Virus record (IMG/VR): IMGVR_UViG_3300032285_000445
Coordinates: 1 to 35,828 of that record
Length of the DNA stretch: 35,828 nucleotides
Reading direction: 5' to 3' (one strand)
Source of the DNA: a virus
Shown here: positions 1 through 35,828 of the stretch, piece by piece
How the letters are laid out: each line of letters starts with the position of its first letter
How positions within the stretch are numbered: the stretch's first letter is position 1
The notes under the pieces: generated by a model
What the model saw: the letters and a program-made list of their open reading frames with translations, nothing else
The model's database searches: none
What the model was told of the DNA's origin: nothing
Made by a program: the position numbers and the translations under genes

Positions 1-61
1 ATCCAATTTCTGCATAGGCAGGTGAGCATAGTATTATAAGGCAAACTGCTAGACTTCTCAT
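1..61 (-). CDS. Secreted protein, N-terminus only (runs off the window)
   Basis: Only the first 20 codons are present. The ATG overlaps the stop codon of the upstream curlin-like gene (TAATG), so the two are probably translationally coupled. The visible residues form a classic signal peptide: MRS, a hydrophobic core (LAVCLIILC) and an AYA/E cleavage site. Its place at the end of the csgF-csgG-curlin series suggests another exported curli-type component such as a subunit, a CsgE/CsgC-like factor or a surface protein, but the mature part lies outside the window and the family cannot be named. Confidence 0.6.
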   Translation of the reverse strand, partial: MRSLAVCLIILCSPAYAEIG

Positions 62-849
62 TATTTGCCTCCGTTGGCTACAACTATGACGTTGTTACTG
101 CCCTTCATAACTATGTTCAAAGGCGTAACATCTCCGATACCTAGCTGTGAAGTCTTTACTGTATTAGAATTTCCTATAATATCAAATGTAGCAGTATGTC
201 CAAAACCGTCTTGAGACATGTTTACATTGTTTCCAGAACCTACTGCTGTTCCTATTACTGAGTTATTGTTTCCTGTTTGGGATATGTTAACTGTATTATT
301 ACTACCGCTAGATACTGTGATTTGCTGTAAATTTCTATCTCCTGCGGTTAACGAAATAACTCCGTTAGAGTTACCGCCGCTGGTAGTAGCTGTTAGATTA
401 TTAGCAGTACCCGTCATCTTAACTTCAGCGTTGTTGCCATTACCGGTCTGTGTTAGTATGATGCTGTTGCCTTTGCTGATATCTTTGCCATTGCCATTGC
501 TATCTATGACGGCATTATTACTATTACCTTTTACGTTGTAGTAAAAGATATTACCACTGTATCCAGCAATGTCTAATTCCGATGGCAATTTTGTCTGAGC
601 ACCAAATTTCATCGTGTTGCCTGAACCCACTTGGCTGATAGTTATCTGGTTACTATCTCCATACATTATAGCCGGGGTTTCATCACTAGTTCCACTGCCT
701 GGTAATCCCCGAACTCGATTACCGGCACCATCCTGTACGATTAACACTGTTGCGTTATCGCCCGATTGGTCTATGTAGGTGCTGTTATCTGCCGCATAAG
801 CTTCAACAGCACCAATACATAGTAGTGATGCTATGATGCGTTTTAACAT
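61..849 (-). CDS. Curlin-repeat (CsgA/CsgB-like) secreted amyloid subunit
   Basis: 262 aa. An N-terminal signal peptide (residues about 1-20, ending AYA/ADN) is followed by a Gly/Asn/Ser/Thr-rich mature protein. It has repeats of the curlin type, with Gln and Asn spaced as in x6-Q-x-G-x2-N: 'YIDQSGDN', 'ITISQVGSGN', 'IILTQTGNGN', 'VNISQTGNNN', 'VNMSQDGFGH'. In curli such strand-turn repeats stack into an extracellular amyloid fibre, exported unfolded through CsgG. The ATG lies 2 nt after the preceding curlin gene with no clear Shine-Dalgarno, so translation is probably coupled. The repeats are more irregular and widely spaced than in E. coli CsgA, so a divergent fibre or adhesin is possible. 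Whether it is major subunit or nucleator cannot be told. Confidence 0.8.
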   Translation of the reverse strand: MLKRIIASLLCIGAVEAYAADNSTYIDQSGDNATVLIVQDGAGNRVRGLPGSGTSDETPAIMYGDSNQITISQVGSGNTMKFGAQTKLPSELDIAGYSGNIFYYNVKGNSNNAVIDSNGNGKDISKGNSIILTQTGNGNNAEVKMTGTANNLTATTSGGNSNGVISLTAGDRNLQQITVSSGSNNTVNISQTGNNNSVIGTAVGSGNNVNMSQDGFGHTATFDIIGNSNTVKTSQLGIGDVTPLNIVMKGSNNVIVVANGGK

Positions 850-850
850 A

Positions 851-1753
851 TTAAGGCTTATTACTGTTTAATCTTAATGTGTTGTTGCTACCTGCAACAT
901 TCACGTTAATAGTGCTATTTGCTATTCCTGCCTGTACAACACCAATATCATTGCCAGACCCAGTTACGTTAGCCGCGAATGTATGTCCAGTTACAGCAGT
1001 GCTGTCCTGTGCTACATTGAACGTATTACTAACTCCTGATGCGGCAATACTAATACTGTTATAATCGCCTGTTTGCTGTGTACTTACTGTGTTAGAATTT
1101 GCTGTTAGATTGATACCGGTAGTGTTGCCAGTACCATTAACTACTGAAGTGATATTACTGTTGTCTACAGCGCCACTAGTACCAGATCCAAACCCACTGC
1201 CTAGTGTAGCAATCACAGTATTATCGTTACCAGTTTGTACATTGATACCGATAGCGTTGTTGCTACCATTGCCATTAACTTGCACTTGTGTATTAGTTAA
1301 TTTTGAATTAGGATTTCCTACGTTAATCGTGCCTGCGTTGTTAGAACCTTCTATCTGATACAAGAAACTTAATGGTGCCGAAGTGCTACCTACAACACCA
1401 GTATAAGGATTAGCTGGAAATGTCATAGTCCTTCCTGAGCTAGGGCCACCGTCATCGTTATTAAAACTGAGTGCCAGCTTGTTGCTTGTACCCACTTGAT
1501 CGATCACTACACCGTTGCTAGTACCATTAATTCCTGCTCTGTTGCTAGCACTAGGTATCCCGTTAGTGCCGCCAATAGCGTTGCCGCTACCTTTCTGATT
1601 TACTACTATTTGGTTATTATCACCTGCTTGATCGATGAATATGCTATTGTCCGCGGCCATAGCAAAGCCTCCCGATGTCAACATTGCAGTTGAAATCAGT
1701 ATTGTAAGTAATTTTCTCGACAACTTACCATCGCCTTTGATGCTCTGTTCCAT
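851..1753 (-). CDS. Curlin-repeat (CsgB/CsgA-like) secreted subunit, larger paralogue
   Basis: 300 aa. A 12-residue polar lead is followed by a signal peptide (KLLTILISTAMLTSGGFAMA/ADN) and a long Asn/Gly/Ser-rich region with curlin-type repeats, for example 'IFIDQAGDNNQIVVNQKGSGN', 'VVIDQVGTSN', 'STQQTGDYN'. The start of the mature region (DNS-I/Y-ID-Q-A/S-GDN) matches the neighbouring curlin gene, so the two are paralogues. The ATG has only a weak GGAA upstream. A strong AAGGAG lies about 30 nt further up, and the frame stays open there with no ATG, so a non-AUG start (such as ATT) cannot be excluded. About 70 nt separate it from csgG and include a GC-rich hairpin (GGGGC/GCCCC) at 1793-1805. 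Function is inferred from repeats and from linkage to csgG and csgF. Confidence 0.8.
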   Translation of the reverse strand: MEQSIKGDGKLSRKLLTILISTAMLTSGGFAMAADNSIFIDQAGDNNQIVVNQKGSGNAIGGTNGIPSASNRAGINGTSNGVVIDQVGTSNKLALSFNNDDGGPSSGRTMTFPANPYTGVVGSTSAPLSFLYQIEGSNNAGTINVGNPNSKLTNTQVQVNGNGSNNAIGINVQTGNDNTVIATLGSGFGSGTSGAVDNSNITSVVNGTGNTTGINLTANSNTVSTQQTGDYNSISIAASGVSNTFNVAQDSTAVTGHTFAANVTGSGNDIGVVQAGIANSTINVNVAGSNNTLRLNSNKP

Positions 1754-1792
1754 ATGATTCCAATATTGCTTTCTTAAGGCAATACGCTCCTT

Positions 1793-1805
1793 GGGGCTGG
1801 GCCCC
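1793..1805 (-). other. GC-rich hairpin between csgG and curlin gene
   Basis: GGGGC, a 3-nt loop and GCCCC, directly upstream of an AAGGAG sequence and not followed by a T run. It is more likely a processing or translation-tuning hairpin between csgG and the subunit genes than a terminator. Confidence 0.4.
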
Positions 1806-1826
1806 GTTAATTGTTATTGTACTACT

Positions 1827-3104
1827 TTATTTTAACTGCTCTAATACCTCTGTGCGAATCCATCCGCCTTTGTTTTCGCCGTCTACGACTCTCAGCCAAC
1901 CTTCACTCCCTGGCTGTACAACTTTAACTTCTGTGCCTTTCTTGAAGAGCCATTTCTTAGTACTTGCCGTGTCAGCTTCTGTAAACAAGTATGCATCTTC
2001 TTTTAATTTACGTTGTCCAAACAGCGGCCTTGGTGCTATTGGTTTTACTTCTGCTTTTGCCGCTGGTTTTACTATTTTTTCTTCTGCCTTGCTGGCCTCA
2101 CCCTTTCCTTCGTCTCTTTTAGTATCTTCACTGTCGCTGGACTGTTGTGGTGCGGTGTCAGGTGCGGGGGTTGGGGCGGGTGTTTCGGGGGTTTGTGATT
2201 GAACCACGACATCTTTCTTCTCCTCTTGTTTAACTTCTACAGGAGCTTCTACTTTCTTAGGCTCGGGTTCAAAACCTCCGCCGCCCAACAAGTATCTCTT
2301 AGCTTCAACCATAGGGTACTTAAAATCCCATATGCCTTTCTTTGCGCCTTCTTTGATTAATTCTACCACTGCCATTTCTACTGCTGATTTAACAGCATAA
2401 GTACCTGGCTCATTGATAGTTAAGCCTGCTTCTGCTTCAAAACTCTTCGTACCAGCATCAAAGAATTTCAATGCTGTGGCACTGTCTGCTGTACTCATTA
2501 TAGTTTTCTGTACAGTAACACTTGCCAAGACTTTACCTGTGTTTACACTGACTGCACGTAGACTCACCGTAACTGTATCAGTGCTCCATTGTGTCTGTGA
2601 TCCTATTCCAAATATTCTTGCGCCAGCGCCGCCGCTAGTCGTGCTAGTATCGTAGCCTACTATTCCACCTTCCATAATCAATCCAGCAAACTGCATAGGC
2701 ATCAAAGGTTTTGCATTAGCACCTTCATATGCTTCGCGCATCTGACGTATGATTGTACGCTCCTTGGTTAGGTTGTCGATGCCAACACGCTCGACAACAT
2801 CGAACCATGTACCTTTACCTACATCCTGCAATGCTTTGATAAGGAATGCTTCTGCACCTTGAGTAACCGCAGTACTTAAACTTGCCACATTAGCTTGCGG
2901 CCTGCGCTGTCCTGTCTTGTCCATAAAACTGTATACTGCTACACTAACTGGCTTGTTACTGGATGGAGGAGGTATAGTATCAAACTCCTTCTGCATCATA
3001 ACTTTAGTTACTTCTGGTTTAGTCTCAGTCAATCCGGTACTCTGGATTGACGCACACCCAGCAAGGCTTAAAGCAATTAATGTCGGTAGTAATACATTCT
3101 TCAT
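1827..3104 (-). CDS. csgG: CsgG-like outer-membrane curli export lipoprotein with C-terminal SH3-like domain
   Basis: 425 aa from the ATG at 3104, chosen over a TTG at 3116 because GGAAAC lies just upstream and it follows the csgF stop by 1 nt. A lipoprotein signal ends in LAGC (lipidated Cys at residue 17). Residues of about 50-260 match CsgG closely: 'VSVAVYSFMDKTGQ', 'STAVTQGAEAFLIKAL', 'GGIVGYDTSTTSGGAGAR', 'FGIGSQTQ', 'VNTGKVLASV', 'GLTINEPGT' and 'KKGIWDFK'. CsgG forms the nonameric outer-membrane pore that exports curli subunits. Unusually it continues about 140 residues beyond the normal CsgG end: a Pro/Glu/Lys-rich linker and then a bacterial SH3-like module ('EGWLRVVDGENKGGWIRTE'), which could bind peptidoglycan from the periplasmic side. 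The residues corresponding to the E. coli constriction (Tyr51, Asn55, Phe56) are not conserved; Leu occupies the Phe56 position. Confidence 0.93.
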   Translation of the reverse strand: MKNVLLPTLIALSLAGCASIQSTGLTETKPEVTKVMMQKEFDTIPPPSSNKPVSVAVYSFMDKTGQRRPQANVASLSTAVTQGAEAFLIKALQDVGKGTWFDVVERVGIDNLTKERTIIRQMREAYEGANAKPLMPMQFAGLIMEGGIVGYDTSTTSGGAGARIFGIGSQTQWSTDTVTVSLRAVSVNTGKVLASVTVQKTIMSTADSATALKFFDAGTKSFEAEAGLTINEPGTYAVKSAVEMAVVELIKEGAKKGIWDFKYPMVEAKRYLLGGGGFEPEPKKVEAPVEVKQEEKKDVVVQSQTPETPAPTPAPDTAPQQSSDSEDTKRDEGKGEASKAEEKIVKPAAKAEVKPIAPRPLFGQRKLKEDAYLFTEADTASTKKWLFKKGTEVKVVQPGSEGWLRVVDGENKGGWIRTEVLEQLK

Positions 3105-3105
3105 A

Positions 3106-3555
3106 TTAGTTTCCAAACTGGAATTGTCCTAATGGGACAACTACAGTAGTCTGATTGCCGACACTGTCTGTAACTTGTAAGGTAACGCTAGAACTATCCT
3201 TAGTCCAGAATATAGTATTACCTTCAAAATTTAGTGTGCCTGAATTTGTGCCACCATTAGCAAACATAGCAGTAGCTAAATTTTGGCTAATCTGTGCGTA
3301 TATACGTGACTCTAAGTTGTTCATGAACTTGGCTATGTTGGTATTAGATGCATCTGCTTTTGCTTTGTCTAATGCCGCTTGAATATCTTTTTGTAACTGC
3401 GCCCTACGTGTAAATTCTTGATTTTCTATAGTAAGCACATGACTGCTATATCCACTGCCATTGAAGCTTGGGCTCTTAAATTGATAGTCTTGGAGAGGTG
3501 CTGCCATTGCTATTGCCGGGCAGATTAACAAGCAGAATATTAACTTTTTCACCAT
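3106..3555 (-). CDS. csgF: CsgF-like curli assembly factor
   Basis: 149 aa. A signal peptide (KKLIFCLLICPAIAMA/APLQ) precedes the diagnostic CsgF start 'YQFKSPSFNGSG' (compare E. coli 'FQFRNPNFGG'). The C-terminal part, 'VTLQVTDSVGNQTTVVVPLG', matches the strand region ending E. coli CsgF. CsgF binds the CsgG channel, with its N-terminus inside the pore, and couples export to fibre nucleation. GGGAG lies 6 nt before the ATG. A late-type box (3585-3592) gives a leader of about 25 nt, so csgF is the first gene of the curli unit csgF-csgG-curlin-curlin-secreted protein. Its tight junction with csgG supports a working export apparatus. Confidence 0.9.
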   Translation of the reverse strand: MVKKLIFCLLICPAIAMAAPLQDYQFKSPSFNGSGYSSHVLTIENQEFTRRAQLQKDIQAALDKAKADASNTNIAKFMNNLESRIYAQISQNLATAMFANGGTNSGTLNFEGNTIFWTKDSSSVTLQVTDSVGNQTTVVVPLGQFQFGN

Positions 3556-3584
3556 TTTATGCTCCCACTAGGCCTCTTGTTAGT

Positions 3585-3592
3585 TATTTAAC
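3585..3592 (-). promoter_or_regulatory. T4-type late promoter box (GTTAAATA) for the curli unit
   Basis: GTTAAATA about 30 nt before the csgF start codon, downstream of the hairpin at 3606-3641. It implies late expression of the curli genes. Confidence 0.6.
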
Positions 3593-3605
3593 CTCGTGGC
3601 AGTAG

Positions 3606-3641
3606 AATTAAACTAGCGTATTATTAAATGCTAGTTTAATT
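3606..3641 (-). terminator. Inverted repeat, possible terminator/insulator
   Basis: Perfect 12-bp arms AATTAAACTAGC and GCTAGTTTAATT around a 12-nt loop. They overlap the stop codon of the 520-aa gene and lie just upstream of the curli late promoter. The T-rich end is weak for a classic terminator. It shares the 13-mer CTAGCGTATTATT with the hairpin at 16456-16483, which sits in the same kind of place. Confidence 0.55.
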
Positions 3642-5198
3642 GGTATATTCGGGTTGTTCTGGAGAATCCATTCCAATATGAGAACTAGGATGATCTATTT
3701 GTACATTGGATGGTTGGGGTGTTGTGGGTACTACCGGTTTGTTTGCTTGTGGCTTAGGTGTTGCAGGCACAGCAGTCATAGATGCTTTTGCTGGACCTTG
3801 TTTTGTAACTACAGCAGGTTTCTTTTCTATACGTGTAAGTTCGTGCAGAAGAGGACCTTTTTCAAAATAGTTAGTAGATGCCTTCTCTGTTAGATAGAAA
3901 CGAATGTTAGTCAATAGACCCTTACCAGTAGGATCGTGCGCATCGTAGATATGTATAGTTGGTTTATTGCTTCTAGCACCTATGCTTAGTTTACAACGAA
4001 GATCGATATTGCGTTCCTTTAACTTAGCTTTAACAACATGGAAGCTGTGTATAGTGCTAGATCCTTTATCGAAACTTACAATACGCAGAGTCTTTCCTCC
4101 GCCCGATCCATGGAAATTTATTAAATCTGCTATCTTTTCTATAAAGATAGTTTCACCAGCAAAACTAGCGTTGGCTAATTCGGTGTTTAATTTTTCTACT
4201 ACCTGTTTATAGATAGCTGTAAAAAATTTAAGTATGTCATTCTTGCCTCTTGCAGGCATGTCTAGTGTAATGCCCAAGGGTTCAAACGTCCTCTTGGCAG
4301 AAGCCAACCAAGTCTCAGGACCGCCCAGTAGTCCGCCTGAAGTACTCTGTCCATACTTAACACTGTCGGCTTTTAAACTGATATCTACGTTCTTGAGTGT
4401 GCGTTCTTTAACTTCACCTGTTTCTGGATCAGTAGTAGTTACCAACGCCTTAACGTCTGTCTTTGTGCCTTTCTGGCTAGTAACACCGTCGCTGATGATG
4501 CGAACTTCATCTACTTTGCCGTTCTTATAAAAATAATTGCTATAACGTTCAGCATCTGGACTGTTAGCATAGTGTACCGCTGATGCAAAGATATTTTCAA
4601 ACTGTTTCCAGTTTTCTACCTTTTCCAATGCTTCCTGGCTTCCAGCTGGTAATCTTAGACTGAATACAATCTTATCACTTATCTTACTGTTTTGATCTTT
4701 AGCTTTGATTACTAATGATGATCCGTTTGTTTTGAATGATCTGTTTAGTATATCTTGTAGATCATCGACGGTAACATCCCCTATCGAAGAGCCGTTACGT
4801 AGTATTAGTTTTGCTGTGATCGCGGCGCCTAGTGCGGCTTCTGCGATGTCGCCTTTGTTAAAACGGTTAGCATGTATTAGCCCTGTTTCTATACTACTAT
4901 CTGCACCAACGATGGCAAACTGTTCTCCTTCAGGTGTTGTAAACACTCTGTAGTTCTTGCCCTTACCTATATGAACTAAAGGTATGCTTTCTATATCTAC
5001 ATGTTCTGGGTCAGTCCACGTTAATTCTTGTGTAGGGTCGAATTCTGGGAGTTCTTTCTGTATTGCTCGTAATAGAGCTTCTCCCTTAACCGATGTGGAT
5101 AACTTTACCTTATGCCCGTAGCTGTATGCTCCTTCACGAGAAAAGATGCTGGCTTCGTTTAAAATACGGGTGTTTTCTACTAGATCTAATAATTGCAT
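3636..5198 (-). CDS. Large phage protein of unknown function, possible packaged head protein
   Basis: 520 aa, family not recognised. The N-terminus reads MQLLDLVENTRILNE/AS, resembling the capsid-targeting peptides of T4 internal proteins, which are cut by the prohead protease after L/I-x-E. The middle is a mixed alpha/beta globular region ('RFNKGDIAEAALGAAITAK', 'FHGSGGGKTLRIVSFDKG'). The last 70 residues are a Pro/Lys/Thr-rich tail. There is no membrane segment. No Shine-Dalgarno precedes the ATG: the late box AATAAATA (5203-5210) lies only 4 nt upstream, so the late transcript may be nearly leaderless, or translation may be coupled to the bilin reductase gene that ends 7 nt before. Packaging in the virion is an inference from the N-terminus. 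Confidence 0.75.
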   Translation of the reverse strand: MQLLDLVENTRILNEASIFSREGAYSYGHKVKLSTSVKGEALLRAIQKELPEFDPTQELTWTDPEHVDIESIPLVHIGKGKNYRVFTTPEGEQFAIVGADSSIETGLIHANRFNKGDIAEAALGAAITAKLILRNGSSIGDVTVDDLQDILNRSFKTNGSSLVIKAKDQNSKISDKIVFSLRLPAGSQEALEKVENWKQFENIFASAVHYANSPDAERYSNYFYKNGKVDEVRIISDGVTSQKGTKTDVKALVTTTDPETGEVKERTLKNVDISLKADSVKYGQSTSGGLLGGPETWLASAKRTFEPLGITLDMPARGKNDILKFFTAIYKQVVEKLNTELANASFAGETIFIEKIADLINFHGSGGGKTLRIVSFDKGSSTIHSFHVVKAKLKERNIDLRCKLSIGARSNKPTIHIYDAHDPTGKGLLTNIRFYLTEKASTNYFEKGPLLHELTRIEKKPAVVTKQGPAKASMTAVPATPKPQANKPVVPTTPQPSNVQIDHPSSHIGMDSPEQPEYTN

Positions 5199-5202
5199 CT
5201 AG

Positions 5203-5210
5203 TATTTATT
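5203..5210 (-). promoter_or_regulatory. T4-type late promoter box (AATAAATA), possible leaderless start
   Basis: Overlaps the stop codon of the bilin reductase gene and ends 4 nt before the ATG of the 520-aa gene; +1 would fall at or within the start codon. Confidence 0.45.
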
Positions 5211-5886
5211 TGATATCAGGGAACAAGCATTCCTGAATGAATACACGTACATCCTCTTCGTCTAGCCCTAAACTAGCCATTACCCTAGGAGTGTGCGGAT
5301 TCTGTTTCTGATTAAATGCATAATAGTTCTGTTCTTCTGTTGTATCTACAACAGTATTATTTGTTTCCCAAACAGCATCTAGATAATGATCTACCCCTCG
5401 CTTGGCCATCTCATATATTTGAGCTATTTCTTCTTCGGTTTGTACATTACTTGCGGCAATCATATTCTGGCTAAAAATACGTTCGGCCCAATCTGGAAGT
5501 GCTCTAGTCTTTTTCCATTGCAAACTAGAAGTCTCATTGGCAAACCATTCTAGCATCGGATGATCCTTATCTCCTGCAGGACTATAATCGTAGAAACAGC
5601 CGGTGATCTTATTCTTACCGGCTATAACGTCGAACCCAAAAATGGGTGCAGGGTTGTGTGTATACGGAAAGATACAGCAATGCATCATCCATAAACCTTT
5701 TGTTTCACGAGCATCAACAACATCGATATGTGCCCTACGATAACGACTACTTTGCCACACTTTGTTAACCCAGCCCGGTTGATTGAACCGATCCATTCCG
5801 GGCTCTTCTATAATACTACCTGTTGCATAAAATTTAGATTCAAAGTACTGTTCGACTTTGATCAATGTTTCCCAAGCATTACTCAT
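5206..5886 (-). CDS. Ferredoxin-dependent bilin reductase (PcyA/PcyX/PebS-like)
   Basis: 226 aa, close to the usual length of the family. These enzymes take electrons from ferredoxin to reduce biliverdin to phytobilins. The core region 'MMHCCIFPYTHNPAPIFGFD' matches PcyA: His69 and Asp86 have the same 17-residue spacing as the catalytic His88 and Asp105 of PcyA, and 'CFYDYSP' follows as expected. The gene is third in a cassette with heme oxygenase, which makes biliverdin, and a 2OG oxygenase; start and stop codons overlap, so they form one operon. Keeping the His fits PcyA or PcyX better than PebS, but the product (phycoerythrobilin, phycocyanobilin or another) cannot be read from sequence. 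No ferredoxin gene is in the window, so a host ferredoxin is presumably used. Confidence 0.87.
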   Translation of the reverse strand: MSNAWETLIKVEQYFESKFYATGSIIEEPGMDRFNQPGWVNKVWQSSRYRRAHIDVVDARETKGLWMMHCCIFPYTHNPAPIFGFDVIAGKNKITGCFYDYSPAGDKDHPMLEWFANETSSLQWKKTRALPDWAERIFSQNMIAASNVQTEEEIAQIYEMAKRGVDHYLDAVWETNNTVVDTTEEQNYYAFNQKQNPHTPRVMASLGLDEEDVRVFIQECLFPDIK

Positions 5887-6517
5887 TATCTATCCTACTA
5901 ATCTTAAAACTATAAACACCGTTATGTAATCTTTTAGGTAAAAAATTCATCGAGATGCTGATTCGGTTATCACCTAAGTTAGGTTCGTGACCATGAACTA
6001 GGTTCGATGGCCATATTAGCAATGTTCCTTCTGTAATGTCATGTACCCTGAATGTAGAAGCATTCAGATAGTTGTAATCCCTAGGGTATATACTCATATA
6101 AGGACTGAGTGAATTCAACTCAAGTTCTTTTGAGAAATACAATGGTTGATGTATTTCGTTATCGTAATTTAGATAGTATGTTCCACTAAAATAAGAATTA
6201 CCATGATTGTGTTTACCCATCACACAGTTTCTGTGAGTCTGGTTTATCCAACTCAAACTCACAAACATATCTGTGTCTAGGTTTAATAAATTGTTTGCAT
6301 AATCATTGACGGATTCTTCGAGGAAGTTTTTAAAATCTGACATGTCATCCTGATTTAAGAAACTTCCTGTATACTCGAAGTAATGATTAGCATCTTGAAT
6401 CCTGCGTACTTCGTTTGTTGTATCCATCATACGCTGTACTATATTTTTTAAATTATCGTTATTAGAATATGCATACCTTCCTATAACTGTTGGAAAGATT
6501 TCAAAATGATTACTCAT
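5879..6517 (-). CDS. 2OG-Fe(II) oxygenase family protein
   Basis: 212 aa. The double-stranded beta-helix core of phage 2-oxoglutarate/Fe(II) dioxygenases is visible. His103 and His105 lie in 'GKHNHGNSYFSGTYYL', the distal His175 in 'IWPSNLVHGHEPN', and Arg185, the likely 2-oxoglutarate anchor, in 'NRISISMNF'. Such genes are frequent in T4-like aquatic phages; substrates are mostly unknown. It sits between heme oxygenase and bilin reductase with overlapping start and stop codons on both sides, so it is expressed with them. It may act on a tetrapyrrole or a protein in the same pathway, or merely share the operon and the iron requirement. Confidence 0.82.
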   Translation of the reverse strand: MSNHFEIFPTVIGRYAYSNNDNLKNIVQRMMDTTNEVRRIQDANHYFEYTGSFLNQDDMSDFKNFLEESVNDYANNLLNLDTDMFVSLSWINQTHRNCVMGKHNHGNSYFSGTYYLNYDNEIHQPLYFSKELELNSLSPYMSIYPRDYNYLNASTFRVHDITEGTLLIWPSNLVHGHEPNLGDNRISISMNFLPKRLHNGVYSFKISRIDNE

Positions 6518-7064
6518 CTACATATTCTACTAATTCTAACATGTCTCTAAATAGATCTGTAGCAAACGAAAAACAGATGTTAGCTTCGTCGGCCATGTCA
6601 TCGCTGATACGTTCCCGTATGGCAGCTTTGAGTGCATCAGGTTCTGCAAATTGATACATACGTCCGGATCCTGGAACCTTCTTACTAATCATCTGACCGC
6701 CTGCAAGGTCGCCCATGTGTCGAACATAGATGTGTGCCATTAGTTTCTTAGGATCATCCTTGATGCTCAGTATGTGTTTAATATACTTTTCAGTAGTAGG
6801 CATGATCTTAGGAATGCCGTCTTCTTCATCATTCCATAGTTCTTCAAAATCTGCTAGGATCGAAGGTGCTCGGCGGATATCAGGTAGCCCATGTAAAAGC
6901 TGATGTGGCATAGCACATACTTCTAGAATCTCATAAGTAGGATGTTGGTTTTTTAAAAATGTTGCATATAGCTTTGGATTGATCTTACCCGAAAACAGGA
7001 TCTTCACAAACTCTTGTCTCTCGGCATTTTTATGTGCCTCATGTGTTAACTCGCGTAAGCTCAT
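6510..7064 (-). CDS. Heme oxygenase (HO-1-like)
   Basis: 184 aa. It opens heme to biliverdin IX-alpha, CO and Fe(II). The proximal ligand is His11 in 'THEAHKNAE', and the distal-helix signature 'HMGDLAGGQ' is at residues 116-124. Both are diagnostic of the HO family. The length is slightly short because there is no C-terminal extension. The ATG overlaps the clpS stop (ATGA) and is served by GGAGGAAGA. The bilin reductase two genes downstream would take the product, so the pair forms a heme-to-bilin pathway. The released iron could also feed the phage iron enzymes (NrdB, 2OG oxygenase, IscU/IscA); that link is an inference. Confidence 0.93.
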   Translation of the reverse strand: MSLRELTHEAHKNAERQEFVKILFSGKINPKLYATFLKNQHPTYEILEVCAMPHQLLHGLPDIRRAPSILADFEELWNDEEDGIPKIMPTTEKYIKHILSIKDDPKKLMAHIYVRHMGDLAGGQMISKKVPGSGRMYQFAEPDALKAAIRERISDDMADEANICFSFATDLFRDMLELVEYVDE

Positions 7065-7363
7065 TCTTCCTCCAATTTGATCTGCAATGGAAATCCATTT
7101 GCTCGAGCTACTGTGGTTGCTTCGACTGCCTTAGCTTCAGCGATTTCAAAACTGTAAACGCCAGCTATTGCACTACCACTTTCGTGTACTGTGACCATGA
7201 TGTCACGAGCAGTTGTGTCTGAGTGATGGAATATTTCGATTAATATACCAACAACAAAGTCCATAGGAGTAGCGTCATCGTTTAGGAAGATAACCTTCCA
7301 ACGTTTTGGCTCTGATACGGTTACTTTGATCTTTTCGTCTAGTTGAATATCGGTTCCTGGCAT
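7061..7363 (-). CDS. clpS: ClpS-like N-recognin adaptor of Clp protease
   Basis: 100 aa. ClpS delivers proteins with destabilising N-terminal residues to ClpAP. The core is clear: 'WKVIFLNDDATPMDFVV' with Asn28-Asp29-Asp30 of the N-degron pocket, then 'IMVTVHESGSAIAGVYSFEIAEAKA' and a final beta strand. No ClpA or ClpP gene is in the window, so the protein would redirect or compete for host ClpAP. It is the first gene of the unit clpS-heme oxygenase-2OG oxygenase-bilin reductase, which starts from the late box at 7415-7422 with a stem-loop at the predicted +1. ClpS may protect or steer turnover of new phage proteins while chaperones from the neighbouring units assist folding. Confidence 0.93.
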   Translation of the reverse strand: MPGTDIQLDEKIKVTVSEPKRWKVIFLNDDATPMDFVVGILIEIFHHSDTTARDIMVTVHESGSAIAGVYSFEIAEAKAVEATTVARANGFPLQIKLEEE

Positions 7364-7383
7364 CTTCTTACTCTCTTAGGGTT

Positions 7384-7413
7384 TAGTGTAGGGAAGGTAA
7401 CTTCCCTACACTA
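7384..7413 (-). other. 5' stem-loop in the clpS leader
   Basis: A perfect 13-bp stem with a 4-nt loop (TAGTGTAGGGAAG and its complement). With +1 at about 7409 the RNA would begin GTAGGGAAG, so a 9-bp hairpin forms its 5' end. No T run follows, so it is not a terminator of hsp20. Compare 7876-7901 and 9852-9874. Confidence 0.65.
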
Positions 7414-7414
7414 T

Positions 7415-7422
7415 TATTTACT
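7415..7422 (-). promoter_or_regulatory. T4-type late promoter box (AGTAAATA) for clpS
   Basis: Directly upstream of the leader hairpin and next to the hsp20 stop codon; predicted +1 at about 7409. Confidence 0.55.
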
Positions 7423-7845
7423 TCATTTAATAGTGATCGAACGTGGTTTTAATGCTTCTGGAACGATACGCTCAATTTCAATCTTAAGCATACCATCCTT
7501 AACTTCAGCACCCTTGACTTCCATATATTCAGCTAGGGTAAATGTCTGCTCAAAATCACGAGCGGCTAATCCACGATGCAAATATTCCACACCTTCTGCG
7601 GCATTAGCTCGTTTACCTGTAATCATTAGCTGATCTTGATCAACTTCTACAGTGATTTCATCTTTGGTAAAACCTGCTACTGCTACTTCGATTCCATACT
7701 TGTTGTCAGCGTATTTGACAATGTTGTGTGGAGGATAGTTGCCGTTTACATTAGCGAATTGATTGTTAAAGTAACGATCAAATCCTACAAGTGCTCTGTT
7801 GATTTGTGCTAGAGCATTAGCATCAATAGTTCTTAGTTGGTTCAT
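7423..7845 (-). CDS. Small heat-shock protein (Hsp20/IbpA-like)
   Basis: 140 aa. It has an alpha-crystallin domain (residues about 40-125): 'YGIEVAVAGFTKDEITVEVD', 'LMITGKR', 'HRGLAARDFEQTFTL', then 'GMLKIEIERIVPEA' and a C-terminal 'PRSITIK' containing the I-x-I tail motif used for oligomerisation. It is an ATP-independent holdase that hands unfolded clients to the DnaK system. It sits directly downstream of phage dnaK but has its own perfect sigma-70 promoter (7908-7936) and a 5' stem-loop leader nearly the same as that of dnaK. Small heat-shock proteins are known in T4-like cyanophages; here the gene is part of a larger folding cluster. Confidence 0.95.
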   Translation of the reverse strand: MNQLRTIDANALAQINRALVGFDRYFNNQFANVNGNYPPHNIVKYADNKYGIEVAVAGFTKDEITVEVDQDQLMITGKRANAAEGVEYLHRGLAARDFEQTFTLAEYMEVKGAEVKDGMLKIEIERIVPEALKPRSITIK

Positions 7846-7875
7846 TTTGTTTCTCCTTTATTAAGCAAGAACTTT

Positions 7876-7901
7876 GTAGGGCCCGACCATCGGCGCCCTA
7901 C
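7876..7901 (-). other. 5'-terminal stem-loop in the hsp20 leader
   Basis: GTAGGGC/GCCCTAC plus an inner CCGA/TCGG stem. It begins at the predicted +1 (7901) of the sigma-70 promoter. It is followed by TTCTTGCTTAAT and AAAGGAGAAA, almost the same as in the dnaK leader. Likely an mRNA-stabilising or regulatory element. Confidence 0.7.
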
Positions 7902-7907
7902 GATTTT

Positions 7908-7936
7908 ATTATATTACTTCTTATCCTTAGTGTCAA
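7908..7936 (-). promoter_or_regulatory. Consensus sigma-70 promoter for hsp20
   Basis: TTGACA, 17 nt, TATAAT: no mismatch. The -35 lies inside the end of dnaK and the -10 abuts its stop codon. Confidence 0.85.
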
Positions 7937-9821
7937 CCTCTGTGAACTCTGCATCTACTACAGCAGGCTCTGGTTCAGCCGCAGGAGCTTCTGGAGGAGC
8001 TTGTTCTGCTGTCTGTTTAGCAGTAAAGATTGGTTGTGCTTTTTCAAACAACGTTTGGACAGACTTTTGGATAGCTTCTGGATCGTCGCCAAGTACTGAT
8101 TTGTCAACGTCGGCCAGGGCGGTTTCAAATGCTGTCTTGTCGTCTTCTGTTAGCTTATCTTTGTACTGTTCAAAATCTTTCTTCACAGTATGTGTTGCAC
8201 CTTCCGCATTGTTACGAGCTTCGATCAATTCCTTCAGCTTCTTATCAGCTTCGGCATTTTCCTCTGCTTCCTTAACCATGCGTTGTATTTCTGCTTCAGA
8301 TAGACCTGAATCAGATTTAATAGTAATCTTGTTTTCTTTGCCAGTATTCTTATCCTTGGCACTTACATTCAAGATACCATTAGCATCAAGATCTAGTGTG
8401 ACCTCGATCTGGGGAACACCACGCATTGCTGGAGCAATACCTTCTAGGTTAAATTCGCCCAACAACTTGTTGTGTTGCATTAGTTCACGCTCGCCCTGTC
8501 CTACCTTAATAGTGACAGCAGGCTGATTGTCTTCAGCTGTGCTGAATGTCTGAGTGTGTTTAGTTGGAATAGTTGTGTTCTTCTGGATCAGCTTGGTAAA
8601 GATACCGCCCATTGTTTCGATACCTAATGACAATGGAGTAACGTCTAGCAACAGAACGTCTGTCTTATCGCCTGCTAGAACAGCACCTTGGATTGCGGCG
8701 CCTGCGGCAACTGCTTCGTCTGGGTTGACGTCCTTACGTGGAGCCTTGCCAAACAGTTTCTCAACTGCTTCTTGTACCTTAGGCATGCGTGTCTGTCCAC
8801 CAACAAGGATAACTTCGTCGATGTCAGCGGCAGTAACACCTGCATCTTTCATAGCAACCTTACATGGTTCAATTGAACGCTGGATCAATACATCTACCAT
8901 CTGTTCAAACTTGCTACGTGTAATCTTGACGATCAAATGCTTAGGACCGCTTGCGTCTGCTGTGATGTATGGCAAGTTGACTTCAGTCTGTGCGGCGCTA
9001 GACAATTCAATCTTGGCCTTTTCAGCTGAATCCTTTAGACGTTGTAGTGCCAACTGATCCTTCTTAAGGTCGATGCCAGACTCTTTCTTGAACTCATCTA
9101 CTAGATAGTCCATGATAACTTGGTCAAAGTCTTCACCGCCTAGGAATGTATCACCATTAGTTGACAACACTTCAATCTGCTTGTCGCCATCGATATTGGC
9201 AATCTCGATAATGGACACGTCGAATGTACCACCACCTAGATCGTATACAGCTACCTTACGATCCTTCTTATCTTCTTTATCTACGCCATAGGCTAGAGCA
9301 GCCGCAGTTGGTTCGTTGATAATGCGAAGTACTTCGAGTCCAGCAATACGTCCTGCATCCTTAGTTGCTTGACGTTGACTGTCGTTAAAGTAAGCAGGCA
9401 CGGTGATAACTGCTTGAGTAACTGTTGTACCCAAATAGTCCTCTGCTGTCTTTTTCATCTTACGAAGTACTTCGGCTGAAACTTGCGGCGGAGCCAATTT
9501 CTCGCCATTTGCTTCGATCCAAGCGTCACCGTTTTCTGCCTTGATGATACTGTAAGGCATCAAGTCAATATCTTTCTGTACAGCCTGCTCTTCGAACTTA
9601 CGTCCGATTAAACGCTTTGCCGCATAAATTGTATTCTTTGGGTTTGTGACTGCTTGTCGCTTTGCTGTTGCACCTACTAGGATCTCGTCTGTAGTGTATG
9701 CAATGATTGACGGTGTTGTTCTAGCACCTTCGCTGTTTTCGATTACCTTAGCTTTTCCGTTTTCTAGGATAGCTACACAGCTATTTGTTGTACCTAAGTC
9801 GATACCGATGATTTTGCTCAT
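7914..9821 (-). CDS. dnaK: Hsp70 chaperone DnaK, full length
   Basis: 635 aa, the normal bacterial length. The ATPase domain (1-385) shows '[14 protein letters not shown]', '[10 protein letters not shown]' with the catalytic Lys, '[20 protein letters not shown]', '[12 protein letters not shown]' and '[13 protein letters not shown]'. The linker is '[16 protein letters not shown]'. The substrate-binding domain and helical lid follow, and the protein ends '[11 protein letters not shown]' like cellular DnaK. No part is missing, so it should work as an ATP-driven foldase with host DnaJ and GrpE, which are absent from the window. The sequence resembles betaproteobacterial DnaK ('[13 protein letters not shown]', '[12 protein letters not shown]'), suggesting capture from such a host. 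A full-length DnaK is rare in phages. Its leader (late box, 5' stem-loop, AAAGGAG) is a near copy of the hsp20 leader. Confidence 0.98.
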
Positions 9822-9851
9822 AATTTTTCTCCTTTAATTAAGCAAGAATTT

Positions 9852-9874
9852 GTAGGCCCTTTACGGCGCTCTAC
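9852..9874 (-). other. 5'-terminal stem-loop in the dnaK leader
   Basis: GTAG(A)GC pairs with GCCTAC with one bulge, starting at the predicted +1 (9874) of the late box. Downstream TTCTTGCTTAATTAAAGGAG matches the hsp20 leader. Confidence 0.55.
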
Positions 9875-9879
9875 AAATT

Positions 9880-9887
9880 TATTTATG
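9880..9887 (-). promoter_or_regulatory. T4-type late promoter box (CATAAATA) for dnaK
   Basis: Five nucleotides before the G that opens the dnaK leader hairpin; overlaps the end of the MazG-like gene. Confidence 0.6.
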
Positions 9888-10173
9888 CCTGATGAATCTG
9901 ATCTTTGAAAATATTTGACCAGATTTTTAGCTTTTCACGCTTGGCTTCTGCGGCACGTTCAATATTTGTAAAACTAACGATATCTAGCTCTTGCAGTATA
10001 TCTACCATAGCTTGCAAATCACCCAGTTCTTCTTCCAGGTGTTCTCTATTAGTCTTAGGTTTTCCGGGCTTGAGGTTATCCAGCCCGAAACGACTAATCT
10101 TGCTGACTGCTTGGATTACTTCAGCACATTCCTCTTGGAGGATATCCATTACTTCTTTGGTTTGTGAGTCCAT
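9883..10173 (-). CDS. MazG-like all-alpha NTP pyrophosphohydrolase
   Basis: 96 aa, single domain. The two metal-binding motifs of the family are visible: E-x-x-E in 'QEECAEVIQAVSKI' (residues about 13-26) and E-x-x-D in 'HLEEELGDLQAMVDIL' (about 45-60). These enzymes hydrolyse (d)NTPs to monophosphates and are common in phages, where roles in cleaning up abnormal nucleotides or lowering alarmones have been proposed. The gene follows the DexA-like exonuclease by 3 nt and has no strong ribosome site of its own, so the two are likely cotranscribed from the sigma-70 promoter at 10793-10821 as an early nucleotide-metabolism pair. Confidence 0.85.
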   Translation of the reverse strand: MDSQTKEVMDILQEECAEVIQAVSKISRFGLDNLKPGKPKTNREHLEEELGDLQAMVDILQELDIVSFTNIERAAEAKREKLKIWSNIFKDQIHQA

Positions 10174-10176
10174 ATA

Positions 10177-10761
10177 TTATCTTTCGTTATAAAATGGTGT
10201 GATATGATGCCCATTCAACTTAGTACTAGTGCGCAATGTATTATAGACATTTTGTACACCGACTGCTTGATTCCAAGCATCCTGCAATGCATGGTGTGCT
10301 AGCACCGGAGGACGCTTAGGATCGATACCGATATCGAAAAGAGTTCTGACGTCACGCACTTGCCAAAACTGCCAAGGATTCGCCTTGTCCAGTTTACGGA
10401 AAACATGTTCGCAGATCATGATGTCAAATACACTGCCGTTCGACCATACACGCTTTGCACCCCAGCAAAACTTGTACAGTTGGTCAAATGCATCACGTAT
10501 ATGTATACGACCTTCTGTTCCGAACGCTTCGTCTTGAGCTTCTTTACTTTGATTGGCCCACCATGCTACAGTATCATCCATGACTCGCAGTCCTAACTGA
10601 TCGCAACTATCTTGATCCACTCGGACATAAAAGCTGTCCATTGCGGGTTCTTCGATATCCATACCCATAGGGTCGAACTTTACTGCACCGATAGTTAGGA
10701 TAGCCGCATCAGTAGATGTTGCTAGCGTTTCTAAGTCAATCATTACATCTGTATTAGCCAT
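10177..10761 (-). CDS. DexA-like 3'-5' exonuclease (DnaQ fold)
   Basis: 194 aa. The DEDD-type exonuclease motifs are in order: Exo I 'DVMIDLETLA' (residues 5-14), Exo II around 'VWSNGSVFDIMI' (about 105-116), and Exo III 'HHALQDAWNQAVG' (about 156-168) with a His five residues before the last Asp. The same arrangement is found in T4 DexA and related exoribonucleases. T4 DexA digests DNA from the 3' end; related bacterial enzymes act on RNA, so the substrate is uncertain. It is first of the pair with the MazG-like gene and has a strong early promoter, which fits host-nucleic-acid turnover early in infection. Confidence 0.85.
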   Translation of the reverse strand: MANTDVMIDLETLATSTDAAILTIGAVKFDPMGMDIEEPAMDSFYVRVDQDSCDQLGLRVMDDTVAWWANQSKEAQDEAFGTEGRIHIRDAFDQLYKFCWGAKRVWSNGSVFDIMICEHVFRKLDKANPWQFWQVRDVRTLFDIGIDPKRPPVLAHHALQDAWNQAVGVQNVYNTLRTSTKLNGHHITPFYNER

Positions 10762-10792
10762 TAGTTTACTTTCTCTTTATGTTTGATTTTAC

Positions 10793-10821
10793 ATTTTAAC
10801 ATAGTTCTGTACAGGTGTCAA
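10793..10821 (-). promoter_or_regulatory. Sigma-70 promoter for the exonuclease/MazG pair
   Basis: TTGACA, 17 nt, TAAAAT (one mismatch in the -10). Predicted leader about 25 nt. Confidence 0.75.
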
Positions 10822-10824
10822 CCG

Positions 10825-11400
10825 TTAACTGTATTCATATGGGGTACTAGGATGTCCATAATCCACTGGGATGTCTCCTTTAAAGTTATCGTAATCCTGG
10901 TAATAGCCTTCGTTGGGTTTAAGCTCGCGCCAGTCGACATATTTGATCTTAGCCAGTAACACTTCATTCTTACTAAGCAAGTCACACACAATGAATGAAC
11001 TAGAACAGGCGCCTCGAATAGTTTTAATCGGTGCATGTTTGTATTCATTAGCCAATAAAGCCTTGTGCATGGCACCGCCATACGGAGCCATGATGCGAAC
11101 TATGCCTAGCTTTTGATTTCTTAAACGGAACTTATCGTAGATAGTAAGTTCTGTGAGTGTAGCTTCGTTGCTATCACTAATACGCAACAATGCGTTTTTA
11201 ACTTTGATGCTACCTTTGGTATGACTGTTATCAGGCGTTTCCTTAGTACTCCAGGATAGCTGACAGTCTACATGATTGACGTATAACGTCTCTCCATGAA
11301 ATTTTAAGACCCACATTGGAATGGTCTCGTCTTCTAAGTGTTTCTTGTTGAAATGGAAAACTACATCTCTGCAAGCATATTCAATCTATTGTTGTGACAT
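10825..11400 (-). CDS. Conserved-type phage protein with an in-frame TAG at codon 5 (read-through gene)
   Basis: The ATG at 11400 has the best ribosome site in this region (TTAAAGGAG, 6 nt, ATG). It begins M-S-Q-Q-TAG and continues in frame as I-E-Y-A-C-R-D-V-V-F-H-F-N before joining an open frame of 163 codons that starts at an internal ATG (11316) with no ribosome site. The residues between TAG (11386-11388) and that ATG look like ordinary protein, so the gene spans 191 codons with one amber codon. A tRNA with anticodon CUA lies upstream on the same strand (13577-13651), so the TAG is probably decoded as an amino acid in infected cells. The protein itself is unrecognised: a soluble mixed alpha/beta protein with 'KETPDNSHTKGSIKVKNALL'. 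A late box lies at 11426-11433. Without suppression only a 4-residue peptide would be made from this start. Confidence 0.75.
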
Positions 11401-11425
11401 TTTTTTCTCCTTTAAGTTCACATTG

Positions 11426-11433
11426 TATTTAAT
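11426..11433 (-). promoter_or_regulatory. T4-type late promoter box (ATTAAATA) for the amber-containing gene
   Basis: Overlaps the end of the preceding gene; gives a leader of about 20 nt carrying AAAGGAG. Confidence 0.5.
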
Positions 11434-11881
11434 AACGACTTCCAGGTTGTCCTGGTTCATTTGAGCCCGTGCAGGCCAAATTATGATCTGTTGCCCGGGG
11501 GCAACGCTTGTTTCCACATTCAGGGCAAACGACGAGCATACTCATAGTTAAAGGCCAGCCTCGGCTGTCTTTACGTTCGCTCATGCAGTTATAACAACCA
11601 CACTGGTCTTCAGTGCTGTTATCATTCTTAGCCTTCCAGCTTTCGGGCATGGTCCAAGGACGTTGTTGTATATCTTCTTCGCCTAACAACTTGCCGATCT
11701 TCTTAGTAAGTTCGTGCTGATGGGCATTAGACGTATACGCATAGTTATACTGTAATAATACCATAGTATGTTCATGCATGCCCTCGTGTTGCATCTTGAT
11801 ATGCACAGTGCCCATGAGGTCTTTTTCATACCAAATTTCGGTAGGATAGATCTTGACTACTTTTACAGTCTGTACAGTCAT
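11429..11881 (-). CDS. Small zinc-ribbon-containing phage protein, function unknown
   Basis: 150 aa. Two Cys-rich patches suggest zinc binding: 'CGCYNC' (about residues 93-98) and 'CPECGNKRCPRATDHNLAC' (about 119-137). The N-terminal half is a beta-rich domain with a His-containing loop. It ends 'SNEPGQPGSRY', a tail style I recall from hypothetical proteins of T4-like aquatic phages. The start codon overlaps the stop of the 74-aa gene (ATGA), so it is part of the run of small genes downstream of the AAA+ ATPase. A role in nucleic-acid binding is possible from the zinc ribbon but not shown. Confidence 0.75.
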   Translation of the reverse strand: MTVQTVKVVKIYPTEIWYEKDLMGTVHIKMQHEGMHEHTMVLLQYNYAYTSNAHQHELTKKIGKLLGEEDIQQRPWTMPESWKAKNDNSTEDQCGCYNCMSERKDSRGWPLTMSMLVVCPECGNKRCPRATDHNLACTGSNEPGQPGSRY

Positions 11882-12102
11882 CGATTGTCAATAGCCTCTA
11901 CACATAAATGTTGCCACAATTGAACATCGTCGATATCAGGTCCAAACTGTGCGCCATAACTTAACGACACAGGGCGGGTGAAGATATCTTCACCGGTAGT
12001 ATTGTCCGTGATTATCAAAACACCAACACGAGCTTCTTCTCGGAGAACCTTACATTCAAACTGATTATCTAAAGTAGATTCCCAAATAACAGAATTTGTC
12101 AT
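11878..12102 (-). CDS. Small phage protein, function unknown
   Basis: 74 aa, no recognised domain. The N-terminal two thirds look like an antiparallel beta domain ('FECKVLREEARVGVLIITD'); the C-terminal 'DDVQLWQHLCVEAIDN' is helical. GAGGAAAAGA precedes the ATG, and the ATG overlaps the stop of the small membrane gene upstream. It belongs to the compact operon of the AAA+ ATPase. Confidence 0.7.
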   Translation of the reverse strand: MTNSVIWESTLDNQFECKVLREEARVGVLIITDNTTGEDIFTRPVSLSYGAQFGPDIDDVQLWQHLCVEAIDNR

Positions 12103-12227
12103 TTCTTTTCCTCAGCTTTCTGTTCTATCTTTACTTCTGGTTTATCTATATATGTAACGATGAACTTTTCACCGTAGTGCCAACCAAACGCTGTAAAGAA
12201 ACCTGCTACTACCCAGTATGCTATCAC
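12099..12227 (-). CDS. Small single-span membrane protein (GTG start)
   Basis: 42 aa. It starts at GTG (12227-12225), which overlaps the stop of the upstream membrane gene (GTGA), and ends in ATGA overlapping the next gene, filling exactly the 120-nt space between them. The product is a short hydrophobic helix ('IAYWVVAGFFTAFGW') followed by a charged Lys/Glu tail. The perfect fit of both overlaps supports a real gene; function unknown, perhaps a partner of the neighbouring membrane protein. Confidence 0.65.
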   Translation of the reverse strand: MIAYWVVAGFFTAFGWHYGEKFIVTYIDKPEVKIEQKAEEKK

Positions 12228-12451
12228 TTTTTAGTTTCCTCTAAGTGAGGAGCGATCCTGGCAAGTTCTTCCTCGTGAGCAAATCGCTCTGGAGGATTCA
12301 AATGCCAACTATCCTTACTAAAGATAGTAACAGGTTTCCAGTATTTGTGTAGGATGTTGTTGATAGCCACGATAGCCGCGACTACAACAACAAATCCTAA
12401 CATAGTTAAGATGCTGCCGGCTAAAAAGACGGCCGCTTGATCCATGTCCAT
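12224..12451 (-). CDS. Small single-span membrane protein
   Basis: 75 aa. One transmembrane helix (residues about 7-33, 'VFLAGSILTMLGFVVVVAAI') is followed by a soluble tail of about 40 residues. AAGGAACTAT precedes the ATG, 12 nt after the AAA+ ATPase gene. Similar small proteins occur beside this ATPase in T4-like aquatic phages as I recall. Function unknown. Confidence 0.75.
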   Translation of the reverse strand: MDMDQAAVFLAGSILTMLGFVVVVAAIVAINNILHKYWKPVTIFSKDSWHLNPPERFAHEEELARIAPHLEETKK

Positions 12452-12463
12452 ATAGTTCCTTGG

Positions 12464-13543
12464 TTAAAAGGCATCCCAGTAACGGTAGCCTTGTTCTTTC
12501 ACTTTAGTAAGCACAAGAGTGTTTCCGTTAGAACCAACAAAAACATACTTGTTGCCATTATCATCGATCTTCTTCAGATGGGCAGGCTCAAAAGTCATTT
12601 GTTCCCAATCCCAATCGCCGTCAGCATCTTCTTCTTGGCTGTAAGACCTGTAGCTGACATTTACACGCTTGTTAAGCGGATTACCGTGCCACTCCTTTGA
12701 TTCGAAATCAGCGTCGCCGACTTCTTCACCATTGACCATTAGCTTGACCTTGTAACGCCCATCATTACCATACTCAGGCTTGGCATTCAGCATAGTCATA
12801 GCTTCCTGAGGAGACTCGTTAAATCGGTTCATCTCTTCGACCAATGCCTTAAGCATATCAAAGTTAAACTGATCAAACGTTCCAGCGATACCGATGATAC
12901 GATCGATATGTTCCTTGGCCTTAAGATTATCTTCGCAGTACTCGCGGATAAATTCCGATTCAAGACCGTTGTACTCCAATGAGTAGAAGATTCGTCCTGG
13001 ACGATTCTTCATGTGCTGATTAACACGGTATTTGTCATTACAAGTAAGAACGAACAACTTCTTGCTAGGATATACTCCATCTAGCAAGGTTAGCATAGCT
13101 TCTTGATCGTCGCTATCGTAGATCTTTTCGAACTCGTCGAACACTACGATTGCAGGTTGCTCGATGCTCTGGATAAAAGCATTGAACGCTTCTCCGCACC
13201 ATGGCTGATTGATTACGATAGTCGGATAACCCTTGTCGTATCCTTTGAAAGATAGCATCTTAGCCAAAAGAGTCTTACCAGATCCTTTTTCACCAGTAAG
13301 CATTACACCGGTAGAGCTTGGACGGTCTTCGAAAGCATAGAGGATACGTTCTGCACGTTTGTGCGTATCTCCATAGACTTTGCCCTTGATGTCGAAGGCG
13401 TCAACACCTTCGAGAAACAACTCACCAGTCATTTCATTCTTCTTAATCACATAGTTCCCAGCTGGAAGTTGCTCGCGGATGTCGAGTGCTTCCTTCTTTG
13501 ATACTCTGTATGTGTTTCCTTGCTTCAGAAAGTATGTCATCAT
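12464..13543 (-). CDS. AAA+ ATPase of T4-like phages
   Basis: 359 aa. Walker A is 'GEKGSGKT' (84-91) and Walker B 'IVVFDE' (132-137). A sensor-like 'LFVLTCND' and arginine-rich 'MKNRPGRIFY' follow, so the ATPase should be active. The first 70 residues are a beta-rich adaptor region and the last 90 an extra domain rich in Asp/Glu ('SQEEDADGDWDWEQMTF'). It is not a clamp loader (gp44), helicase or ClpX as far as I can see. The gene is first after the suppressor tRNA, 34 nt downstream, in the transcript from the consensus promoter at 13661. Remodelling of a phage or host protein complex is likely; the target is unknown. Confidence 0.85.
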   Translation of the reverse strand: MMTYFLKQGNTYRVSKKEALDIREQLPAGNYVIKKNEMTGELFLEGVDAFDIKGKVYGDTHKRAERILYAFEDRPSSTGVMLTGEKGSGKTLLAKMLSFKGYDKGYPTIVINQPWCGEAFNAFIQSIEQPAIVVFDEFEKIYDSDDQEAMLTLLDGVYPSKKLFVLTCNDKYRVNQHMKNRPGRIFYSLEYNGLESEFIREYCEDNLKAKEHIDRIIGIAGTFDQFNFDMLKALVEEMNRFNESPQEAMTMLNAKPEYGNDGRYKVKLMVNGEEVGDADFESKEWHGNPLNKRVNVSYRSYSQEEDADGDWDWEQMTFEPAHLKKIDDNGNKYVFVGSNGNTLVLTKVKEQGYRYWDAF

Positions 13544-13576
13544 CTACCTTGTTAGGTTTGGGTTTAAAACGTAGTG

Positions 13577-13651
13577 TGGTGCGCTTAGTGGGAGTCGAAC
13601 CCACCAAACAGAGATTTAGAGTCTCCTTACCTTCCGCAGGTTCTTAAGCGC
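13577..13651 (-). tRNA. Amber-suppressor tRNA, anticodon CUA
   Basis: 75 nt with CCA encoded. Acceptor stem GCGCTTA/TAAGCGC is perfect. The T arm is GTGGG-TTCGACT-CCCAC. The anticodon stem is GGAGA/TCTCT with loop CTCTAAA: U33 and A37 are in place and positions 34-36 are CTA, which reads UAG codons. Alternative framings (such as UCU for Arg) break the anticodon stem and lose U33. The short variable arm (5 nt) excludes Leu, Ser and bacterial Tyr types; discriminator is A. The D arm is weak (3 pairs) and positions 8 and 14 are A and T, the reverse of normal. The amino acid cannot be read from sequence. It is transcribed from a consensus promoter 10 nt upstream. Confidence 0.85.
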
Positions 13652-13660
13652 ATTGTCTCT

Positions 13661-13689
13661 ATTATAGTAGATGTTGATTAGTATGTCAA
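13661..13689 (-). promoter_or_regulatory. Consensus sigma-70 promoter for the suppressor tRNA and AAA+ operon
   Basis: TTGACA, 17 nt, TATAAT with no mismatch; the -35 overlaps the bS21 stop codon. The tRNA begins about 10 nt after the -10, so it is at the extreme 5' end of the transcript. Confidence 0.87.
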
Positions 13690-13925
13690 TACAATTTTGG
13701 TGGAAGTTGCTCTTTCGCCAGCTTCTTTTTGTATCGATTGATCGCCGCGGCCTTCTTGCGCTTGCGTTCAGTAGTGGGCTTTTCGTAGAACTCTTTGCGT
13801 CGTAGTTCATCCATGATGCCACTGTCTTCAATTTTTCTCTTGAAACGTCTCAAGGCTTGGTTCATGTTCTCACCTTCCCTGAGAGTTACACGGTTACCGT
13901 CGAAACGTTTATCCCTCTGTGTCAT
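13686..13925 (-). CDS. rpsU: Ribosomal protein bS21, phage-encoded
   Basis: 79 aa from the ATG at 13925; an upstream in-frame ATG at 13946 would add 7 residues within the preceding gene. The bS21 signature is clear: '[17 protein letters not shown]', '[20 protein letters not shown]' and a final 'LPPKLY' as in betaproteobacteria. bS21 sits on the 30S platform near the mRNA exit and anti-Shine-Dalgarno helix, is loosely bound and can be exchanged. A phage copy could therefore replace the host protein and favour phage mRNAs. Viral bS21 genes have been reported in several aquatic phages. Its position next to a suppressor tRNA makes this a small translation module. Confidence 0.95.
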
Positions 13926-14325
13926 TTTCGTCTTCTTCTCCATCATCGTCCGTGACCTGCGCCACGATCCAGTCTAAGTTATAAATTCTGTTCTTACTAA
14001 TCAATCCATAAGGAGTGATTTCATCATTAGTTATATAGTGTGTATTAGGTTGAGCAAGAAGATAAGTTACAAATAATTTAGTAGTAGGATCGCAGTTGTC
14101 AATATCGATAATGGTAATATCGCATTGGTTAGCTACACTAAGTAGCCAATCTACATCGTGCTCATTGTCATCGTAGATGAACACATTAATTTCTTCTATA
14201 TTGTGGCTCAAAATAGTTTGAAACTGTTGCTTCACATATAGCGAAGGCTTTATTAACAGATATCCCATATTCAAATTGAATAGTTTATCCGGCGGTGTTA
14301 TTAAGTTGATTTTTCCTAAGCTCAT
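13909..14325 (-). CDS. Phage protein of unknown function
   Basis: About 138 aa from the ATG at 14325 ('[13 protein letters not shown]'). A longer frame from 14385 would overlap the upstream gene by 100 nt and seems less likely. It is a soluble alpha/beta protein with alternating beta strands and acidic loops ('[17 protein letters not shown]', '[12 protein letters not shown]') resembling a Rossmann-like or nucleotide-binding fold, and an Asp/Glu-rich tail. It overlaps bS21 at its end. No family recognised. Confidence 0.7.
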
Positions 14326-14476
14326 GGATTCGTTCTTCGTATTGTGCAAGTTTCTCTTCTGGGTAATCAGTGAATCTGGGCCCATTTAATTTAACGTTCT
14401 CAACGAATTGATAAAGGTCCGGTTCTGTTGTTGGATCGACGATAACATCGCTAAACTGATGAGCGTTGTACTCCAC
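14285..14476 (-). CDS. Protein of unknown function; may be the -1 frameshift extension of the 409-aa gene
   Basis: 63 codons from a GTG at 14476 with no good ribosome site. The same frame is open for another 49 codons upstream, back to the A9 run at 14624-14632 inside the preceding gene, with protein-like residues ('EYVQNAEQGNGTLWSRIVA'). No ATG occurs in that stretch. Three readings are possible: expression by a -1 shift on A AAA AAG to give a product of about 504 aa; loss of a start codon (four more bases near 14564 would give ATG AAT GAA TAT); or a short GTG-started protein. The C-terminal part ('LYQFVENVKLNGPRF', '[16 protein letters not shown]') is helical. Function unknown. Confidence 0.55.
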   Translation of the reverse strand: MEYNAHQFSDVIVDPTTEPDLYQFVENVKLNGPRFTDYPEEKLAQYEERIHELRKNQLNNTAG

Positions 14477-14568
14477 ATATAATTGATCGATTGGTGAATG
14501 GCCTGGCCTTGCAACAATCCTAGACCAAAGTGTTCCGTTGCCTTGTTCTGCATTCTGTACATATTCAT

Positions 14569-15798
14569 TTACTCCCGGTTCTGTATTACTGTCCTGCCCA
14601 GGCTGTCCTTGATCATGTAAGTCTTTTTTTTTGATTCTTCGTCAAGGGTTACTTCTTTGCCCTCAGTATCGATATAACTATCACCTCGGGCTACTCGTTC
14701 TTCTACTGTGTCTAAGTGTTCTTGTAATTCTGGAAGTATCTGGAACTTCTTCTCTTTCTCAGCTTCAGCAACTTTCTCAGCTTCAGCAATCATTTGGTTC
14801 CATTGCTCTATCGGCATTGGCGGATCTGTTTCTTCGTGTTCGACTAGCTCATTAATCTTTTCAGCTAGTTTAGGTTTTACTTGTCGAACTGCTTCAGCAA
14901 TACGTTTAATATCTTCTTGGCTAAGTTCGTCATCGGGTTCAGGTACAACTACAGCTGGAATTGGTTTAGTTACGGGTTCAACTGGAGTTTCAACCACTGG
15001 AACAGTCTTGTGTACTAAAGGCTCTTCTTCGACTATAGGCTTTCTGTGCCAACCAATCGTCATCTGTGCGGCCAGTAACATGATAACTGCCAATGGATCA
15101 AATACTACTACAATTAGTATAATAATCCAAGTGACTGATTTTTCGAGCATGTTTTCATCAGCGCCGTGATCACCGTAGATAAATTTAGCGATATATTTGA
15201 TTGGTCCGACTTCTGCTTCGACTTTTCTGTTTTCTGCGGCAATAGGAGCACGTTGCTCGTTTAATACAGATATAGCTTTATTAGACTTGTCGATCTCTGC
15301 TAGTAGTCTTGTGCGTTCTTTGGCTTGGCTCTGTCTCAATGCCGATGCCTTACTAGCACCTTTCTCGTCATTACTACGAGACATGATCTGATCAACAGCC
15401 TCATCCATCTGCTTGAGTGCTTTGCGATCAGTTGCGATAGTGTCTTTCTCTACTCGTATCTTTTCATCAAATACAGCAATCTTAGCCTGAACATCTCCTG
15501 TAACTAGGCTTTGATCATTGTGTGCTTTAGAAAGGAAACCAAATATGCCCATACTAGTTATAAGCATCAACACAACCACTGCGGTAGTCATGTATAGTTT
15601 CATGAAACGTGGAGCACGTTCCCAATTAGCTTTTAACCAACTAGCACATACTAGTTTGGCTATTTCTAATGCCGAACCCATAACTATAATAGGAACTGCG
15701 GCCGCTGAAAAAATAGCGGTCAAACCAACTACAGAGTAGTAAATTGCGACCGCTGAAATTGTTAAACCAGTTAGTAGTAACAGGTAAGCCAGTATCAT
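14569..15798 (-). CDS. Membrane protein with coiled coil, function unknown
   Basis: 409 aa. Two transmembrane helices near the N-terminus (about residues 1-48) and a third at about 68-92 are followed by a long charged coiled coil (about 100-195), a fourth membrane segment ('ESVTWIIILIVVVFDPLAVIM', about 222-246, of which I quote the core), and a Pro/Glu/Val-rich tail. It ends S-K-K-K on an A9 run and then 17 more residues. AAGGAAACA precedes the ATG. The topology resembles membrane proteins found in many T4-like aquatic phages; a role in adsorption, superinfection control or lysis is possible but unsupported. The A9 run may direct a share of ribosomes into the downstream frame. Confidence 0.75.
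   Translation of the reverse strand: MILAYLLLLTGLTISAVAIYYSVVGLTAIFSAAAVPIIVMGSALEIAKLVCASWLKANWERAPRFMKLYMTTAVVVLMLITSMGIFGFLSKAHNDQSLVTGDVQAKIAVFDEKIRVEKDTIATDRKALKQMDEAVDQIMSRSNDEKGASKASALRQSQAKERTRLLAEIDKSNKAISVLNEQRAPIAAENRKVEAEVGPIKYIAKFIYGDHGADENMLEKSVTWIIILIVVVFDPLAVIMLLAAQMTIGWHRKPIVEEEPLVHKTVPVVETPVEPVTKPIPAVVVPEPDDELSQEDIKRIAEAVRQVKPKLAEKINELVEHEETDPPMPIEQWNQMIAEAEKVAEAEKEKKFQILPELQEHLDTVEERVARGDSYIDTEGKEVTLDEESKKKTYMIKDSLGRTVIQNRE
14624..14632 (-). promoter_or_regulatory. Candidate -1 ribosomal frameshift site (A9 run)
   Basis: ATC-A9-G; in the zero frame it reads TCA AAA AAA AAG, so the heptamer A AAA AAG (the dnaX-type slip sequence) is in phase. The -1 frame is open for 112 codons after it. 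The same 13 nt occur at 27961-27969. Confidence 0.5.
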
Positions 15799-15805
15799 TG
15801 TTTCC

Positions 15806-16414
15806 TTACAATGTCGTACCAGAAATTTGAGTTACACCAATGTCTGCCCAAATCTTGGCTGGTGTGTCTGGTTGTGCGACTGTGAATGTTAATTGTTGAT
15901 CTTCTACGTTCTGGAGATTCCAAACTCTAGCAGAACGTGTCTCACCACTTGATCCACCAAATATAAAACCACGAGTTACTAGTTCTCTAATAGCCTGTGC
16001 GGTAGTAGTGTAGGTCGATGTTGCAGTGCTTCCATCGTAGCTTGTTGTATTCAGTTTTTGCAAGCCTGGTAATACGAAAGAATCTCTATCATATACTACT
16101 GTGAATGCAACACCAGTTGGTTGATTATCTGCGGCTGTGTTGCCTGAGCTAGTTACAACCACGTTTTCGATGCGGCAGTCTGAGAGCAATGACAGATTTT
16201 CTAGCACATGAGCCCAACGAATATTTCCGCGAGTTACACGGTTTGAGTTCGCTTGGCTAGTAGGTTTAACAGCATAAGTATCCCAATTATATGGGTTCAA
16301 TGCTCCGTTGGTATTACCGTCGGCTGTTGGATATGTTGCCGTGCTAGCTGTCCACACCACACGATAATATCCTGGTGTTAGTTGATTTGAATCTTGTTGG
16401 TATCCTGATGCCAT
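15806..16414 (-). CDS. Probable virion structural protein
   Basis: 202 aa, Thr/Ser/Asn/Ala-rich, beta-rich, no signal peptide or membrane segment. The opening 'MASGYQQDSNQLTPGYYRVVWTAS' is followed by strands such as 'TGVAFTVVYDRDSFVLPGL'. This composition and the late box (16440-16447) with AGGAG before the ATG point to a virion component such as a fibre, baseplate or decoration protein. It has no recognised domain. Its distance from other head or tail genes in the window gives no further help. Confidence 0.65.
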   Translation of the reverse strand: MASGYQQDSNQLTPGYYRVVWTASTATYPTADGNTNGALNPYNWDTYAVKPTSQANSNRVTRGNIRWAHVLENLSLLSDCRIENVVVTSSGNTAADNQPTGVAFTVVYDRDSFVLPGLQKLNTTSYDGSTATSTYTTTAQAIRELVTRGFIFGGSSGETRSARVWNLQNVEDQQLTFTVAQPDTPAKIWADIGVTQISGTTL

Positions 16415-16439
16415 GTTTTTGGGCTCCTAGTTTATAAGA

Positions 16440-16447
16440 TATTTATC
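16440..16447 (-). promoter_or_regulatory. T4-type late promoter box (GATAAATA)
   Basis: About 27 nt before the 202-aa virion-like gene; the hairpin at 16456-16483 lies just upstream. Confidence 0.65.
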
Positions 16448-16455
16448 AGTAAATA

Positions 16456-16483
16456 CCCTCTAGCACAATAATACGCTAGAGGG
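16456..16483 (-). terminator. Inverted repeat, possible terminator/insulator
   Basis: CCCTCTAGC/GCTAGAGGG (9 bp) with a 10-nt loop, after the 115-aa membrane gene and before a late promoter. It shares CTAGCGTATTATT with the hairpin at 3606-3641. The T run is poor. Confidence 0.5.
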
Positions 16484-16505
16484 AAAGTACAGTCAAATCG
16501 TTTGG

Positions 16506-16853
16506 TTACTTAAAGATAATCATGGCCATCAATGCGGCTTGTACGAAAAATCCCAATCCGATAGTTACGATATTGAGTATATCTTTCTGGATAGTAGCTT
16601 TAATAAAGAAGCAAAACAATCCAGTCCATGCAAAAAGCACTAGATCTACAGGAGGCATCTTTTCAGTTAGTCCTGTAAGAACTGCCAATAGAGTAGGAAT
16701 AGTAGCCAAGTGCATTAAAATCACTGCTACCCAGCCCATAGTCTCTGCGCTTATATGCGGAGCATGTTCTTTGATATTCTTAACCCAATTATCTAGATTA
16801 AAAAAGTCAGAGATGCTTTGTTTTGCCACAGCAAAAAATTCATTTGTAGTCAT
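16506..16853 (-). CDS. Small multi-span membrane protein, holin-like candidate
   Basis: 115 aa. A soluble amphipathic N-terminus of about 40 residues is followed by three predicted membrane helices: about 40-60 ('GWVAVILMHLATIPTLLAVL'), 70-86 and 93-114. AAGGAAATTT precedes the ATG. It lies 8 nt after the SleB-type lysin gene in the same transcript, and that arrangement is the reason to consider a holin. No holin family signature is visible, so another membrane role is equally possible. Confidence 0.7.
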   Translation of the reverse strand: MTTNEFFAVAKQSISDFFNLDNWVKNIKEHAPHISAETMGWVAVILMHLATIPTLLAVLTGLTEKMPPVDLVLFAWTGLFCFFIKATIQKDILNIVTIGLGFFVQAALMAMIIFK

Positions 16854-16861
16854 AAATTTCC

Positions 16862-17392
16862 TTATTTGTAAAAGATATGTCGGCCAATTTTAACAATGGG
16901 CTTTTTGCCCCATTTAGGATTTACATAGTCTGCATGATAATACAATGCCTGATCTAGATCTCGGATCCTAAATCCTTCGAGTAGTACTTTTTTAGCTACT
17001 TCCATACTCTCTGTGTAAACTGGGCCATTCATTGGTTTCTGTGAGCTTGCTGTCGAGCAATACCAACTAAACTGGCATAGAACTTTTTCATATACAACAT
17101 TTTTTTGGTATACTACTTGGCAGATGTCGCTTGGGAACTGTCCGCTTTCGGTTCTATTGATGGTTACTTGTGCAACCGCTACTTTACCTTCAAAAGGTTC
17201 GTAGCCTGCTTCGTGATAGATATTACGTGCTAGACAATCTAATTGCTTCTGTCTTAATTGTGCAGTGATTGGGCTTGGATTTTCTCTAGCCTCTCTCAAT
17301 CTATCGAACTTCTTTTCTACAGCAGATTGTGCTGTAACTGTTAATGCCACTAGGACAAAACAGTTTAATACTATTTTGATAATGCGTATCAT
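16862..17392 (-). CDS. SleB-type cell-wall hydrolase (endolysin)
   Basis: 176 aa from the ATG at 17392, which has a strong AAAGGAG and begins a signal-anchor or signal peptide ('IIKIVLNCFVLVALTVTA'). The catalytic domain of the SleB/CwlJ family follows: 'LARNIYHEAGYEPFEGKVAV' with the catalytic Glu, 'QVTINRTESGQFPSDICQVVY', 'CQFSWYC' and 'GRHIFYK'. These act on peptidoglycan glycan strands. The frame remains open upstream for 56 more codons to another ATG at 17560, 3 nt after the previous gene, so a longer form with a cytoplasmic lead ('MANQREKFKQPSVFNDGG' among it) may also be made. The signal peptide suggests Sec export, and the membrane protein next to it may help control lysis. Confidence 0.88.
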   Translation of the reverse strand: MIRIIKIVLNCFVLVALTVTAQSAVEKKFDRLREARENPSPITAQLRQKQLDCLARNIYHEAGYEPFEGKVAVAQVTINRTESGQFPSDICQVVYQKNVVYEKVLCQFSWYCSTASSQKPMNGPVYTESMEVAKKVLLEGFRIRDLDQALYYHADYVNPKWGKKPIVKIGRHIFYK

Positions 17393-17563
17393 TTTATTCT
17401 CCTTTACGCTGGATGAGGTGTCGCTACCACCATCGTTAAACACACTAGGCTGTTTGAATTTCTCCCTTTGGTTAGCCATTTTAGCACCCAAACCGTTTGG
17501 GGCTAATATATAGTTATCACCTGCATGAGAAGGTAATATACTATTATTTTCAGTGATCATGCT

Positions 17564-17962
17564 TTATCGCCTCATACGAGCGATTTCTTCTGCTTGCTCA
17601 TTATTAAAAACAGGCACAGCATTGCTTTTATGCATGGTCGCGATGCCTTTAATCAATGTACCGGTATAAACTTTTGGTTCGGCCTTAGCCGCAACACCGC
17701 AAGTATGTTCACTGTTCAAACTAGGATAGTGTTTAGTTTCTCTGCGATATGTCTCGGCTGGTTTGAAAGTATCAGCAGACATTGCGCGAGTCTTACGTCG
17801 ATCCTCTTGATCGATCTTATGCTTCTTAAGTAATGCTTCCCACTCTTTTTGAGAAGCAAGAAATTTGGCTTTGTGTTCTGCGCTTTTGAATTTTACATTC
17901 TTGCGTTTCTTAGAGCTAGTGGTTGAGAGCCACGGGCCTTCAAGATGCATACTCATAGACAT
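17564..17962 (-). CDS. Conserved-type phage protein of unknown function, early promoter
   Basis: 132 aa, Lys/Arg/Ala-rich, soluble and probably partly disordered. Recognisable stretches are 'EGPWLSTTSSKKRK' near the N-terminus and 'GTLIKGIATMHKSNAVPV' near the C-terminus. I recall these from hypothetical proteins in many large phages, where the function is unknown. Start ATG at 17962 has GGAG 5 nt upstream. The promoter (17989-18017) is a perfect sigma-70 consensus, and a 14-bp inverted repeat covers its -35 and also the ribosome site and start codon, so expression is probably early and controlled. Confidence 0.8.
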   Translation of the reverse strand: MSMSMHLEGPWLSTTSSKKRKNVKFKSAEHKAKFLASQKEWEALLKKHKIDQEDRRKTRAMSADTFKPAETYRRETKHYPSLNSEHTCGVAAKAEPKVYTGTLIKGIATMHKSNAVPVFNNEQAEEIARMRR

Positions 17963-18015
17963 TCTCCAAAATTAACAGTAATACTCTTATTATACTGTCA
18001 CTTTTGGAGAATGTC
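17958..18015 (-). repeat. 14-bp inverted repeat over a promoter and ribosome site
   Basis: GACATTCTCCAAAA (17958-17971) and its exact complement (18002-18015), with inner arms ACAGTA/TACTGT. One arm contains part of the -35; the other contains the GGAG and ATG of the 132-aa gene. It could be a DNA operator or an mRNA hairpin hiding the ribosome site. Only the downstream arm lies after +1, so an RNA hairpin needs a transcript from further upstream. Confidence 0.65.
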
Positions 18016-18017
18016 AA
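17989..18017 (-). promoter_or_regulatory. Consensus sigma-70 promoter
   Basis: TTGACA, 17 nt, TATAAT, no mismatch; drives the 132-aa gene and the lysin beyond it. Confidence 0.87.
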
Positions 18018-18028
18018 CTACTTTTGAA

Positions 18029-18355
18029 TTATACTTTGAAGCTTTCGCCACAGCCGCAACGTGCTGTTTCGTTTGGATTCTTAAAATCAAATCCTTCATT
18101 GAGTCCGTTTTTAACCCAATCGATCTCCATGCCAAACATGTATACTTCGTGCTTTTGATCAACTAACACTACAAACTCGGGTTGTGCATAATTGATTACA
18201 TTGGGTTCTGCTGTGTACTCATCTACATACTCTAGTGTATACTTGAGTCCACTGCAACCGCTAGTCTTGACACCAAGTCGGATGCCAACACCTTTGCCTC
18301 TCTTTTCTAAAAACTCTTTTACTTTTTTACGAGCTTTGTCGGTTACGGTAATCAT
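18029..18355 (-). CDS. iscA: A-type iron-sulfur carrier (IscA-like)
   Basis: 108 aa. It matches IscA along its whole length: 'GIRLGVKTSGCSGLKYTLEYVDE' with Cys34, 'GLNEGFDFKNPNE', and 'CGCGESFKV' with Cys100 and Cys102. The three Cys bind iron or a [2Fe-2S]/[4Fe-4S] cluster and pass it to target proteins. The start overlaps the end of iscU by 29 nt, so the two are translated together. It is unlikely to supply clusters to the phage class Ia RNR, which uses a di-iron site. Ferredoxin, the electron donor for the bilin reductase, is a possible beneficiary (inference). Confidence 0.95.
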   Translation of the reverse strand: MITVTDKARKKVKEFLEKRGKGVGIRLGVKTSGCSGLKYTLEYVDEYTAEPNVINYAQPEFVVLVDQKHEVYMFGMEIDWVKNGLNEGFDFKNPNETARCGCGESFKV

Positions 18356-18710
18356 TTACTGCCGCCTTAATCGCATCTTCTGCCAGTATGCTACAATGTA
18401 TTTTGACCGGAGGCAGGGCGAGTTCTTCTGCAATCGCAGAATTCTTGATGCTTCCTGCTTCGTCAAGAGTCTTACCTTTAAGCCATTCTGTAACAAGAGA
18501 GCTAGACGCAATTGCCGACCCGCACCCGTAAGTTTTGAATTTAGCATCTTCAATAATACCTTGTTCATTGACTTTGATTTGTAATTTCATTACATCGCCA
18601 CAAGCTGGTGCGCCCACCATACCAGTACCAATACTAGGGTCAGACTTGTCAAAGCTGCCAACGTTTCTAGGGTTTTCGTAGTGATCGATAACTTTGTCAC
18701 TATAAGCCAT
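18327..18710 (-). CDS. iscU: Iron-sulfur cluster scaffold IscU
   Basis: 127 aa from the ATG at 18710, which overlaps the stop of the preceding small gene (TAATG); a start at 18740 would lie within that gene. All functional residues fall at the same numbers as in E. coli: Cys37 and Asp39 in 'GAPACGDVMKL', Cys63 in 'YGCGSAIASS', the HscA recognition motif 'LPPVK' at 99-103, and His105-Cys106. It should receive sulfur from host IscS and build [2Fe-2S] clusters. No iscS, hscA, hscB or fdx is visible, so it must plug into the host pathway. The operon iscU-iscA is preceded by two small membrane or secreted genes. Confidence 0.96.
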   Translation of the reverse strand: MAYSDKVIDHYENPRNVGSFDKSDPSIGTGMVGAPACGDVMKLQIKVNEQGIIEDAKFKTYGCGSAIASSSLVTEWLKGKTLDEAGSIKNSAIAEELALPPVKIHCSILAEDAIKAAVNDYRNRQSS

Positions 18711-18901
18711 TACTGTATTGTAACATGTCCGGTAGCCCAAAGTACTGCGAGTATAGGCCCGGCAATGTGTTCTCCGATTTCATATAATGCCCATGCAGTT
18801 AAGGCAACTGCCCACCATGGGTTAGTTTCTGCTTTTTGTCCTAGCCACGTAAAAAATTTACCATGAGCTCGGCCGATTGAATTTGCTACTTTTACTATCA
18901 T
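18710..18901 (-). CDS. Small membrane protein
   Basis: 63 aa with a basic amphipathic start ('VANSIGRAHGKFFTWLGQK') and one or two hydrophobic helices ('WWAVALTAWALYEIGEHIAG', 'ILAVLWATG'). Its ATG overlaps the stop of the secreted-protein gene and its stop overlaps the iscU start, so the four genes from 19236 to 18029 form one translationally coupled unit. Function unknown. Confidence 0.75.
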   Translation of the reverse strand: MIVKVANSIGRAHGKFFTWLGQKAETNPWWAVALTAWALYEIGEHIAGPILAVLWATGHVTIQ

Positions 18902-19236
18902 TAATTCTGCACCAATACTGTTCTATAACAATTACAGTTAGCATCTAGGACGTTCTCCCAGTGATAACCATACGGTGGCACATAAGGCCCGTATACGGGC
19001 TGTGGATTAACATAAACTACGGGAGGAGGAGGAACAGGCCTAGGTTGAGCAATAGCATAACCAACTACTCCACCTAACACCAAAGGTGCAACCCAACCAT
19101 AACCGCCACCGTGATAATGATTGGGTCTTGGACCATGTCTCCATCCATCTGCACGAGCATCACTCATCGTAGCAAATAAGGTACTCATTGCTAGAATAGA
19201 TCCGAATACCAAAGTGAATATAAATTTGCTCTTCAT
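18901..19236 (-). CDS. Secreted His/Pro/Tyr-rich protein
   Basis: 111 aa. A signal peptide (residues 1-29, ending ARA/DGW) is followed by a His/Gly-rich stretch ('GWRHGPRPNHYHGGGYGW') that could bind metal, a Gly-zipper-like hydrophobic segment ('VLGGVVGYAIAQ'), a Pro/Tyr-rich linker, and a C-terminal 'NVLDANCNCYRTVLVQN' with two Cys. It resembles small envelope proteins of proteobacteria rather than a virion protein. AAGGAGCACATT precedes the ATG. It leads the unit that holds iscU and iscA, so the His-rich region and iron genes may be linked, but this is speculation. Confidence 0.75.
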   Translation of the reverse strand: MKSKFIFTLVFGSILAMSTLFATMSDARADGWRHGPRPNHYHGGGYGWVAPLVLGGVVGYAIAQPRPVPPPPVVYVNPQPVYGPYVPPYGYHWENVLDANCNCYRTVLVQN

Positions 19237-19253
19237 AATGTGCTCCTTTGCAG

Positions 19254-19261
19254 TATTTATC
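19254..19261 (-). promoter_or_regulatory. T4-type late promoter box (GATAAATA)
   Basis: Starts the secreted protein-membrane protein-iscU-iscA unit; leader about 14-18 nt with AAAGGAG. Confidence 0.65.
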
Positions 19262-19263
19262 GG

Positions 19264-19455
19264 TTATTTGGCCTCTTTACGGGCTGTCTTAACCGCAGTA
19301 ACATCGTTACGAGTTTCCTTGCATAGCTTGGCTAACTCTTGTAAGTGCTTGCGAACACGGGTTCCTGCGGCACTAACTTCTTTGTCGTAAAACTTTTCAA
19401 AGTCAGCTTGCATACCCTCAACTAGGGCTGTAAATTCTTGATATTTTGTACTCAT
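19264..19455 (-). CDS. Histone H1-like (Hc1-type) small basic protein
   Basis: 63 aa, highly helical and Lys/Arg-rich. The pattern 'KYQEFTALVEGMQADFEKFY' followed by 'AAGTRVRKHLQELAKLCKE' resembles the conserved N-terminal helix of the chlamydial Hc1 family found in many bacteria, without the long Lys/Ala-rich tail. Such proteins bind DNA and compact chromosomes. AAGGAG precedes the ATG, and the sigma-70 promoter (19483-19511) suggests early expression. It could act on host chromosome structure or on phage DNA. Identification rests on pattern likeness only. Confidence 0.6.
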   Translation of the reverse strand: MSTKYQEFTALVEGMQADFEKFYDKEVSAAGTRVRKHLQELAKLCKETRNDVTAVKTARKEAK

Positions 19456-19482
19456 AACGTCTCCTTGTGAAATATCTACTAT

Positions 19483-19511
19483 AATTTAGCAGATATAAAG
19501 GATGTTGTCAA
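19483..19511 (-). promoter_or_regulatory. Sigma-70 promoter for the H1-like gene
   Basis: Perfect TTGACA, 17 nt, then TAAATT (two mismatches). ATATCT/AGATAT arms (19472-19477 and 19491-19496) flank the -10. Confidence 0.6.
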
Positions 19512-19520
19512 CAGTCTTGA

Positions 19521-19772
19521 TTAACCAGCAAAAACGTTGTCGCTACCAGACTCTATCAGCACACCATTTGACATAGGATCAGCTTCTCTGGCTACTCCTA
19601 GATTTTCAGCGAATACTTCTGTAGATGCTTGGACAACATTGGCGCCGCCAGCATCAACTGTTGTCAGATATGCTGTTTGATAATCGTTAGTGATTACTGT
19701 TTTTGCTCCAGTCTCTAACAATCCATTTGCGATATCAAGATTGGCACGAGCTACGGATATTTTAGCTGTCAT
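19521..19772 (-). CDS. Small phage protein, probably virion-associated
   Basis: 83 aa from the ATG at 19772, 1 nt after the stop of the 263-aa gene with AGGA upstream; a longer frame from 19814 would overlap that gene. Ala/Val/Thr-rich with helical 'MTAKISVARANLDIANGLL' and a Gly/Ala-rich middle. No Cys, no membrane segment. It follows the late-expressed 263-aa gene directly. Family not recognised. Confidence 0.65.
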   Translation of the reverse strand: MTAKISVARANLDIANGLLETGAKTVITNDYQTAYLTTVDAGGANVVQASTEVFAENLGVAREADPMSNGVLIESGSDNVFAG

Positions 19773-19773
19773 A

Positions 19774-20565
19774 TTATCCTGCTGTTGGCGCTCCAGTTGG
19801 GCCAGGAGTTTCACCAGTCTTAGCTTGATCAGCTTTGGCTTTATCTTCGATAGCCTTAATTTTAGCTTTTGCTTCTGCTTCCGACTGTTTCATCCATAAT
19901 TTTGTTTTGGCAATTTTCTCTAGAACATACTTGCCGATGCCAGTATCTGCGAGATAACTTGTTATGAAGCTCTGGGCAGTTCCTGCAACATTTGTGATGA
20001 TACTATTGGCAGTTCCTGCAACTTTAGCAACACCTTGAATAGTTGTTATGTTTGAAACACCCTTTTTTACTTTTTCTTTATAATCAGCCGGTGGTACTTC
20101 GATCTTCTCTTTCCCAGCTTCTTTTCTAGCAACATTAGTAGCAGTTTGTTGAAACTCATTGTGTTCTACCTGATCAGCTACTTGCAAGGCGTGTTGCACA
20201 GCAAGTTCAGTTAATACACCTGATAATGTGCTGATAGCCTGTTGTATACTAGCGGCAGCATCGGTCATGCTGGTGGCATTTCCGGTAACCTTATCAGCTA
20301 TCGACGTCAACGTAGATTGTATCGAGTTGAGGGCATTTACTTGACCGGCCATCAGATTTGTCATTGATCCTGGAATCTTTGCCGCGGCGCCGTTGGCTCC
20401 TGTGACAAAATATGATATATCCGATACTTGTACCGTTAAACCAGCTATGGCTGGAGAATTATCAAATGCAGTAAAAACTCCAGAACCACCAGTAGCCCCC
20501 ATAGGTGTTGCTTTGGGAATAGCTATTACTGTTGTTACGGGTGGGGTCCACGATCCTCCTGGCAT
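19774..20565 (-). CDS. Probable virion protein with helical middle
   Basis: 263 aa. A beta-rich N-terminus ('GGSWTPPVTTVIAIPKATP') and Ala/Ser/Thr/Gln-rich helices (about 70-150) are followed by a Lys/Ala/Glu-rich C-terminal helix (about 215-250) and a Pro/Gly tail. Late box CATAAATA (20585-20592) and TAGGAG precede it. Composition fits a structural or ejected virion protein; no family recognised. Confidence 0.65.
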   Translation of the reverse strand: MPGGSWTPPVTTVIAIPKATPMGATGGSGVFTAFDNSPAIAGLTVQVSDISYFVTGANGAAAKIPGSMTNLMAGQVNALNSIQSTLTSIADKVTGNATSMTDAAASIQQAISTLSGVLTELAVQHALQVADQVEHNEFQQTATNVARKEAGKEKIEVPPADYKEKVKKGVSNITTIQGVAKVAGTANSIITNVAGTAQSFITSYLADTGIGKYVLEKIAKTKLWMKQSEAEAKAKIKAIEDKAKADQAKTGETPGPTGAPTAG

Positions 20566-20584
20566 TACATATCTCCTAAAACTA

Positions 20585-20592
20585 TATTTATG
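20585..20592 (-). promoter_or_regulatory. T4-type late promoter box (CATAAATA)
   Basis: About 20 nt before the 263-aa gene; overlaps the stop of the Sm-like gene. Confidence 0.6.
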
Positions 20593-20878
20593 CTAGTTTA
20601 ATACCAGTGGTATTTTGGATGTAGGTGTCTGACGCATCCTTATGAGTCGGAGCGATCACCATTACAGTGCCTTTGCTGATGTTAATATTAGCATCTGGAT
20701 CTGTAGTGAACAAGAAGGGAACTAAAGCTATGCCTTTTGCACTTGCGGTTAGAACCAAAGGTTTACTTACGGTAATGCCCAATGGATTTTCTTCTACTAG
20801 TTTAGCGACAATTTCCTCGCCCGCAGTTGTTTTAATTGTTACTACTTCGCCTGGTGTGACACCTTTATTAATTAACAT
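20588..20878 (-). CDS. Sm-like-fold phage protein
   Basis: 96 aa. The run 'GEVVTIKTTAGEEIVAKLVEE' followed by 'GITVSKPLVLTASAKGIALVPF' has the strand pattern of the LSm/Sm barrel. Related small proteins occur widely in T4-like aquatic phages as I recall, with unknown function. AAAGGAAAATC precedes the ATG, which overlaps the end of the glutaredoxin gene, so it is in the nrdA-nrdB-glutaredoxin unit. RNA binding, as for Hfq, is possible but not shown by any diagnostic motif. Confidence 0.65.
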   Translation of the reverse strand: MLINKGVTPGEVVTIKTTAGEEIVAKLVEENPLGITVSKPLVLTASAKGIALVPFLFTTDPDANINISKGTVMVIAPTHKDASDTYIQNTTGIKLA

Positions 20879-21107
20879 GATTTTCCTTTTCGAAATATTT
20901 CTTGAGTTCTGTGAACCCGCCTACTAATTTATCATCTAAAAAAATCTGCGGGACACTCCTGACTCCAGGAACTGCGGCTAATAGATCTTCTCGATCCCAT
21001 CCGCTGTTGATATTTCTTTCTTCAAATTCAACCCCCTTCATTTCAAGCAGTTTCTTAGCTTGGACGCAATAGGGGCAATCGTTCTTACTCCACACGATAG
21101 CTTTCAT
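20868..21107 (-). CDS. grx: Glutaredoxin
   Basis: 79 aa. Active-site CPYC at 11-14, cis-Pro in 'VRSVPQIFLDDKLVGGF' and a short thioredoxin fold are complete. It lies 9 nt after nrdB and likely reduces the C-terminal Cys pair of NrdA so that the reductase can turn over, as phage glutaredoxins do in T4. AAGGAAAG precedes the ATG. Confidence 0.95.
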   Translation of the reverse strand: MKAIVWSKNDCPYCVQAKKLLEMKGVEFEERNINSGWDREDLLAAVPGVRSVPQIFLDDKLVGGFTELKKYFEKENHVN

Positions 21108-21116
21108 ATTCTTTCC

Positions 21117-22217
21117 TTATAATACTGGTAATTGTTCGTAATCTAACACGTCGCTCATGACGCCGATAACATAGTTAGTGCTTTCGCTTTCCTGCAAGGC
21201 AGTTTGTTTCTTGCTAGTATCACTATGTTTATTGAACCAAGGAATTGGTGTGCTCTTAGGAGCAGGCTGTCCGTACTTGATACCAATCTGTTTTAGTGCA
21301 TCTGCGGCTGTATAATCTACGAAATCTTTTAGGATGTTTGCGTTAAGTCCAATGACTGGTCCTTTCTGGAACAGATAGTTTGCCCAATCTTTTTCTTCGC
21401 GTATGACATCCATATATAACTGATAAACTTCTGCTTCGCATTCTTGCTTGGCTTGTGCAAAGCGAGGATCTTCCTTAACCACTTGATTGATGATATAAGC
21501 AGTCCAATCTTTATGACCTAGTTCGTCCTGTAGGATCAAACTGATGATATTGCCATTACCGATAAAGATCTTGTTCTCTACCATTGCAAGACTCGTAGCA
21601 AACGATACCATGAAACGTAGTGCTTCAAGTGCGTAACTTGCGTGTAGTGCAAGCCATATTGCTTTGATATGTTCCTTCTCGTCGATCGTCTCGCCTAATT
21701 CTTTTCGACAATTAATGACATGCAATTTGTCATAGTAGTCTCCCACATTACTGGCCATGCTGATGATTTCATTCGTATCGTGGATAGTGTTAAACACTTC
21801 CTTAGGCACGTTATAGATATTACGAATGATATGGCTGTAGCTACGACTATGGATATTAGTTTCAAAGAATGTCCAGTTATAAACCAGTGCTTCTAATTCT
21901 GGCAAACTAACAACAGGTGCAAACACTTGGCTAGGCCCACGTCCTTGCAAACTGTCTAATGCCGTCTGACGTAGCAAGTTACTAGTAAAGATATGCTTGA
22001 TAGCATCGCTGGCATCTTTGAAGTCATTGGCATCTTTGCTTAGGCTAATCTCTTCTGGCACCCAGAAGAATCCACGTGCAGTTGTTTCGAAATCTGCAAT
22101 CTTCTTATACTTAACTTCTTCGAATCTCTGGATAGTAACTGGGCCAGCTGGGTCCAGAAACATCTTACGTGATAGATAGTCTGTCTTTGTGTTTAAGTTA
22201 TATTGAGCTTTGCTCAT
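21117..22217 (-). CDS. nrdB: Ribonucleotide reductase beta subunit (class Ia NrdB)
   Basis: 366 aa. The ATG at 22217 overlaps the nrdA stop (ATGA); another in-frame ATG at 22226 is too close to its GAGG. It holds the di-iron centre and tyrosyl radical for NTP reduction. Visible ligands: Asp in 'TALDSLQGRGPS', Glu and His in 'FFETNIHSRSYSHII', Glu in 'LEALRFMVSFA', and 'DELGHKDW'. The radical Tyr is in 'HSRSY'. Compared with E. coli and T4 (E-T-I-H) there is one extra residue between the Glu and His ligands (E-T-N-I-H). The C-terminal peptide ending 'YEQLPVL' would dock on NrdA. Confidence 0.96.
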   Translation of the reverse strand: MSKAQYNLNTKTDYLSRKMFLDPAGPVTIQRFEEVKYKKIADFETTARGFFWVPEEISLSKDANDFKDASDAIKHIFTSNLLRQTALDSLQGRGPSQVFAPVVSLPELEALVYNWTFFETNIHSRSYSHIIRNIYNVPKEVFNTIHDTNEIISMASNVGDYYDKLHVINCRKELGETIDEKEHIKAIWLALHASYALEALRFMVSFATSLAMVENKIFIGNGNIISLILQDELGHKDWTAYIINQVVKEDPRFAQAKQECEAEVYQLYMDVIREEKDWANYLFQKGPVIGLNANILKDFVDYTAADALKQIGIKYGQPAPKSTPIPWFNKHSDTSKKQTALQESESTNYVIGVMSDVLDYEQLPVL

Positions 22218-24550
22218 AGTTTGCATGCCTCACAATCTTCTTCGATAGAAGTTTCATTTTCTCTTTCATAAAATCCGTTGTAGTGTACTTCTGGTGTAGG
22301 CTCAGCATTCTGTTTGCTACCTGCCTTATTGATCAAGCTGTAGTAGAATGTCTTCAACCCCCACATATGAGCTTGCATTAGATTCTTAGCAATGAGTGTG
22401 GTAGGAACTTTACGATCCGGGAAATGTGCTGGATTGTAAAATGTGTTAGTGCTGATACTTTGATCTACATAGGCCGCTAGTACTGCCGCAGTCTTTAAGT
22501 AGGCTGTGCAATCAGTTTGCTCCCACATTAACTGATACTTGTTCTTTAATTTATTATATTCAGGAACCACTTGTGTAAATGAACCTGCTTTGCTTTCCTT
22601 AGTACTAATCAAACTCATCGGAAGCTCAATACCATTGGTAGAATTAATAACCACGCTACTGCTTTCCACAGGAGCAATAGCCATAAGAGTCGCATTCCTG
22701 ACACCATGGATTTTCATTTCCTCTCTCAATGGTTCCCAGTCAAGTTCTGGTTTAAAGTCTGCTAGTTCATTGACACCTTTAGCACGACGTTCCCAAGGAA
22801 ACTCTCCCTTGCCATAACGTGTCTGTGCGCTGTTAGTGCATGGGCCACGCTCACGTGCTAACTCTACTGTTGCTTCTGTTAGATAAAATGCCTGATGTTC
22901 CATCCATACCTTAACATCTTGTAAGGCATCTTTCTCACCGTATTTTAATCCACGCTTGGCATGCCAGTAGGCCAGGTTAGTAACACCAATGCCCAGTGGC
23001 TGTATCTCATCATTGCTGAGTTTGCTCTGTATGCTCAGGAAGTCCTGATAATCAAGAATATTACACAGACTACGCTGAAGTATCCTGCAAGCACGGCGCA
23101 TGTCTTCGGGATTGCGGAACGCCCCCCAATTGATACTGCCCAGTGTGCATAGAGCAATGCGACCGCTATCGTCATCGAGACGTTTAAAAGGTTTTGTAGG
23201 AAGAAGGATTTCACAGCACAAATTACTCTGATAGATAGTATGATATTCAGGATCAAATGGACCTTGGTTCATTACATTGTCTATGAATACAAGATAAATG
23301 CGGCCAGTGTCTGTACGCTCTTTTAATATGCCAGACTTGAATACTTCTTCTGCTGACATTGTCTTCTTGCGTAGATCCTTGCGCTTTTCATATTTGACAT
23401 AAAGTTGTTCAAATAATGCTGTATCCTTATAAAATGCTTCATATAAGTCTGGCACTTCATTAGGATCAAAGAAAGTTATATCTTCTTTGTTGCGGAAACG
23501 TCTCCAGAAGAATGCGCTAAGAACAACTCCATAATCCATGTGTCGTACCCGTGTTTCCTCTGTACCTTGATTATTTTTAAGAACAATAAGGTCATCAAAC
23601 TGATGATGCCAAATGGGATAAAATACAGTAGCACTTGCATTGCGAATACCTCCCTGGCTGCAACTGCGGAGATCTCCAAACCACTTCTTCAAGAAAGGTA
23701 TCATACCAGTATGCATGATTTCGCCACCGCGAATTGGGGAGCCCAATGGGCGCAAGCGACCGATTTCCAATCCGATCCCCGCACGTTTACTGGCATACTT
23801 AGCCATCATCTCGCCTGATGCGAAGATAGAATCCAAATCGTCATCACTACGAATGAGTACGCAACTACTAAACTGTTTAGTAGGAGTACCAAGACCAGCG
23901 AGCACAGGAGTAGCAAGTGTGAATAACCCATCACTAGCCGCATTGTAATATTCCTTGATGTATTTCATTCGAGCACTGTTAGGCTCTTCTTTGTGCATGA
24001 CTGTTGCAGCCGCAATCATATATCTAATCTGCGGAGTCTCATAAATTTCTTTCGTAGCACGATTACGCACAAGATATTTTTCGATCAACTGTTCGATAGC
24101 CGCGTAACTATATTGCTCATCCTTTTCATGGTCGAGCATGTCATTCATCTTATTCCAGTCATCTTCACTGTACCATTGTAATAGTTCAGGAGTGTATAGC
24201 CCGACTTCGACATTTTTCTTTACGATGGAATATAAGTGTGGAGGCATATAAGAACCATACACATCTTTACGCAACATGCTTAATCGCTGTTTACCAGCCA
24301 CATATTGATAATTGGTATGACCTACTCCAGGATTATGTTCAACATCGATTAGGTCAACTATAGCACGTAAAGTGATACCATCGATTTCTGTAGTAGTGAT
24401 GCCGTCGTAAAAATGTAGCTGGGCTTTGATCTCGATCATACTTTGGCTGACATCTGCTATACCTTGACAGACTTTAGCAACCTGCGCTTGCCACTTTTCA
24501 ATAGTTAGTGGCTCTTTATTACCGTTTCTCTTGATGACTGTGATGTTCAT
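22214..24550 (-). CDS. nrdA: Ribonucleotide reductase alpha subunit (class Ia NrdA)
   Basis: 778 aa, full length. An N-terminal ATP-cone ('VIKRNGNKEPLTIEKW') for allosteric control comes first. The catalytic 10-stranded barrel follows, with 'QFSSCVLI', 'SSNLCCEILL'-like 'YQSNLCCEILLP', 'TLGSINWG', and 'VESSSVVINSTNGIE'. The C-terminal pair 'CEACKL' is re-reduced by glutaredoxin. It makes dNDPs for phage DNA with NrdB. Two promoters serve it: a sigma-70 type (24704-24732) followed by a 5' hairpin, and a perfect late box (24584-24591), so it can be expressed throughout infection. Confidence 0.97.
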   Translation of the reverse strand: MNITVIKRNGNKEPLTIEKWQAQVAKVCQGIADVSQSMIEIKAQLHFYDGITTTEIDGITLRAIVDLIDVEHNPGVGHTNYQYVAGKQRLSMLRKDVYGSYMPPHLYSIVKKNVEVGLYTPELLQWYSEDDWNKMNDMLDHEKDEQYSYAAIEQLIEKYLVRNRATKEIYETPQIRYMIAAATVMHKEEPNSARMKYIKEYYNAASDGLFTLATPVLAGLGTPTKQFSSCVLIRSDDDLDSIFASGEMMAKYASKRAGIGLEIGRLRPLGSPIRGGEIMHTGMIPFLKKWFGDLRSCSQGGIRNASATVFYPIWHHQFDDLIVLKNNQGTEETRVRHMDYGVVLSAFFWRRFRNKEDITFFDPNEVPDLYEAFYKDTALFEQLYVKYEKRKDLRKKTMSAEEVFKSGILKERTDTGRIYLVFIDNVMNQGPFDPEYHTIYQSNLCCEILLPTKPFKRLDDDSGRIALCTLGSINWGAFRNPEDMRRACRILQRSLCNILDYQDFLSIQSKLSNDEIQPLGIGVTNLAYWHAKRGLKYGEKDALQDVKVWMEHQAFYLTEATVELARERGPCTNSAQTRYGKGEFPWERRAKGVNELADFKPELDWEPLREEMKIHGVRNATLMAIAPVESSSVVINSTNGIELPMSLISTKESKAGSFTQVVPEYNKLKNKYQLMWEQTDCTAYLKTAAVLAAYVDQSISTNTFYNPAHFPDRKVPTTLIAKNLMQAHMWGLKTFYYSLINKAGSKQNAEPTPEVHYNGFYERENETSIEEDCEACKL

Positions 24551-24583
24551 TTTTTCCGCTTACGAGTTAATGTGTTTAGGTAG

Positions 24584-24591
24584 TATTTATA
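24584..24591 (-). promoter_or_regulatory. T4-type late promoter box, exact TATAAATA, for nrdA
   Basis: The only exact match to the T4 consensus in this set; leader about 30 nt. Confidence 0.75.
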
Positions 24592-24674
24592 GTTGTGGGC
24601 TTAACTCGCCAAAGTATTTGTTAACCTTTTATTTCTTGTTAGATTTTACAGGAATAGCCAAAGACGACATCGCC

Positions 24675-24694
24675 TACAGAGGCATATCTCTGTA
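24675..24694 (-). other. 5' stem-loop in the nrdA leader
   Basis: TACAGAG/CTCTGTA, 7 bp, 6-nt loop, starting 2-3 nt after the predicted +1 of the sigma-70 promoter. Apart from this and the two promoters, the 190 bases between the nrdA start and the tailspike gene show no further feature. Confidence 0.6.
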
Positions 24695-24703
24695 ATAAAA
24701 AGA

Positions 24704-24732
24704 ATTATATACGTAGATTTTGTCAGTGTCTA
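24704..24732 (-). promoter_or_regulatory. Sigma-70 promoter for nrdA
   Basis: TAGACA, 17 nt, TATAAT (one mismatch). Confidence 0.75.
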
Positions 24733-24741
24733 CCGGATTGA

Positions 24742-26826
24742 TTACAATACCGCAGAGTAAGAATAGACCAGTGTTCCAATGTCGCCTGATGAAGTATTGA
24801 CATAATCAATTTCTAGACTATTAAGAACGATACGTGCTGTAAATTTGAGATTGGTTTCGTATGTACCATCAGTCCTTCCGGTGTAATCGTATTCATCTGT
24901 AAATTGTACACTTTGTCTAGTAATATCAACTGCAACCGACATAACTCCTCGGCGACTGATGGCATACTGAGAACTTTGATAAAAATAATTGATTACGTAG
25001 TTTACACCATTAGTTGGAACAGGTAATCTAAAAGCAAACAGACTGCTAGTGATGTTGCTTATCTGTATAGACCTTGTTCCAAAACTGTTATAGCTGACCA
25101 ATCCACTTATTTCAGGATAGTATGGAACACTAAATGTTATAGTACCAGAAGGAGTACTACTAGGAGGTGCACTGATTGTAACTTGCACATTACTGTCTAT
25201 ACTTTGTACAATCCAACTATAAGGGCTAACTAGTGGATTAAAACCAGTACCACTAACGACCATACCGATGGAAATACCAGTAGTACTTGAAATTCGTAGT
25301 GTAGTACCACTGCTACCAGATACAGTATAAGTCTTATCTACACTTGGAATAGTTGTAGCCAAATCGTCTCCACGATCGCTTTGATCGTATTGACTGCTGT
25401 TATTAGGAGTAGCAAAATATATCTGAGGATACTGCGCTGAAGTAATATTACTACCACCATTGTTACCAACGTTGGTCATCCTAGTATTTCTAGTAGCGTT
25501 ACCACTGCCAGCGTAGACATAGATCGCATGTTGTTTGATATTTTCAAATATGCTATTGCTAAAGGTGTTGTTACATGGACCATATAGCTGACCCACACTG
25601 CTCTTGTTTGTGTTCTTGCCTAACGATACACCCTGACGAACATTGGTCACGTAGGTATTATCAAATGTATTGTTTACTATATCAGTGTCAGATGCAATAC
25701 CATAGGTAAATCCTGATATCTTTATGTTCTTGAATAAAACTCTCTGGCAAGTTACTATCCTGCTGAATGCAGTCATGAATAATCCCTTACTGCCTTCGTT
25801 TGGATTCTGTCCCCATGCACCTAAAATATATAAATTTTCAAAAGAACTATCTCTAACAGCATCCAACTGCATTCCTACTTGATCCGAAGTGAGTGTATAT
25901 AGACTCATGTTTCGGATTTCTATATTCTTTGGTTGGCTGATATAGCTAGGACTCGGAGCATTAGTAGTGGTAAAAGTTAATACACCACTAGGAGTTGAAT
26001 CAGGAGGAAAACTTATTATCAATGTCGAGCTATCTACTACTGATACTACAGTCTGGCTAGTAGTAAAACCAGTACCGCTGATGACCATGCCAGGGATAAT
26101 ACCAGTTGTACCTGCTAGCGCATCTGTTCTAGTTATCTTTAATGTAGTTCCATTAGATCCGTCTGATACATACGTAGCTGATTCTGTAGTAGGCATGGAG
26201 AATATTAAAGGAATTCCAGGACTTGCTGTATCGTTTACAAATTGTATCACAGGACCCGGAGTTCCAGCAGTATTGGCAAATTGTATAATTGTTTTATCGA
26301 TACCATCTCCTACTAATACAGCGTAGCTTGGAACGTATAATGTAGCACTGGTGATATATGTTCCAGCTGGAAATTTCAGTGTCTTTCTACTGGCTGGATT
26401 TGTAATGTTGATCTTGTTTAGGTACAGCTGGTTTATAGCCAATTGCAAGGCTGCGGTGTCGTCAGTTACTCCATCGCCCACAGCACCGAAGTTTTTTACA
26501 GTTACTGAATCGTCGAATACTGATTGTGCAGTGCGAACAGTTGGACTATTAGGGCCCAACACTCCAGTAGTAATAGAATAATCATTCTTAGAATATTGAT
26601 ACGTGATAAGATCCAGAACATTTCCATTAGATCCTAAATCTCGTGCAGTAAGGATTTTAGTTACACCAACATATGGTGCTCCTTCGCTTACAGCACCGTT
26701 GCCTATGTAAAGATTCTGACTATCTATTGCCCACGCTAATTCTCCGCTAGCTAACTGTGGAACGCCACTACCTGAGTTTTCTTTACCTCTGCGGACTTGA
26801 ATGCGTGAAATTTGGACAACTGCCAT
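24742..26826 (-). CDS. Tail fibre/tailspike protein with pectate-lyase-like beta-helix
   Basis: 694 aa. The N-terminal module 'ISRIQVRRGKENSG' plus 'LASGELAWAIDSQNLYIGNG' is a common attachment module of T4-like aquatic phage fibres. Then 'VKNFGAVGDGVTDDTAALQLAI' (110-131) opens a pectate-lyase-3 right-handed beta-helix with Asn-rich turns (about 300-480). Two similar inserts of about 75 residues (about 213-288 and 492-568, each ending P-x-STPSG-x-x-TF) interrupt it and resemble small carbohydrate-binding or Ig-like domains. The C-terminal 120 residues form a separate beta domain. It probably recognises or degrades a surface polysaccharide. Late box at 26848-26855. Confidence 0.85.
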   Translation of the reverse strand: MAVVQISRIQVRRGKENSGSGVPQLASGELAWAIDSQNLYIGNGAVSEGAPYVGVTKILTARDLGSNGNVLDLITYQYSKNDYSITTGVLGPNSPTVRTAQSVFDDSVTVKNFGAVGDGVTDDTAALQLAINQLYLNKINITNPASRKTLKFPAGTYITSATLYVPSYAVLVGDGIDKTIIQFANTAGTPGPVIQFVNDTASPGIPLIFSMPTTESATYVSDGSNGTTLKITRTDALAGTTGIIPGMVISGTGFTTSQTVVSVVDSSTLIISFPPDSTPSGVLTFTTTNAPSPSYISQPKNIEIRNMSLYTLTSDQVGMQLDAVRDSSFENLYILGAWGQNPNEGSKGLFMTAFSRIVTCQRVLFKNIKISGFTYGIASDTDIVNNTFDNTYVTNVRQGVSLGKNTNKSSVGQLYGPCNNTFSNSIFENIKQHAIYVYAGSGNATRNTRMTNVGNNGGSNITSAQYPQIYFATPNNSSQYDQSDRGDDLATTIPSVDKTYTVSGSSGTTLRISSTTGISIGMVVSGTGFNPLVSPYSWIVQSIDSNVQVTISAPPSSTPSGTITFSVPYYPEISGLVSYNSFGTRSIQISNITSSLFAFRLPVPTNGVNYVINYFYQSSQYAISRRGVMSVAVDITRQSVQFTDEYDYTGRTDGTYETNLKFTARIVLNSLEIDYVNTSSGDIGTLVYSYSAVL

Positions 26827-26847
26827 AATAATATCCTCTATATAGGA

Positions 26848-26855
26848 TATTTATC
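26848..26855 (-). promoter_or_regulatory. T4-type late promoter box (GATAAATA) for the tailspike
   Basis: About 21 nt before the ATG; overlaps the stop of the nuclease gene. AGAGGATA is the ribosome site. Confidence 0.65.
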
Positions 26856-27573
26856 AGTTCTCCCGGTAGTACTGTTCTACCCTGTCCCACCAGCGTTTTT
26901 CCCAATAGTCGAAATCGCTGGGTTTTAGTATAAATTCCTGATATTGAGGGTTTTCTACTATAACTAGCTGTTCGTTTAGTTTAGGACTTACACACATAAG
27001 AACGACACCTTTGCGTATGTTAGTCTTGTATACTTCATTATGGGCGAGTGCATAGGCCGTCAGCTGTAGATAGTAATCTTCGATCCAGTCTTCGCGTTTA
27101 GGTTTGTTAGTTTGTTTATAGTCTAATATGCTTTCTTCATTTAGATGTAGCCCGCATCCGTCAGTAGTTCCAGCATATAGCCCTGGATAGTAAAGCGGAA
27201 CTTCGACACCCCATACTTCGTTAACATTCTTCAGGCCATGTTCGATAACGTGTTTGGCCATAACATGGCTTTGTTTGCTGTAGGGATTAGAGCCAGGTTC
27301 GTTGATAATGCCCGTCTTGACATAGTCCTCTAAGAACTTGTGCATACGTGTACCACGCCCTGCGGCTTCGGTTACTATCTCTTGTGCTTTGGCTTCTCCT
27401 ACTCGCTTCTTCCAATTGGCTAATGCCAGTTTCTTTTCGAGTGGTTTAGTCTTGTCTAATATAGTAGTTACACTAGGAACTTTGGAGCCATCTGGTGTTG
27501 CGTACAAACGCTTGCCTTCTACACTTTCTCTGCTGATAGGAGTGTAGTTATATTTTTCAGTTAAAAGAGTCAT
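26854..27573 (-). CDS. PD-(D/E)XK exonuclease, Cas4/RecB-like
   Basis: 239 aa. N-terminal 'LYATPDGSKVPSVTTIL' and 'GRGTRMHKFLEDY' (motif with the conserved His) are followed by 'GLYAGTTDGCGL' (catalytic Asp), 'SILDYKQTNK' (D-x-K core) and 'YYLQLTAYALA' (the QxxxY motif of RecB-type nucleases). This set identifies a RecB/Cas4-like exonuclease used in recombination or DNA processing. No 4Fe-4S Cys cluster is visible. The sigma-70 promoter sits so close that +1 falls on the ATG; no Shine-Dalgarno is present, so the early mRNA may be leaderless. Confidence 0.83.
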   Translation of the reverse strand: MTLLTEKYNYTPISRESVEGKRLYATPDGSKVPSVTTILDKTKPLEKKLALANWKKRVGEAKAQEIVTEAAGRGTRMHKFLEDYVKTGIINEPGSNPYSKQSHVMAKHVIEHGLKNVNEVWGVEVPLYYPGLYAGTTDGCGLHLNEESILDYKQTNKPKREDWIEDYYLQLTAYALAHNEVYKTNIRKGVVLMCVSPKLNEQLVIVENPQYQEFILKPSDFDYWEKRWWDRVEQYYREN

Positions 27574-27599
27574 AGGTTAAGTTTATACGATCCTATGAC
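27569..27599 (-). repeat. Inverted repeat around the nuclease promoter
   Basis: GTCATAGG (27569-27576) and CCTATGAC (27592-27599), 8 bp each, around the -10; the lower arm contains the start codon. Possible operator. Confidence 0.45.
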
Positions 27600-27608
27600 C
27601 CATGTCAA
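27580..27608 (-). promoter_or_regulatory. Sigma-70 promoter, possible leaderless start
   Basis: TTGACA, 17 nt, TAAACT (two mismatches), followed by 6 nt and the ATG. Confidence 0.6.
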
Positions 27609-27612
27609 CCTT

Positions 27613-27906
27613 TTAGGCAGTCATATTATCTGCGGCTCGTTGGGCAGTAGTATCCAACATGCTCGGCCCGGCGCTGGCATTCTTGACAGGGGGTTGTTCT
27701 TGTCCTATTTTGACTATGACACCATTCTTGTCAAAGTTTTTAACCAAGTTGTGTAGGACTTTTTGTTTTGGATCTGGTAACTGATCTTCTGCTTCCCAAC
27801 GTGCGGCAAACATGTCGTAGCTCATAACACCACTATCGCCCATTTCGGCGCTTAGTGTATCCCATGATGCAGGAGCATCTGATTTGTTGTTGGATTTAAT
27901 GGCCAT
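27613..27906 (-). CDS. Small phage protein; may be the -1 frameshift extension of the 356-aa gene
   Basis: About 97 aa from the ATG at 27906 with a weak CAGG upstream. The frame is open 17 codons further, back to the A9 run at 27961-27969 at the end of the preceding gene, with protein-like residues ('VILEAEAENVSDPLIQAL'). A -1 shift on A AAA AAG there would fuse it to the 356-aa protein (about 471 aa). It is acidic and helical with 'SWDTLSAEMGDSGVMSYDMF'. No family recognised; neighbours are virion-type genes. Confidence 0.6.
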   Translation of the reverse strand: MAIKSNNKSDAPASWDTLSAEMGDSGVMSYDMFAARWEAEDQLPDPKQKVLHNLVKNFDKNGVIVKIGQEQPPVKNASAGPSMLDTTAQRAADNMTA

Positions 27907-27956
27907 CAAGGCCTGGATAAGAGGGTCGGAGACATTTTCTGCCTCCGCCTCAAGTA

Positions 27957-29027
27957 TTACTTTTTTTTTGATGCAAGGAGTTGTGCTAGCTTGCGACTGT
28001 AGTCAGCAGTTTCGCGAACTTCGCGACCCATTGGGGGAGCTGTTTCTTCTGGAGCTTCTTCGCCTGGCATTCCGCCTTCTTCACCACCGGGTGCACCTGG
28101 CATTGGATTGCCTGCACCGATGTCAGCGCCTGGTTGTTCTGCGCCCATCATCTCTGCGCCTTGGCCGCCTGATACAACTGCTAGTGCAGATTGTAAACTA
28201 CCACGTGTCTTTTCTAGGCCTGAATAAATTTCTTCTAGAGCTGGACGTACTGCCTGCATATATTGTTCGGCTGTCTGTGCACCTAATTCTGCTCTTATAG
28301 AGTCACCTAACTGTAATAGTTGTTCGGCACGCATTTCAGACACATCGTCTAACCATCCAGTGACGCGATCAACCATGTCTTTTGTTGACATAATGATTTT
28401 AGCTTTTTCTTCTTCGCCTTCTTGTAGGTATACAATGTGATTAGCTACGCTTTCTCTTAGATCGTAACGTGTTACTAATTCTGCTGCCAATTCGCCTTGG
28501 TCGCTTTCACCTAGTTCAATACGCTTGATTGCATCTGCGATCCAGCTTGTTGGTACTGAGTGTTCTTTAGCTTTTACAGCCATCTTAGCAATGGCAATAT
28601 TTTTACCGTGATCCATACTTTCTTCCGCCTTTTTATTCTTATTGTTCAACATGCCACGCTTATTGGCTGTCGCCCATGCAATGTTTTCTGCTTCCTTGTC
28701 GCCGTGTCCTAATTTCTTCTCACTGGACTTGACGTGCTTGACCATGCGATCAACCTTAGCACCTTCGTCTACTGTTTCTCTTTCTAGGATCTCAGCTGTG
28801 ACAACATCATGCAACATACGAATCTTTTGATACTTTGGACTTACGTTAACGCTGTCAAAACTTTCACTGACTTCAAACTGGCTCATTTCTGTGCGTAGCT
28901 TGTTCTGTGCATCGTGTAGTTGTTGATCAGTAAACTGTTCAAGATTCAATTTATAGCCAATAGTCTTGGCCATGTTTTCATTTAGCTGTTTGCTAGTAAC
29001 TCGTTGAGAAAGGTCTCTTAATTGCAT
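27957..29027 (-). CDS. Acidic phage protein, probably virion or assembly component
   Basis: 356 aa. Helical throughout: 'MQLRDLSQRVTSKQLNENM' at the start, charged helices ('KHVKSSEKKLGHGDKEAEN'), then a Gly/Pro/Glu-rich segment (about 290-335) and a short basic end in K-K-K. The N-terminus resembles the short head-targeting leaders discussed for other genes here, but without a clear protease site. Late box CATAAATA (29054-29061) with AGGA before the ATG. The gene ends on the same A9 run found at 14624-14632. Not recognised as a known scaffold or portal. Confidence 0.7.
   Translation of the reverse strand: MQLRDLSQRVTSKQLNENMAKTIGYKLNLEQFTDQQLHDAQNKLRTEMSQFEVSESFDSVNVSPKYQKIRMLHDVVTAEILERETVDEGAKVDRMVKHVKSSEKKLGHGDKEAENIAWATANKRGMLNNKNKKAEESMDHGKNIAIAKMAVKAKEHSVPTSWIADAIKRIELGESDQGELAAELVTRYDLRESVANHIVYLQEGEEEKAKIIMSTKDMVDRVTGWLDDVSEMRAEQLLQLGDSIRAELGAQTAEQYMQAVRPALEEIYSGLEKTRGSLQSALAVVSGGQGAEMMGAEQPGADIGAGNPMPGAPGGEEGGMPGEEAPEETAPPMGREVRETADYSRKLAQLLASKKK
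27961..27969 (-). promoter_or_regulatory. Candidate -1 ribosomal frameshift site (A9 run)
   Basis: TCA AAA AAA AAG TAA: A AAA AAG in phase and directly before the stop codon. A weak CGGAG/CTCCG stem (27926-27946 area) follows, which might stimulate slipping. Confidence 0.5.
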
Positions 29028-29053
29028 GGTATTATCCTAAGCGTTCTATATGT

Positions 29054-29061
29054 TATTTATG
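29054..29061 (-). promoter_or_regulatory. T4-type late promoter box (CATAAATA)
   Basis: About 27 nt before the 356-aa gene; overlaps the stop of the preceding gene. Confidence 0.6.
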
Positions 29062-29536
29062 CGAAACTCCAACGAAACTTCTTGGAAATCTGCTCCTTGC
29101 AGTTTTCCGCAATCCACTCGCTGTGTTCTAATTTGTCTAGAAGTATGAGATATCTGCTATAGTCCTTGGTTTTTGGCATGTTATATTTACATACCTGGGC
29201 AGTAAAGTAATTGCTCCAGTACTGTGTGTCCAAGTTCTTTATCTCATTAAAATCATGTATTCGTATGTTGCTTAGGGCTTTGGCTCCTACTAGGGCACTG
29301 CTCTTTAGATTAAACTCGCCCTGTGGATCCCACGAAGTCTTTCGGTACACGACCCATCGTCCGGCTTTGTTTTCTTTTACTATGAAATCTTTGTAAGCTA
29401 TGCTACCATCGGGCAATGGTATCAAGGGCATTATCTTCTTGAAGTTAACATCAAGAGCTTCTGCTAACTTGCCAATATCGGCCTGTTTAGGTTCGGGCTT
29501 TTTCTTTTTAGTAAAGTTGGATCTTTTTTTGGTCAT
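29057..29536 (-). CDS. Basic phage protein of unknown function
   Basis: 159 aa. A Lys/Arg-rich start ('TKKRSNFTKKKKPEPK') precedes a compact alpha/beta domain with many aromatics ('GRWVVYRKTSWDPQGEF', 'YWSNYFTAQVCKYN'). The basic lead could bind nucleic acid. It overlaps the preceding 72-aa gene by 29 nt. No family recognised. Confidence 0.7.
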   Translation of the reverse strand: MTKKRSNFTKKKKPEPKQADIGKLAEALDVNFKKIMPLIPLPDGSIAYKDFIVKENKAGRWVVYRKTSWDPQGEFNLKSSALVGAKALSNIRIHDFNEIKNLDTQYWSNYFTAQVCKYNMPKTKDYSRYLILLDKLEHSEWIAENCKEQISKKFRWSFA

Positions 29537-29726
29537 TCGCTACTACCTTAGGATTGTCGTGTCCAATCTTAATTACCAGGCTTTTGCGGATCAGACCTTC
29601 GATCCTGAACTGCTCTGTTTCTGACAGAGTGCTCATAGGTACAGGATTCTTTAGCTTGGCCAGTATGGCTGCTTCTTCATTAGTTGTGAATACGCCAAAC
29701 TCGCCAAGTAAATCGTTTATTTTCAT
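29508..29726 (-). CDS. Small winged-helix-like phage protein
   Basis: 72 aa. Helix-turn-helix-like pattern: 'TNEEAAILAKLKNPVPMSTL' then 'EQFRIEGLIRKSLVIKIG', where the second part looks like the recognition helix and wing. CAGGATTAAG precedes the ATG, which overlaps the stop of the 268-aa gene (ATGA). A DNA-binding or structural role is possible; no specific family named. Confidence 0.65.
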   Translation of the reverse strand: MKINDLLGEFGVFTTNEEAAILAKLKNPVPMSTLSETEQFRIEGLIRKSLVIKIGHDNPKVVANDQKKIQLY

Positions 29727-30529
29727 CTTAATCCTGCGATCCTAAGCATAGCCGTAAGCTCTGGGCTTTCTTCTAACTTCTTAAAATTACTCATGTCGGG
29801 TGGTCCTGTTCTTAGTGGCGGATTTGATTTATCCAACTCGTATTTGGTAACATTTCCATCTTTGTCAGTTGGTTGCCCTTGACTGTTGTAGCGTTGTAGT
29901 AGATCGCTCATACCCGAAGTCTTGCCAGCGGCTTGTATCTTTGCAAAATCAGTCTTGCCAACTTTAATTACATTTTGTCCGCCTAGTCTACCTTGCAGTG
30001 CAGGGATCTTCTGATTGTTAACATTTAAGTAAACTAATTGCCAATAATCCTTTTCATTCTGAGCCACGATATCGGGTGTAAGAGCGTCCCAGTTCTTGCT
30101 TACATCGATCTTAACTAATCCATTGCCCACTTTAGCAGACATAGTCTTATAGTCTACAAAATATGTATTGGTGTTATTAGATGGAGTGGTAAAAACTGCA
30201 TCTTCGTTTGGTTCTTCTTTAACCTGTGCATCTTTACCGATCATGCTAGTATCAGGACCATTAGGTGTTGTTGGGTTCATGTTGATAACAATATTACCAT
30301 TAGCATCTTTGGTGATCTTATCAGCAGTGATATTAGTGATGCCCGGAGCATTAGGATTCATAGCTTGTGTAGGATCAACAGTTCCATCAAGGCTTACTTT
30401 GTAAGTTGCAGGCTGTCCTCCTACTCCCGGGGTCATTCCTACAATCTTGGCCTTGTTGCCGCTTTTTATTGCCTGCACTTGGCCCAACTGACTTGAGTCA
30501 TCTGCTTCCGTGATCTGCTTAATCTTCAT
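29723..30529 (-). CDS. Probable virion protein with cleavable head-targeting leader
   Basis: 268 aa. The first ten residues, MKIKQITE/AD, resemble T4 capsid-targeting sequences and contain a prohead-protease-like I-x-E/A site. The rest is Asn/Gly/Asp/Pro-rich with beta strands ('VGGQPATYKVSLDGTVDPT', 'NTNTYFVDYKTMSAKVGNG') and a helical end ('LTAMLRIAGLR'). No enzyme motif seen. The start overlaps the end of the nucleotidyltransferase-like gene. Confidence 0.68.
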   Translation of the reverse strand: MKIKQITEADDSSQLGQVQAIKSGNKAKIVGMTPGVGGQPATYKVSLDGTVDPTQAMNPNAPGITNITADKITKDANGNIVINMNPTTPNGPDTSMIGKDAQVKEEPNEDAVFTTPSNNTNTYFVDYKTMSAKVGNGLVKIDVSKNWDALTPDIVAQNEKDYWQLVYLNVNNQKIPALQGRLGGQNVIKVGKTDFAKIQAAGKTSGMSDLLQRYNSQGQPTDKDGNVTKYELDKSNPPLRTGPPDMSNFKKLEESPELTAMLRIAGLR

Positions 30530-31220
30530 TACGATTCTCCAAACTGAGTTTTAAGTTCTTTAGTTTCTGTTGATGCTTATACAATCTATCTATATTACCA
30601 CGAGCTCTCAACAGTTTGTATGCTAGATTTTCTACGCTGAATTCACCGCCTACATCTAAGCCAGCTTGGCGTAATCTCTTTAGATCAGCTAACACATCCG
30701 TTACTGTATTTAAGTCATCTGACTTCAGAGCTTTGTTTATCATGCTACTGTAATTACGTGCTTTACTGCGCACTTCTTTGTCGTTTACTTTGGGTAGTTG
30801 ATGCTTGGGCTTGCTGAGCCAGCGATTGTCTAACACGCTATAGATGCCTAGGCTGTGATGAGTCTGTTCTGAATCCTGCACGTATACTTCTACATCTATA
30901 CCATTTAGTTTAATCTTGTGATTGAAATTATAGTTATTCTTCTTAGCATCAAACAATGCCCTAAGTGTAGGATCATCGCTCATGACCACCACTAGGTGTA
31001 AGTCTAGATCACTGTGTTCTCCATATCCATAGCTGGCATTGCTACCACTGATGGTTATGTCTTTTAATCTAATATTTGGAAGGGCTATGAATTTGACAAA
31101 GTCCTGGGCTATGGCCAGCAACTTGTTGCGTACTTCTTGGCGCAGGATCATACCTGACCAGAGTTTAGGATTGAGTTTATCGTTATAGTGTACGGCTTGT
31201 ACGAATTCTAGGATCTTCAT
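30519..31220 (-). CDS. Nucleotidyltransferase-fold protein
   Basis: 233 aa. The polymerase-beta-type signature is complete: 'ISGSNASYGYGEHSDLDLHLVV' (given here as its key parts G-S, then S-D-L-D-L) supplies the first two carboxylates, and 'GIDVEVYVQD' the third. The N-terminal 50 residues and C-terminal helical region ('RARGNIDRLYKHQQKLKN') are extra. Such enzymes transfer nucleotides to RNA, proteins or small molecules; phage relatives are uncharacterised to my knowledge. The box GTTAAATA ends 4 nt before the ATG, with no Shine-Dalgarno. Confidence 0.78.
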   Translation of the reverse strand: MKILEFVQAVHYNDKLNPKLWSGMILRQEVRNKLLAIAQDFVKFIALPNIRLKDITISGSNASYGYGEHSDLDLHLVVVMSDDPTLRALFDAKKNNYNFNHKIKLNGIDVEVYVQDSEQTHHSLGIYSVLDNRWLSKPKHQLPKVNDKEVRSKARNYSSMINKALKSDDLNTVTDVLADLKRLRQAGLDVGGEFSVENLAYKLLRARGNIDRLYKHQQKLKNLKLSLENRNED

Positions 31221-31224
31221 TCTG

Positions 31225-31232
31225 TATTTAAC
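31225..31232 (-). promoter_or_regulatory. T4-type late promoter box (GTTAAATA), possible leaderless start
   Basis: Four nucleotides before the ATG of the nucleotidyltransferase-fold gene. Confidence 0.45.
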
Positions 31233-31236
31233 AGAA

Positions 31237-31665
31237 TTATAGTCCTAGGAATTTAAGAATCTTGCCGAGATTGTCTACGTGTAGTAATCCGCTGCCTGCG
31301 CCAAATGCCAGTGCAGCCATAGCATACATGGTCCATTTAGCTTTGACGCTTTCTAAGTCTTTGATCCTAGTACCTAGTTTGTCATGTGCGGCTTGATCTT
31401 CTAAGTGTAATTTGTCAGCATGGTCGAAGAACTTTGAGCTATTACTACGATATTCTTCCTGCATTTTAGCCAGTTCAGACATTACCTTATCACGTGTCTG
31501 ATCTAGACAATCGTGCATTTCTTTGACGTCGCCTTTGAGATCTGTGATCTGCTCTTTGATAGATTCGACCTTGGTCTCTACTACGCCTACACGTTCAGGA
31601 AGTGTTGCTAACTGTGGTACCGCTTCTACGCTCGTACGCGGTTTTCTTGCTGTTGCTGTGGCCAT
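31237..31665 (-). CDS. Coiled-coil protein with C-terminal membrane anchor
   Basis: 142 aa. A disordered Thr/Ala/Arg start is followed by a long coiled coil (about 22-108, 'VVETKVESIKEQITDLKGDV') and a C-terminal membrane helix (about 112-130, 'MYAMAALAFGAGSGLL'). This layout is like XhlA-type membrane-associated proteins, but that match is only architectural. GGAG lies about 12 nt before the ATG. The leader of about 100 nt (31666-31765) holds a short GTCCG/CGGAC hairpin and a CA-rich stretch but no gene. Confidence 0.7.
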   Translation of the reverse strand: MATATARKPRTSVEAVPQLATLPERVGVVETKVESIKEQITDLKGDVKEMHDCLDQTRDKVMSELAKMQEEYRSNSSKFFDHADKLHLEDQAAHDKLGTRIKDLESVKAKWTMYAMAALAFGAGSGLLHVDNLGKILKFLGL

Positions 31666-31763
31666 TTAGGCTCGTCTCCATTAAAGTTTAGTACGTCCGC
31701 TCCGGACTGCGCCTAAAAAATGTATGATGCCTAAAGTTGTGTTTGTGTTGTGCCTTACTGTAT

Positions 31764-31771
31764 TATTTAGT
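31764..31771 (-). promoter_or_regulatory. T4-type late promoter box (ACTAAATA)
   Basis: About 100 nt upstream of the coiled-coil membrane gene. Confidence 0.4.
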
Positions 31772-32173
31772 TCACTTTTGGAAAAAACTAATATTGGCAC
31801 CTGGATTTTCTGTATTGAAAACAGAATAGGCCTGTGTCATGTCTTCGTTGAGTCCATTAATATAAGGTACTAGCATGAAATCTTCTTTAAGTAACCCGAC
31901 TGGATCATCTGGAGTCGCATATATCTGATCACGCTCTGTATAAAAATCAAAGCGCCAGAGACGTATGATATCGTCGGTATCAAAACCAACTAGTCGGCCC
32001 TTGACCTCAGTCATCTGCGGAGGCACATTGTAGCTGATATTGCTACGTATGCCTAGGGTCTGCAATACTGTGTTAAAGTTCTGCTCCTGCCAGCGTTCTT
32101 TCTGTCGCCCAGGCTCATTTCGATACTGGCCAGTGCGTGTGATATCTACGAGAGTATAAAGTTTGTATTCCAT
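31772..32173 (-). CDS. Phage protein of unknown function
   Basis: 133 aa, soluble, mixed alpha/beta with many aromatics. Notable stretches are 'MEYKLYTLVDITRTGQYR', 'QNFNTVLQTLGIRSNISY' and 'GFDTDDIIRLWRFDFYTERD'. I recall similar hypothetical proteins in T4-like aquatic phages, with no function assigned. No Shine-Dalgarno: the box CTTAAATA ends 5 nt before the ATG, so +1 would coincide with the start codon. Confidence 0.75.
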   Translation of the reverse strand: MEYKLYTLVDITRTGQYRNEPGRQKERWQEQNFNTVLQTLGIRSNISYNVPPQMTEVKGRLVGFDTDDIIRLWRFDFYTERDQIYATPDDPVGLLKEDFMLVPYINGLNEDMTQAYSVFNTENPGANISFFQK

Positions 32174-32178
32174 GCAGT

Positions 32179-32186
32179 TATTTAAG
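32179..32186 (-). promoter_or_regulatory. T4-type late promoter box (CTTAAATA), possible leaderless start
   Basis: Lies just after the terminator at 32192-32214 and 5 nt before the ATG of the 133-aa gene. Confidence 0.45.
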
Positions 32187-32191
32187 CCAAC

Positions 32192-32214
32192 AAAAAAGGA
32201 CTCCGAAGAGTCCT
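32192..32214 (-). terminator. Rho-independent terminator with UUCG tetraloop
   Basis: AGGACTC-TTCG-GAGTCCT followed by TTTTTT on the minus strand, 35 nt after the 174-aa virion-type gene. This is the clearest minus-strand terminator in the window. Confidence 0.9.
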
Positions 32215-32248
32215 GATCTGCTTCCCATCCCTGAGAATGAACTAGCTA

Positions 32249-32773
32249 TTAAGCAAATGTTCCTAGTGAAGAACCAGTGAACATAGCTGGGTTAGCGGCT
32301 GTACCAGTAGCTGTAACTGCTACAGTTGTTGCTGTACCAGCGGCACCAGAACCTTGTGCGGCTGCTGTTCTGTTGTCAATGAATGACTTGATAGCGGATT
32401 CCATCTGGCTGTATGTACCGTCAGATACGTTGTTAGTTGCACCTGCGTCGTTTGTAGTATCGCCAGATACCAATAGGATCACGTCTGTTGCGTTTGGCTG
32501 ACCGATGTAGTAGATTTCAGCAAATGCTTGAGCTACACGGATAACACCGCTGAACAAGCTGTTTGAGTTAACCCAAGTTGTGTTAGCGAAAGAACCAGAT
32601 GCATTACCGTCTTGGTATAGCATGTTGTTCAATGTACCGCCAGACAATGTGATCTTCAATGCACGTAGGTTACGTGTACCGAAGTTGCTGTAGGTCTGGC
32701 CTGTGCCGTAGGTGTCTTGAGCACCCATCTTGCCGTAGTTAGCGGCAACTGTTGTGTTTAATAGTGATGGCAT
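32249..32773 (-). CDS. Probable abundant virion protein
   Basis: 174 aa, rich in Ala, Thr, Asn, Gly and Ser with no Cys and very little Lys. Segments such as 'ALKITLSGGTLNNMLY', 'VAQAFAEIYYIGQPNATDVI' and 'AAGTATTVAVTATGTA' suggest beta strands with low-complexity ends. It stands alone between its own late promoter (32833-32840), a stable leader hairpin, GAGGAG and a strong terminator, so it is made as a single-gene message at high level. That fits a major structural protein such as a tube, decoration or fibre component, but no family is recognised. Confidence 0.7.
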   Translation of the reverse strand: MPSLLNTTVAANYGKMGAQDTYGTGQTYSNFGTRNLRALKITLSGGTLNNMLYQDGNASGSFANTTWVNSNSLFSGVIRVAQAFAEIYYIGQPNATDVILLVSGDTTNDAGATNNVSDGTYSQMESAIKSFIDNRTAAAQGSGAAGTATTVAVTATGTAANPAMFTGSSLGTFA

Positions 32774-32804
32774 AATTTTTTCTCCTCGTTATGCTTTAGC
32801 ATCA

Positions 32805-32821
32805 GCCTACACTCTGTAGGC
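32805..32821 (-). other. Leader hairpin of the 174-aa gene
   Basis: GCCTACA-GAG-TGTAGGC, 7 bp, starting about 7 nt after the predicted +1; a second small hairpin (ATGCT/AGCAT) lies between it and GAGGAG. Confidence 0.65.
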
Positions 32822-32832
32822 CTTTGTATTAT

Positions 32833-32840
32833 TATTTACC
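32833..32840 (-). promoter_or_regulatory. T4-type late promoter box (GGTAAATA)
   Basis: About 55 nt upstream of the 174-aa gene; predicted +1 near 32827. Confidence 0.6.
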
Positions 32841-32860
32841 AAAAAGATAAAAAAGTGGGT

Positions 32861-33751
32861 TTAGACACCTAAATTCTGAGAGATATATCGGAACCAGTCA
32901 GCAGTGCCTTCTTTCAGCTTTTTCTTGGCCAATTCTTCCTTCTTGCGCTCGAGATCTGCTTTTAACTGGGCAAGACGTGGATGATTGAGTCCTTCCTTGC
33001 CAAACCAGTCAATGATGTCTTCAACACTGCTGATATTGCGCCAAGTAGCCCCTGGGCCTAGGGCCAGCTGTGCGGCATGCTCTATATCTGTGATAGGTAT
33101 CTTATCATGGCTCTGTACATCCTTGCTGGCACGATCCTGTATCTTGCCGCCTAGTCCATGATATTGGAATGTCTTTTCAGGATGGCTAGGAATACTGTTG
33201 ACCAAGCTGGCCATGGCCAACTGTTGATCCACACCCTTGTACGGGCTGTTCTTGTGTCGATAGCTGTGTGTATGATGCATGCCCACACGATGTGCATGAT
33301 CCTTGATCATCAGGTCTATCTGATAGTAGTTGGGCATGCCTTTAGTTTCGCCCGGAGCAGGCCATGCTAGGTGTACTGCATCTGCACCAATAGTCATAGG
33401 ATGCTGTTTCTGCACACGATCGCCCACTGCTAGTTTAACATCTTTTTCAGTAGTCTTAGGATCTAGACCCAGCTTCTTGCGTATAAGATCAGCGTCCATG
33501 AACACATCTAAGTCACCGCTAACTATCTTGGTAGTAGCATGCCCTTCCTTGGCATCTGGATGCTCTGGGTCAAACGATCCGCCGCCGCCTGCTAGCCAGA
33601 ATCCACTGTCACCTAGTGAGGTAATATAAGGAACTATTTCAGCTTTTACACGAGCATATTCTGCCTTAGGCAAGTCTACGATAACACCCTTGGTAGGTGT
33701 GAAATCATCGAAAGTTCCTATGCCTATCTTCTTAAGTGCATTCTTGCTCAT
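32861..33751 (-). CDS. Nucleotidyltransferase-like protein
   Basis: 296 aa. 'KIVSGDLDVFMDADLI' (D-x-D after a Ser-Gly) and later 'YYQIDLMIK' have the layout of the nucleotidyltransferase catalytic triad. A Gly-rich loop 'WLAGGGGSFDP' lies upstream. A His-rich stretch ('GMHHTHSYRH') follows, and the C-terminus has a Lys/Glu helix ('ADLERKKEELAKKKLKEG'). It is the second such protein in the window, unrelated in the rest of the sequence. The ATG overlaps the preceding stop (ATGA). Substrate unknown. Confidence 0.65.
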   Translation of the reverse strand: MSKNALKKIGIGTFDDFTPTKGVIVDLPKAEYARVKAEIVPYITSLGDSGFWLAGGGGSFDPEHPDAKEGHATTKIVSGDLDVFMDADLIRKKLGLDPKTTEKDVKLAVGDRVQKQHPMTIGADAVHLAWPAPGETKGMPNYYQIDLMIKDHAHRVGMHHTHSYRHKNSPYKGVDQQLAMASLVNSIPSHPEKTFQYHGLGGKIQDRASKDVQSHDKIPITDIEHAAQLALGPGATWRNISSVEDIIDWFGKEGLNHPRLAQLKADLERKKEELAKKKLKEGTADWFRYISQNLGV

Positions 33752-33999
33752 TGCTTGTTCTCTTGTATGCGCTTGATACCGCGCTTGAATTTGGTATTAT
33801 CTCCAGAACGTATGCTATTAATAAAACGTCGCTCTAGTTCGGCAGCAGTTTCAGCATCATAGTTTTCACGTATCAGTGTTAGCAGATTGATAGCACTGTC
33901 AATGACATTGCTGCCGCGGCTTTCTATTACTAGATCTGTGTCACGACGGACACCTAGGTCGCTGAGTTCTTGGAGTATGCTACGTGTGCTTTTGCGCAT
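33748..33999 (-). CDS. Small helical phage protein
   Basis: 83 aa, charged and helical: 'ILQELSDLGVRRDTDLVIES', then 'SAINLLTLIRENYDAETAAE' and a basic end. Appears often as a hypothetical protein in T4-like phages, as I recall. Late box AATAAATA (34021-34028) and AAGAGAT precede it. It is coupled to the nucleotidyltransferase-like gene. Confidence 0.68.
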   Translation of the reverse strand: MRKSTRSILQELSDLGVRRDTDLVIESRGSNVIDSAINLLTLIRENYDAETAAELERRFINSIRSGDNTKFKRGIKRIQENKQ

Positions 34000-34020
34000 G
34001 TTGGTAATATCTCTTTTTTA

Positions 34021-34028
34021 TATTTATT
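34021..34028 (-). promoter_or_regulatory. T4-type late promoter box (AATAAATA)
   Basis: About 21 nt before the 83-aa gene; the divergent plus-strand promoters begin 35 nt further on. Confidence 0.6.
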
Positions 34029-34062
34029 TGATTGTAACATATACGATTGGTTAAATCAAGAG

Positions 34063-34091
34063 TTGCTTTTTATTGTGCAATGCCATATTGT
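34063..34091 (+). promoter_or_regulatory. Possible sigma-70 promoter for the plus-strand island
   Basis: TTGCTT, 17 nt, TATTGT: four mismatches in total, so moderate at best. Confidence 0.4.
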
Positions 34092-34094
34092 AGA

Positions 34095-34102
34095 GCTAAA
34101 TA
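34095..34102 (+). promoter_or_regulatory. Late-type box (GCTAAATA) on the plus strand
   Basis: About 50 nt before the first plus-strand gene. With the divergent minus-strand box it makes 34000-34150 a regulatory region; no gene is seen there. Confidence 0.35.
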
Positions 34103-34152
34103 CTCAGTAGAAACCATGAGTTTGTACACACACAACACACAGGAGACACAAA

Positions 34153-34332
34153 ATGTTGAAGAAAATCATAGAAACCATCACGAGTTGGTTTGAATCACGT
34201 AGTTACGGATCAGAGCTAGAGCAGTTCATAATCTCACGTAACCCACAGAATAACGCCCATGTAGAAGCACTAGAGCGCGAATATGATCAGTCTAGATCAC
34301 GCCAGACTTACATCTGGGGGAGGGGATTCTAA
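34153..34332 (+). CDS. Small phage protein, function unknown
   Basis: 59 aa. A hydrophobic/amphipathic start ('MLKKIIETITSWFESRSYGS') is followed by a polar helix ('NNAHVEALEREYDQ') and an end 'YIWGRGF'. CACAGGAGACACAAA before the ATG is a good ribosome site, and its stop overlaps the next start (TAATG), which together support a real gene. No family recognised; it resembles short DUF1127-type proteins only in size. Confidence 0.7.
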   Translation: MLKKIIETITSWFESRSYGSELEQFIISRNPQNNAHVEALEREYDQSRSRQTYIWGRGF

Positions 34333-34475
34333 TGCGAGCAGTATTCACAGCATTATATTCAGCTTTCCTAACCATTGGAAAAGCCCGTGCGGCTTCCTAC
34401 CTTGCTAGACAGGGAGATTATGAAGGCGCTAAAGCATTGATGATGGAAGAACATGGTGTTCGAGCCATCCATTAA
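34332..34475 (+). CDS. Small phage protein, function unknown
   Basis: 47 aa: 'MRAVFTALYSAFLTIGKAR' (amphipathic helix), then 'AASYLARQGDYEGAKALM' and a short acidic end. Start overlaps the previous stop (TAATG), showing coupled translation. Function unknown. Confidence 0.7.
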   Translation: MRAVFTALYSAFLTIGKARAASYLARQGDYEGAKALMMEEHGVRAIH

Positions 34476-34502
34476 TACATTACACACAGAGGAGACACAG
34501 AT

Positions 34503-34622
34503 ATGTGGCCATACACAGAAGAAGAACTAGTTTTTATCAATCAGTCGTGCAGTTGGCAACCTATGACTGATGAGGATGTTGAATGGGTAAATAACCCTAC
34601 AAAAATTCCACAAAAGTCTTGA
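34503..34622 (+). CDS. Very small phage protein
   Basis: 39 aa, acidic, Trp-rich for its size ('MWPYTEEELVFINQ', 'SWQPMTDEDVEWVNN'). AGAGGAGACACAG lies before the ATG. The next promoter's -35 overlaps its stop codon. Function unknown. Confidence 0.6.
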   Translation: MWPYTEEELVFINQSCSWQPMTDEDVEWVNNPTKIPQKS

Positions 34623-34647
34623 ATTTTTAGGTCAAGAGATATATAAT
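34619..34647 (+). promoter_or_regulatory. Sigma-70 promoter on the plus strand
   Basis: TTGAAT, 17 nt, TATAAT: exact -10 and two mismatches in the -35. Drives the phasin-like gene and its partner. Confidence 0.7.
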
Positions 34648-34703
34648 AGTACAATGTTGCAGGACATTGTGACACAAACATACACACACACAAGGAGAAT
34701 AAT

Positions 34704-34925
34704 ATGTTTACAGCAGACTTTTTAATCGACAGCGTTCAGAACGCTAAGAAGCAAGCAGTCAATACTTTCGTAACTGACAAGAAGTTCCAATCAGAACTTA
34801 TTAAACTAGTAGATGTACAGACCGAATTTGCCAAGGGACAGGTTAAGACAACTTTGTCTATTGCAGAAGCATTCGTAAAGAACGCTAGCGATGTAGTTTA
34901 CTCAACTTTTAAGAAAGGAGCTTAA
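34704..34925 (+). CDS. Small helical protein, phasin-like
   Basis: 73 aa, all helical and amphipathic: 'FLIDSVQNAKKQAVNTFVTD', 'LVDVQTEFAKGQVKTTLSIA', 'AFVKNASDVVYSTF'. The spacing of hydrophobic and Gln/Lys residues is like phasins, which coat polyhydroxyalkanoate granules in betaproteobacteria, although at about half their length. AAGGAGAATAAT precedes the ATG. It has its own early-type promoter. The phasin reading is tentative; a DNA- or membrane-binding helix protein is another option. Confidence 0.65.
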   Translation: MFTADFLIDSVQNAKKQAVNTFVTDKKFQSELIKLVDVQTEFAKGQVKTTLSIAEAFVKNASDVVYSTFKKGA

Positions 34926-34926
34926 T

Positions 34927-35196
34927 ATGTCAGAATCAACACCTAAGCTACCAGAAGTTAAGTTCAATAAGAATGGTTACGAGATCCGTACCGATATCCT
35001 AGCAATGGCTAAAGACCTAGTTCAAACAGAGTATTCTACTAAGTTTGCTGGTTGGGAAATGAGCGCACAACGTGACGAAAAGACAGGTCAAATTGTTAGC
35101 ACAGTTTCTATGCCTGAGTTTCCAGGACTAGATAAAGTACTCGAAGCCGCTGAAAAGATGTACACATTCGTCAATTCAGGACTACCAAAAAAATAA
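34927..35196 (+). CDS. Phage protein of unknown function
   Basis: 89 aa, alpha/beta: 'NGYEIRTDILAMAKDLVQTE', 'FAGWEMSAQRDEKTGQIVST', 'GLDKVLEAAEKMYTFVN'. I recall similar proteins in T4-like aquatic phages, always unnamed. AAAGGAG, 5 nt, ATG; starts 1 nt after the phasin-like gene, so both share the promoter at 34619-34647 and the terminator at 35243-35271. Confidence 0.72.
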   Translation: MSESTPKLPEVKFNKNGYEIRTDILAMAKDLVQTEYSTKFAGWEMSAQRDEKTGQIVSTVSMPEFPGLDKVLEAAEKMYTFVNSGLPKK

Positions 35197-35242
35197 TTAT
35201 TATATGGGCATAGCCCCTTAAGTAGGTTGATACTATAAAAAC

Positions 35243-35271
35243 AAAAAGCCCACGTAACAGTGGGCTTTTTT
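35243..35271. terminator. Bidirectional rho-independent terminator
   Basis: A run of five A, GCCCAC, 6-nt loop, GTGGGC, six T. It works on both strands for the converging plus-strand genes and the minus-strand metalloprotease-like gene, whose stop codon lies within it. Confidence 0.92.
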
Positions 35272-35680
35272 ATTCTACTGATTCTTTATTGAATAGTTCA
35301 GGATGCTTTCGTCCCCAGTTGCGCATGATTACTGCGGCACGGGCATTGGCTTCATTTTCCTGCGGCGATCCAGTAGCGCCAGCATTCTCATCTTCCAGTT
35401 CATTGTTAAGATCCTGCTTGTAGTGTACTAGCTCATGTGCCAGTGTGCGACATACATCCATGATATGTCTGTTCTTGACTGTGATATTGATATGCTGTTC
35501 GCCAGGCATGTATCCGCCAAAACTACTGTGTTCTACACTGGTCTTGGAATCAAACTTAAATTCAAACTTGGGCAAGGTCTTTAGCTCTAGATCCTTTGCG
35601 GCAAAACGCAAGAAGTCATGCAGGATCGAATAGGTATCTTTCTTGTCTAGGCCTTCGGTGAGTATTTCTTTAACTTTCAT
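35270..35680 (-). CDS. Zinc-metallopeptidase-like protein with head-targeting leader
   Basis: 136 aa. 'TLAHELVHYKQD' carries the zinc-protease motif HExxH, and 'GSPQENEANARAAVIMRNWG' downstream supplies an E-x-x-A-type third-ligand helix. The strand 'EQHINITVKNRHI' before it is the usual edge strand. The N-terminus MKVKEILTE/GL matches a T4-type capsid-targeting sequence with an L-x-E/G prohead-protease site, suggesting that the protein is packed in the head and delivered into the host (inference). The box GATAAGTA lies 6 nt before the ATG; no Shine-Dalgarno is seen. Confidence 0.75.
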   Translation of the reverse strand: MKVKEILTEGLDKKDTYSILHDFLRFAAKDLELKTLPKFEFKFDSKTSVEHSSFGGYMPGEQHINITVKNRHIMDVCRTLAHELVHYKQDLNNELEDENAGATGSPQENEANARAAVIMRNWGRKHPELFNKESVE

Positions 35681-35686
35681 ATAGTA

Positions 35687-35694
35687 TACTTATC
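35687..35694 (-). promoter_or_regulatory. Late-type box (GATAAGTA), possible leaderless start
   Basis: One mismatch in the AAATA core; 6 nt before the ATG of the metallopeptidase-like gene. Confidence 0.4.
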
Positions 35695-35695
35695 G

Positions 35696-35828
35696 TTATG
35701 CGCCGCCATGTGCGTAGATCCAAACTCCGCCAACTGAGGTGGTAGTTGAGTATATGTCAATTAACATACTTGTTTGTCCAGATCCGCCGCCACCTAACAC
35801 ATAGGTAATGCTACCGTTACTACACTGG
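35696..35828 (-). CDS. C-terminus of a Gly/Ser/Thr-rich virion-type protein (partial)
   Basis: The last 43 codons of a gene that begins outside the window. The visible end ('GSITYVLGGGGSGQTSMLID', 'TTSVGGVWIYAHGGA') is beta-rich with glycine turns, typical of fibre or fibre-tip proteins. It ends 15 nt before the metallopeptidase-like gene. No more can be said. Confidence 0.6.
   Translation of the reverse strand, partial: QCSNGSITYVLGGGGSGQTSMLIDIYSTTTSVGGVWIYAHGGA

What the first reader, a model, noticed from the sequence alone, without database searches (positions are those of the whole stretch)
27613..29027. Second copy of the same slip site at the end of the 356-aa gene
The same 13-mer (ATC, nine A, G) ends this gene as TCA AAA AAA AAG TAA, with the slip heptamer right before the stop and an open -1 frame that runs into the 98-aa frame with no ATG for 17 codons. 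Two identical sites in the same phase at gene ends, each followed by an open -1 frame, argue for programmed frameshifting rather than chance.
Basis: partly seen in the sequence, partly recalled or inferred. Interest (0 to 1): 0.7.

Follow-up and report, generated by a model that had tools for sequence, protein, structure and literature searches.

The report
Conserved frameshift site in phage gene
A large aquatic phage lineage ends one of its genes in a run of nine A's where the reading machinery is very probably meant to slip back one base, so that some copies of the protein gain an extra 115-residue domain; the same trick is used in a second gene of the same viruses, and neither case appears in the literature I could search.

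Summary
The 356-aa gene (27957-29027, minus strand) ends TCA AAA AAA AAG TAA, and an open -1 frame (27960-27613, 115 codons) starts at the slip site without a start codon. All 43 distinct homologous sites collected, down to about 32-36% protein identity, keep at least nine A's in the same phase and a homologous -1 extension of 102-133 codons. That extension is under purifying selection (pairwise dN/dS 0.04-0.38 where measurable). In 36 of 43 sites a hairpin lies just downstream that synonymous codon choice does not explain; the window's is the strongest, and in one clade the stem shows compensatory changes. In 45 related phage records the 12-mer occurred 65 times against none for the reversed pattern. 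I conclude programmed -1 slippage, most likely ribosomal and hairpin-stimulated at this site. Transcriptional slippage on A9 remains the main rival. Function is inferred only: the 356-aa protein resembles a helical virion protein and the added domain is weakly winged-helix-like. This is a new member of a known kind.

The parts
27957..29027 (-). zero-frame gene, 356 aa; predicted all-helical with a Gly/Pro/Glu-rich linker and a short C-terminal helix ending SKKK
   Evidence: weak profile match to PHROG 14154 'virion structural protein', 27 of 28 homologues
27961..27969 (-). A9 run (slip heptamer A_AAA_AAG at 27960-27966; TAA stop at 27957-27959)
   Evidence: at least A9 in 43 of 43 distinct homologous sites
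27921..27951 (-). hairpin 8 nt after the AAG, 12 bp with a 5-nt loop
   Evidence: z = -6.4 against synonymous-codon shuffles, 0 of 200 as stable
   Evidence: pairwise dN/dS 0.04-0.38 among relatives where dS is not saturated; weak winged-helix-like model
14569..15798 (-). the other recoded gene: 409-aa membrane protein
14623..14635 (-). first copy of the slip site, ATC-A9-G, 55 nt before the zero-frame stop
   Evidence: A9-G in 56 of 58 distinct relatives with a run, A8-G in 2
14285..14623 (-). -1 frame extension of the first site, 112 codons
   Evidence: joined in one frame in two relatives, L129/L272 and L273

Best explanation
The end of the 356-aa gene is a programmed -1 frameshift site. 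Most ribosomes read TCA AAA AAA AAG and stop at TAA, making a 356-residue protein ending SKKK. A fraction pause there, helped by a hairpin 8 nt downstream in the mRNA; the lysine tRNAs re-pair one base back on the A-run, and reading continues GTA ATA CTT..., making a 471-residue form with a C-terminal 115-aa domain. Shown: the conserved site, the open and selected extension, the selected hairpin. Inferred: that ribosomes rather than RNA polymerase slip, the ratio of the two forms, and the role. The guess at the role is a helical, probably virion-associated protein of which a minority carries an extra, possibly nucleic-acid-binding, domain.
For: All 43 distinct sites are TCA-AAA-AAA-AA[G 33, A 8, C 2]; the next codon is TAA in 42, and TCC then TAG in L271. 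The -1 extension aligns across 28 sequences with an invariant Glu at codon 4-5 and a near-invariant Trp, Tyr and Phe. No start codon is shared: only 8 of 31 have any ATG/GTG/TTG in the first 12 codons. dN/dS is 0.04-0.38 in pairs with measurable dS. Hairpin: mean z -3.3 against dinucleotide shuffles and -3.0 against synonymous-codon shuffles, 36 of 43 below -1.65; compensatory changes in one clade, covariation score 0.256 against 0.174 shuffled, 0 of 500 as high, slid controls lower; spacer 4-15 nt in most. TCAAAAAAAAAG is in 45 of 45 related records, reversed control 0. A_AAA_AAG is the most slip-prone such heptamer in E. coli and serves dnaX (PMC5009743).
Against: No product was measured. 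A9 is longer than a ribosomal site needs, and a run of 9 is also what bacterial RNA polymerase slips on (PMC5009743). The sister site with the same A9 has no hairpin, and seven site-2 sequences lack one. AAG is replaced by AAA or AAC in 10 sites, heptamers that slip less in E. coli. One hairpin-less phage with AAG encodes its own tRNA-Lys(CUU), which should hold AAG. No upstream Shine-Dalgarno-like stimulator.
Confidence: 0.67

Rival explanations
1. Transcriptional slippage: RNA polymerase inserts one A (or drops two) on the A9 run, so part of the mRNA carries the extension in frame and ordinary translation makes the long form. The hairpin would then have another job.
For: Run of at least 9 A in 43 of 43 sites although 6-7 would do for the heptamer; the base after the run varies G/A/C; the sister site keeps A9-G with no hairpin at all (mean z +0.57); one relative encodes the sister fusion by A10 (L273); RNA polymerase slips efficiently on 9 A or T (PMC5009743).
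Against: A hairpin 3' of the run cannot act on the polymerase passing the run, yet it is strongly selected at this site and sits where ribosomal stimulators sit. Two distinct sister sites have only A8.
Confidence: 0.28
2. The downstream frame is a separate gene started by reinitiation or an internal start such as the ATG at 27906; no slippage.
For: Window has TTG/ATG at codons 18-19; termination-reinitiation is common in phages (general knowledge).
Against: Conserved coding begins at codon 4-5, before any start codon; start positions are scattered and several relatives have none for 30-100 codons. A start-based model does not need at least A9 in 43 of 43.
Confidence: 0.03
3. Homopolymer sequencing or assembly error, or a decaying gene, splits what is really one frame.
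For: Homopolymers of 9 are error-prone; window and relatives are metagenome assemblies.
Against: 43 distinct sequences from many metagenomes have the same frame relation; the A10 variants keep the same frame because they come from AAG to AAA substitution; hairpin and stop are conserved too.
Confidence: 0.01

Closest known systems
Phage T3/T7 gene 10, Lactobacillus phage A2 and Listeria phage coat or tail genes (frameshifted C-terminal extensions; PMC5009743)
   Same: A phage protein, probably structural here, made in a short and a minor C-terminally extended form by a slip near the stop
   Different: Other proteins; no sign that the extension is Ig-like; slip on A9 followed directly by TAA; an identical second site elsewhere in the same genomes
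E. coli dnaX (A_AAA_AAG with 3' stem-loop and 5' Shine-Dalgarno)
   Same: Same heptamer, 3' hairpin at similar distance
   Different: No Shine-Dalgarno element; here the slip gives the long form
Thermus dnaX and Shigella spa13 (RNA polymerase slippage; PMC5009743)
   Same: Run length of 9 (Thermus dnaX); spa13 also gains a 112-residue C-terminal extension
   Different: Selected 3' hairpin at this site points to ribosomes; mRNA mixtures not tested
csoS2 of carboxysomes (-1 frameshift with 3' stem-loop; PMC5009743)
   Same: Two forms of a structural protein differing by a C-terminal part
   Different: Unrelated protein and site

Membership tests
Programmed -1 ribosomal frameshift cassette | slip heptamer X_XXY_YYZ in the right phase | tested here: met
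   A_AAA_AAG in 33 of 43, A_AAA_AAA in 8, A_AAA_AAC in 2, same phase in all
Programmed -1 ribosomal frameshift cassette | conserved, selected -1 frame downstream without its own start | tested here: met
Programmed -1 ribosomal frameshift cassette | 3' stimulatory structure a few nt downstream | tested here: met
   36 of 43 beyond synonymous shuffles, covariation in one clade; stimulation itself not measured
Programmed -1 ribosomal frameshift cassette | 5' Shine-Dalgarno-like stimulator (optional, bacterial sites) | tested here: not met
   site 2 upstream duplex -0.88 against -2.22 control
Programmed -1 ribosomal frameshift cassette | trans-frame product made by ribosomes | not testable with these tools
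   needs reporter or mass spectrometry
Transcriptional slippage site | run of at least 9 A or T | tested here: met
   43 of 43
Transcriptional slippage site | mRNA population with variable run length | not testable with these tools
   no transcript reads available
Tail assembly chaperone frameshift (G/GT) | frameshifted pair directly upstream of the tape measure gene | tested here: not met
   next gene downstream is a PD-(D/E)XK nuclease (26854-27573), then a pectate-lyase-like tail protein
PHROG 14154 virion structural protein | profile match | tested here: inconclusive
   27 of 28 homologues match (best 2e-15) but for the window protein only about 90 residues of a 771-residue profile

The most novel reading that the evidence does not exclude
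A phage lineage runs two unlinked genes from one identical 12-nt slip element (TC-A9-G), one hairpin-aided and one hairpin-free. The long forms of a virion-like protein and of a membrane protein could then be set together by a shared slippage level, perhaps mixing ribosomal and polymerase slippage.
Probability: 0.3. Interest if true: 0.75.

Novelty: new member of a known kind. Interest (0 to 1): 0.6.

Why it matters
The two recoded gene families are common in large, uncultured aquatic phages (76 and 594 tblastn-confirmed relatives from single scans, many of the 76 being short partial matches), yet gene callers would split or truncate them, so the long forms are missed in annotation. The natural variation (A9/A10, AAG/AAA/AAC, with or without hairpin, with or without phage tRNA-Lys) is a ready set for separating ribosomal from polymerase slippage. 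Long A-runs also look rare elsewhere in these genomes: in the window and in 60 kb of a 265-kb relative the only A or T runs of 8 or more are these two sites.

Tried and rejected
Sequencing artefact and split pseudogene: rejected by 43 distinct sequences with identical frame relation. Separate downstream gene: rejected for lack of a conserved start. Upstream Shine-Dalgarno stimulator: none at either site. Idea that AAG changes to AAA where the phage carries tRNA-Lys(CUU): fitted two related phages but broken by G043, which has AAG and both tRNA-Lys genes, and by site 1 in G028, still AAG. Cultured phages with relatives of the membrane protein (Mosig, XacN1, RAS14, SCTP-2, immuto, Mel-JY01) or of the 356-aa protein (Atu_ph07): none shows the element at the gene end. 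A relative of the 356-aa protein in SCTP-2 (L266) was found but its reading frame was not recovered. Gp23 and T4 prohead protease Pfam searches in six related records found nothing, but the controls were silent too. Extension profile against PDB sequences: nothing credible; Foldseek: nothing significant; VIA-align gives only Z 4.5 or less to PhoB/OmpR winged helices, too weak to claim the fold. The site-2 region has no Rfam match. Literature searches found no report of this element; the library is open-access only.

Full report
What is there. The window is a 35.8-kb virus record with genes typical of large aquatic phages (curli genes, DnaK, ClpS, IscU/IscA, ribonucleotide reductase). On the minus strand the 356-aa gene 27957-29027 ends TCA AAA AAA AAG TAA. 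Stepping back one base at the AAG opens a 115-codon frame to 27613. The 13-mer occurs twice in the window against 0.01 expected.

Relatives. Twelve close relatives (L001-L012, best-segment identity 63-83%) all end in TCAAAAAAAAAGTAA and all have a homologous -1 extension. Wider searches gave 43 distinct site-2 sequences, the most distant at 32-36% identity: 32 A9-AAG-TAA, 8 A10 (AAA-TAA), 2 A9-AAC-TAA, 1 A9-AAG-TCC-TAG. None falls below nine A's although Lys codons elsewhere in these genes are 32% AAG and Ser codons only 30% TCA. The collection pattern itself required at least eight A's after TC, but every site-2 gene followed independently of that pattern also had the run. The extensions are 102-133 codons long. 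They align over their length with an invariant Glu at codon 4-5, have no shared start codon, and have dN/dS 0.04-0.38 in the pairs where dS could be estimated.

Hairpin. In the 60 nt after the slip the fold is more stable than dinucleotide shuffles (mean z -3.3, 29 sequences) and than shuffles that keep the -1 frame protein (mean z -3.0; 36 of 43 below -1.65; the window is the most extreme at -6.4). The stem starts 4-15 nt after the AAG in most. In one clade of nine, 4 of 15 pairs show changes on both sides and slid controls lose the signal. Seven sequences, mostly one clade, have no such hairpin.

The sister site. The 409-aa membrane protein has A9-G in the same phase in 56 of 58 distinct relatives with a run, A8-G in two, and a -1 extension, in most of about 110 codons. 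There the downstream RNA is not structured. Two relatives encode the fusion in one frame, by TCT-A9-GAT (L129/L272) and by A10 (L273). In L129 the -1 frame now meets a stop one codon after the run, so the short form could be the slip product; this is inference from one sequence.

Specificity. TCAAAAAAAAAG occurs in 45 of 45 related phage records, 65 hits, with no hit for the reversed pattern. The hits checked belong to the two gene families: most records show one or two hits, about 12-15 kb apart where there are two, and the one outlier (G044:54497) proved to be another homologue with the same element. Not every one of the 65 was translated individually.

How it works. The best reading is -1 ribosomal frameshifting at A_AAA_AAG, stimulated by the hairpin. 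The review of recoding held in the library (PMC5009743) says this heptamer is much more shift-prone in E. coli than its all-A or AAC variants, and also that bacterial RNA polymerase slips efficiently on runs of nine A or T. The conserved length of nine, the variable next base and the hairpin-free sister site therefore keep polymerase slippage alive. Both give the same junction SKKKV; only a two-A deletion by polymerase would give SKKV.

What the proteins are. AlphaFold gives the 356-aa protein as all helices and coiled coil with a disordered linker before the C-terminal helix (pLDDT 67). Profiles and Foldseek link it weakly to a virion structural protein of Agrobacterium phage Atu_ph07 and to a RaK2 protein. 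The extension is a small alpha/beta domain (pLDDT 70) with weak winged-helix resemblance. A virion protein with a minority nucleic-acid-binding form is a guess from this.

Noticed in passing
window 13577-13651, minus strand; also G016 (L369) and G037 (L370): tRNA gene with anticodon CUA (amber). None of 46 main genes picked in the window ends in TAG (37 TAA, 9 TGA), hinting at amber suppression, but no gene is clearly lengthened when TAG is read as an amino acid, and relatives do use some TAG stops.
   Followed up: partly
window 61-3555, minus strand: Curli cluster: two curlin-repeat-like proteins, CsgG and CsgF, as reported for marine pelagimyophages (PMC7029224).
   Followed up: partly
window 6510-9821 and 18029-18740, minus strand: Heme oxygenase, ClpS, DnaK, and IscA/IscU-like iron-sulphur genes in a phage.
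   Followed up: no
L129:3001-4500 and L273: Natural one-frame fusions of the sister protein with its extension; in L129 the -1 frame would give a short form, a swap of roles.
   Followed up: partly
L271 (contig PALK01000009.1): A contig binned as a Rickettsiales bacterium carries the 356-aa family with the A9 slip site; probably a phage contig misbinned.
   Followed up: no
G013, G028, G046 (L362-L364): Related large phage records carry about 27-31 tRNA genes by ARAGORN, some with both Lys anticodons.
   Followed up: partly
G044 (85.9-kb record), 6992 and 54497: Two copies of the 356-aa family on opposite strands of one record, perhaps a chimeric contig or a paralogue.
   Followed up: no
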